A stretch of DNA of 39,987 nucleotides from Candidatus Gastranaerophilales bacterium (lineage in GTDB: Bacteria; Cyanobacteriota; Vampirovibrionia; Gastranaerophilales; Gastranaerophilaceae): the NCBI GenBank assembly GCA_944326615.1, contig CALVEO010000012.1:1-39987 (forward strand). The letters run 5' to 3'. Position 1 is the first letter of the stretch, and each line of letters opens with the position of its first letter. The translations under genes and the position numbers were made by a program. Shown here one piece after another: positions 1-39,987 of the stretch. A model generated the notes under the pieces. The model ran no database searches and was not told the origin of the DNA. It worked only from the letters and a program-made list of their open reading frames with translations.

Positions 1-12
1 ACGTTCGAACAT
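1..12 (-). CDS. Start of a gene running off the left edge
   Basis: On the minus strand an ATG at 12-10 is followed by three codons (MFER) before the window ends. An AGGAGT ribosome-binding site lies at 18-23, five bases upstream of the ATG. The XRE regulator gene at 104-316 lies upstream on the same strand, 91 bp away, so the two may be co-transcribed. Nothing can be said of the product. Confidence 0.45.
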
Positions 13-103
13 TAATTACTCCTATCTCTCTCTTATAATACATATATTTTACATAAAAAATAAAAAAGTTTCAACCTGTTACAAAAAAATACCCACTTAT
101 TAC

Positions 104-316
104 TTAGTCTTTAAATAAATCAACAAATTCAATTTCAAAAAAATTAGCAATTGCAACAATTTTATCAAGGGGTGGGAGAATTCTGCCATTTTCTACTTTA
201 CTTATATAAGAAGAATCGCAGCCTAATAATTCCGAAAGCTGTTTACAAGAACATCCGTAACGTTTTCTTAAGCGTATTATATTCTTTCTAAATATTTCAA
301 CAACCTGTTCATTCAC
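104..316 (-). CDS. Small XRE-family helix-turn-helix regulator (70 aa)
   Basis: The 70-residue protein is almost entirely one Cro/C1-type helix-turn-helix domain. LRKRYGCSCKQLSELLGCDS gives helices 1-2 and SSYISKVENGRILPPLDKIV holds the recognition helix and the usual S-x-(I/V)-E-N-G-R signature at about residues 37-45. It ends in the typical IEFVDLFKD. There is no ligand or dimerisation domain beyond this, so it should act as a small DNA-binding repressor or activator. The only in-frame start giving a complete domain is GTG at 316; the nearby ATG at 312 is out of frame. Its 5' end overlaps the open frame of a decayed pilin gene on the other strand, so it sits at a rearrangement edge. Its target is unknown. 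Confidence 0.8.
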   Translation of the reverse strand: MNEQVVEIFRKNIIRLRKRYGCSCKQLSELLGCDSSYISKVENGRILPPLDKIVAIANFFEIEFVDLFKD

Positions 317-804
317 TTAAATGTGTAAATCTCTATGAAATATCAAGTGTACCTGAAAGAGCACAATTAATTATGAAACAATTTCAAGGCCAGTCATCAA
401 TTGACGGAAATGACAGCTGGGAAGGCTCTTCTTCCAGATTATACGAATTATATAAAAAAAGAGGTTTATACGGTCATGCCAGTCACAATGCCGGGGTACA
501 TCCAACATGTGATAATGGTGGAATATGGACAGATAATATAGGAAGACTATGGTTGTTTAATGATACAGATAAAGAAATTTGTGTAGATGTTAACGGTATA
601 AAAGGACCAAATCGCTATGGCTACGATTACTTTGTATTTTATCCGGATGAAAATAACAAAATAGTTCCGCACTATCAATATCAAGATAAAGAATCTTATA
701 TTGAGGACGGTACAGACGCAAGAGATTACACATACTATGCCGTAACAGACCAGCATCCGGAAGAAAAAGACAAAACATACTGGGGTGATTACATACATTT
801 TTAA
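292..804 (+). pseudogene. 3' remnant of a type IV pilin-like gene
   Basis: The frame is open from 292 (after a TAA) to the TAA at 802-804. The first ATG, at 373, would give 143 residues but has no Shine-Dalgarno sequence. The product contains GGIWTDNIGRLWLFNDTD and then ICVDVNGIKGPNRYGYDYF, which is the C-terminal pattern (I-x-V-D-x-N-G-x-K-G-P-N-x-x-G-x-D) of pilin-like proteins; the intact pilin at 12.3 kb has the matching VVTDTNGKAGPNILGRDLF. The hydrophobic FTLAE N-terminus is absent in any frame upstream, where the regulator at 104-316 lies on the opposite strand. I read it as a pilin gene that lost its 5' half in a rearrangement. A short secreted or cytosolic protein from ATG 373 cannot be excluded. 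Confidence 0.65.
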
Positions 805-821
805 TAAAGTAAAAAAAATGG

Positions 822-850
822 TTGACATTTAATTTTGCTTCATGTAGAAT
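822..850 (+). promoter_or_regulatory. Promoter of tRNA-Glu
   Basis: TTGACA at 822-827, a 17-bp spacer, and TAGAAT at 845-850: a near-consensus sigma-70 promoter. Transcription would begin near 857, about 15 bases before the mature tRNA. Confidence 0.75.
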
Positions 851-871
851 TGAACTTGTCGAAAGAAATAA

Positions 872-944
872 GCCCCCATCGTCTAGAGGCCTAGGACAAC
901 ACCCTTTCACGGTGTAGACAGCGATTCGAATTCGCTTGGGGGTA
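872..944 (+). tRNA. tRNA-Glu (anticodon TTC)
   Basis: A 73-nt tRNA. The acceptor GCCCCCA (872-878) pairs with TGGGGGT (937-943) with a G-U closing pair and discriminator A at 944. The anticodon loop CTTTCAC gives TTC (Glu), and the T-loop is TTCGAAT. The CCA end is not encoded. The sequence is close to cyanobacterial tRNA-Glu genes as I remember them. A terminator follows at once, so it is a single-gene unit. Confidence 0.95.
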
Positions 945-957
945 TTTTATAAGAAAC

Positions 958-981
958 AAGAGGGTTTTAGCCCTCTTTTTT
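958..981 (+). terminator. Intrinsic terminator after tRNA-Glu
   Basis: AAGAGGG (958-964) pairs with CCCTCTT (971-977) around a 6-nt loop, followed by a T run. It closes the tRNA-Glu unit before the convergent gene at 1040-3289. Confidence 0.85.
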
Positions 982-1039
982 AATGTTTATTTTTTGCAAA
1001 AACCACTTTTCGTATAAACATTAACGAAATACTTGAAAT

Positions 1040-3289
1040 CTATTTAATTACCGGATTTGACATGTTTTCAAAAAAGCGATAATGCCAGATTAGTCTATCT
1101 TTTTCCGTTACACCGTCATTATTTTCTCCGAAATTTAAATTAACTGTATATGTGGTCAGATACTTATATTTGAAATTATTTGTAATATAATCATCTTTGA
1201 AAAAACAATTAACCGCAAACGGCACCAGTCCTGCATTATCAGTGGCTGAAACTATTTCATCAGTATATCTGCCATATACACAGTAGTTGCCGGAATTAGT
1301 TCTGTCATAAATCTCTTCTGCAGATTTAACAGATATATCATATTTTCGTTTATCAAATTGTTTAATATTTGTTATTATCTGGTCATTATCAATAAATATT
1401 GCCAGATTATATTTACTCATATCTATATTTTCAATGTCTTCCAACGAGCCGTAATCTATATTATATCCTTCAAAATCAAGCATTTTTATAACAAATAATC
1501 GCATAGGAGTATTTGCAAAAAATATAATTCGATTTCGTTTATCTATATTATTCTTTATATAATCCCTTAGCATGCATGATTCACTTATGCACAAACTTGA
1601 ATACATTCTTCTGTCTTCAGGCGTTAATTTGTCCAAAAACAGAAACATTGAACACTGACCAATATGCCTTATTTGAGAAATTGTATAACCCGCTTTAAAA
1701 TACCCGAGAATTTTTGCAAAAGGTCTTGAATATAAATGTGTTGATACAAGACACAGATAATACATAGCAAAAAATACCACTATAAATTTATAAGGATTAT
1801 TGCGTCTGCAGTATGAATAAACCAAAATGGGAGAAGAAATTACACAAAAAGACATTAAAAATCTTATGCTGTAAGACATGTACGCTAATTTATACGATAT
1901 AAAAAGCAAGTTAATAAAAAGAAACAATGCAAAACCAAAAATAAAAATATTTCTTTTATTTTTGGAACACAGTGGCTTAAGCAGAGCAACAAACCAAAAC
2001 GGAAGATATAAGATTAACCCCAATACCCCCATACCCATAACAGGTTCAATAAGTGTTGAACGATTGCTGCCCAGAGAGAAAAATCCGTCTTTATACATTG
2101 ACATATTTAACGCAGACAAAACAGCGTTTCTCAAACTTTCAATATGCTCCCCAAGAAACTGATTCCATGCAAATCCGGCAAAGTCAACAAACATAAAAAG
2201 ATATTTTATAAAATTTGCAACAATTGCACGCGCCCCGTAAAAATTTTCATGTGAAGCCAAAATATATTTCGAGCCAAACATATTGCCGAAATCTATAAAA
2301 TTTAAAATGTAATTGTATGAAGAAAATATTATAAAGTTTAAAATTCCAAATCCGATAAATTGCAATAAAGGTTTGTAAAATTCTTTTTTATTATAATAAA
2401 CAGCAAGTGCCGTAAATCCGATTGCACATCCGGGAACCATAATGCAAGCTGTTGTTTTTGTTCCAACAGCAAGAGCATAAGCCAAAGCAGACATAAATAC
2501 CGGAATTAAACGCTTAGTTTTCAGTCCGTACCAGAAAAGATAAATTGAAGAAATAATAAGCCCTGCAATTATCATATCCGTTTCAGTAGTTGTCATCTGA
2601 GCAACAACTGATGACAAAGATGAAATAATTAGAATTACCCATAATTTCTTTCGCATGCTGTATTTCAACAGAGAAAGAATATTATAAATTCCACATATAG
2701 CGAGAATAAATCCGGCAAATGCAGTATACATAACCCATGCCGAACGCTTAATAAACATAAATACCCATACGAAAATCAGTTCAGAATTTATAGGGAATGC
2801 GATATTACGTATATCTGCAACAAAAAAATGATTTAGATTATGATTATGAATCCAGAATAAACTTCTCAAAGCATGGTAAGATTCAGCGTCAAAGTTCATT
2901 ATCGGCATAAAACTAGACATAAATAAAGCAGTAGATACTGCAATCAAAAATCCAACAGATAATACCGCAAGATATTTATCACGTTTTATACAAATTAAAT
3001 ATTTTCTGAAAAAAGATTTTATATCACAGAATGGTATTTTCCACACAGGTCTGCCGCGTTTAACCCATATAACATAAGATAAAACAAGAAATATTAAATT
3101 TAGCGCCAGAACACATGGAACATATATTGCAGAAAACAGAGAAAGTATTTCCATTGTAAGAACGACATTTGCAAATGCCGTCAGCAATAAATAAAATATT
3201 CCGTTAATATGTTTTTCATCAACCAGTAAACAGGTTATAAAATAAGATGTTATAAATACCATCAAAAAAGATATAATAAATAAAATCAT
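1040..3289 (-). CDS. Large polytopic membrane protein, GT-C-type glycosyltransferase candidate
   Basis: The 749-residue protein has about a dozen hydrophobic helices in its first 520 residues and a soluble C-terminal part of about 220. After the fourth helix comes a loop with FDAESYHALRSLFWIHNH (about 133-150) and, further on, RNIAFPINSEL. This resembles the D/E-containing first extracytoplasmic loop of GT-C glycosyltransferases, which use polyprenyl-phosphate sugars; related cyanobacterial proteins have a W-D-(S)-x-x-Y-H-x-x-R-x-x-x-W-I-x-N pattern as I recall. The likely role is transfer of a sugar to a cell-surface polymer or protein at the periplasmic face of the inner membrane. The acceptor cannot be inferred. 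The ATG at 3289 is preceded by a GGAGG-like site (AAAGGTGGGAGG). The gene stands alone: tRNA-Glu converges on its 3' end. The family assignment is tentative, the membrane topology firm. Confidence 0.6.
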   Translation of the reverse strand: MILFIISFLMVFITSYFITCLLVDEKHINGIFYLLLTAFANVVLTMEILSLFSAIYVPCVLALNLIFLVLSYVIWVKRGRPVWKIPFCDIKSFFRKYLICIKRDKYLAVLSVGFLIAVSTALFMSSFMPIMNFDAESYHALRSLFWIHNHNLNHFFVADIRNIAFPINSELIFVWVFMFIKRSAWVMYTAFAGFILAICGIYNILSLLKYSMRKKLWVILIISSLSSVVAQMTTTETDMIIAGLIISSIYLFWYGLKTKRLIPVFMSALAYALAVGTKTTACIMVPGCAIGFTALAVYYNKKEFYKPLLQFIGFGILNFIIFSSYNYILNFIDFGNMFGSKYILASHENFYGARAIVANFIKYLFMFVDFAGFAWNQFLGEHIESLRNAVLSALNMSMYKDGFFSLGSNRSTLIEPVMGMGVLGLILYLPFWFVALLKPLCSKNKRNIFIFGFALFLFINLLFISYKLAYMSYSIRFLMSFCVISSPILVYSYCRRNNPYKFIVVFFAMYYLCLVSTHLYSRPFAKILGYFKAGYTISQIRHIGQCSMFLFLDKLTPEDRRMYSSLCISESCMLRDYIKNNIDKRNRIIFFANTPMRLFVIKMLDFEGYNIDYGSLEDIENIDMSKYNLAIFIDNDQIITNIKQFDKRKYDISVKSAEEIYDRTNSGNYCVYGRYTDEIVSATDNAGLVPFAVNCFFKDDYITNNFKYKYLTTYTVNLNFGENNDGVTEKDRLIWHYRFFENMSNPVIK

Positions 3290-3348
3290 AATCCTCCCAC
3301 CTTTATATAAAAATGCTATCAGAAGATAAAATTTTTTGCAATTAAGAC

Positions 3349-3376
3349 TTTACAAAAATTTTTTTTTACATATAAT
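3349..3376 (+). promoter_or_regulatory. Promoter of a short transcription unit
   Basis: TTTACA at 3349-3354, 16-bp spacer, perfect TATAAT at 3371-3376. The last base of the -10 box is 6 nt before an ATG at 3383, so the transcript would start at that ATG. Confidence 0.6.
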
Positions 3377-3382
3377 ATTAAT

Positions 3383-3511
3383 ATGATCAAACTTAATCAA
3401 ACACGACGAATAGTAAGAATTATGAAAGGCTTGTTATAAAAAGCGCTTACTTTTTATCGTAAAAAAAGTTTTTTATTACTTGACCTTTCCCCCCGAAAGG
3501 TCTTTTTTTTT
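3383..3511 (+). ncRNA. Short transcript of about 130 nt: small RNA or leaderless micro-ORF
   Basis: The promoter at 3349-3376 and the strong terminator at 3482-3511 delimit a transcript of about 130 nt. It could encode an 18-residue basic peptide (3383-3439, MIKLNQTRRIVRIMKGLL), starting at the first transcribed base, or act as a non-coding RNA. After the micro-ORF there are about 40 bases rich in A and T (GCGCTTAC, then an A run and T run). I recognise neither the peptide nor the RNA. The delimitation is good; the nature is open. Confidence 0.4.
3482..3511 (+). terminator. Strong intrinsic terminator
   Basis: GACCTTTC (3482-3489), loop CCCCC, GAAAGGTC (3495-3502), then nine T. It separates the short transcript from the genes downstream. 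Confidence 0.9.
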
Positions 3512-3586
3512 GTTAATAAACGTAAATATTAAATAATTTTAGGGCAAGAAAAAATATTCAGTGTATTTATGATAAAGGTGAAAGTT

Positions 3587-3670
3587 ATGCAAAAAAATAT
3601 CCGACGAAACTCAATAATCAAGGCGAACACCCCGCTCGTCAAATTAAGAAATTTAATATGGGGACTGTAA
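3587..3670 (+). CDS. Possible 27-residue leader peptide
   Basis: An ATG at 3587 preceded by AAAGGTGAAAGTT (good Shine-Dalgarno spacing) opens a 27-codon frame (MQKNIRRNSIIKANTPLVKL then RNLIWGL) ending at 3670, 29 bp before the ATG of the membrane protein at 3700 and in another frame. It is basic, with no recognised motif. It may be a translated leader of the gene at 3700 or chance; the ribosome-binding site is the only positive evidence. Confidence 0.3.
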   Translation: MQKNIRRNSIIKANTPLVKLRNLIWGL

Positions 3671-3699
3671 TTGTTGAGACGGAAAGGAATTTTATATAA

Positions 3700-5007
3700 A
3701 TGATACCGGCAGTAACGGCAAGTGAATATATATACTCAAAATTAGGCAGCAATGCATCATTGCTCCCGCTGTTTGTCAAAGATATCTCAAACAGCACAGG
3801 TCTTACAATAGGTTCATACATAACAGGGAAAGATGTAGAGGGGAAAGACAGATTTATTGATGAATTCGGGACACAAGCCATATGGCTCGGCGGAATTCCA
3901 TTTTTCAAAAAATTAACTGATTTAACATTATATAAACTTCTCGGCGTCGACCCGAAATTTGATGTAAGAAATCTAAAAAATAAAGAAATTTTAGAAAAAG
4001 CAATAGAAAAAGCGCCGACAGAAGAAATTAAACAAAGCATAATAAAAGCCTCAAAAAATCCAAAATATATCAAAAATCTTGCACTTGCAAAATTCGGTTT
4101 TTCAACATTTGCTGCTATATTTACTTATGCAGGACTGACAAAATTCAGGCAAAACTACAGACTGCAGGAAGCAAAAGAAAAATTGAAAGAAAAAAGCAAG
4201 GCAAAAATAAAAAATTTCCATAATTTTTATACACAAAAAGTTCCAAAAGCATTTTCGCCTGTGCATAAAAACAAAAAAGATATATCATTCAACGGATCAA
4301 TACAGGATTTTATGTTTAATCCGGTTCAAAACCTTATGATTTTAGACGGCTCAATTACCGCAGAAAGACTTGCAAGCTCACAAAGCAAACAGGAATTTAT
4401 AAATTATAGTATTAAAGAAGCCGGTACCTGGTTTTTTATGTACTTCGCAGGTGCAATGATTAAAAAACATTTTGAAAACAAATCAAAAGTTCCGATAAAA
4501 CTTGATTCCATGATTATCGAAAGCAAAGAATTACCGCAGGCATTTAAAGACGGTTCCATAAAATCAAGTCTTGATGATTATTCCAGAAAAATCGGCACTA
4601 ATGCAAAAGATATAGATATATATAATTTCATTCACGAAAATCCTGATAACTTTATTGTAAAAATGGCAAAACAGTCCAAATTAATTAAAACGCTGAAAAA
4701 TTCCGATAAAATTGATACAAGAGCATATATAGATATTAATGAATTTAAAAATTTAAAAAATGATATTGAAGAATTATACAAGAAAGCTCCAAAAGACTCT
4801 GTTGACAAATATCTTAAACAGGTTGTAAAAGCCAAAAGATGCGCCGTTTTGAAAAATATCGGAATTTGTATCGGGGCATTAGGTGTTGCAGTTCCGGCAC
4901 TGATGATAGCTTTGAGGTATATTCTCCCGAATAACAGAGAATACAAAGTTATGGAAATGGCAAAACAGGAAAATCAAAAAGAAAATTCCCTGTCTAAAAC
5001 TGCCTGA
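3700..5007 (+). CDS. Lineage-type membrane protein of unknown function, paralogue of the gene at 14856-16076
   Basis: A 435-residue protein with predicted membrane segments near residues 133-148, 240-255 and 386-408, otherwise Lys-rich and helical. Two halves resemble each other: RFIDEFGTQAIWLGGIPFFK (51-70) and EFINYSIKEAGTWFFMYFAG (232-251) both read as an acidic helix running into an aromatic membrane helix ending in a K/F-rich stretch. The N-terminal part (ISNSTGLTIGSYITG) matches IQDSATGLVPKAVFA of the protein at 14856-16076, so the two are paralogues. ISFNG occurs at 195-199. The ATG at 3700 has GGAAAGG about 13 bases upstream. The 3' end overlaps by 34 bp the convergent flavoprotein gene. 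I do not recognise a function; I recall similar hypothetical proteins in Gastranaerophilales. Confidence 0.7.
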   Translation: MIPAVTASEYIYSKLGSNASLLPLFVKDISNSTGLTIGSYITGKDVEGKDRFIDEFGTQAIWLGGIPFFKKLTDLTLYKLLGVDPKFDVRNLKNKEILEKAIEKAPTEEIKQSIIKASKNPKYIKNLALAKFGFSTFAAIFTYAGLTKFRQNYRLQEAKEKLKEKSKAKIKNFHNFYTQKVPKAFSPVHKNKKDISFNGSIQDFMFNPVQNLMILDGSITAERLASSQSKQEFINYSIKEAGTWFFMYFAGAMIKKHFENKSKVPIKLDSMIIESKELPQAFKDGSIKSSLDDYSRKIGTNAKDIDIYNFIHENPDNFIVKMAKQSKLIKTLKNSDKIDTRAYIDINEFKNLKNDIEELYKKAPKDSVDKYLKQVVKAKRCAVLKNIGICIGALGVAVPALMIALRYILPNNREYKVMEMAKQENQKENSLSKTA

Positions 5008-6104
5008 CTTACACAATATGCCGTAGACCAGCAGTTTTGCAGATTAAAGCCTCCGCAAAATCCGTCAATATCCATGACTTCACCGCAAAAATAAAGCCCG
5101 GAAACAAGTTTTGACTCCATTGTTTTTGGATTTATTTCTCTTAAATCAACGCCTCCTGATGTTACAACTTCACCGTCAGGGGAAACACCGGTAACTGTAA
5201 CTTCAAAATTAAGAAGTCGATTTAAAATCATGTCGCGTGTTTTACCGTTAATTAAATGGCATTTTTCATCAGGATTAATCTTTAAACCTTCAAGGCAATA
5301 TACTGCAAAAGATTTCGGCACATATTCAGAAAGCAGATTTTTAATACTCTTATGCGGGTTTGCATTCAATTCAGACTGCAGATCCATACTCCCTATAAAA
5401 TTAAAATTAAGTTTATACGGGAAATCATCTCTCGCTTTTAAAGATGAAATCTTATAAACTTCAGGCCCGGAAATTCCTTTATGGGTAAATAAAACACCAT
5501 TGATTGAAACGCCAGCCAGATTTGAGAAATCTTCTTTTGTTTTCAAACCGACAAGGGCAGGTTTAGGCTCAATGATATTATGACCAAGCATTTTTAACGG
5601 TTCATATCCTGCATGACCGCCTGTTGAAATAATTATATAATCCGCGGTGCATATTCTGCCTTTTGTAATAACAGAAAAACCGGCGGCTTCGCGATTAATT
5701 TTCAACACTTCGTCTTTTATAAATTTAACTTTTTTTAGCGAATTTAAAAATTTTTCTCTTACATCAGCAGAGCTGTTAGATACGGGAAAAATTCTCATAT
5801 CTTCTTGCACATAAGTTTTTACGCCGATTTTTTCAAAAAACTCAATCGTGTCGGCTGTTGAAAATTTCGAAAATACAGAATACAGGAATTTTTCACCTCT
5901 TGGATAATTTGATGCAAGTTCTTTAAAATCATATTCTGCATGAGCGAGGTTGCATCGCCCGCCGCCTGTTGGTAATAATGTTTTCAGAGCGGAGTTTTTA
6001 TCAAAAACAGTTACATCAAAATCATTCTGAAGAAAATACGCACACATGCATCCTGCAGGACCGCCGCCAATGATTACAGCTTTAGATTTCAACTCTTGTG
6101 CCAT
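4974..6104 (-). CDS. HI0933/YhiN-family FAD-dependent oxidoreductase
   Basis: This 376-residue protein has an N-terminal dinucleotide-binding motif AVIIGGGPAG (9-18) for the FAD ADP moiety, the family motif LPTGGGRCNLAH (44-55), a conserved VTSGGVDLREINPKTMESK stretch, and the closing YFCGEVMDIDGFCGGFNLQN that completes the FAD site. That is the HI0933 (YhiN, 'aminoacetone oxidase family') flavoprotein layout and usual length (about 390-410). The physiological substrate of the family is not established. I chose the ATG at 6104 (MAQELKSKAV) because upstream in-frame starts only add residues encoded inside folK; the gene overlaps the folK 3' end by 23 bp, so the two are translationally linked. 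A TTG at 6089 (start of KSKAV) is an alternative. Its 3' end meets the convergent gene at 3700-5007. Confidence 0.85.
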   Translation of the reverse strand: MAQELKSKAVIIGGGPAGCMCAYFLQNDFDVTVFDKNSALKTLLPTGGGRCNLAHAEYDFKELASNYPRGEKFLYSVFSKFSTADTIEFFEKIGVKTYVQEDMRIFPVSNSSADVREKFLNSLKKVKFIKDEVLKINREAAGFSVITKGRICTADYIIISTGGHAGYEPLKMLGHNIIEPKPALVGLKTKEDFSNLAGVSINGVLFTHKGISGPEVYKISSLKARDDFPYKLNFNFIGSMDLQSELNANPHKSIKNLLSEYVPKSFAVYCLEGLKINPDEKCHLINGKTRDMILNRLLNFEVTVTGVSPDGEVVTSGGVDLREINPKTMESKLVSGLYFCGEVMDIDGFCGGFNLQNCWSTAYCVSQAVLDREFSF

Positions 6105-6588
6105 ATAAAAACACCATTTCAGGATTTTCAAGATCACTGTGAATTTCTGTTATAGTCTTATGCAAAACAGGATGTTCAAAATTAGGTATCAATTCCAATA
6201 ACGGAACAAGAGTAAACGCCCTTAAATGTAAAAATTTATGAGGTATAATTAAATCAGGTTCATTTATAATATCTTTATTATAAAACAGAATATCAATATC
6301 AATCGTCCTGTCTGAATAACCTTTATCAGTATTCGATCTGCGGCCGAGCTGTTTTTCTATTCTCTTGCATTCTTCCAATAGATGACGCGGAGACAGCGTA
6401 GTTTTAATTTCTACAACGGCATTTACAAACCAGTTTTCTGAATTCATTCCCCATGGTTCTGTTTCGTAAAAGGCCGAAGTACGAATAAGAGTTATCCCGT
6501 CAGCTCCACCGAGAAGACTCGTTGCCTGCTGGACAAAACCGATACGATCTCCGCTATTTGATCCTAAACTTAAGTAAACTATTGCCAT
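6082..6588 (-). CDS. folK: 2-amino-4-hydroxy-6-hydroxymethyldihydropteridine pyrophosphokinase
   Basis: FolK transfers pyrophosphate from ATP to 6-hydroxymethyl-7,8-dihydropterin, the step before dihydropteroate synthase in folate synthesis. The 168 residues show the start YLSLGSNSGDR (5-15), the substrate-loop YETEPWGM(N), the motif LGRRSNTDKGYSDRTIDIDI (81-100) with the two metal-binding Asp in D-x-D, and IIPHKFLHLRAFTLVPLLEL near the end. Length and order match single-domain FolK. It is first in a two-gene minus-strand unit with the flavoprotein at 4974-6104. No other folate gene is in the window. waaA starts divergently 76 bp away. Confidence 0.95.
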   Translation of the reverse strand: MAIVYLSLGSNSGDRIGFVQQATSLLGGADGITLIRTSAFYETEPWGMNSENWFVNAVVEIKTTLSPRHLLEECKRIEKQLGRRSNTDKGYSDRTIDIDILFYNKDIINEPDLIIPHKFLHLRAFTLVPLLELIPNFEHPVLHKTITEIHSDLENPEMVFLYGTRVEI

Positions 6589-6651
6589 AGCAATAATATT
6601 TTATGATTTTTCAAATAGGTTGTCAATATAGATTTTCAGATATTTTTGTTA

Positions 6652-6657
6652 TATAAT
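6652..6657 (+). promoter_or_regulatory. -10 box of waaA, leaderless geometry
   Basis: A perfect TATAAT ends 6 nt before the waaA ATG at 6664, with no ribosome-binding site between. No good -35 is seen at 16-18 bp; TTGTCA at 6620-6625 is too far (26 bp). Confidence 0.5.
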
Positions 6658-6663
6658 TCGTGT

Positions 6664-7905
6664 ATGTTTATATACAGAATTTTATCTACAATATTATTCC
6701 TGCTTGCGCTACCTTTCTACGCAATTGTTAGAGCAGTAAAAGGGAAATATCTTCCCGGCTGGAGAGAAAAACTAGGCAAATTCAATGCCCCGGATTTAGG
6801 CGATAAAGTGATAATGTATCATGGAGTATCGGTCGGCGAAGTTATTGCCCTTGAAAATTTGATAAAAAAAACAAAAGAAACTTTTCCTGATTATAAAATT
6901 GTTGTAACAACAGGTACAAAAACAGGTCAGGAAATTGCGCATAAAAAATATGATAATATTGCAGATTTTATAACCTACTTTCCTTTTGATATCACTATCT
7001 GCGTTGAACTATTCCTGAAAAAAATAAATCCGACAGTTGTTTTAATCGCGGAAACTGAACTCTGGCCGACTTTTGCATCATACTGCAAAATGAAAAATAT
7101 TCCGCTCTTTGTAATTAACGGAAGGATTTCTGATTCTACTTTCAAAAGTTACAAGTTCTTAAAAGGATTTTTTAAAGAACTGTTTAAAAATTACACAGAA
7201 ATTCTTACCCAGAGTGAAGAAGACAGACAAAAATTCATTGAAATAGGCGCTCCTGCAGAAAAAACACAGGTTATGAAAAACCTTAAATTTGACGTAAAAA
7301 GAATTGATTCAGATATCGAAATAGGAAAAGGCGCAAACAGGATTATTATTGCAGGAAGCACTCACAAAGGGGAAGATGAAATCATTCTTGAAGCATTTAC
7401 AAAACTGAAAAAACAATTTTCGGACATAAAACTTCTGCTTGCTCCAAGACACCTCACCAGAGTGAATAATGTGAAAGATTTAACAGAAAAAACAGGATTG
7501 AAATACGGTTTTCGTTCAAAAAATGATACATTTACGGATAATGACATAATTATTCTTGATACACTCGGAGAATTGAGCAGAATGTATCAAATATGCGATT
7601 TTGCATTTATCGGCGGGAGTTTCAATAAAACCGGCGGACATAACCCTCTGGAAGCAATTGTTTATGACAAACCCGTAATTTCTGGTCCGTCTATACATAA
7701 TTTTAGAGATATATACTGGATATTATCACGTTCGAAAGCCGGCAAAGTCGTCAAAACCCCGAAAGAATTAACTGATTACATGTATAAACTACTTGCAGAT
7801 AATGAATTCTATAGTCAAAGCTGTGAAGACTGCAAAACTGTTTTTAACTCACAACAGGGTGCTATGGAATTTGTTATTAACAAATTAAAAGAAACTATAA
7901 AGTAG
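6664..7905 (+). CDS. waaA: 3-deoxy-D-manno-octulosonic acid (Kdo) transferase
   Basis: WaaA (KdtA) attaches Kdo from CMP-Kdo to the lipid A precursor at the inner membrane, so the organism makes LPS. The 413-residue protein has an N-terminal membrane anchor (FIYRILSTILFLLALPFYAI), PGWREKLGKF, then MYHGVSVGEV with the catalytic-type Glu at about residue 59, AETELWPTF in the middle, and the C-terminal CMP-Kdo site GGSFNKTGGHNPLEA followed by KPVISGP. This is the GT30 layout at usual length (about 420). I start it at 6664 (MFIYR): a further in-frame ATG at 6646 lies upstream of the -10 box. It has no Shine-Dalgarno sequence and is one of the leaderless candidates. No other LPS genes adjoin it. 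Confidence 0.93.
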   Translation: MFIYRILSTILFLLALPFYAIVRAVKGKYLPGWREKLGKFNAPDLGDKVIMYHGVSVGEVIALENLIKKTKETFPDYKIVVTTGTKTGQEIAHKKYDNIADFITYFPFDITICVELFLKKINPTVVLIAETELWPTFASYCKMKNIPLFVINGRISDSTFKSYKFLKGFFKELFKNYTEILTQSEEDRQKFIEIGAPAEKTQVMKNLKFDVKRIDSDIEIGKGANRIIIAGSTHKGEDEIILEAFTKLKKQFSDIKLLLAPRHLTRVNNVKDLTEKTGLKYGFRSKNDTFTDNDIIILDTLGELSRMYQICDFAFIGGSFNKTGGHNPLEAIVYDKPVISGPSIHNFRDIYWILSRSKAGKVVKTPKELTDYMYKLLADNEFYSQSCEDCKTVFNSQQGAMEFVINKLKETIK

Positions 7906-8054
7906 TCTGAAATAACGATTTAACAGGATTTGCATACATCATTCAGATGATTTATGTTACAAAATGTTAAGTTTTTTGCTACAATAATTAAAGAATTCAT
8001 TTTGTTGTGCCGTATATAAAAACACAAGGAAACAAAAATGAAAGGAAACAGGTC

Positions 8055-9083
8055 ATGGGTATGGCTGCATCGCAGGCAAGATTTTTAGGTCTTACTGCAA
8101 GAAAAACAAATACTGAATATGAAGGTCAGCAGATCAACCAGCAAAGAACAACTTTGTCAAACCAATCTGCTAACTACTATAACCAGCTGTTAGGCATGAC
8201 AGTTCCTGTTCCGCCTTCAACCGCTGATTACACAAAAACGGTTTATACTTTTGAAGACGGTTCTCTAAACAATTCTATTTCTTCTATGATAGCACAGGTT
8301 GATGGAACTTATTTAATCAGCTATACCTCTAGCTGGACTAACAACTTTGCTGTTGTCTCTACTGCTCCGACTATTTATACAAGAACCGGAGATGAAGATA
8401 ACTATACATATTATGTAGGAGCTAAACAGTTAAGACAACTTGGAGCAACTATAACTGATGAAGATATTCAAAATGATGAATACTTGAAAACATTGTCTGA
8501 TAACCAAATTCAACAATTACAGGAAGAAGAACAAAAGTATTTAGAACAATTAAATGAAAAATACGGTGAAGCTAACTGGCAGGTTAGATATGTTCAAAAC
8601 ACATCAACAGGAACCTGGTCGCCATACTTTGTAAAACAGGAAGTTTTGGATAGCGCTATATACAATGAAACAGGCGCTTCACAAAGTACAATCGCTACAT
8701 ATACTGTAGGCTCTGCTCAGGAAACCGAAGAAATTAAAGGCGTTACTGCCAGACTTGAACAGGATTCTACAGGACGTATCATCAATATCACACTCAATCC
8801 AGGTGATGCTGACGAAGTTACTTATGCAGTGAAAACAAACACAGTAACTGATCAGGCTGCATACGATGATGCTATGAACCAGTACGAATATGACAAGTAT
8901 GAATATGATCAATCTATCCAAAATATCAATGCTAAGATTGAAATTATTCAGGCTGAAGATAAAAACCTTGAATTACGCTTGAAACAGTTAGACACTGAAC
9001 AGGATGCAATTCAAACTGAAATGGATGCAGTTCAGAAAGTTATCGAAAAGAACACTGAATCTACATTCAAAACATTCGGATAG
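8055..9083 (+). CDS. Unrecognised 342-residue protein with C-terminal coiled coil
   Basis: The protein starts MGMAASQARFLGLTARK and continues with a Q/N-rich helical stretch (EGQQINQQRTTLSNQSANYY), a middle part rich in Thr, Ser and Tyr (about residues 50-270, likely beta), and a heptad-rich C-terminus (about 275-335) with KIEIIQAEDKNLELRLKQLD. I recall the ASQARxLxLTAR N-terminus in many Gastranaerophilales hypothetical proteins but no function. No signal peptide or membrane helix is seen, so if exported it would need a dedicated route; the N-terminal helix resembles those of filament or secreted-effector proteins only in general character. The ATG at 8055 is preferred because AAAGGA lies 8 bases upstream; a GTG at 8007 has no such site. 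The stop codon overlaps the first of six hairpin repeats. Confidence 0.65.
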   Translation: MGMAASQARFLGLTARKTNTEYEGQQINQQRTTLSNQSANYYNQLLGMTVPVPPSTADYTKTVYTFEDGSLNNSISSMIAQVDGTYLISYTSSWTNNFAVVSTAPTIYTRTGDEDNYTYYVGAKQLRQLGATITDEDIQNDEYLKTLSDNQIQQLQEEEQKYLEQLNEKYGEANWQVRYVQNTSTGTWSPYFVKQEVLDSAIYNETGASQSTIATYTVGSAQETEEIKGVTARLEQDSTGRIINITLNPGDADEVTYAVKTNTVTDQAAYDDAMNQYEYDKYEYDQSIQNINAKIEIIQAEDKNLELRLKQLDTEQDAIQTEMDAVQKVIEKNTESTFKTFG

Positions 9084-9445
9084 GAGCGTAGCCGCTCCAC
9101 CCACCACTTAGGGCTTTGTATGAATTTACTTAGTCTAAAAGAAACAGGAGCGTAGCCGCTCCACCCACCACTTAGGGCTTTGTATGAATTTACTTAGTCT
9201 AAAAGAAACAGGAACGTAGCCGTTCCAGCCACAACTTAGGACCTTGTAAAAACTTACTCAGTCTTAACCAGGAACGTAGCCGTTCCAGCCACAACTTAGG
9301 ACCTTGTAAAAACTTACTCAGTCTTAACCAGGAGCGTAGCCGCTCCACCACAACATAGGACTTTGTATAAATTTACTCAGTCTTAACTAGGAGCGTAGCA
9401 GCTCCAACACATAAGACTTAGCATTAATTTGCTTTGGCTTAAATA
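9083..9445 (+). repeat. Six tandem 54-64 bp units, each opening with a GC-rich hairpin
   Basis: Units start at 9083, 9147, 9211, 9271, 9331 and 9390. Each begins with a hairpin of the type GGAGCG-TAGC-CGCTCC followed by a conserved tail (CTTAGG...CTTTGTA...TTTACT(T/C)AGTCT). Units 1-2 are identical (64 bp), units 3-4 are identical (60 bp), and unit 5 is an intermediate (59 bp). Units 3-4 have GGAACG-TAGC-CGTTCC, a compensatory pair change that keeps the stem. Unit 6 has GGAGC/GCTCC and a decayed tail. The array starts on the stop codon of the gene before it and ends shortly before a terminator, so it is the 3' UTR of that gene. The unit-to-unit identity over the whole length, without variable spacers, argues against CRISPR. 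Confidence 0.9.
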
Positions 9446-9499
9446 TAATAAATTCAAAAATATATAAAAATTTAATAAATTTTGTTTCCTTAATTAATT

Positions 9500-9528
9500 A
9501 CGACTTTTATACCCGAAAGTCGTTTTTT
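9500..9528 (+). terminator. Intrinsic terminator after the hairpin array
   Basis: ACGACTTT (9500-9507) pairs with AAAGTCGT (9516-9523), loop TATACCCG, then a T run. It ends the transcript of the gene at 8055-9083 with its repeat-bearing 3' UTR, directly before a convergent gene. Confidence 0.85.
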
Positions 9529-9529
9529 A

Positions 9530-10315
9530 TTACTCAGATTGAATTGAAAGATTCATAAATTCAATGTCATCATAATCAATATAGGCAGTCTGTTTTAAAT
9601 TTCGGCCTGTCTTTATAGTCACCTCATTTATCTGTCCTGGCCTTAACAAGTTATTCGGGATTTTTATCCTCTGCCCGTCGCCGTTTAACTGGATATCAGC
9701 AATTTTTGAACCGTTAAAATAAACCTCCGGAGGACTGGAAAAAGAATTTACAATAGAATTCTGCCTTAATTTTTTAGCCATAAGTGTATCAATACCGATT
9801 ATTGAGCCTATAACAAGATAATTTCTTTTAGATAGAGCATTTGCAGCAATTTTAAAAGACTTATTAAAGAAAGGTCCAATTGATTTTCCTTTAAATTCAC
9901 CGGAATTTGCTGAATTTTCAGAGAAATTATCATCCCCCAAATGAAACATCTCGGAAGAAATTATTACATCCTCTATGTTGCTTTTTTCAATCCCGACAAC
10001 AATTGGCTTTGAAGCCGTATGCTCGTCTATTGTAAGCGAGAAAGGTCTGTAACCTTCTTTTTCAACAGACATAATAGTAGGTGCTTTTATATTAGCATTT
10101 AATTTAAATGCGCCGTTGCTGTCAGACACCGTTGAATAATTATGTTTAGGCAAACTCACTTTTGCACCCGATACAGGCAAATTTGTTGCATTATCTACAA
10201 TCCTGCTTGAATTTCCCATGCCCGTCTTTGAAACTCCGCCTTCCATAACAGCAGAATAAACTGTTGATACACTTATCAACGTAGCGAATATTAAAACTGA
10301 TAAAAATTTTTTCAT
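9530..10315 (-). CDS. Secreted protein with carboxypeptidase-regulatory-like domain
   Basis: The 261 residues begin with a Sec signal peptide (MKKFLSVLIFATLISVSTVYSA, cleavage probably after residue 21 or 22). Residues about 36-105 look like a CarboxypepD_reg/transthyretin-like beta-sandwich: VDNATNLPVSGAKVSL, then SDSNGAFKL, then MSVEKEGYRPFSLTI. The C-terminal 60 residues (VYFNGSKIADIQLNGDGQRI, then RPGQINEVTIKTG) resemble a second small beta domain of the kind that binds carbohydrate or packs on a surface protein. Such proteins are periplasmic or surface accessory factors. The ATG at 10315 is followed by KK and the hydrophobic core, which fixes the start. It is monocistronic, between a terminator and the tRNA-Leu promoter. 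Confidence 0.75.
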   Translation of the reverse strand: MKKFLSVLIFATLISVSTVYSAVMEGGVSKTGMGNSSRIVDNATNLPVSGAKVSLPKHNYSTVSDSNGAFKLNANIKAPTIMSVEKEGYRPFSLTIDEHTASKPIVVGIEKSNIEDVIISSEMFHLGDDNFSENSANSGEFKGKSIGPFFNKSFKIAANALSKRNYLVIGSIIGIDTLMAKKLRQNSIVNSFSSPPEVYFNGSKIADIQLNGDGQRIKIPNNLLRPGQINEVTIKTGRNLKQTAYIDYDDIEFMNLSIQSE

Positions 10316-10415
10316 AAAACCTCACTCTTATAAACAGTTTAAATAACTCTAAATATAAGTTAATTAACCTGTTTGGTGATAAATTATACATTAATAAAAA
10401 TTTTTAAAATTTTAT

Positions 10416-10443
10416 TTGAAATTTGAAATGTTTCTGATAAAAT
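10416..10443 (+). promoter_or_regulatory. Promoter of tRNA-Leu
   Basis: TTGAAA at 10416-10421, 16-bp spacer, TAAAAT at 10438-10443 with an upstream TG (extended -10). The start would lie near 10450, 17 bases before the tRNA. Confidence 0.65.
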
Positions 10444-10466
10444 AAATTTATGACAATTTAATTTAT

Positions 10467-10550
10467 GCCGAAGTGATGAAATTGGTAGACGTGCTAGACT
10501 CAAAATCTTGTGTGGGCAACCACGTGCCGGTTCGAGTCCGGCCTTCGGCA
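10467..10550 (+). tRNA. tRNA-Leu (anticodon CAA)
   Basis: An 84-nt class II tRNA. The acceptor GCCGAAG (10467-10473) pairs with CTTCGGC (10543-10549), discriminator A at 10550, anticodon loop CTCAAAA giving CAA, a long variable arm (TGTGGGCAACCACG), and T-loop TTCGAGT. The CCA end is not encoded. Its last 16 bases recur twice downstream at the ends of two 205-bp repeats. Confidence 0.95.
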
Positions 10551-10744
10551 AATAAAAAGACACCTGACTGGTGTCTTTTTATTTGGCATAAGAGCAAAAC
10601 GAGAAGCCTAATGCGCAGCATTATTGTCGGTTCGGCGGATTGTGAGCAGAGGCTGGAGTTATTTTGCTGTATGCTGAAAGCATTAAGGCAAAATACGTAA
10701 TGCCGTTTAACGCGAACAATCCAAGAAAGTCCGGCTTTCGGCAT
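10540..10744. repeat. 205-bp repeat, copy 1, bounded by tRNA-Leu 3'-end sequence
   Basis: Copy 1 begins inside the tRNA-Leu 3' end (GGCCTTCGGCA), includes the perfect hairpin at 10550-10584, and ends with AGTCCGGCTTTCGGCA (10728-10743), a one-mismatch copy of the tRNA 3' end at 10535-10550. Copy 2 is at 10859-11063, offset exactly 319 bp and without gaps; I count about nine mismatches (about 95 percent identity). The inside holds a TAATGC-GCA-GCATTA palindrome and no convincing gene. Confidence 0.9.
10550..10584. terminator. Perfect 15-bp hairpin after tRNA-Leu
   Basis: AAATAAAAAGACACC (10550-10564), loop TGACT, GGTGTCTTTTTATTT (10570-10584). The A-rich and T-rich arms make it a terminator in both directions. 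The second repeat copy carries the same stem at 10869-10903 but with loop AGTCA, the reverse complement. Confidence 0.85.
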
Positions 10745-10858
10745 TTTTTATTACAAATTGTTATTTACGCCGGACTCTCCCGGCTTGATTGCTTCGCAAT
10801 CAGCCGCTTCTTCCCTCTCAACAGAACTGACATTTAGTCAGTTCCGTTTCGGCAGAGT
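10745..10858. other. Spacer between the 205-bp repeats with two strong hairpins
   Basis: This 114-bp spacer has no gene. It holds a hairpin CGGCTTGATTGC-TTC-GCAATCAGCCG at 10781-10806 (one bulged T), and a second one, GAACTGAC-ATTTA-GTCAGTTC, at 10824-10844. It ends in TTTCGGCAGAGT just before repeat copy 2. The dense hairpins suggest a structured or mobile intergenic element rather than decayed coding sequence. Confidence 0.6.
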
Positions 10859-11063
10859 GGCCTTCGGCAAATAAAAAGACACCAGTCAGGTGTCTTTTTA
10901 TTTGGTATAAGAGCAGAACGAGAAGCCTAATGCGAAGCATTATTGCCGGTTCGGCGGATTGTGAGCAGAGGCTGGAGTTATTTTGCTGTATGCTGAAAGC
11001 ATTAAGGCAAAATACGTAATACCGTTTAACGCGAACAATCCAAGAAAGTCCGGCCTTCGGCAT
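10859..11063. repeat. 205-bp repeat, copy 2, bounded by tRNA-Leu 3'-end sequence
   Basis: This copy starts with GGCCTTCGGCA without a functional tRNA before it and ends with AGTCCGGCCTTCGGCA (11047-11062), an exact copy of the last 16 bases of tRNA-Leu. It ends 22 bp before the ATG of the broken flippase gene and so supplies the DNA just upstream of that gene's promoter. Confidence 0.9.
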
Positions 11064-11085
11064 GTTTATTGTATAATTTAGCCAT

Positions 11086-11718
11086 ATGCAGACCAAAAAT
11101 GTTACAAGAAAATTTTATCCTATATTGAATTCTTTTTTAAGCTATCTGCCTTCAAGATTTCTTGTAATATTGAACTCCATTATTATAATCCCGTTTTTTG
11201 CACATATGCTAACAACAAAAGAAATGGGTATATATCAGCTTTCAATTGGAATTCTTAATCTTTTATGTACCTGCTCAACAGATTGGATCACTAAATCTGC
11301 TTTAAGATTTTATGAAAAATATAAAATTTTAAATAAATTACCTGAATTCTATTCAAATATTCTTTTTATATCTTTAACTGCATATTTAGTCATTGTAATC
11401 TTTTATTTTTTATCAGCGGATTACATTTCAACAAAATATTTTATTAGTAAAGATATACTGGCTTTACTACTAATCTTAATTATCCCATGCGGAATACGCC
11501 AGTTTTTATATCAGATGCTCAGAATTTTTAACAAACCGTTTCTTTATACTTTCAGTATTGTTATATATCAGTGTGCACAGCTTTTATTTTATCTGATGCT
11601 GTTTAAAATTTTTGGCAATGTAAAAACAATATTAACAGCAATGATTATAGCAATGGTAGTAATCGATATTTATATAGCCAAAAAGCTTACTTTTAAAGCA
11701 CCATTAATGAATATTTAA
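11086..11718 (+). pseudogene. 5' part of a polysaccharide flippase (Wzx-like) gene, truncated
   Basis: The 210-residue product begins like a polysaccharide/O-antigen flippase of the MATE-like superfamily: a basic start, then helices at about residues 13-40 (SYLPSRFLVILNSIIIIPFF), 50-65, 85-110, 120-140, 150-175 and 180-195. GIYQLSIGILNLLCTCSTDW is the typical helix 2 region. Full-length members have 12-14 helices and 420-500 residues; this has about six and stops within 26 bp of overlap with a convergent gene. The frame has no internal break, so it looks cut by a deletion rather than by point decay. A TATAAT at 11072-11077 lies 8 nt before the ATG with no ribosome-binding site. It may be expressed but is unlikely to transport. 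Confidence 0.7.
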
Positions 11719-12241
11719 CATATTCCTGTCCTAACAGAACCTTATCGATTGAAGATGTAATATCTTCTACAAATTTTTTACGCTTAGTGCCAAAATTAAT
11801 AATCGAATTCATAGCAGAAAACTCGCAGTACAAATCAGAATCTTTTTTTGACGCAACGTTATTACAAAATTCTGCCTGAAACAACGAAATCTTGTTAAAA
11901 AGCTCATTTGCAATTTGTCCGGCATTTGTTCCATCATATTTATACTCACCTAAATTAACACCAACAGCAAAATCCAAATCATTAGGAATAGGATTACCGA
12001 TAAGAAAACCGGAACCATAGCCTACTTTAAAAGTATAGTTCATTTCTCCATATTGTTTTTTGGTTATTTCAAGAGAATTATTTAATGCATTTTCTAAAGG
12101 CTTTATAACATCTGATAAATACGGGAAGACTGCAGTATTAACTCTTGGACTGACATAAACATATTCTGTAACATGACTTAATATTGCAATAAATAAAACG
12201 AATATAAAGGTTAAAATAAGAATAAATAATCGTTTATGCAT
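11693..12241 (-). CDS. Membrane-anchored hypothetical protein (182 aa), probably C-terminally truncated
   Basis: Residues 5-23 (LFILILTFIFVLFIAILSH) form a single N-terminal membrane anchor; the rest is a soluble domain with GYGSGFLIGNPIPNDLDFAV and a conserved-looking FQAEFCNNVASKKD stretch. I do not recognise the family. It ends YVKYSLMVL inside the 3' end of the broken flippase gene (26-bp overlap), so its own C-terminus is likely lost or replaced at the same junction. The ATG at 12241 is preceded by GAAAGAA only, a weak ribosome-binding site. The pilin gene lies upstream on the same strand, 61 bp away. Confidence 0.5.
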   Translation of the reverse strand: MHKRLFILILTFIFVLFIAILSHVTEYVYVSPRVNTAVFPYLSDVIKPLENALNNSLEITKKQYGEMNYTFKVGYGSGFLIGNPIPNDLDFAVGVNLGEYKYDGTNAGQIANELFNKISLFQAEFCNNVASKKDSDLYCEFSAMNSIINFGTKRKKFVEDITSSIDKVLLGQEYVKYSLMVL

Positions 12242-12302
12242 AAAAATTCTTTCATAAAAGGGAAACTTATAAAAAAGTTTCCCTTTTATATATAATCAAA
12301 TA

Positions 12303-13026
12303 CTAATAATCCATTTTCCAGCCGTCATTAATGATTTTTGCAAAACAGTATCCGTAAGAATCACCATCTGCAGAAGAACAATCTGTACTAAAACGATTTG
12401 ATAACGCTTCGACATCACCAGGTAAAACATAACCATCATAGCCCAGTTTAAACGAAAACAAATCACGCCCTAATATATTGGGGCCGGCTTTCCCATTAGT
12501 ATCAGTGACAACAGTATAAAATTCGCCCCAATCAGATAAACATATAACTGCCCCGCTTGTTAAAACAGCACACTGGGAATCATCCGGGACTGTATCACTC
12601 AACGCGATAGCTTCACCATTCATATTTGCATAATCAGAACCAAAACAATCAGATGTATCATTACCTGGACAAGTTGCTGTAGTTTTAAAATAGTTAGAGA
12701 AAAAATATGCAATCCCTTCACGTCTCAGCTTAGATTCTCTTAAAGTTGATGCATTGCTGTCAGTCATAATCTGTAAAGCAGCCTGGGAAATGTCATTATA
12801 TACTTTATGAAGTTGGGTTACATAAGTTGATTTTTGATGATTCTGCATTAAAGTAGGTACTGTCAACGCAGATACAACGCCAATAATGCCTAAAGTTACT
12901 AAAACCTCAGCAAGGGTAAATCCACTTTGTTTTTTAAGCAAAAAGCCGTCAAGTTTTTTAATTAAATCCCTTGAGTTAAACTGATTAGCGCCCCCCCACC
13001 CGGAAATTCAAAAAATTTTTCATCAT
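12303..13026 (-). CDS. Type IV pilin-like protein gene with poly-G tract in the leader, frame OFF in this sequence
   Basis: The pilin body (from the TTG at 12941: LLKKQSG then FTLAEVLVTLGIIGVVSALT) is a class of prepilin with cleavage after the Gly before F, Glu at mature +5, a hydrophobic helix of about 20 residues and a 180-residue Cys-containing head. The TTG has no ribosome-binding site. Upstream, at 13026-13021, ATGATG follows AGAGGATTATTAAA. From there the frame reads MMKNFLNFRVGGR and stops at TAA just after a run of seven G (12997-12991). With one G less (or two more) it continues without stop (ANQFNSRDLIKKLDGFL, then LKKQSG) into FTLAEV, giving 240 or 241 residues with F at about 36. 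I read it as a phase-variable gene in the OFF state; a sequencing error in the homopolymer is the alternative. Confidence 0.75.
12991..12997 (-). repeat. Poly-G tract (7 G on the minus strand) in pilin leader
   Basis: Seven G, preceded by T and followed by CGCTAA, lie 30 bases after the ATG. The tract decides which frame the ribosome leaves in: 7 gives an immediate stop, 6 or 9 joins the pilin frame. Confidence 0.85.
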
Positions 13027-13051
13027 TTTAATAATCCTCTTCTTTTTATAC

Positions 13052-13069
13052 TTACAATATCAATTGTAA
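13052..13069. promoter_or_regulatory. Operator-like inverted repeat in the pilin/CheR divergent region
   Basis: TTACAAT-ATCA-ATTGTAA is a perfect 7-bp inverted repeat about 26 bp upstream of the pilin ATG (13026, minus) and 57 bp upstream of the CheR-like gene (13126, plus). It sits where a promoter for either would be. A T-rich flank gives a TATAAA on the minus strand next to it. No regulator can be named. Confidence 0.35.
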
Positions 13070-13125
13070 CATATTTTCATATTATATTCAATAAATAAGC
13101 AAAAAAATTTTTTACGCTTTTTAAA

Positions 13126-13908
13126 ATGAATATGAAAATTACCCCATTTATATCAAACAATAATATTTACTCACAAAAATCTGAAAAAAATTCTCCGGCG
13201 TTTGGAACTACTCACAGATATTACAAAAATGCAAATGGCGAATTTGGAACAAATACCTGGCCTTTCAGAGACGATATTGACTGGAAAGCGCTTTCTGAAT
13301 ACGAAAAAAAACATTTTAAAAATACACAAAAAGTTAACTTGGTTCAATTTGCCTCATCCGATGGTTCTGAGGCGTATACACAAATAATATCACTTATTGA
13401 GAATAATCCATCTGCAGATGATAAAAAATTCTTCCCGATAAAAGCATTCGATATTGATCCGGAAGTTGTTAAAGCCGCGCAAAGCAGGCTTTTAAACACT
13501 ATGACTTTCGACAGGGTATCTCTGCAAATGAATACCGAAAACTATGACAAATATTTTAAAGAAACAGGCAAAAAACTTGATATTAAAGATGATATAAAGT
13601 TTGATAGCGTGAAAACTCTTGAAGTTTCAAAGATATTAACGGATAAAGTTGTATTTGAAAATGCAGATATGTATAAAGTTCTTGCAAAAATGGAAGATAA
13701 TTCAAATACTATTCTGATGTGCAGAAATATTTTAGGCTACTTTGATGACAATAAAATTGAGAATTTTATAAAACTTGTAGCGGAAAAATTAAAAAAAGGA
13801 AGCCTTTTCCTGATTGGCGAACATGATACCAGAATTTCATTTACTGAACGTTATTTAGGAGAAAACGGATTTACAAAAGTTATGAAACATGTATTTAAAA
13901 AATTATAA
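13126..13908 (+). CDS. CheR-like SAM-dependent methyltransferase without chemotaxis context
   Basis: The 260-residue protein resembles the catalytic domain of CheR: VQFASSDGSEAYTQI (73-87) stands for the CheR SAM motif A-C-S-T-G-E-E-P-Y-S-I, AFDIDPEVVKAAQ (107-119) for the D-I-D acidic loop, VVFENADMYKV for the F-x-x-x-D motif, and LMCRNILGYFDDNKIENFIK for C-R-N-V-L-I-Y-F. The closing GSLFLIGEHD matches G-G-x-L-x-L-G. The GEE of the SAM motif is GSE here. CheR methylates receptor glutamates; no receptor, CheB or CheA is in the window, so the substrate may differ. The N-terminal 35 residues are disordered-looking with SPAFG (23-27). ATG 13126 or 13132; neither has a clear ribosome-binding site. 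Confidence 0.75.
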   Translation: MNMKITPFISNNNIYSQKSEKNSPAFGTTHRYYKNANGEFGTNTWPFRDDIDWKALSEYEKKHFKNTQKVNLVQFASSDGSEAYTQIISLIENNPSADDKKFFPIKAFDIDPEVVKAAQSRLLNTMTFDRVSLQMNTENYDKYFKETGKKLDIKDDIKFDSVKTLEVSKILTDKVVFENADMYKVLAKMEDNSNTILMCRNILGYFDDNKIENFIKLVAEKLKKGSLFLIGEHDTRISFTERYLGENGFTKVMKHVFKKL

Positions 13909-14026
13909 ATTAACATTTATACATACTTTGTACTTTTTTAATTTATTTCTGGTAACATATAAAAAAACAAAGGCAAAAAATTTTCTGTTCAGATTTTTCA
14001 ATGTATTATAAAAAAAGGATTTAACA

Positions 14027-14884
14027 TTGCAAAATACATTAACTAAAAATTATACAGATTTAAGTCAATCGAAAAGTTTTCTAAATTCCGATAAAAATCT
14101 CTTTCTGTACATAGAAAAAAGGTTAAATCAAATATTTACAAATGAGATGAACAGTGAAAACTCAATTTTCCGGAAAGTAAAGCCTTCTGTAATTCAGAAA
14201 ATGGCTTTATTTTTATCAAAAAATATAACCAGATCATGCTCTATAGGAATTGCGGGCGAAACTGCAAGCGGCAAATCAACAATTGCGCTTGATATTATTA
14301 ACACAATACAAAGCTTTGCAGATGAATACTGTGTTGAACATGCAATTACGCGAATTAATACGGATGATTACTATTTCGACCGCTCAGATATGGTTAAAAA
14401 AGCAGGCAGTTTTGCCGAATTTGCAAAACATTATGACCTTGATGTTCCGGAAGCTCTTGAACTTGAATTAATGAAAAAACATATAAAATCATTACTTTTC
14501 GGGAAAGAAGTTTACCTGCCGGAATATGATATGTCAGGCACTGCAATAAGACGCGATAACGTAAAACTGGCATTACCATCAAAAATTATTATATCTGAAG
14601 GTTTATTTACTTTAACTGACAAAATTGCAGACGCGTTTGATTTTAAAATATATGTTGACGTATCGCATAACGTACAGAAAGAAAGATTTTACAGACGTGC
14701 CGAAGAACGGGGGCTTGGCGATTCTGCGGATGAAGTTTATACAAATGCTTCAAACAAAGCAAAAACGCATATTCACCCGACTGCATCAAAAGCTGATATA
14801 ATTTTGTCAGGCGAGGCAGAGCGACAGGCCTACAGAAAATTTATAAATCAAATACTTATACTTGTGAAAGAGATTTATTTTTAG
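14027..14884 (+). CDS. Uridine kinase-like P-loop protein
   Basis: The 285-residue protein has a P-loop SIGIAGETASGKST (72-85), a Walker-B-like and substrate region RINTDDYYFDR (about 109-119), DLDVPEALELELM as in uridine kinases (canonical DHPDAFD...L), LPEYDMSG, IIISEGLFTL and DVSHNVQKERFYRRAEERG (LID). This is the uridine kinase/phosphoribulokinase family, which phosphorylates uridine or a related sugar compound with ATP. The first 65 residues are an extra helical N-terminus, and the DHP motif is replaced by DLDVP, so the substrate is uncertain. It starts at TTG 14027, supported by AAAAAGGAT a few bases upstream. It overlaps the convergent gene at 14856 by 29 bp. Confidence 0.8.
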   Translation: MQNTLTKNYTDLSQSKSFLNSDKNLFLYIEKRLNQIFTNEMNSENSIFRKVKPSVIQKMALFLSKNITRSCSIGIAGETASGKSTIALDIINTIQSFADEYCVEHAITRINTDDYYFDRSDMVKKAGSFAEFAKHYDLDVPEALELELMKKHIKSLLFGKEVYLPEYDMSGTAIRRDNVKLALPSKIIISEGLFTLTDKIADAFDFKIYVDVSHNVQKERFYRRAEERGLGDSADEVYTNASNKAKTHIHPTASKADIILSGEAERQAYRKFINQILILVKEIYF

Positions 14885-16076
14885 CCTTTTCTTTCATTTC
14901 TTTGTTATATCTGAATTTTGTAAACAAATTTGATGAACCTGCTATAAAAAATCCCATTACGCCTATTCCGAATAATAAAGGTAGACCTGCAATCAAAACT
15001 TTTTGTTTTAAAAGTTTTTTATACATTGCATCAACGTTGCCGCCTTTGCTTTCTGCAATTTTTCTCAAATCCTTGAGCTTTGGAACTTCCAAATTTTCAT
15101 TTATAAGCTCCCTGCATTTGCCATTTTTATAAAGTAATTTTCTAAAGCCTTTTTCAAGAAGTTCGTTTCCACAGATAATATAAAAACCGACAATCGGGTA
15201 TCTGAATAATGTTTCAAGGAAATTTTGTTTTCCTCTGTCTTTTGAGGCGCCGAAATACCCTGCCCCGCCGACCAAAACACATGATGTAAGCTGTCCTCTG
15301 CTTAAGGCAAGTTTGCCGTTATTATCTGCAAAATCAAGACTTAAATACTTATTAAAAAAGTTTGCTTTCTTTTTGTTATTCTTAAAAAATTTTGTACCCG
15401 GTGCAAGAATGGTTTGTGACAAATTCTGCAAAAATTTTGATTTATCACCGCGTTTTAAAAGCAATGCACTCAATGCAAGACAACCTGCATAAATACAACC
15501 TGCGAGTTTTATATTTTTTTTAGCGCTTTTTTCTACTTTTTCTGCATGTTCTTTGTCTTTTGGCTTATCTTTATTAAGATTTGCAATATTTTCAAAATCA
15601 GACTGCTTAAAAACTTTTAAGGTCATCAAATTTTTAAAATAATTAAGAGTAAATTCAACAAGCGGGATTGCAAACGCACTTAAAGCCAATGCAGCTTTAA
15701 CAGGCAGAAGTTTTTTATTTGCCTGTACATTATTTGATTTAAGAAGTTCAACAGCAGGCTTTGAAATCTGTTGTTTCAAATCTGCAGGAAGTTTTTTTGA
15801 ATAAATTTTTCTAAAAATTCCTTCTCCTAACAGCGCCGGGAAATAATATACAAGTATAGATTCTGATAACTCAAGAAAACTGTTTTCGGCTAAATCTGCT
15901 CTGCTTCTGGCAAAAACAGCTTTTGGGACTAATCCTGTTGCACTATCCTGAATAAATCTTATGTTAGAAAGTCCTGCTCCGCCTTCCTGCACACTTATAA
16001 TTTTGCTTGCAGCCTTTAGACCTATTCCGATATTTCCTGAGTTTGTAAATGATATATTAGCTTTATTTGTTTTCAT
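14856..16076 (-). CDS. Lineage-type membrane protein, paralogue of the gene at 3700-5007
   Basis: 406 residues, Lys-rich, with hydrophobic segments around 71-85 (ESILVYYFPALLGEG), 125-145, 193-208 (LAGCIYAGCLALSAL), 285-300 (YPIVGFYIICGNELL) and 371-392. FIQDSATGLVPKAVFARSRA near the N-terminus and NFLETLFRYPIVGFYIICGN match, in order and spacing, ISNSTGLTIGSYITGKD and EFINYSIKEAGTWFFMYFAG of the protein at 3700-5007. The N-terminus has NISFTNSG. No function is recognised. The start at 16076 is followed by TNKAN; upstream AAAGGAAATTACTA is an adequate ribosome-binding site. It ends inside the uridine kinase-like gene on the other strand. Confidence 0.7.
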   Translation of the reverse strand: MKTNKANISFTNSGNIGIGLKAASKIISVQEGGAGLSNIRFIQDSATGLVPKAVFARSRADLAENSFLELSESILVYYFPALLGEGIFRKIYSKKLPADLKQQISKPAVELLKSNNVQANKKLLPVKAALALSAFAIPLVEFTLNYFKNLMTLKVFKQSDFENIANLNKDKPKDKEHAEKVEKSAKKNIKLAGCIYAGCLALSALLLKRGDKSKFLQNLSQTILAPGTKFFKNNKKKANFFNKYLSLDFADNNGKLALSRGQLTSCVLVGGAGYFGASKDRGKQNFLETLFRYPIVGFYIICGNELLEKGFRKLLYKNGKCRELINENLEVPKLKDLRKIAESKGGNVDAMYKKLLKQKVLIAGLPLLFGIGVMGFFIAGSSNLFTKFRYNKEMKEKAKNKSLSQV

Positions 16077-16104
16077 TAGTAATTTCCTTTATATAGACTG
16101 ACAA

Positions 16105-16141
16105 CACAAAAAATGACCTGCTATACAATAACAGGTCATTT
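16105..16141 (-). terminator. Terminator of the microprotein unit
   Basis: On the minus strand AAATGACCTG (16141-16132) pairs with CAGGTCATTT (16120-16111), followed by a T run (16113-16108). The opposite strand also ends in TTTAT, so it may work in both directions. It separates the microprotein from the gene at 14856-16076. Confidence 0.85.
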
Positions 16142-16163
16142 TATCTTTATTAATATTATCAGC

Positions 16164-16238
16164 TTATTGCCAGCTTAAAAGACCTGTTATTTCAAACAGG
16201 CGCCACCAAGATTGAGTGTTTAAATTTAAGATTGGCAT
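16164..16238 (-). CDS. 24-residue microprotein, YqzL-like
   Basis: A 25-codon gene on the minus strand encodes MPILNLNTQSWWRLFEITGL then LSWQ. It has its own promoter (16265-16293), an AAAGGA ribosome-binding site 11 bases before the ATG, and its own terminator (16105-16141), so it forms a complete unit of about 150 nt. The W-x-x-F-x-x-T-G core resembles the start of the small YqzL family of Firmicutes (W-K-V-F-x-x-T-G-x-I-x-x-Y), which I recall from memory and whose role is unknown to me. Here the C-terminal YLL(Y/F)KE part of that family is missing. It could alternatively be a leader peptide, but no gene follows within the transcript. Confidence 0.6.
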   Translation of the reverse strand: MPILNLNTQSWWRLFEITGLLSWQ

Positions 16239-16264
16239 AAAATTACTTTTCCTTTGTTGAATTT

Positions 16265-16293
16265 ATACTACTACAGTAATAATAAAATGTCAA
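16265..16293 (-). promoter_or_regulatory. Promoter of the microprotein gene
   Basis: On the minus strand TTGACA (16293-16288), 17-bp spacer, TAGTAT (16270-16265). A TATAAA three bases further on is an alternative -10. Confidence 0.65.
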
Positions 16294-16301
16294 TAACCAT
16301 A

Positions 16302-16751
16302 TTATACATGAATTTTTACAACAGCTTTTTTTACTTTTTGCGGAACACCCTCAAGCGCCATTTGCGGTCTGTGAGCTTCATGAGGATAAATCATGACAAA
16401 TCTTTCAGGTTTTAATATAAATGAAGCATCCGGCAGATTTTCTGGATTTTCAAAAAACATAATATCCTTTTCTTCATTATAGGATTCGTTTATTTTAAGT
16501 GCTGCAGGCGAAATACAATCCAACCGCTCAGAGCCGTCCAGAAGCATTTGAATATCAATGCATTTTTTATGAGCTTCAAATCTGCAGTTTTCAGCCAATT
16601 TAGTATCATAAATATCTACATTCGCATAAATATACTCATCAATTTCATAATGACCGGCAGGTGTTTCTGCATTCAATGAAATAAGAAAATCTGCTGTCTT
16701 TTTAGATATTTCACTGTATTTAGAGAGATTTTCAAGATTATCACAAATCAT
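16302..16751 (-). CDS. YhcH/YjgK/YiaL (EbgC-like) family protein
   Basis: The 149-residue cupin-like protein matches the YhcH/YjgK/YiaL family: AGHYEIDEYIYANVDIYDTK, then CRFEAHKKCIDIQMLLDG and, near the C-terminus, VMIYPHEAHRPQMAL with metal-binding His. Characterised members include NanQ, an anomerase for N-acetylneuraminate, and the beta-galactosidase beta subunit; they act on sugar anomers in the cytosol. The ATG at 16751 is one base after the stop of the transketolase subunit gene, so the two are translationally coupled. Upstream frames within transketolase are shadows. Linked to transketolase and a WecG-type glycosyltransferase, it probably serves sugar or surface-glycan metabolism. Confidence 0.85.
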   Translation of the reverse strand: MICDNLENLSKYSEISKKTADFLISLNAETPAGHYEIDEYIYANVDIYDTKLAENCRFEAHKKCIDIQMLLDGSERLDCISPAALKINESYNEEKDIMFFENPENLPDASFILKPERFVMIYPHEAHRPQMALEGVPQKVKKAVVKIHV

Positions 16752-16752
16752 A

Positions 16753-17583
16753 TTAACCGCCTTTAAGTTCTGCCATTGCTTTATCAAATTCATCTTTATT
16801 CGGGGCTTTGCCATGCCAGCCAGCATTATTTTCCATAAATGAAACCCCTTTTCCTTTAACTGTGTTTGCAATTATTACAGCAGGCTTTGAAGCTTTTTTA
16901 GCATTTTCGATAGCCTCATAAACCGCACTAATATCATGTCCGTCAATTTCCTGAACATCCCAGTTAAAGGCTCTTAATTTTTCATCCAGAGGATCAAGAC
17001 ATTTAATATTCTCTGTGCAGCCGTCAATTTGAAGCCTGTTTCTATCAATTATAGCTATTATATTATCAAGTTTTCGCTGACAACAGTGCATAAAAGCTTC
17101 CCAAACACTTCCTTCCTGCAGTTCACCATCCCCTAAAAGACAAAAAACGTTTGCCGGATTTTTATCAAGTTTTAACGCAACAGCCATACCGGAGGCAATA
17201 GATAACCCCTGTCCCAGAGAGCCGGTAGCCGCGTCAATTCCTGGGCATACAGGCATAGGATGCCCTTGAAGACGCGAACCTAAAATTCTAAATGTCATAA
17301 GTTCTTCTTTCGGGAAATAACCAAGCTGCGCTAAAACCGAATATAAAAGCGATGATGCATGCCCCTTAGAAAGCACAAATCTGTCGCGGCTGTCAAAATC
17401 TTTTGAATTTCTCCATTGAGGACATGTTTTCATACATTTATGAAAAAGAACAGTCAAAAGTTCTACAGAAGAGAGTGCGCCCCCAATATGGCCTGATTGG
17501 GCATTATAAACCATTTTCAGAATATTTTGCCTGTTTTCTCTGCATAAAATTTTTATTTCTTTAATTTCTGTCTCACTTAACAT
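16753..17583 (-). CDS. Transketolase, N-terminal (ThDP pyrophosphate-binding) subunit
   Basis: 276 residues covering the first half of transketolase. GHIGGALSSVELL (31-43) and SKGHASSLLYSVLAQLG (72-88) carry conserved His, GSLGQGLSIASGMAVA (121-136) follows, and LLGDGELQEGSVWEA (149-163) plus IIDRNRLQIDG form the ThDP-Mg motif GDG...N. In split transketolases this subunit pairs with a separate C-terminal (pyrimidine-binding) subunit, normally encoded next to it. Here the following gene is YhcH instead, so the partner must be elsewhere. The ATG at 17583 (MLSETEIKE) follows GAGGAG and lies one base past the stop of the WecG-type gene; the upstream TTG frame only re-reads that gene's end. Confidence 0.9.
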   Translation of the reverse strand: MLSETEIKEIKILCRENRQNILKMVYNAQSGHIGGALSSVELLTVLFHKCMKTCPQWRNSKDFDSRDRFVLSKGHASSLLYSVLAQLGYFPKEELMTFRILGSRLQGHPMPVCPGIDAATGSLGQGLSIASGMAVALKLDKNPANVFCLLGDGELQEGSVWEAFMHCCQRKLDNIIAIIDRNRLQIDGCTENIKCLDPLDEKLRAFNWDVQEIDGHDISAVYEAIENAKKASKPAVIIANTVKGKGVSFMENNAGWHGKAPNKDEFDKAMAELKGG

Positions 17584-17584
17584 C

Positions 17585-18307
17585 TTAAACTCCTCTTGGT
17601 ACAAATTTTTCGCGTAACACTCTTAATACGAATAAAGGCAAAGCCGGAAAAATTCTTTTAAATCGTTTCGGTTCTTTAACTGTTCTATAAAGCCATTCTA
17701 TACCAAACTTCTGATAAATTTCAGGTGCTCTTTCAACAACTCCGGACCAGACATCAAAACTTCCTCCAACACCGATAAAAACAGATTCAGGAAAGTCTTT
17801 TTTAGCTTTAAAAATAAATTCTTCCTGCTTAGGCGAACCAAGTGCACACAAAATTAAACGAGGCTGTCTTATCTTAACCTCATTAATAATCTTTTCATCA
17901 TCGTCAAAATACCCGTCATGACAATAAGTTATATAAAGTGCCGGAAATTCTTTTTGCAGATTTTCTTTTGCTTTTTCAACAATTTCGGGTTTAGCACCGA
18001 TTAAAGCTACTGATTGTTGATTTTTAGCACATTCTTCAATTAACCTGTGAGCAAACTCAATACCTGCAATACGCCTTACGCTGCGCCCCATAATTTTAAG
18101 ACCCGTTTCAATCCCGATACCATCAGGAATAACCAGTTCTGCCGAATTGATTATTTTTGCGAAATCAGAATTTTTACATGCATTATTAACCATTTCCGGA
18201 TTTAATGTAACAATCTGTCCGGAAATATTATCAGCATACTCGACAGCCTCCTCAAAAGAGAATAAATCCACATTTAAACCCAAAAATTTTACAATATTTC
18301 TTTCCAT
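17585..18307 (-). CDS. WecG/TagA/CpsF-family glycosyltransferase
   Basis: A 240-residue GT26 enzyme, transferring N-acetylmannosamine or N-acetylmannosaminuronate (or glucose in CpsF-like members) from a UDP donor to a lipid-linked precursor at the cytoplasmic face of the membrane. It shows VTLNPEMVNNACKN, ELVIPDGIGIE with the family P-D-G motif, VALIGAKPEIVEKA, LCALGSPKQEEFI, VFIGVGGSFDVWSG then ERAPEI, and the basic C-terminus RFKRIFPALPLFVLRVLREK thought to hold the membrane. Length is normal for the family. It leads a three-gene unit with transketolase N and YhcH, joined by 1-bp gaps. It has no ribosome-binding site; TATAAT lies 6 nt before the ATG. Confidence 0.92.
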   Translation of the reverse strand: MERNIVKFLGLNVDLFSFEEAVEYADNISGQIVTLNPEMVNNACKNSDFAKIINSAELVIPDGIGIETGLKIMGRSVRRIAGIEFAHRLIEECAKNQQSVALIGAKPEIVEKAKENLQKEFPALYITYCHDGYFDDDEKIINEVKIRQPRLILCALGSPKQEEFIFKAKKDFPESVFIGVGGSFDVWSGVVERAPEIYQKFGIEWLYRTVKEPKRFKRIFPALPLFVLRVLREKFVPRGV

Positions 18308-18313
18308 AAACTA

Positions 18314-18342
18314 ATTATAAACTAAGAAACTAATTTGGTAAA
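18314..18342 (-). promoter_or_regulatory. Promoter of the wecG-like operon, leaderless geometry
   Basis: On the minus strand TTTACC (18342-18337), 17-bp spacer, TATAAT (18319-18314), then 6 nt and the ATG at 18307. Transcription should start on or next to the A of the ATG. Confidence 0.65.
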
Positions 18343-18379
18343 GCAAAAATTAAAAATTTTCGATATAAGAATATTAAAT

Positions 18380-18409
18380 TTGCGATAATGATGTTTTTTA
18401 TGATATTAT
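18380..18409 (+). promoter_or_regulatory. Promoter candidate of the PEP carboxykinase gene
   Basis: TTGCGA at 18380-18385, 18-bp spacer, TATTAT at 18404-18409; GGAGA ribosome-binding site follows about 12 bases later. It is divergent from the wecG-like promoter. Confidence 0.5.
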
Positions 18410-18435
18410 TGTTACGATAATAGGAGATATATTTT

Positions 18436-20082
18436 ATGGCGAGCAAAGAATTTTTTTCAGACTCAAATGAGTTCAAAAGATTGATGTCATCCGCACGTGC
18501 TACAATAGTTACACCGTTTTTCGCAAATAACGTTGAAGAAGTTAAAACAGTATCAGAAGCTTATAAACTTGCAAAAAACAGTCCAGGAACAATAGAATTA
18601 ACAGGAATGCCTGTTTACAAACCAGAAAAAATCGGGCTTCCTAAAGATGCTAATCAATTACTGTTTAATGACGGCGCTGTAGTAGGACGATGCGCTGCAG
18701 CAAGAAAAATTGCCACAGAACCGGGCTGTGATTTAAAAGCTATACTTCCTATTATCAGAGAGGCCATATACCACACCAGAGACAGGTTAATGTACAAAAC
18801 AGAAGCCATAATCGGACTTGATAAAGATTTTATGGTAAAAGCACACCTTCTTATTCCGGAAGGATTTGAAAATATTATGTATAGCTGGATGCTCAATTTC
18901 CAGTATGTTAATGAAACTTATGCGAGTTTGTATGAACATTCAAGAGAAATTGACGAAGGCGACATTTTTGTATTCTCCGATCCTGACTGGTCGCACCCTG
19001 ATTTCCCGTACGGATTAACATTTTTTGATCCGGAACATAACTGTGCCGCAATTTTAGGCATGAGATATTTTGGAGAACACAAAAAGGGAACATTAACTTT
19101 AGCCTGGGGTTGTGCATCACGCAACGGTTATGCATCCTGTCATGGAGGAATGAAACGCTATAATCTTGATAATAACAGAAGTTTCTGCACTGCCGTATTC
19201 GGACTTTCAGGCTCTGGAAAATCAACCATAACCCATGCAAAACACAATAACAAATACAATATTACAGTTTTGCATGACGATGCATTTATTATCAATGTTG
19301 ATAAAAAATATTCCATTGCACTGGAACCTGCTTACTTTGACAAAACAGCCGACTATCCGCCTGAAGCAGATGATAACAAATTTATCCTAACTCAACAAAA
19401 TGCCGGCGCAATACAGCTTGCAGACGGAAAAGTCATTTCAATTACTGAAGATATTAGAAACGGAAACGGGCGTGCAGTTAAATCAAAGCTATGGTCCCCA
19501 AACAGAGTTGACAGAATTGATGAATCTATTAATGCGGTATTCTGGCTTATGAAAGATCCGACAATTCCACCGGTATTAAAACTTACTGAAGCATCTCTCG
19601 GAGCTGCTATGGGGGCTACTCTTGCGACTAAAAGAACATCTGCGGAAAGACTTGCAAAAGGTGTTGATCCCGATGCAATTGTTGTTGAACCTTATGCAAA
19701 CCCGTTCAGAGTATACCCTTTATCTGTTGATTATGAAAGATTTAAACAGCTTATATCAGATGGCGTTGATTGCTATATCCTTAATACAGGCGATTTTATG
19801 GGAACAAAAATATCAAAAGAAACTACACTTCAAATTATTGAATCAATTGTCGAAGGGAAAGCTCAATTCCATCAATGGGAAAACTTTTCTAATATAGAAA
19901 TAATGGATATAGAAGGCTTCAACACTTCTTTGTCAGATGTAAAATATGCATATTCGTTTAAAGCAAGAATGAATGACAGAATTAGTTTTGTAACTTCAAG
20001 GAAAATTGATAAAGCAGGAATTGATAAACTTCCGGACGATGCTTTAGAAGCTTTAAATAATGTTATCAATGAAATTCCATAA
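18436..20082 (+). CDS. pckA: Phosphoenolpyruvate carboxykinase (ATP)
   Basis: The enzyme interconverts oxaloacetate + ATP and PEP + CO2 + ADP. In 548 residues it shows MRYFGEHKKGTLTLAWGCA (209-227, canonical Y-A-G-E-M-K-K), the P-loop FGLSGSGKST (255-264, canonical GLSGTGKTT), the kinase-2 segment VLHDDAF (278-284) with the metal Asp pair, and ITEDIRNGNGRAV, which stands in the place of the usual R-Y-x-x-N/N-T-R region. The N-terminal 150 residues are more divergent from textbook PckA, so it is a distant branch, but the kinase core is clear. In a fermenting gut organism it may run toward oxaloacetate. The ATG follows ATAGGAGATATATTTT. A small membrane protein follows 30 bp later, probably co-transcribed up to the terminator at 20591. 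Confidence 0.85.
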   Translation: MASKEFFSDSNEFKRLMSSARATIVTPFFANNVEEVKTVSEAYKLAKNSPGTIELTGMPVYKPEKIGLPKDANQLLFNDGAVVGRCAAARKIATEPGCDLKAILPIIREAIYHTRDRLMYKTEAIIGLDKDFMVKAHLLIPEGFENIMYSWMLNFQYVNETYASLYEHSREIDEGDIFVFSDPDWSHPDFPYGLTFFDPEHNCAAILGMRYFGEHKKGTLTLAWGCASRNGYASCHGGMKRYNLDNNRSFCTAVFGLSGSGKSTITHAKHNNKYNITVLHDDAFIINVDKKYSIALEPAYFDKTADYPPEADDNKFILTQQNAGAIQLADGKVISITEDIRNGNGRAVKSKLWSPNRVDRIDESINAVFWLMKDPTIPPVLKLTEASLGAAMGATLATKRTSAERLAKGVDPDAIVVEPYANPFRVYPLSVDYERFKQLISDGVDCYILNTGDFMGTKISKETTLQIIESIVEGKAQFHQWENFSNIEIMDIEGFNTSLSDVKYAYSFKARMNDRISFVTSRKIDKAGIDKLPDDALEALNNVINEIP

Positions 20083-20112
20083 TAATAGTTTTATACCAAA
20101 AGAGGAAAGATT

Positions 20113-20592
20113 ATGTTAAAAAAATATGCAATGTCAAATATGGGTTACGCAATTGCGCTTGTAATTATTATCGGTCTTTTTATGATTATAAGTGCACCAA
20201 TGATTGTAGATAATTATAAAAATGATAATAAAACAGCTCAATCAGAACAAAATAACCGCACAAATAATGATTACGAACGTGAAACATATGAACGGTCTGA
20301 TGTCACAGACCGCGAGGGTCGTTTTGTTGATATTATGAGAGAAATGCGCAGAATTGAGGATAATTTAAATTCAAGAGTAAATGATCTGGAAACAGCTCAA
20401 AATGATTTACGTCAAAATATTCAAAACTCCTCTCAAGAAAATCAATCATCATCTTCTGTTACAGACAAATTCATCTGCACAATTGAAGGGAATTTAGATT
20501 CTGAAGGAAATTTTGTACCAATCGACAAAAGAACGAATGTAGAAGATACAAAAAAACAGAAATTTGTATTTGTCTGTGAATATAAGGAATAA
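20113..20592 (+). CDS. Single-pass membrane protein with a coiled-coil segment
   Basis: 159 residues: a short basic start, one hydrophobic helix (about 12-31, YAIALVIIIGLFMIISAPMI), an Asn/Glu/Arg-rich linker, a heptad helix (about 75-100, FVDIMREMRRIEDNLNSRVN), and a C-terminal Cys-containing small domain (KFICTIEGNLDSEGNF ... FVFVCEYKE). The two Cys at about 117 and 156 could form a disulphide, which would suit a periplasmic domain. No family is recognised. It lies 30 bp after pckA with an AAAGAGGAAAG ribosome-binding site and ends at a strong terminator, so it belongs to that transcript. Confidence 0.65.
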   Translation: MLKKYAMSNMGYAIALVIIIGLFMIISAPMIVDNYKNDNKTAQSEQNNRTNNDYERETYERSDVTDREGRFVDIMREMRRIEDNLNSRVNDLETAQNDLRQNIQNSSQENQSSSSVTDKFICTIEGNLDSEGNFVPIDKRTNVEDTKKQKFVFVCEYKE

Positions 20593-20627
20593 AAAAGGAG
20601 CTGTTATAATAACAGCTCCTTTTTTTA
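20591..20627. terminator. Bidirectional terminator between the pckA unit and ferredoxin
   Basis: AAAAAAGGAGCTGTTA (20591-20606), loop TAA, TAACAGCTCC then a T run (20610-20626). The 16-bp stem with A and T flanks works for both converging transcripts. Confidence 0.9.
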
Positions 20628-20640
20628 TTAATTTATAAAA

Positions 20641-20817
20641 TTATTCAACTTCAATTGCTGATACAGGGCAAGCTTCTGCAGCTTCTTTTACACAATCCAT
20701 ATTATCTGCTACAGCTGCTTCATTAACCTGAGCAACACCATCTACTGAAAATACTGCTTCGCAAACTGATTCGCAAGCGCCGCATCCGATACAAGATTCG
20801 TTTACTTTTACTGTCAT
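20641..20817 (-). CDS. Ferredoxin, single [4Fe-4S] type
   Basis: A 58-residue ferredoxin (MTVKVNESCIGCGACESVCE and on). Cys9, Cys12, Cys15 and Cys50 (in ACPVSAIEVE) are placed as the cluster ligands, and Cys19 and Cys42 match the disulphide pair of Thermotoga-type monocluster ferredoxins. It carries low-potential electrons in the cytosol. The ATG at 20817 follows AAGGAGAAAGTAAA, a textbook ribosome-binding site. It lies 102 bp downstream of the dehydratase activase gene on the same strand; activases of that family are reduced by ferredoxin or flavodoxin, so the pairing makes sense. Confidence 0.95.
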   Translation of the reverse strand: MTVKVNESCIGCGACESVCEAVFSVDGVAQVNEAAVADNMDCVKEAAEACPVSAIEVE

Positions 20818-20919
20818 TTTACTTTCTCCTTATAGTTTTATACAATGTGAAAAAATTTTCACAAAATAATTATAATATAAAACATTTAAAAATTCAATCA
20901 TAAAAATTAATTCTTATTT

Positions 20920-21924
20920 CTAAGAAATATCCCATCTTCCGCAGGTACCTCCCCAGCGGGCAATAATATTTCCTTTAATATCTTTAATTTTGTCAACATG
21001 ATGAATATCTTCACCGCCCTCAACAATTGTGATAACCTCGCAATTGTTTGAACAGCCGGTACAATCACAAGTAATAGAATGGAAATTCATTTCTCCTACT
21101 TCCCAACCCTTAAAAGTAGTAGTCGCTTCCGTATATTGATGATTTTCCATTGCAAGCAACGCTGCACCAATTGCGCCCATTGTCTGATGATGATCAGGTA
21201 CAATAATCTTATGTCCGAGAGCTTCTTCAAAAGCTTTTACCATACCGGAATTTGTTGCAACACCGCCCTGAAATGAAAATACAGGCAAAAGTTCTTTACC
21301 CAAAGCAAGATTTGCAAGATAGTTTCTGACAAGAGCCTGACAAAGACCATATAACAAATCCTCCACAGGATATCCAAGCTGTTGTTTGTGGATTAAATCG
21401 CTCTCTGCAAAAACTCCGCATCGCCCTGCAATACGGGCAGGATTTTCAGATTTCAATGCAGTATCGCCAAATTCTTCAATAGGAACATTCAATCTTTGAG
21501 CCTGATGATCAAGAAAACTTCCGGTTCCTGCAGCACATACAGTATTCATTGCAAAATCAGTTACAATACCGTCTCTTAAAATAATAATTTTGCTGTCCTG
21601 CCCGCCGATTTCAAGAATTGTCTGAACGCCGGGAACATTAATACTTGCGGCAACAGCATGTGCTGTAATCTCATTTTTTATAATATCAGCACCAACTAAA
21701 GCACCTGCAAGATTTCTGCCGGATCCTGTAGTGCCGACACCCATAACTTCATAATCAGTCAATTTCTTAGCATAAAGTTCATTCAAACCCTTTTGCACTG
21801 CCATAACAGGCTTGCCTGCAGTTCTTAGCATGTAACTGTCTACATACTTGCCTTTTTCATCTACAAGAGCTAGCTTTGTTGTAACTGATCCAACATCTAT
21901 CCCTAAATATACTGTCAAACTCAT
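20920..21924 (-). CDS. Acyl-CoA dehydratase activase (BadF/BadG/HgdC ATPase family)
   Basis: Homodimeric activases of this family use ATP to push an electron from a bridging [4Fe-4S] cluster into 2-hydroxyacyl-CoA dehydratases or benzoyl-CoA reductases. The 334 residues show the ASKHA phosphate loop YLGIDVGSVTTKLALVD (6-22), GVGTTGSGR, EIGGQDSKIIIL (105-116), and the two cluster Cys in NTVCAAGTGSF (130) and AGRCGVFAESD (169). HgdC-type activases are about 260 residues; here a C-terminal extension adds CDCTGCSNNC (about 286-295) and a final GGTCGRWDIS, as in activase-like proteins of the larger DUF2229 system as I recall. No dehydratase subunit is in the window. Start at ATG 21924 with AAGGAATT upstream. 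Confidence 0.85.
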   Translation of the reverse strand: MSLTVYLGIDVGSVTTKLALVDEKGKYVDSYMLRTAGKPVMAVQKGLNELYAKKLTDYEVMGVGTTGSGRNLAGALVGADIIKNEITAHAVAASINVPGVQTILEIGGQDSKIIILRDGIVTDFAMNTVCAAGTGSFLDHQAQRLNVPIEEFGDTALKSENPARIAGRCGVFAESDLIHKQQLGYPVEDLLYGLCQALVRNYLANLALGKELLPVFSFQGGVATNSGMVKAFEEALGHKIIVPDHHQTMGAIGAALLAMENHQYTEATTTFKGWEVGEMNFHSITCDCTGCSNNCEVITIVEGGEDIHHVDKIKDIKGNIIARWGGTCGRWDIS

Positions 21925-21992
21925 TTTATTTAATTCCTTATTTATTCAATAATTTTATAATAACACAAACAAAAATAAAAAGAGCCGACATA

Positions 21993-22879
21993 TTAATAAC
22001 TTATTCTTTGCGGGTAATCTTTAGGTATTTTCCACCCTTCATATTGAATTAATGCAGTACAGAAATAAGGCGTTTCCCCTTTACAACCGTTCAATAGCGT
22101 ATCTCGTGTTCCATCCCATTGCCACATCCATGGTTCAAAACCTTTATTATTATGATATTTCCAATCCTGATTTAGTGCTCTGGGCTGAAAATTAAATGCA
22201 AAAGCACATTTCCCCAACATCATTAAAGTTTCAGGATTTCCATCCATACACTTGGCTGCATTTTGTGGAAAAAATAGCCAATCTCTTGTTGTATCCTGCT
22301 TAAATTGTTTTAACGCACTGCCGTCAGGAAAATATACAATAAATGTACCGTCAGCCAATTCTTCTGTTTTCAAAATTTTCATATAAGGAGCCAGATATTT
22401 ATTAAACCATTTTTCTGCATCAGATGAGCCCGGTATAAGATTACCATCCGCATCAGTCTGCGCCCCCTCTAAATCCTCATACCAGTATATTTTATCGCCA
22501 TAATCATTTTCAGCCATTACAACAGCCTGATTTATAGCTGAATAAAACTTTTTTAGTCTTGTTTCAACAACAGTATTCTTGTGATGTTGAATTAACACAG
22601 GCATAGTCATGGCGGCGACTACCCCGATAATCCCTAAGGTTATTAAAATTTCTGCAAGCGTAAACGCGGCTTGTTTTTTTAGTGAAGAGTGATGAGTGAA
22701 GTGTGTTTTTCTGCTCCCTCCACAAATGAATGGGGCGAGGGGATTAAAAGATAAGCCTTTTACTCTAACCGGCCTACCCTCATATCTTCTTATCTTCTTA
22801 ACTTTAAAAAATCCACTAAAGGAGCTTAGAACGCCCCCCCCCCGACAGGCTTTAATTCTCTTGTCTCAAGTTTTTTCAT
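21993..22879 (-). CDS. Type IV pilin-like protein gene with 10-G tract in the leader, frame OFF in this sequence
   Basis: The gene starts with a perfect AAGGAG site 7 bases before ATG at 22879 and reads MKKLETRELKPV, then meets ten G (22843-22834) and stops six codons later (GGGAF, TAA). With 11 (or 8, or 14) G the frame runs without any stop through a 56-residue basic stretch (for instance FFKVKKIRRYEGRP and KTHFTHHSSLKKQAA) into FTLAEILITLGIIGVVAAM and the rest of a pilin: 295 residues with F at about 73. The first in-frame ATG after the break (22610) falls inside the hydrophobic helix and cannot make a pilin. The head domain ends ALIQYEGWKIPKDYPQRISY, close to the pilin at 31856. The residue before F is Ala, not Gly. 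It lies 44 bp after murG. OFF phase or a homopolymer error are both possible. Confidence 0.8.
22774..22803 (-). repeat. Purine-rich repeat embedded in the pilin leader
   Basis: On the minus strand AAGAAGATAAGAAGATATGA then GGGTAGG is close to the intergenic stretches at 37426-37455 and 39760-39791 (GGTAAGAAGGTAGGAAGATA and similar). In the pilin gene it codes for the Lys/Arg-rich VKKIRRYEGRP segment. Confidence 0.6.
22834..22843 (-). repeat. Poly-G tract (10 G on the minus strand) in pilin leader
   Basis: Ten uninterrupted G, preceded by GTC and followed by CGTTCTAA, 36 bases after the ATG. It has the same placing and the same following CG as the tract at 12991-12997. Confidence 0.9.
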
Positions 22880-22923
22880 ACTCTAACTCCTTATTAAATC
22901 ATAACTACAACTATTATTATAAT

Positions 22924-24018
22924 CTATTTTTTTATTTTTTTCAACTGTTCTGCAATTTTTTCCGTACCGTCAAATTTTGCAAGCGAAAGAGAATTTCGTT
23001 GAAGTTCTTGTAATCGTTCCTTGTCTTTAATCAGTGCGGTAACTGTTTCATATAACAATTTTTCATTTATTTCACTGTCTTCAATATAAATTCCCGCATT
23101 TTTTTCAACCATAAATTTTGCATTTTTCCTTTGATGATCTGCAGCAGCATAAGGATAAGGCACAAATATCGGGGCTATTCCTGATGCGCAGATTTCAGAA
23201 ATGCTTAAAGAGCCGGAGCGGGATACTGCAATATCTGACGCCTTCAAAACAGTAACCATATCATCAAAATAAGGTTTTACAATAAGATTTTTATCTTTTT
23301 CATATTCGGGATAAATTGTCAGGAGCTGTTCTATAACTTTTTCATAATTTTTTCTACCTGTCTGAAAAATCACCTGCAGATCAAAATCTTTTGAAAAAGA
23401 TTTTAAAACCTCAACAGAAGCATCATTTATTGAACGCGCTCCCTGAGAACCTCCCATTATACAAAGAGTTAATTTATTTTCTAACCCAATATTTTTCCTG
23501 GCATCTTCTTTAGAGAGGGTTTTAAATGCCGAACGAATAGGATTGCCGTTTACATAACAGTTTTTATTCTTCAAAAATTTGCAGGCGCTGTCAAATGCAA
23601 CCGAAACACATTTTGCACTTGCAGAAAGTTTTCTAGTAACAAGCCCTGGCTGAGCATCACAATCATGCATCATATAAGGCAAATTCATTAGCTTGGCTGC
23701 CATTAACGCAGGAGCTGAAACATAACCACCGGTGCCAAAAACTACATCAGGTTTATATTTTTTAATATAATAACAGCATTTTAAAACAGCGCACCCTAGC
23801 TGAAACATCCATTTGATAAAATCAAAATTTGCATGACGCGGCATACCATGAACATTTACCCCCAAGAATTTATATCCTTTTTGAGAAACAATGTCATATT
23901 CAAGATTTTTTGGATTTCCGACATAAAATATTTCTTCGCCTTTTAATGCCTCTGCAACAGCTATTGCAGGATAAATATGTCCGCCTGTTCCGCCTCCTGT
24001 TATAAAAAATCTGCTCAT
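22924..24018 (-). CDS. murG: UDP-GlcNAc:lipid I N-acetylglucosaminyltransferase
   Basis: MurG adds GlcNAc to lipid I to make lipid II on the cytoplasmic side of the membrane. The 364 residues start FFITGGGTGGHIYPAIAVAE (4-23) with the glycine-rich acceptor loop, have CIMGGSQGARSINDA in the middle, and RSGSLSISEICASGIAPIFV, then PYPYAAADHQRKNA, the UDP-GlcNAc site. It is the last cell-wall gene of the minus-strand cluster, immediately after ftsW with no gap. A pilin gene follows 44 bp downstream. Confidence 0.97.
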   Translation of the reverse strand: MSRFFITGGGTGGHIYPAIAVAEALKGEEIFYVGNPKNLEYDIVSQKGYKFLGVNVHGMPRHANFDFIKWMFQLGCAVLKCCYYIKKYKPDVVFGTGGYVSAPALMAAKLMNLPYMMHDCDAQPGLVTRKLSASAKCVSVAFDSACKFLKNKNCYVNGNPIRSAFKTLSKEDARKNIGLENKLTLCIMGGSQGARSINDASVEVLKSFSKDFDLQVIFQTGRKNYEKVIEQLLTIYPEYEKDKNLIVKPYFDDMVTVLKASDIAVSRSGSLSISEICASGIAPIFVPYPYAAADHQRKNAKFMVEKNAGIYIEDSEINEKLLYETVTALIKDKERLQELQRNSLSLAKFDGTEKIAEQLKKIKK

Positions 24019-25197
24019 TTAAAATCTATTCCTTATTTTTTTAATTCTTTTTTTAGAAATATTTAAAAGTATTCCGACCATAATCATTGAAACAATAAGA
24101 GATGAACCGCCGTAACTTATGAAAGGAAGCGGCACACCTGTTGTCGGAAGGAATGAACTTGCAACACTCATATTCATAAATGCCTGAAACGTAATGGAAA
24201 AAGTAATTCCGACAGCTAAAAGCTTGCCGTACATATCAGGACATCTCGCAGCAATTACAAAACCTCTCTGCATAAAAGTAAAAAATAAACCGATTACAAG
24301 CACACATCCGACAAAGCCGAGTTCTTCCGCAATAATTGCAAAAATAAAATCTGTATGGCATTCTGGCAGATAAGAAAGTTTCTGAATAGAGCCTCCGTAG
24401 CCGACTCCGCTAAATCCGCCTGATGCAAAAGCAATAAGCGATTGAATAATATTATACCCTGCGCCTAAAGGATCAAGCTCCGGATGGCGCCAGGTTTTTA
24501 TACGCTGGAGCTGATAAGGTTTAATAATTGTAGTAAGCCCTACCACAAGCGCCATAACCATCGCACCTACACAGCTCAAAAAAAGCTTCATTGACCCGCC
24601 TGCAGCCATATACATTACAACGGTTGTCATCCCGAGAAGAATTACCATAGAAAGGTTTGGCTGTATAAAAATTAATCCTGCCATCGCAATTATCGGGAAA
24701 AACGCCCACACCCATTTATTCTGGTCGAAAAGATTTGCATCTTTTCTAAAAGCATTCGCAAGCAATAGAACAACGGCAGGTTTTGCAAATTCTGAAGGCT
24801 GTAATTGAAATCCTGCAATATTTATCCATCTTTTTGCACCGTTTACAACAACACCAAGAGGCGTAAAATCAACTAAAAACAATGCAATCAAAATTGATGC
24901 CATAATAATAACATTCCAGTCTGCAAGTTTTTTATAATCATAGTTCATAAAAAACTTTAAACCGAAAAAACCGACAATAAAACAAATTAACTGTTTTATC
25001 AAAAACTGAGCAGGATTTCCGCCCTCATCAAGACATTTGGGCGCAGTAGCCGAAAATATCGCAAGAAATCCGATAATTACAAGGAAAGCTACGACAATCA
25101 ACAATGTCTTGTCAGGAGACGATATTATAATACTTTGAATTGGCTGCTCACTGCGTCTTTCCCGCGGTTCACGCCTTGTTGATCTTTGATAAGACAT
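24019..25197 (-). CDS. ftsW: SEDS peptidoglycan glycosyltransferase / cell division protein
   Basis: A SEDS polymerase that extends glycan strands from lipid II at the septum with a class b PBP. After a basic 35-residue cytoplasmic tail the 392-residue protein has about ten membrane helices, ending with GVPLPFISYGGSSLIVSMIM, the SEDS hallmark. ANAFRKDANLFDQNKWVWAF and PYQLQRIKTWRHPELDPLGA are also typical. FtsW rather than RodA is chosen because of its place between murD and murG. I start at ATG 25197 (MSYQRSTRREP), preceded by AAGGAAT; it lies inside the murD 3' end (29-bp overlap). Longer in-frame starts only re-read murD. Confidence 0.93.
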   Translation of the reverse strand: MSYQRSTRREPRERRSEQPIQSIIISSPDKTLLIVVAFLVIIGFLAIFSATAPKCLDEGGNPAQFLIKQLICFIVGFFGLKFFMNYDYKKLADWNVIIMASILIALFLVDFTPLGVVVNGAKRWINIAGFQLQPSEFAKPAVVLLLANAFRKDANLFDQNKWVWAFFPIIAMAGLIFIQPNLSMVILLGMTTVVMYMAAGGSMKLFLSCVGAMVMALVVGLTTIIKPYQLQRIKTWRHPELDPLGAGYNIIQSLIAFASGGFSGVGYGGSIQKLSYLPECHTDFIFAIIAEELGFVGCVLVIGLFFTFMQRGFVIAARCPDMYGKLLAVGITFSITFQAFMNMSVASSFLPTTGVPLPFISYGGSSLIVSMIMVGILLNISKKRIKKIRNRF

Positions 25198-26542
25198 ATT
25201 CCTTAAATACCTTTCCTCTTTCCTCATATCCGCTGAACATATCAAAACTTGCACAGGCAGGCGATAATAAAACAACATCAGGATTTAGTTCAATTGCCCT
25301 GTCAATTGCAGACTGCATTGTGTCTTCCCTTAAAACATTATCAAACCCGCTTTTTCTTAAATTTTCTTCAAATCTGTCAGAGGCTTCGCCAATCAAAATT
25401 ACAGTTTTGATATGTTCTTTCACAGCATCACAAAATTCCGTCAAATCCGTATTTTTATCACGCCCTCCGGCAATCAATACTACATCACAGTTATTAAATG
25501 AATTAATCGCAACAAGACTTGCCTCAGGATTTGTGGCTTTTGAATCATTATAAAAAACTGTTTTACCGCTTTGTGCGAATTTTTCAAGCCTATGCTCGGG
25601 AACTTTAAACGACATAATTGATGACTTTATATCTTCGTTTGAAATTCCTTCAATTTTGGCGGCAATAACAGCACACATAACATTCTGATAATTATGGCTG
25701 CCGATAAGCGGGCAGTCATCAAGAGTAATAATTTTTTCTTCTTTACCGTTACGTTTAAAATATATTGCTCCGTCTTTTATGTAAGAGCAGTTTTCGCCTA
25801 TATCTCCGTCAAAAAGGAATACTGTTCCGCCGCATTCTTTTGAAAATTCAAGCAGTTTTTCATCTTTTGCATTCAAAACAGAAAACTGCGGCGCCTGAGG
25901 ACCTTTAAAGATTTTAGCCTTGGCTTTAAAATAATTTTCCAATCCTCCATGCCAGTCAATATGATCGGGAGTAAAGTTTGTAAAAACAGAAATCTGCGGC
26001 TGGAATGAATTGCTGTATTCTAACTGGAAAGAACTACATTCACAAACCATAAAATCAATATCTTTATCCAGCAAATCACATGGCGGAACTCCGTAATTTC
26101 CGCAGGGTTCTGCTTTATATTCACTTGAAAGTATATGCGCTGTCAAAGCTGTTGTTGTTGTTTTCCCGTTAGTTCCTGTTATTGCAATAAACGGAGTACC
26201 TGTTTGCGATGCGGCAAGCTCTATTTCAGATATTACCTTTATTTTATTTTCTTTTAATTTTTGCATTATCGCTGAATGCGGAGGAATACCCGGCGATGTA
26301 ACAGCAATATAAGAATCATTTATAAATTCATCGCTGTGTCCGCCCATTTCTATTTTAATCCCTGTATCTCTAAGTTCTTTCAAAATTTGAGCATCTTCAG
26401 TTTTTTCTTCCCGGAATTCAGTTATATAAACATCTGCTCCTGCCTTATTTAAGTATTTAGCAGCAGAAATTCCGCTTTTGGATAACCCGAGAACCAGAAC
26501 TTTTTTATCAGCCAATTTTACATTCGGTAACAATGATTTCAT
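25169..26542 (-). CDS. murD: UDP-N-acetylmuramoyl-L-alanine:D-glutamate ligase
   Basis: MurD adds D-Glu to UDP-MurNAc-L-Ala. The 457 residues show the N-terminal Rossmann-like VLVLGLSKSGISAAKYL (15-31), the ATP loop FIAITGTNGKTTTTALTAH, NYGVPPCDLLD, NFTPDHIDWHG, VPEHRLEKF, FYNDSKATNPEASLVAINSF, LIAGGRDKNTDL and the closing LLSPACASFDMFSGYEERG. These are all typical MurD positions and the length is normal. Its start directly abuts the mraY stop codon, and its end overlaps ftsW. Confidence 0.97.
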   Translation of the reverse strand: MKSLLPNVKLADKKVLVLGLSKSGISAAKYLNKAGADVYITEFREEKTEDAQILKELRDTGIKIEMGGHSDEFINDSYIAVTSPGIPPHSAIMQKLKENKIKVISEIELAASQTGTPFIAITGTNGKTTTTALTAHILSSEYKAEPCGNYGVPPCDLLDKDIDFMVCECSSFQLEYSNSFQPQISVFTNFTPDHIDWHGGLENYFKAKAKIFKGPQAPQFSVLNAKDEKLLEFSKECGGTVFLFDGDIGENCSYIKDGAIYFKRNGKEEKIITLDDCPLIGSHNYQNVMCAVIAAKIEGISNEDIKSSIMSFKVPEHRLEKFAQSGKTVFYNDSKATNPEASLVAINSFNNCDVVLIAGGRDKNTDLTEFCDAVKEHIKTVILIGEASDRFEENLRKSGFDNVLREDTMQSAIDRAIELNPDVVLLSPACASFDMFSGYEERGKVFKEYVLSKINKA

Positions 26543-27523
26543 CTAAATTATTCCTCGATTAAATAAAATATACAAAATAAGCGCTGAAGCGGAAAGAATT
26601 GCAGAAACAAGTGCAAAGACGCATACAATTTTCTTTTCACTCCAATCGCATAATTCAAAATGGTGATGTATCGGTGCCATTTTGAAAACTCTTTTGCCTG
26701 TTGTTTTAAAGCTTGTAACCTGAATTATAACAGACAAAGTTTCCATCACAAAAACGCCGGCAATAAGTATCAAAAGTATTTCAAACTTTCCTAATACAGC
26801 AACAGTTCCCAAAAGTCCGCCGATTGCAAGCGAGCCCGTATCCCCCATAAATACCTGAGCTTTTGGCTTATTGTATTTTAAAAATCCTGCTAATGCACCT
26901 GCAACAGCCGCAGAAATTATCGCAGCTTCAGGATATCCGGAAAATAAACAAATCAATGCACACGCCGCAAATGAAAAAATGCCTGTTGATGCGGCAAGCC
27001 CGTCAAGTCCGTCAGTCAAATTGTAAGCATTAGAAGCTCCCGTAATAACAAATACTGAAAAAACAGGATAAAACCAGCTCAAATGTAGAACATAATGTCC
27101 GATTGCTATATCTCCAGCGTTATCTTTTGTCATCATAAGATAAAGAGTCGGAAGCATTGCAATTGCAATTTGTCTTAAAAGCTTTCCTCGCGGGGTCAAG
27201 CCGTCATTGCCTTTACCTTTTAACTTTATATAATCATCTTGAAATCCTGCAAACGTATAAAATAAAAGGGTTAAAAGTATAATAAAAGCTTCTGTCGAAA
27301 GCCTCTGCGCCATTGCAAGAGTGATAATAGAACCCAGAATTATTGCAAGAATTATAAAAATACCGCCTGTTGTAGGTGTACCCTGTTTTTTAGCATGAGC
27401 TTCTGGTGCACAGCCTTTGACATACTGCCCTATCATATGCTTTTTCAAAAAATCTATATAAGGAACGCCAAAAAGCAAACACAATATCATTCCCAGTAAA
27501 AATGCAACTGCCAGCATTATCAT
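26543..27523 (-). CDS. mraY: Phospho-N-acetylmuramoyl-pentapeptide transferase
   Basis: MraY moves phospho-MurNAc-pentapeptide to undecaprenyl phosphate, giving lipid I. The 326-residue, ten-helix protein has HAKKQGTPTTGGIFIILAII (43-62), FQDDYIKLKGKGNDGLTPRG with the Asp pair, GASNAYNLTDGLDGLAAST, VFMGDTGSLAIGGLL, and MAPIHHHFELCDWSEKKIV with the HHH motif. All catalytic motifs are present. The start has GGAAAGGGT about 7 bases upstream, within DNA of the 109-bp tandem repeat that separates it from murF. Confidence 0.97.
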   Translation of the reverse strand: MIMLAVAFLLGMILCLLFGVPYIDFLKKHMIGQYVKGCAPEAHAKKQGTPTTGGIFIILAIILGSIITLAMAQRLSTEAFIILLTLLFYTFAGFQDDYIKLKGKGNDGLTPRGKLLRQIAIAMLPTLYLMMTKDNAGDIAIGHYVLHLSWFYPVFSVFVITGASNAYNLTDGLDGLAASTGIFSFAACALICLFSGYPEAAIISAAVAGALAGFLKYNKPKAQVFMGDTGSLAIGGLLGTVAVLGKFEILLILIAGVFVMETLSVIIQVTSFKTTGKRVFKMAPIHHHFELCDWSEKKIVCVFALVSAILSASALILYILFNRGII

Positions 27524-27530
27524 TTTTTTT

Positions 27531-27756
27531 ACCCTTTCCGTAAATTTTCGTTTAATTTTGTCTATTTTCGTCAGTCGCTGCGCTATAACTCTTTTTTACA
27601 ATTATCTTGATACATCATTATACGCTTGCTCCCGTTTTTACCCTTTCCGTAAATTTTCGTTTAATTTTGTCTATTTTCGTCAGTCGCTGCGCTATAACTC
27701 TTTTTCACAATTATCTTGATACATCATTATACGCTTGCTCCCGTTTTTACCCTTTC
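27531..27756. repeat. Tandem 109-bp duplication between murF and mraY
   Basis: Two units, 27531-27639 and 27640-27748, differ by a single base (TTTTTTACAATT against TTTTTCACAATT), and a third begins (ACCCTTTC, 27749-27756). Each unit on the minus strand contains GGGAGCAAGCGTATAATGAT and a tiny frame (MMYQDNCEKEL). The near identity points to a recent duplication. It lengthens the murF-mraY gap to 234 bp inside an otherwise tight operon. Confidence 0.95.
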
Positions 27757-27757
27757 A

Positions 27758-29065
27758 TTATTTTTTTAAATTCTCTATTATCTCTTCAAACTTCATCGCC
27801 CTTGAAGCCTTTAAAAATATTGTAATACCCGCATGCAAATTATCAAGAATGTAACGAGATGTTGCAAGATTGGTGTCAAAATGTTTTACATCAAATCCAT
27901 ACTTTAATAATTCATCGCCGATATACTTTGCAAGCTTCCCGACAGTAAGAAATACTGCCTGTTTGCCTTGAAACTTCCTGCCGAAAAATTCGCCGACTTC
28001 GCGGTGAAACTCAATTTCAGCCTCGCCCAGCTCTCCCATATCACCAAGAATTACAACAGGATTTTCATACAACTCCAAAAATGTTGAAACAGAAGCTTTC
28101 ATTGATTCAGGATTTGCATTATAGCTGTCATTTATAATTTTATATCCGTTAATTTCCTGGATTTCCCAGCGTTTTTCTATCTGGTGGTATTTTGCCAGAC
28201 CCCGCTTAATCTCTTCATAAGACATACCCAGCTTAAAGCCAAGTTCAATTGCAGACAGAGAATTTTCAATATTGTAATCACCTTCAACATTTAGATCGTA
28301 TTCATCGCCCTTATAGCGAAATTTAGAATACCCTTTGCGTTTTTTCAAAATTTCCGCATCATTTATTGAATAAAAAATCTTTTCACCCGCAAAGTCTGCG
28401 AATTTTTTAATCCTTTCATTATTCTGTGCAATAAGAGTATTCTTTAAATATTTTGTAATTTCGCATTTAGCTTTTGCAATATTATCAAGACTCCCCAGAC
28501 GCCCTATATGAGCAGAACCTGCATTTGTAATAATCGCGAAATCAGGTTGTGCATATTTTGTAATAAGTTCAATTTCTCCAAACCCTCGCATTCCCATTTC
28601 AATAATCAACACTTCAGTATCTTCGGGCATTGAAAGAACTGTCTGACAGAAACCGATTTCGTTATTATGGTTAGAGAAAGTTTTGTGAGTTTTGAATTTT
28701 TCAGACAGAACAGAATACACCATCTCTTTTGTCGTAGTTTTGCCGGAGCTTCCCGTAATACCAACAACTATAGGATTATATTTTTCCCTGGCAAAATTTG
28801 CAATCTGCAAATAAGCTTTTAACGTATCAGGAACTTTTAAACTGAACTCAGAACAGCAGTCTTTTGTACAAAAACACCCTGCTGCTCCGGCCTCTATTGC
28901 TTTAGCACAAAAACTTTCCCCGTCAAAGTTTGCCCCCTTTAAAGGCAAATACAAATCACCTTTTTTTATCGTTCGTGTATCAGTAGAAATATCAAATTCT
29001 CCATTGATATGTCCTTTAATTTCGGCATTTGTAGCTTTTTTCAATTCTTCTACAGTAAATTTCAT
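27758..29065 (-). CDS. murF: UDP-N-acetylmuramoyl-tripeptide:D-alanyl-D-alanine ligase
   Basis: MurF adds D-Ala-D-Ala to complete the UDP-MurNAc-pentapeptide. The 435 residues include the N-terminal Mur domain (GHINGEFDISTDTRTIKKGD), the ATP loop VVGITGSSGKTTTKEMVYSV (about 99-118), TFSNHNNEIG, IEMGMRGFGEIELITK, TNAGSAHIGRLGS, EKRWEIQEINGYKIINDSYN, ANPESMKASV and VILGDMGELGEAEIEFHREV. It heads the cluster; ATG 29065 follows GAGGGAGAG. murE and murC are not in this window. No promoter stands out in the short gap toward rplU, which is divergent. Confidence 0.97.
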   Translation of the reverse strand: MKFTVEELKKATNAEIKGHINGEFDISTDTRTIKKGDLYLPLKGANFDGESFCAKAIEAGAAGCFCTKDCCSEFSLKVPDTLKAYLQIANFAREKYNPIVVGITGSSGKTTTKEMVYSVLSEKFKTHKTFSNHNNEIGFCQTVLSMPEDTEVLIIEMGMRGFGEIELITKYAQPDFAIITNAGSAHIGRLGSLDNIAKAKCEITKYLKNTLIAQNNERIKKFADFAGEKIFYSINDAEILKKRKGYSKFRYKGDEYDLNVEGDYNIENSLSAIELGFKLGMSYEEIKRGLAKYHQIEKRWEIQEINGYKIINDSYNANPESMKASVSTFLELYENPVVILGDMGELGEAEIEFHREVGEFFGRKFQGKQAVFLTVGKLAKYIGDELLKYGFDVKHFDTNLATSRYILDNLHAGITIFLKASRAMKFEEIIENLKK

Positions 29066-29137
29066 CTCTCCCTCGCTAAAATAATTTTACCGCAAACAAA
29101 CACACCGGAACGTAAAGTTAATAAATGTTAATAGTGC

Positions 29138-29166
29138 TTGACAAGGGCAATTGAGCAGGTGATAAT
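29138..29166 (+). promoter_or_regulatory. Promoter of rplU-rpmA
   Basis: TTGACA at 29138-29143, 17-bp spacer, GATAAT at 29161-29166. The start would be near 29173, giving an rplU leader of about 234 nt, long enough for a regulatory RNA. A second TTGACA at 29195-29200 has no good -10. Confidence 0.7.
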
Positions 29167-29222
29167 AATTGATGTATTAGTATGCGGTAACTCGTTGACA
29201 ATTTTTCGAAAGCTTACAAAGC

Positions 29223-29350
29223 AAAACAGATGCGAGGGACAAGCCATTCTGAAACATATAAAATAAAAACAAATTTACCCGAGTGCATTAATAATATAAA
29301 GCCGGTAATAAAAAATGTTTCAAAACTTGACCTTAACCGTTAAAAGGCGG
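29223..29350 (+). promoter_or_regulatory. Putative structured leader of rplU, copy 1 of a repeated motif
   Basis: Two conserved blocks, AAAACAGATGCGAG with GGACA, and CCGAGTGCATTAATAATA followed by AAAGCCGGTAATAAAA, recur in the rpmA leader (29788-29890). ATGC of the first block can pair with GCAT of the second, and GGG with CCC, with GAG facing GAG as an internal loop, closing a stem over a variable 40-nt insert. A third shared piece, AGGCGG, follows at about 29345. It matches none of the common riboswitch cores I can recall. Its place before a ribosomal protein gene suggests feedback by L21/L27 or control in response to growth. Confidence 0.6.
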
Positions 29351-29406
29351 TATATGCAATCCCGTAAGCTATGTCGAAAAAACGAAACCCAAGAAAGGAA
29401 AAGAAA

Positions 29407-29757
29407 ATGTACGCAATTGTAGAAACAGGCGGAAAACAGTATCAGGTAGAAGAAGGAAGATACCTTGATGTTGAATTATTAGACGGCGAAAAAGATTCAA
29501 AAATAGTTTTTGATAAAGTCGTTATGATAGTAAACGGTAAAAAATCTAAAGTAGGACAGCCTTACGTTGCAGGCGCTTCTGCTGAAGGCACAATCGTTAA
29601 ACATGACAAAGAAAAGAAAATAATCGTTTACAAACAAAGACCTAAAAAAGGTTACAGAAAAAAACAAGGACACAGACAGGGCTTCACAAGAGTAATGATT
29701 TCTAAAATCAGAACATCTGCTCAGAAAAAAGCCGCTGAAACAACTGAAGAAGCATAA
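29407..29757 (+). CDS. rplU: 50S ribosomal protein L21
   Basis: 116 residues: MYAIVETGGKQYQVEEGRYL at the start, the basic rRNA-binding stretch KRPKKGYRKKQGHRQGFT-like segment near residue 80-97 (KQRPKKGYRKKQGHRQGFTR) and a short acidic tail. This is canonical L21 with a C-terminal extension of about 12 residues. The start at 29407 is set by AAGAAAGGAAAAG just before it and by the family N-terminus; the upstream ATG at 29371 adds a Lys/Arg-rich piece not seen in L21. rpmA follows after 190 bp that carry a second copy of the leader motif. Confidence 0.97.
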   Translation: MYAIVETGGKQYQVEEGRYLDVELLDGEKDSKIVFDKVVMIVNGKKSKVGQPYVAGASAEGTIVKHDKEKKIIVYKQRPKKGYRKKQGHRQGFTRVMISKIRTSAQKKAAETTEEA

Positions 29758-29787
29758 ACTATCCTCCTCTGGGAGATGGTTTACAAA

Positions 29788-29890
29788 TAAAACAGATGCG
29801 AGAGGACATAAATACCTCGAGTGCATTAATCAATCAAAGCCGATAATAAAACTATCGGGAAAGTAATACAAAAAAATCGTACAGAGGCGG
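29788..29890 (+). promoter_or_regulatory. Putative structured leader of rpmA, copy 2 of a repeated motif
   Basis: AAAACAGATGCGAGAGGACA is followed after a few bases by CCTCGAGTGCATTAAT and AAAGCCGATAATAAAA, nearly identical to the rplU leader blocks. Here the base stem ATGC...GAGG / CCTC...GCAT has a short loop, and CCGATA-ATAAAAC-TATCGG forms a second hairpin that rplU lacks in that form. AGAGGCGG follows at 29883-29890. A CGTAC/GTACG pairing (about 29878-29882 with 29919-29923) could enclose the last part before the ribosome-binding site. Confidence 0.6.
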
Positions 29891-29947
29891 CACTTCAATT
29901 AACAGTAAGTTAAGGCGACGTACGTAGTACATAAGGAGAAATAAATT

Positions 29948-30202
29948 ATGGCACATAAGAAAGGTATGGGATCAACCCGTAACGGACGTGATTCGGAAGC
30001 GAAGCGATTAGGCGTAAAAAAATTCGGCGGTGAAATCGTTAAAGCCGGAAATATCCTTGTTCGTCAAAGAGGAACAAAAGTTCATCCCGGCAACAATGTA
30101 GGCATTGGTTCTGATGATACATTGTATGCTTTAATTGACGGTCAGGTGAAATTTGAAGCGCACAGACGCGACAGAAAACAGGTTAGCGTTTACGCGGTGT
30201 AA
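29948..30202 (+). CDS. rpmA: 50S ribosomal protein L27
   Basis: 84 residues beginning [20 protein letters not shown] and ending [10 protein letters not shown], a canonical L27 whose flexible N-terminus reaches the peptidyl transferase centre. There is no N-terminal extension of the Firmicutes type that needs processing: it begins directly at AHKKG. ATG 29948 follows AAGGAGAAATAAATT. A terminator lies 30 bp after the stop. Confidence 0.98.
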
Positions 30203-30232
30203 AAATTAAAAATAAAGTTATACAAATCAAAT

Positions 30233-30264
30233 AAATAAAGGGCTGCAATTGCGGCCCTTTATTT
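30233..30264 (+). terminator. Terminator of rplU-rpmA
   Basis: AAATAAAGGGC (30233-30243) pairs with GCCCTTTATTT (30254-30264); the loop holds a small GCAATTGC palindrome. It lacks a long T run beyond the stem but both arms are A/T ended, so it may serve both strands. Confidence 0.75.
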
Positions 30265-30335
30265 ATATTCAATAAATATTTTCATTCATTCGGAATGATA
30301 AAAGCTCATGCCAGACTGTTCCAGCACCGAAACAA

Positions 30336-31124
30336 TCAATATTTTATACTATCGTAATACTCGGTATAATTTGTTTTATCTTTACTAAAATATATTTCTG
30401 ATTTCTTAAAGCCGTCTTTATCAATCATACAAATAGCAACATCACCTACTGCATTGTCCTGAGTCCCATAATAGAATTCATACCTTTTTACCTCACCTGT
30501 TTTGGAATTAAATGCTGTGGTTTTATTAATCATACGTCCATTGTTATATTCAATATCTCTTGCAAATTGGCTTCCGTCCGCTTTCAATTTTTCTTCAAGG
30601 TCAAATGGAGAAGTTCCATAACTTACAATATCATCTTTATATGGAGAATTATCCCTGTCATATTCAAATGTTCTAAAATGAAACTCACCATCCGCACCGT
30701 ATGTTGTTTCAATATGTTTTAATCCTTTTGAAGCGTCGAGAGGGTATGAAAATTCCTGTATAGCCTCAAAATTTTCCTTTTTTGAGCCGTCTTTATCATA
30801 TCTGTAAATTTTTACCGGTCTGCCGTTTTCAAAAATTGTCAGCTTTGATGCTAATTCGTCTTTTTCTACTTCAAAATCCTTTCCTTCAACTTTCCCCTGC
30901 GCCGTTAAATCAGCTTTCAATTCATCTATACTTTTCTTTTCGGGCACTGTTTTTTGCGCAGGGGCAACAATTGCATAAGCCTTTGCGGCATCTGCGGTTT
31001 CTTTTTTTACAATATCAGGAGCTATTGTTGCTGTATTTGAGTTATTTTTGTTTTCAGCAGGAGTATTTACCTGAGATTTATAAGCGTAAAGTAAATTTGT
31101 ACTTACAGGGCTGATTTTATCCAT
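30336..31124 (-). CDS. Hypothetical protein with repeated beta-strand units
   Basis: 262 residues with no signal peptide or membrane helix. Residues 1-70 are low-complexity (Asn, Ala, Pro, Lys). From about 85 on there are repeated aromatic/charged strands of the form x-Y-x-x-D-G-(x)-K, such as KIYRYDKDGSKKENF, IETTYGADGEFHFRTFEYDR and EFYYGTQDNAVG. They resemble the strand repeats of YwqK/MORN-like or YD-repeat proteins only in a loose sense. I do not recognise the family. ATG 31124 is preceded by AAAGG at 7 bases. It is a single-gene unit facing the rpmA terminator. Confidence 0.55.
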   Translation of the reverse strand: MDKISPVSTNLLYAYKSQVNTPAENKNNSNTATIAPDIVKKETADAAKAYAIVAPAQKTVPEKKSIDELKADLTAQGKVEGKDFEVEKDELASKLTIFENGRPVKIYRYDKDGSKKENFEAIQEFSYPLDASKGLKHIETTYGADGEFHFRTFEYDRDNSPYKDDIVSYGTSPFDLEEKLKADGSQFARDIEYNNGRMINKTTAFNSKTGEVKRYEFYYGTQDNAVGDVAICMIDKDGFKKSEIYFSKDKTNYTEYYDSIKY

Positions 31125-31305
31125 ATAAAAACCTTTCTACACTAAAAATTCTTACATACTACTATAAAATTAAAACATAAGATAAATTGCATGAAAAAAT
31201 AAATAATGTTACAAAATATTTACAGATATCATCAAACATTAAAGATTTTAAAATTTTTACCCGATATAAAAATTGTAATCAAAAAAATAGTGGAGATAAT
31301 CAGAT

Positions 31306-31461
31306 ATGTTAAAAAAGATAGTATCACCTTCGTGTAATGTATGCGACAGTGTGGAATTTATATTAAGAGGAGCGAGAAAGCGCCGTCATTTGGCGTTAAT
31401 GTCCGCAAAAATGATTAATGCGGATGCAGGTATTCAGACACGACTGCATGCACTAAAGTAG
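31306..31461 (+). CDS. Small 51-residue protein with a CxxC motif
   Basis: ATG 31306 with GGAG ten bases upstream opens 51 codons: MLKKIVSPSCNVCDSVEFIL, then a basic helix (RGARKRRHLALMSAKMIN) and DAGIQTRLHALK. The CNVC pair could bind metal, and nine of the first 33 residues are Lys or Arg. The stop codon lies inside a hairpin GCACTA-AAG-TAGTGC (31450-31464), and a terminator follows at 31499. The nearby genes are a convergent HTH regulator and a divergent hypothetical protein. I do not know the family; the evidence is the ribosome-binding site, the intact frame and the terminator. Confidence 0.45.
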   Translation: MLKKIVSPSCNVCDSVEFILRGARKRRHLALMSAKMINADAGIQTRLHALK

Positions 31462-31498
31462 TGCTTATTGTTTAGAAAAGAAGAGAGTTTATATGCAA

Positions 31499-31528
31499 AA
31501 AGACCGGTTATATCCGGTCTTTATTTTT
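31499..31528. terminator. Bidirectional terminator
   Basis: AAAGACCGG (31499-31507), loop TTATAT, CCGGTCTTT (31514-31522), then ATTTTTA; the opposite side is A-rich. It lies between the small ORF and the 3' end of the convergent HTH gene. Confidence 0.85.
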
Positions 31529-31754
31529 AGTATAGATTATTGTTCCTCATGTCAACAAACTTTATTCTGTAACCCAATATTTGAGCAATTAATTTAACTT
31601 CCTTATACGATATGGTCTCATTTCTTAGTTTTTGAGACAGGCTCGCAAGAGAATAATTTTTATTTTTATATTTGCCGATTTGTTCTGCCAGTTCTTTAAG
31701 CGTCATATCTCTGTCATTTGTAAGATTTTTTATTTCATTTACTATTTTACTCAT
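31527..31754 (-). CDS. Small helix-turn-helix regulator (75 aa) divergent from a pilin gene
   Basis: The 75-residue protein is one HTH domain: DMTLKELAEQIGKYKNKNYS holds helices 1-2, SLASLSQKLRNETISYKEVK the recognition helix and its partner, and LIAQILGYRIKFVDM closes the fold. This is the short XRE-like type found next to many bacterial operons. The gene is divergent from the pilin at 31856, with 101 bp between, and the shared gap has two TTTAAATATA boxes. It may therefore control the pilin and itself. It has no ribosome-binding site; TATAAT (31766-31761) lies exactly 6 nt before its ATG. Confidence 0.75.
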   Translation of the reverse strand: MSKIVNEIKNLTNDRDMTLKELAEQIGKYKNKNYSLASLSQKLRNETISYKEVKLIAQILGYRIKFVDMRNNNLY

Positions 31755-31772
31755 TTAATAATTATAACGTTT

Positions 31773-31802
31773 TTTAAATATATTTACCCTTATTTAAATA
31801 TA
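31773..31802. promoter_or_regulatory. Direct repeat TTTAAATATA, operator candidate
   Basis: TTTAAATATA occurs at 31773-31782 and 31793-31802, 20 bp apart (two helical turns), just upstream of the pilin -35 box and just upstream of the HTH gene's -10 box. The spacing and the divergent regulator suggest binding by that regulator; the AT-rich setting means chance is possible. Confidence 0.4.
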
Positions 31803-31806
31803 TATA

Positions 31807-31835
31807 TTGACAAATCAATAAATATATTTAATAAT
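31807..31835 (+). promoter_or_regulatory. Promoter of the pilin gene at 31856
   Basis: TTGACA at 31807-31812, 17-bp spacer, AATAAT at 31830-31835. The transcript would start near 31842, just before the GGAGG ribosome-binding site. Confidence 0.65.
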
Positions 31836-31855
31836 AAAAATATGGAGGCTTTATT

Positions 31856-32548
31856 ATGAAAAAAGGATTTACACTTGCAGAAGTGCTTATCACATTGGGG
31901 ATTATAGGAGTAGTAGCTGCACTGACTCTGCCTGCACTTATTGCAAACCATAGGAAAAGCGTTATAGAGACAAGGCTTGCGAAATTTTACAGTATAATAA
32001 ATCAGGCTATTATAGCATCAGAAATAGAAAATGGAGATAAAATATATTGGGATCAACTATCTTCAGATAACAGCCAAGCAATAGATGATGAAGGAAAACC
32101 TGTAGCTATGGCATGGTATAATAAATATCTTGCAAAATATATTGATACACTAAAAGTAGAAGAAGATAACAATTATGAAGGAAAAATAAAAGTTTATTTT
32201 AAAGATGGGAGCCTGGTTTTAATTTCTGGAAGTAGCTGGATATTTTATCCGAAAGCACATGATTATGAAAAACTAGTTAATTCAAATGACCAAACTGACA
32301 GGAACCGCGAAGATTCCGGTATTAAATATTTTACATTTTCGTTTTATCCCTGGAACAAAAACAATAAATATCATTACGGGAAAGGGCTTGAACCTTATCT
32401 TAACAAATGGGACGGCACAGAAGAAACATTAAGAAATCACAATTCATATGGATGCAAAGAATCTGTAAGCAATGAAAGAGCTTACTGTACGGCGTTAATT
32501 CAGATGAACGGATGGAAAATTCCTAAAGATTACCCGTTAAGATTGTAG
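31856..32548 (+). CDS. Type IV pilin-like protein, intact
   Basis: A prepilin of 230 residues: MKKG, then FTLAEVLITLGIIGVVAALT with Glu at mature +5, then a helix (SVIETRLAKFYSIINQAIIA) and a head domain with two Cys in SYGCKESVSNERAYCTALIQ and a closing QMNGWKIPKDYPLRL. The prepilin peptidase would cut after Gly4. GGAGG lies 10 bases before the ATG. Unlike the two pilin genes with poly-G tracts it has a minimal leader and is in frame from a clear start. Its tail is close to that of the pilin at 21993-22879, so the two are paralogues. An HTH regulator is divergent. Pilin-like proteins of this type may be minor pilins, pseudopilins of a secretion or uptake system, or adhesins; the sequence does not decide. 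Confidence 0.9.
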   Translation: MKKGFTLAEVLITLGIIGVVAALTLPALIANHRKSVIETRLAKFYSIINQAIIASEIENGDKIYWDQLSSDNSQAIDDEGKPVAMAWYNKYLAKYIDTLKVEEDNNYEGKIKVYFKDGSLVLISGSSWIFYPKAHDYEKLVNSNDQTDRNREDSGIKYFTFSFYPWNKNNKYHYGKGLEPYLNKWDGTEETLRNHNSYGCKESVSNERAYCTALIQMNGWKIPKDYPLRL

Positions 32549-33580
32549 TTATGGTTTTATAAGAAATTTTATTGCTTTACCTTCGATGTGCTGATTCATA
32601 GCCCATTCTACTTTTTCAAGAGGCAGAGTATCAGTAATAAGCTTCTCCACTTCAACATCACCGGATGCTATATAATCTAACGCCATCCTAAAATATTTTG
32701 GCGTATGATGAAAAACGCTCATAAGCTTAATATCACCATAATGCATTTTTGTAGTATCAAAAGTTACGGTAGAACCTGATTTACATCCTCCAAAAAAGTG
32801 AACCGTACCGCCGGGACGTACGCAAGAGAATATTCTCTCCCAAATTTCAGGCAACCCGACACATTCAACAGCGACATCCAAACCTTTATGTTCATCCGTA
32901 TATTCTCTGAATATTTTTTCAGGATTTTGATATTTTGTTAAATCAACAATTTCATCAGCATGAGCAAATTCTTCTGCCGCTTTCAATTTTATCGGATTTC
33001 TGCCAGCCACTATTACTTTTGCCCCCTTTAGTTTTGCAAGACGAGCAAACATCAACCCTATAGGTCCAATTCCGATAATTCCTACAGTTTGTCCGGGTTT
33101 AATTCCTGTTCTTTCAACACCATGGACAACATTTGCTAGAGGTTCGCAAAAAGCAGCCTTATCAAAACTTAAATTATCAGGAAGAATAAGCATATTTTTC
33201 TTAACTATACGTGCCGGAACAGTGATATACTCAGCGTAAGCTCCGTTTAGCAGATCAAGATTTTCACATAAATTATACTCTTCTCTTTTACAGTAGAAAC
33301 AATGTCCGCAGGGGGCAGAATTTGCCGCAACAACTCTATCGCCGGCTTTAAAATTTTCAACGCCCCTGCCAACCCTTTCAACAATTCCGGCAAATTCATG
33401 CCCGAAGCCCGACGGAATTGATTTTATAAGAACAGGATGACCGCGTCTGTAAGTCTTTACATCAGTACCGCAGGTTAAAGCTGATATAACTTTTACTACA
33501 ACTTCACCTTCCTCAGGCGGTTTGACCATAACTTCTTCTAATTTTATATTCTGCGGTCCATAGTATTGAATTGCTCTCAT
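32549..33580 (-). CDS. Zinc-dependent medium-chain alcohol/polyol dehydrogenase
   Basis: 343 residues of the MDR superfamily. Catalytic zinc ligands are seen as Cys37 (ALTCGTD) and His61-Glu62 (GFGHEFAG); the structural zinc lobe is Cys91, 94, 97 and 105 (CGHCFYCKREEYNLC). The NAD(P) Rossmann motif is VGIIGIGPIGLMFARLAKLKG (about 165-185). The substrate is probably a sugar alcohol or secondary alcohol, as in sorbitol or threonine dehydrogenases; the sequence does not settle it. It follows the second dehydrogenase gene by 27 bp on the same strand, with no close similarity beyond the family. It abuts the convergent pilin gene. Confidence 0.88.
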   Translation of the reverse strand: MRAIQYYGPQNIKLEEVMVKPPEEGEVVVKVISALTCGTDVKTYRRGHPVLIKSIPSGFGHEFAGIVERVGRGVENFKAGDRVVAANSAPCGHCFYCKREEYNLCENLDLLNGAYAEYITVPARIVKKNMLILPDNLSFDKAAFCEPLANVVHGVERTGIKPGQTVGIIGIGPIGLMFARLAKLKGAKVIVAGRNPIKLKAAEEFAHADEIVDLTKYQNPEKIFREYTDEHKGLDVAVECVGLPEIWERIFSCVRPGGTVHFFGGCKSGSTVTFDTTKMHYGDIKLMSVFHHTPKYFRMALDYIASGDVEVEKLITDTLPLEKVEWAMNQHIEGKAIKFLIKP

Positions 33581-33607
33581 AATTTTTTCGCATCACCCTT
33601 CACTTTT

Positions 33608-34600
33608 TCACTCATCATTTTTTACTTTTATATAAGCTTTCATTATGTTGTTAGACATTGTGTCATCAAATGCTTTTTGAATATCATCAAATTTGTATTC
33701 AGTCGAAATGCCTTTAACTACAACTTTACCACTTTTCAACAATTCAAGAGAATCTTTCAAATCTTCAGGCGATGGAGAATAACTTCCTAGAACTGTCAAT
33801 TCTCTGTAATAAATTTCATTATTTGGATAAGAAGTTTCATCATGCGGAGTGCTTGAAAATACCAGAATTTTACCGCCGCTTCTAACATATTTCAAAGCTG
33901 TATCTATTGCTTTATCAGCACCTGAAGTCATAAAAATACAATCAGCCTTATAATCATCAGCCAATTTACGAACATCAAAAGCTTTTATACCAAAAGATTT
34001 TAAAAATTCAATTCTTTCAGCTATAAGATCGCACCCGGTAACATTATAGCCATATGCTCTCAATGCCTGGGAAGCCAAAATGCCGATTGACCCTAAACCA
34101 ACCACAAGCACATTATCATCTTCTAACAGATTTGAACGCTTTATAGCTCTGACAATACAACCCAGAGGTTCATAAAAAGAAGCCTCAACATCTGTCAAAT
34201 TTTCAGATTTTAAATGCGCAACATTTTGAAGATGTTCTTCACTCAGATATACATATTCGGAAAATCCGCCAGGGTATATGTTTGTAGACTTAAAATGTTC
34301 ACACATAGAAACATTGCCATGCCGGCAGTAAACACAATTTCCGCATGGAATATGATGTGATGTAACAATTACATCGCCTCTTTTAAATGAAGTTTGCGAA
34401 TTTATATCAACAATTTCAGCAACAATTTCATGCCCTAAAACAGTGCCGTTTTTTGCAATTTTATGAATAAATTTCACAATATCAGAACCGCACAGCCCGC
34501 AGCCCAAAACTTTTACAATTGCACCCTTTCTTCCATCTAACTTTATATTTTCAGCATTTTTAAGAACAATTTTATTATTATCAATAACTGCTGTTTTCAT
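33608..34600 (-). CDS. Zinc-dependent medium-chain dehydrogenase, first of a pair
   Basis: 330 residues. Catalytic zinc: Cys37 (GLCGSD) and His57-Glu58 (LGHEIV). Structural zinc: Cys86, 89, 92, 100 (CGNCVYCRHGNVSMC). Cofactor site VLVVGLGSIGILASQALRAY at about 160-180. PGGFSEYVYL is the usual substrate-loop region of sorbitol-type enzymes. The start at 34600 (MKTAVIDNN) has GCGAGGCGAAT before it; the GTG at 34615 would place the ribosome-binding site inside the gene. Two different MDR enzymes in one operon suggest successive or alternative oxidation of related alcohols. The divergent gene at 34668 starts 67 bp away. Confidence 0.87.
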   Translation of the reverse strand: MKTAVIDNNKIVLKNAENIKLDGRKGAIVKVLGCGLCGSDIVKFIHKIAKNGTVLGHEIVAEIVDINSQTSFKRGDVIVTSHHIPCGNCVYCRHGNVSMCEHFKSTNIYPGGFSEYVYLSEEHLQNVAHLKSENLTDVEASFYEPLGCIVRAIKRSNLLEDDNVLVVGLGSIGILASQALRAYGYNVTGCDLIAERIEFLKSFGIKAFDVRKLADDYKADCIFMTSGADKAIDTALKYVRSGGKILVFSSTPHDETSYPNNEIYYRELTVLGSYSPSPEDLKDSLELLKSGKVVVKGISTEYKFDDIQKAFDDTMSNNIMKAYIKVKNDE

Positions 34601-34632
34601 ATTCGCCTCGCACAAAAAATTTTATCACAAAC

Positions 34633-34661
34633 TTGAAAAGATAAAAAATAAATTATATAAT
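34633..34661 (+). promoter_or_regulatory. Promoter of the gene at 34668, leaderless geometry
   Basis: TTGAAA at 34633-34638, 17-bp spacer, TATAAT at 34656-34661, then 6 nt and ATG at 34668. This is the clearest of the leaderless promoters. Confidence 0.7.
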
Positions 34662-34667
34662 ATGTAT

Positions 34668-35653
34668 ATGACAGTCATAAGAAGATTAAATTGTTTTGAT
34701 GCTCCTAAAATAAAAAAAATGATTTCCTATCTGACAGATGAGGATGGTGAAAAATTTTCACGAGCTTTATCAAAAGATGCGCTGCTTGTTTTACATAACT
34801 TATTGCCTTTGAAATATAAATTTTTGCCGGCATCATATATTTTACTTGAACAGAAAGAAATTCTTGGACTTGTAACAGTAATTCCGACAAGAGGCAATCC
34901 TTACAAAATCAATATTTCGAGGCTGATTTTTCAGAAGAATATGTATGATGTAGGCAAACGGCTAGTTGAATTTGTAATAGCAAGATTAGGGGCAAAGGGA
35001 GCTACATCATTTATTGTTACGGTTGACCAGTGCCATGATGAACTGCTTAATCTTTTTATGCATGGATGCGGCTTCAGGCAGTGCAGTTATGAAAATTTAT
35101 GGAAACTTGATAACTTTAAACCTACAACAGATGTTAAGGCAAATTTCAGATACTGCCAGAATTCCGATGCAAAACAGGTCGCACACCTTTATAACAACGA
35201 ATTAAATAATTTATACAAACCATCGCTTGAAAGAATTCCTGATGAATACAAAGACCCTGTATTTGCAGGACTGACAAACTTTTATAAAAACAGATATGTT
35301 CTTGAAGAGCCATCCACACATCGTATTATCGCGTATCTTTCAATAACTACAAGTGATAATCTTAATTTTATAATAGATATGTCGTTAAATGACGGATATG
35401 ATGTACCTTATGACGAGATATTGAATTTTGCCCTATCTGAAATTGCCAGAAGAAAAACAACATTCTATGCATTTTTAAAACACAGACAATATACAAAAAA
35501 TGCAGATATTTTAGAAAAATATCTGCACGAAAGAAATTTAAACTGTATACAAACACAATGTGTTCTGGTCAAAGATTTTTACAAACAAATACGCCAGACT
35601 GAAAATGTTTTGCAAATTTTCCAATTTGGTGAAGGCAGCATTTTTTCTTCTAA

Positions 35654-35657
<4 letters not shown>
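34668..35657 (+). CDS. GNAT-like acetyltransferase, apparently two domains
   Basis: 329 residues beginning MTVIRRLNCFDAPKIKKMIS. The first half has a strand-helix order typical of GNAT enzymes: YILLEQKEILGLVTVIPTRG (strands 3-4), then VGKRLVEFVIARLGAKGATS (CoA-type helix), then LFMHGCGFRQCSYENLW, the G-F-x-x-x motif end. A second similar half starts at about residue 160 (FRYCQNSDAKQVAHLYNNEL) and ends with EIARRKTTFYAFLKHRQYTK. The CoA loop R/Q-x-x-G-x-G/A is weak, so activity or substrate are uncertain. I start at 34668 rather than the ATG at 34662, which lies before the predicted start of transcription. No ribosome-binding site. It overlaps by 4 bp the convergent gene at 35654. Confidence 0.65.
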
Positions 35658-37416
<1,759 letters not shown>

Positions 37417-37509
37417 AGGTTAGGAGGGTAAGAAGATAGGAAGGTAGGCTAATATAAATAAGGCTACACCTGTTATTTTTACCTTTAATACTTCAAAACG
37501 GAGTAAAAA
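37417..37509 (+). repeat. Short gap with a purine-rich repeat
   Basis: GGTTAGGAGGGTAAGAAGAT then AGGAAGGTAGG (about 37420-37450) is a degenerate copy of the element also seen at 39760-39791 and inside the pilin leader at 22774-22803. A TTCAAAACGGAGTAAAAA ribosome-binding region for the next gene follows. Confidence 0.55.
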
Positions 37510-38352
37510 ATGTACAGTACAGATACAGATTATGAAATAGTAGTATTTTCAATAGGCGATACAAAAGCAGGAACAAAAATGGGCAAACTCCAGTTGAAAA
37601 ACCTTGAAGACGGCTCTATTTTAAACTGTATTCTCTGGGAAGAAACACTGAACCGATTTGACAGCAAAGTTTTCAGAACCGGAAATATAGTGAGAATTGT
37701 ATCGGCTTCATTCAACGAAAGATACAACAATTGCCTCGTTTCAGCTCTTTCTGTAGTGAAAGAAGCAAAAATGGGGCTTGATGAACAGGAAAGAGAAAAA
37801 GTTTACTCTGAACTGGTTTCGTATTTTGATAAAATTCAAAATGAAAAATTAAATCAATTCTTAGTGAGATTTTTCACCGAACACAAAGACAAGATTAAAG
37901 TTATGCCTGCCGCAAAACTTATGCACCACAACTATATAGGCGGGCTTATGATTCATATTCTCGAATGTCTGAAATACGCAGAAGTTAATATGGATTTATC
38001 TGAATATAATTTTAACCGCGATAACATACTTGCAGCCTGCATTTTACACGACATTGGGAAAATTTTTGAATACACCGTTGATTTAGAAACAGGTCTGATA
38101 GATTACGATGAAAACTTTAGAAAAGAATGGCTCACACATTCACAATATGGATTTTCATTGTGCATGATGAACGGATTTAAAGAAATTGCAAAAATGATAG
38201 CAGCCCACCATGGCAGAAGTGACTGGGGTGCAATTATTGACCTTGACCAGAAAGATCTTGAGCCGGAATTATATTTTATACATCTTGTTGATAATCTTTC
38301 AGCAAAATTCGGCAAAATTAATGTTCACATTTTAGAAAAAAAAGGGGTATAA
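37510..38352 (+). CDS. YhaM-like 3'-5' exoribonuclease (OB fold plus HD domain)
   Basis: 280 residues. The N-terminal 85 form an OB-type nucleic acid-binding fold (DTKAGTKMGKLQLKNLEDGS, ILWEETLNRF). The rest is an HD-superfamily domain: MHHNYIGGLMIHILECLKYA (about 138-157), AACILHDIGKIFEY (174-187) with the HD pair, HSQYGFSLC, AHHGRSDWGA and FIHLVDNLSAKFG. This is the layout of YhaM/CbfI, Mn-dependent 3'-5' exoribonucleases; length is a little short of the usual 310. ATG 37510 follows ACGGAGTAAAAA. Its stop is 4 bases before the TTG start of the first kinase gene, so the three genes to 39702 form one unit. Confidence 0.88.
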   Translation: MYSTDTDYEIVVFSIGDTKAGTKMGKLQLKNLEDGSILNCILWEETLNRFDSKVFRTGNIVRIVSASFNERYNNCLVSALSVVKEAKMGLDEQEREKVYSELVSYFDKIQNEKLNQFLVRFFTEHKDKIKVMPAAKLMHHNYIGGLMIHILECLKYAEVNMDLSEYNFNRDNILAACILHDIGKIFEYTVDLETGLIDYDENFRKEWLTHSQYGFSLCMMNGFKEIAKMIAAHHGRSDWGAIIDLDQKDLEPELYFIHLVDNLSAKFGKINVHILEKKGV

Positions 38353-38356
38353 AACT

Positions 38357-39031
38357 TTGTCAAAACTGACTGAAAAACATGATTATAAGGGAACGCTTGT
38401 ATGTGTAGAAGGGATAGACGGTTCAGGTAAATCCACACAGCTTGCACTGTTACGCGACTGGCTAAAATCAAGCGGACATGATGTAATTTTTACTGAATGG
38501 AATTCATCAGAATTAATCAGCCAGACAACCAAGCTTGCAAAGAAAAAAAATATGCTTTCTCCGCGCACATTTTCACTATTACATGCCGTTGATTTTGCAG
38601 ACAGATTTAAACAGGTTATCGATCCGGCTCTAAAAGCAGGATTTATAGTCCTTGCAGATAGATACGCATATACTGCTTTTGCAAGAGATGTTGCAAGAGG
38701 AGTTGATCCAAACTGGGTAAGAAGCGTATATAGCTTTGCGATAAAACCGGATCTTGCTGTATATTTTGATATTGATCCTAAACATTCAATGGAAAGAATA
38801 TGTGCAAACCGCGCACCAAAATTCTATGAAGCCGGTATGGATTTAAAATTAAGCAACGACCCTTATGAAAGTTATATGATTTTTCAGGGAAGAGTAATCA
38901 GAGAATATCAAAAAATGGTTGAAGAATTCGGACTATTAAGACTTGATGCAATGGATTCAATACATTCAAAACAGGTTACAATAAGAAAAATGCTTGAAGA
39001 AGTCCTGAAAGCAAAAGGAGTAAGTTTATAA
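38357..39031 (+). CDS. Thymidylate kinase-like protein, first of a tandem pair
   Basis: 224 residues with the thymidylate kinase P-loop VEGIDGSGKSTQ (17-28) and a DRY motif at 101-103 (LADRYAYTAFARD), then PDLAVYFDIDPKHSMERI. Canonical thymidylate kinases have R-E-P-G-G after the first strand and D-R-x-x-x-S-x-x-A-Y-Q; here the corresponding regions are FTEWNSSELI and DRYAYTAFARD. The nucleotide specificity may therefore differ from dTMP. It starts at TTG 38357, with AAAGGGG about ten bases upstream and the previous stop 4 bases away. The second kinase gene follows with a one-base overlap. About 45 percent identity between the two by eye. Confidence 0.8.
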   Translation: MSKLTEKHDYKGTLVCVEGIDGSGKSTQLALLRDWLKSSGHDVIFTEWNSSELISQTTKLAKKKNMLSPRTFSLLHAVDFADRFKQVIDPALKAGFIVLADRYAYTAFARDVARGVDPNWVRSVYSFAIKPDLAVYFDIDPKHSMERICANRAPKFYEAGMDLKLSNDPYESYMIFQGRVIREYQKMVEEFGLLRLDAMDSIHSKQVTIRKMLEEVLKAKGVSL

Positions 39032-39702
39032 TGGCACAATTCAAAACAAAACATGGATATGAAGGATTGCTTGTTGTTATAGAAGGGACGGACGGTTCCG
39101 GCAAATCCACACAGCTTGAACTTCTAAAAAAATCAATTCAGGCAAAATCATACGGTGTAATAGTTTCTGAGTGGAAAACATCCCGTCTTATCGCAGGGGT
39201 CATAGATGATGCAAAAGAACGAAATCTGCTAAATGCAACAACATACAGTCTTTTATATGCCGCAGACTTTGCAGACAGACTAGAAAACCAAATTATTCCT
39301 GCACTAAAATCAGGTTTTATCGTACTTCTTGACAGGTATTATTATACAGCACTTGCAAGAGATGTGGTCAGAGGCCAAAATATTGAATGGGTAAAAAATC
39401 TTTACGATTACGCTCCTGAGCCGGATTTGATATTCTATCTTGATATGCCTGTTGATGTTTTGTTGAAAAGAATTATAGGGACAACAGGCCTGAATTACTA
39501 TGAAAGCGGTCGTGATGTCGGATTTTCAACAGACTTTTACAAAAGCTTTGAAATTTATCAGAACAAATGCCTTGAACAGTATGAAAAAATGAAATCTGAA
39601 TATAATTTTATAAGCATTGACGGCACAAAAACTATTGATGAAATTCACGCAATTATGAATAAAGAAGTTCAAAAAATTCTGGATTCAGGAGTTTTGTATT
39701 AG
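39031..39702 (+). CDS. Thymidylate kinase-like protein, second of a tandem pair
   Basis: 223 residues, P-loop IEGTDGSGKSTQLELL (17-32), DRY at the same residues 101-103 (LLDRYYYTALARD), then PDLIFYLDMPVDVLLKRIIG. Like its neighbour it has SEWKTSRLI where dTMP kinases have R-E-P-G, and A-R-D instead of A-Y-Q. The residues shared by both copies and differing from classical Tmk argue for a common, changed specificity or a heterodimer. ATG 39031 shares its A with the TAA of the first gene, so translation is coupled, with GCAAAAGGAG just upstream. No further gene of the unit follows; the rest of the window is repeat-rich. Confidence 0.8.
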   Translation: MAQFKTKHGYEGLLVVIEGTDGSGKSTQLELLKKSIQAKSYGVIVSEWKTSRLIAGVIDDAKERNLLNATTYSLLYAADFADRLENQIIPALKSGFIVLLDRYYYTALARDVVRGQNIEWVKNLYDYAPEPDLIFYLDMPVDVLLKRIIGTTGLNYYESGRDVGFSTDFYKSFEIYQNKCLEQYEKMKSEYNFISIDGTKTIDEIHAIMNKEVQKILDSGVLY

Positions 39703-39987
39703 CGCTGGTAAGCTATTTGGCAGCCGGAAGTCCGGATGTCAGGAGGGCAAGCCGATTTAGAGGGTAAGAAGGTAGGAAGATAAGAAGGTAGGCTATTTGG
39801 CAGACAGAGGGCCGGATGGCAGGAAGGCAAGCTATTATCGGTAATGTGGCTTTGGATAATTAATTATATCAAGCAGAACAAAGTTCATGCAAGACTCAGG
39901 TATCGGGTGGAGCGGCACGCTCCCCCTCTCTCTTTGTGAGAGGGAGCAGCTCTTGACGAGCTTGCGAGTCACTAGAGATGCGGGTGA
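39703..39987. repeat. Repeat-rich intergenic tail
   Basis: No gene is seen in these 285 bases. A 41-bp direct repeat occurs at 39712-39752 and 39792-39832 (GCTATTTGGCAG...GGCAAGC, about 35 of 41 matching), 80 bp apart. Between them lies the purine-rich AAGAAGGTAGGAAGATAAGA stretch (39760-39791). Then come two hairpins: GGAGCG-GCA-CGCTCC at 39909-39923, whose stem is the same as that of the array at 9083, and CCCTCTC-TCTTTGT-GAGAGGG at 39924-39944. GCTC-TTGAC-GAGC follows at about 39950. The mix looks like a nest of small mobile or structured intergenic elements. Confidence 0.7.

Follow-up and report, generated by a model that had tools for sequence, protein, structure and literature searches.

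A ten-base G tract leaves a pilin gene one base out of frame in a Gastranaerophilales genome and points to a large, default-OFF prepilin repertoire

The window, by which we mean the whole 39,987-nt stretch of DNA that was analysed (contig CALVEO010000012.1 of a Candidatus Gastranaerophilales bacterium), carries on its reverse strand a type IV pilin-like gene whose beginning is interrupted by a tract of ten G residues (Table 1). Re-reading the sequence recovered exactly the arrangement given in the initial annotation, in which AAGGAG, an ATG at 22879, twelve codons and G10 are followed by GCG TTC TAA. The gene follows murG at a distance of 45 nt, on the same strand, and closes a mur/fts cell-wall cluster (window positions 22924-29065). 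The window also contains an in-frame pilin paralog with no tract and a first pilin locus, which requires the loss of one base or the gain of two to be read in frame. The window gene and the first locus had been described as two OFF pilins of the same architecture; both are indeed out of frame, but the tract of the first locus is an interrupted G7 rather than a G10, and for this reason that locus looks decayed.

Table 1. Features of the window gene and of the other pilin loci in the window
Feature	Position	Strand	Basis
Shine-Dalgarno site AAGGAG of the tract ORF	22887..22892	-	sequence
ATG (22879-22877) and following codons, 12 in total (MKKLETRELKPV), ahead of the tract; n5 = 36 nt	22844..22879	-	
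G10 tract with C..C flanks; OFF at 10, ON at 8/11/14	22834..22843	-	genus modal length
TAA, stop of the 10-frame directly past the tract (GCG TTC TAA)	22826..22828	-	
RGCY motif (AGCT); on the G strand, 7 nt 3' from the tract	22823..22826	-	
Leader, 169 nt, from tract to pilin; dispersed repeats, open in the pilin frame only	22665..22833	-	BLASTN
Coding region of the type IV pilin-like protein, counted from the expected site of cleavage, A|FTLAEILITLGIIGVV	21993..22664	-	
First pilin locus, likewise out of frame; its GGGTGGGGGGG tract is interrupted (G7 at 12991-12997)	12303..13026	-	
Pilin paralog without tract (MKKGFTLAEV...), in frame	31856..32548	+	

In computed translations of the window gene, the G10 allele gives a product of 17 aa and the G9, G12 and G13 alleles terminate at 18-21 aa, while the G11 and G8 alleles yield proteins of 295 and 294 aa, respectively, which run through FTLAEILITLGIIGVV to the stop at 21993. 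The earlier claim that a single added G opens the pilin frame with no intervening stop is thus borne out by the 295-aa product of the G11 allele. From 22865 to FTLAE (22664), the pilin frame has neither a stop nor any ATG, GTG or TTG. Because the pilin frame lacks a start of its own, the pilin can be reached only through a change of frame at the tract. Judged computationally by the criteria for SSR phase variation set out in PMC11868660, tract length alone sets the frame, with no bypass start.

The pilin of the window gene contains an N_methyl domain (PF07963; 25.1 bits against a cut-off of 21.2) and DUF6613 (PF20318). The N-terminal methylation motif of type IV pilins is present, and across the set of tract pilins the residue ahead of F is A (86) or G (38). 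An AlphaFold2 model of the protein (pLDDT 87) has an N-terminal helix of 53 residues (8-60) followed by a beta-rich domain, so the predicted fold combines the expected long N-terminal helix with a globular beta domain. A Foldseek search of the model against the PDB returned no significant match, with FimA appearing weakly.

The leaders of the tract pilins are far longer than usual prepilin leaders. The window gene has 72 aa before FTLAE, and the set has a median of 55 and reaches 318, rather than the short leader expected of a type IV prepilin; relatives with leaders of 12-30 aa exist. By BLASTN, the window leader (56 codons) matches dozens of other tract loci at 80-94%. The leaders of the window gene and of loci L039-L098 are up to ~300 codons long, are built of dispersed repeats and are always open in the pilin frame, and in many genes the cleavage region occurs twice owing to a tandem module, FTLAEGATHVVHFDDIRRAAFTLAE. 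If removed by prepilin peptidase, such a leader would be a safe site for repeat insertions. Between the tract and FTLAE, the pilin frame is free of stops over 9,542 leader codons, compared to 643 and 857 stops in the other two frames. Where 11 bases is the ON length, reading past the tract meets its first stop after a median of 4 codons in the 10-frame vs. 8 in the 9-frame (p = 5e-18). The near 10-frame stop and the open leader look, from the sequences, like signs of selection on the OFF state.

Long G tracts had been noted as rare in this DNA, and the window does contain more than chance predicts: five G7 matches against a shuffle mean of 0.81, with 0/100 shuffles reaching five. Across the 78 contigs of the host genome (1.96 Mb), there are exact runs of G10 at 64 positions, five each of G11 and G9, and none of G8 or G12; geometric decay of the shorter runs leads one to expect ~0.1 G10 runs genome-wide (about 0.006 per 154 kb). 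The pilin finds ~120 matches in the same genome, and in many of them the frame stays open over a long stretch ahead of FTLAE. The proposal that the window reflects a switching system rather than two accidents is supported by these 64 G10 runs, on a scale far beyond two genes. Several contigs of the host genome (among C55, C63, C72, C9, C21, C23 and C30) have a tract locus in or near their first few hundred bases; since the repeat-rich tract pilins break the assembly, their number is a lower bound.

A protein search of GTDB contigs found eight relatives, including Candidatus Scatousia excrementigallinarum and Candidatus Gastranaerophilales bins. Across 33 congeneric genomes, the totals are 58 G8, 148 G9, 1621 G10, 150 G11 and 47 G12 runs, and with one divergent species, G025, left out (32 genomes), they are 50, 143, 1609, 135 and 29, respectively. 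At least 20 G10 runs are present in 25 of the 33 genomes, with a maximum of 169; four genomes have none. In 20 sampled genomes from other families of the order, we found 0-3 G10 runs each. The majority of the classified G10 tracts lie at the start of pilin genes.

For each tract located behind a Shine-Dalgarno site and an ATG, in stretches taken around the tracts, we determined which tract length opens the long frame. Of 105 non-redundant congeneric pilins whose G or C tract is ten bases long, one additional base is needed by 98, while five are ON and two need the loss of one base (binomial p = 2e-38 for 98/105 against 1/3). A sample restricted to one locus per genome gave 17/19 in need of +1, and the few classifiable pilins from other genera of the family mostly fit the same rule (L223, L306). 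The 98 genes comprise 61 G tracts and 37 C tracts, with n5 mod 3 equal to 0, 1 and 2 in 28, 39 and 31 cases, respectively. Since all three phases and both G and C tracts are represented, the rule is not the property of one frozen cassette; these observations, together with the different leader types, speak against simple inheritance of a single cassette as the sole cause. Non-pilin genes with a ten-base tract are mostly in frame at 10 (an RHS-repeat-like protein, an EF-hand-like protein and the L088/L256 family of no assigned kind), which speaks against systematic undercalling of 11-base tracts in the assemblies.

Tracts were also seen in other gene types. One is a tract-bearing gene for a pilin-like protein that has YadA head repeats (METVLRNVNIGGGALLSTPAN..., FTLAEMMVVMLIMS; L059, L319, L326, L110); the host genome has it in frame at G10, other genomes at 11. 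An OmpA/MotB-like membrane protein gene (FWTTMADLLLGLAIIFM; L117, L128) has G10 after 7-13 codons and needs +1, which makes it a further candidate for a switched surface protein.

Tract length varies between closely related copies. Within the host genome, the paralogs L308 and L055 have 9 vs. 10 Gs with a flank identity of 59/60, and L083 and L054 have 10 vs. 11 bases in the tract. Repeat length thus differs between near-identical copies, as SSR phase variation requires. Three loci of the host genome (L054, L058, L080) carry 11-base ON alleles, and in many congeneric genomes members of the same families have 11-base tracts that lead in frame into FTLAE pilins, so ON (11-base) and OFF (10-base) pilins occur together in the host genome and in others. 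The lack of an in-frame version elsewhere in the clade, which the initial annotation held would count against a switch, is excluded by these alleles. In species G025 (L368, L390-L428), tract genes have lengths of 9-16, vs. the sharp peak at 10 in the rest of the genus. Homologous pilins in G025 have 11-16 Gs, and unlike the rest of the genus, five of its pilins are ON, four need +1 and 13 need -1. With its broad lengths and mixed states, G025 looks, by analogy, like a set of classical contingency loci, and because of this resemblance slipped-strand phase variation is the best reading for the genus. Simple loss of mutS can be set aside as a cause of hypermutability, as MutS is present in 32/33 genomes.

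We favor the interpretation, to which we assign a probability of roughly 0.72, that the window gene is a member of a large default-OFF prepilin repertoire governed by slipped-strand phase variation, in which ten bases is the OFF equilibrium and a rare eleven is ON. A G10 or C10 tract 7-13 codons past the start would place the long downstream frame one base out, and replication slippage, presumably reversible, would alter the tract length. At the resting length of 10, translation would produce a dead peptide of 14-20 aa ending at the stop just past the tract; the gain of one base would restore the frame through the leader into the pilin, which could then be expressed, and prepilin peptidase would remove the leader at A/G|FTLAE to leave a putative surface pilin. 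Of the ~50 tract pilins in a genome, a small number would be ON at any given time, so clones would differ in pilus composition. A mutational balance like that of Campylobacter jejuni would, by analogy, make 10 the resting length, with the pilin frames set such that resting means OFF. Passive slippage alone does not account for the near-universal ON state at 11, rather than at 9 or 10, or for the RGCY motif described below.

The strikingly constant need for +1 at length 10 could instead reflect programmed frameshifting or transcript slippage, in which a fixed G10/C10 tract is a recoding site where ribosomes (-1) or RNA polymerase (+1 nt) slip and every cell makes some of every pilin from the G10 allele. 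The proximity of the 10-frame stop would suit such a mechanism, and ten bases is about the length of the RNA-DNA hybrid. Ribosomal slippage, however, would be odd with G and C runs alike and in all three phases, and both versions sit poorly with the 9- and 11-base alleles in the same families, with the lengths and mixed frames of G025, and with the non-pilin genes that keep ten-base tracts already in frame. In programmed frameshift genes the recoding site is expected in all homologs, whereas homologs here may have an 11-base in-frame tract or no tract at all. We regard this explanation as unlikely.

C usually flanks the tract on both sides in the genus, and a further element lies downstream. 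Read on the G strand, RGCY (mostly AGCT) occurs 7-9 nt 3' of the tract in 61/73 G-type and 20/37 C-type non-redundant loci; at offsets of 5-10, the counts rise to 67/73 and 22/37, compared to 10.6% of control G4-G6 runs. We found no comparable RGCY peak elsewhere within 30 nt on either side of the tract. Its occurrences cover all codon positions and either direction of the gene, which rules out protein-level conservation and indicates a constraint on the DNA. RGCY therefore looks like a DNA-level element, as far as sequence comparison can tell, behind which could stand a binding factor or the common descent of leader modules in both orientations. RGCY is slightly depleted at lengths other than 10 (OR 2.3, p = 0.02), and in G025, where tract lengths are no longer sharp, it is found at 0/21 pilin tracts and hardly any tract keeps the C..C flanks. 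This link between motif and length comes from one species and is a lead.

These observations raise the idea of an actively controlled switch, in which a factor binds C-G10-C with RGCY 7-9 nt downstream, fixes the tract at 10 and governs its expansion. The enrichment of the motif, its indifference to codon position and orientation, its slight depletion off length 10 and its absence from the broad-length species would all agree with this. Against it, the contrast comes from a single species, leader modules could carry the motif by common descent, there is no candidate factor, and in C. jejuni the flanks had no effect on slippage as judged from PCR products (PMC4965091). We consider such control improbable. 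In its fullest form, also doubtful, a trans-acting factor would read C-G10-C plus RGCY in either direction, hold the tract at ten and license a rare +1, amounting to an enzymatic program rather than passive slippage; if so, each genome would have a large set of genes, with G10 tracts numbering up to 169, switched under enzymatic control.

Decay of the tract genes into frameshifted pseudogenes of the pilin family would explain why the assemblies show the majority of copies out of frame and why the first locus is interrupted, but is very hard to credit given the stop-free leader codons in the shifted frame, the always identical one-base deficit and the intact pilin domains, which are 45-73% identical between species with dozens of invariant columns. 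Equally far-fetched is a sequencing or assembly artefact in which real 11-base tracts are undercalled as 10: homopolymers are error-prone and the genomes are probably all metagenome assemblies, but the G10 excess recurs in ~29 separately assembled species, non-pilin ten-base tracts read in frame, 9- and 11-base calls exist, and A/T runs show normal decay.

Several known systems share parts of this architecture. Rickettsia palindromic elements are repeats inserted in frame in coding genes, much as the leaders here, from tract to pilin, are dispersed repeats read in frame; here, however, the repeats are confined to a would-be-cleaved leader behind a frame switch. C. jejuni NCTC11168 has 29 poly-G/C tracts of 7 or more (PMC4965091). 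Its intragenic G/C tracts of ~9-11 likewise set the reading frame, and their mutation is biased toward intermediate length, with insertions favored at G8 and deletions at G11 and above, such that tracts are held at G9-G10 (PMC8355987). The C. jejuni loci mostly modify surface structures and spread over G8-G12, whereas here a pilin family dominates, the peak at 10 is sharp, ~93% of pilins are alike in needing +1, and the tract has a flanking motif. Neisseria also has many homopolymer-switched surface genes per genome (115 genes are supported in the N. meningitidis SSR phasome; PMC5084427), but there the diversity of pilins is generated by RecA-mediated recombination (PMC11868660) rather than by a large pilin family in which each gene has its own G-tract switch. 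The vlhA genes of Mycoplasma gallisepticum resemble the present case in being a big surface-protein family with a repeat per gene, conserved repeat flanks and a specific repeat number tied to the ON state; their GAA repeat, however, lies in the promoter and controls transcription, whereas the tract here is inside the ORF, past the Shine-Dalgarno site and ATG, and acts on the frame at the coding start (PMC6258824).

Within the full-text literature (most subscription journals lie outside it), we found no paper linking phase variation and Gastranaerophilales, or phase-variable genes and Melainabacteria. Homopolymer phase variation is known as a class of mechanism; what is new is the lineage ("Scatousia"-like Gastranaerophilales), how large a repertoire a single pilin family supplies, the uniform shortfall of one base and the DNA motif beside the tract. 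Such switching systems are usually described in pathogens. Our results point to very large, stochastic, default-off switching of surface proteins in a harmless-looking, non-photosynthetic gut cyanobacterial lineage with up to 169 G10 tracts per genome, nearly all in one default state, and make the question testable in metagenomes from healthy animals. The uniform +1 deficit and RGCY raise the question of whether homopolymer length is actively set.

The tracts are not distributed evenly. G10 runs are almost absent from five genomes of the genus (G002, G003, G004, G022 and G024); pilin candidates are few in G003, G022 and G024 (11-26) and number 157 in G004 and 105 in G002, and because the latter two are rich in pilins yet nearly free of G10, loss of the tract and loss of pilins can be uncoupled. 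In other genera of the family (L306, L307, L223, L233, L235, L237, L238, L240), the tract is often followed by TAAA rather than by CA..AGCT, as in TAC-G10-TAAA, and several such runs are intergenic.
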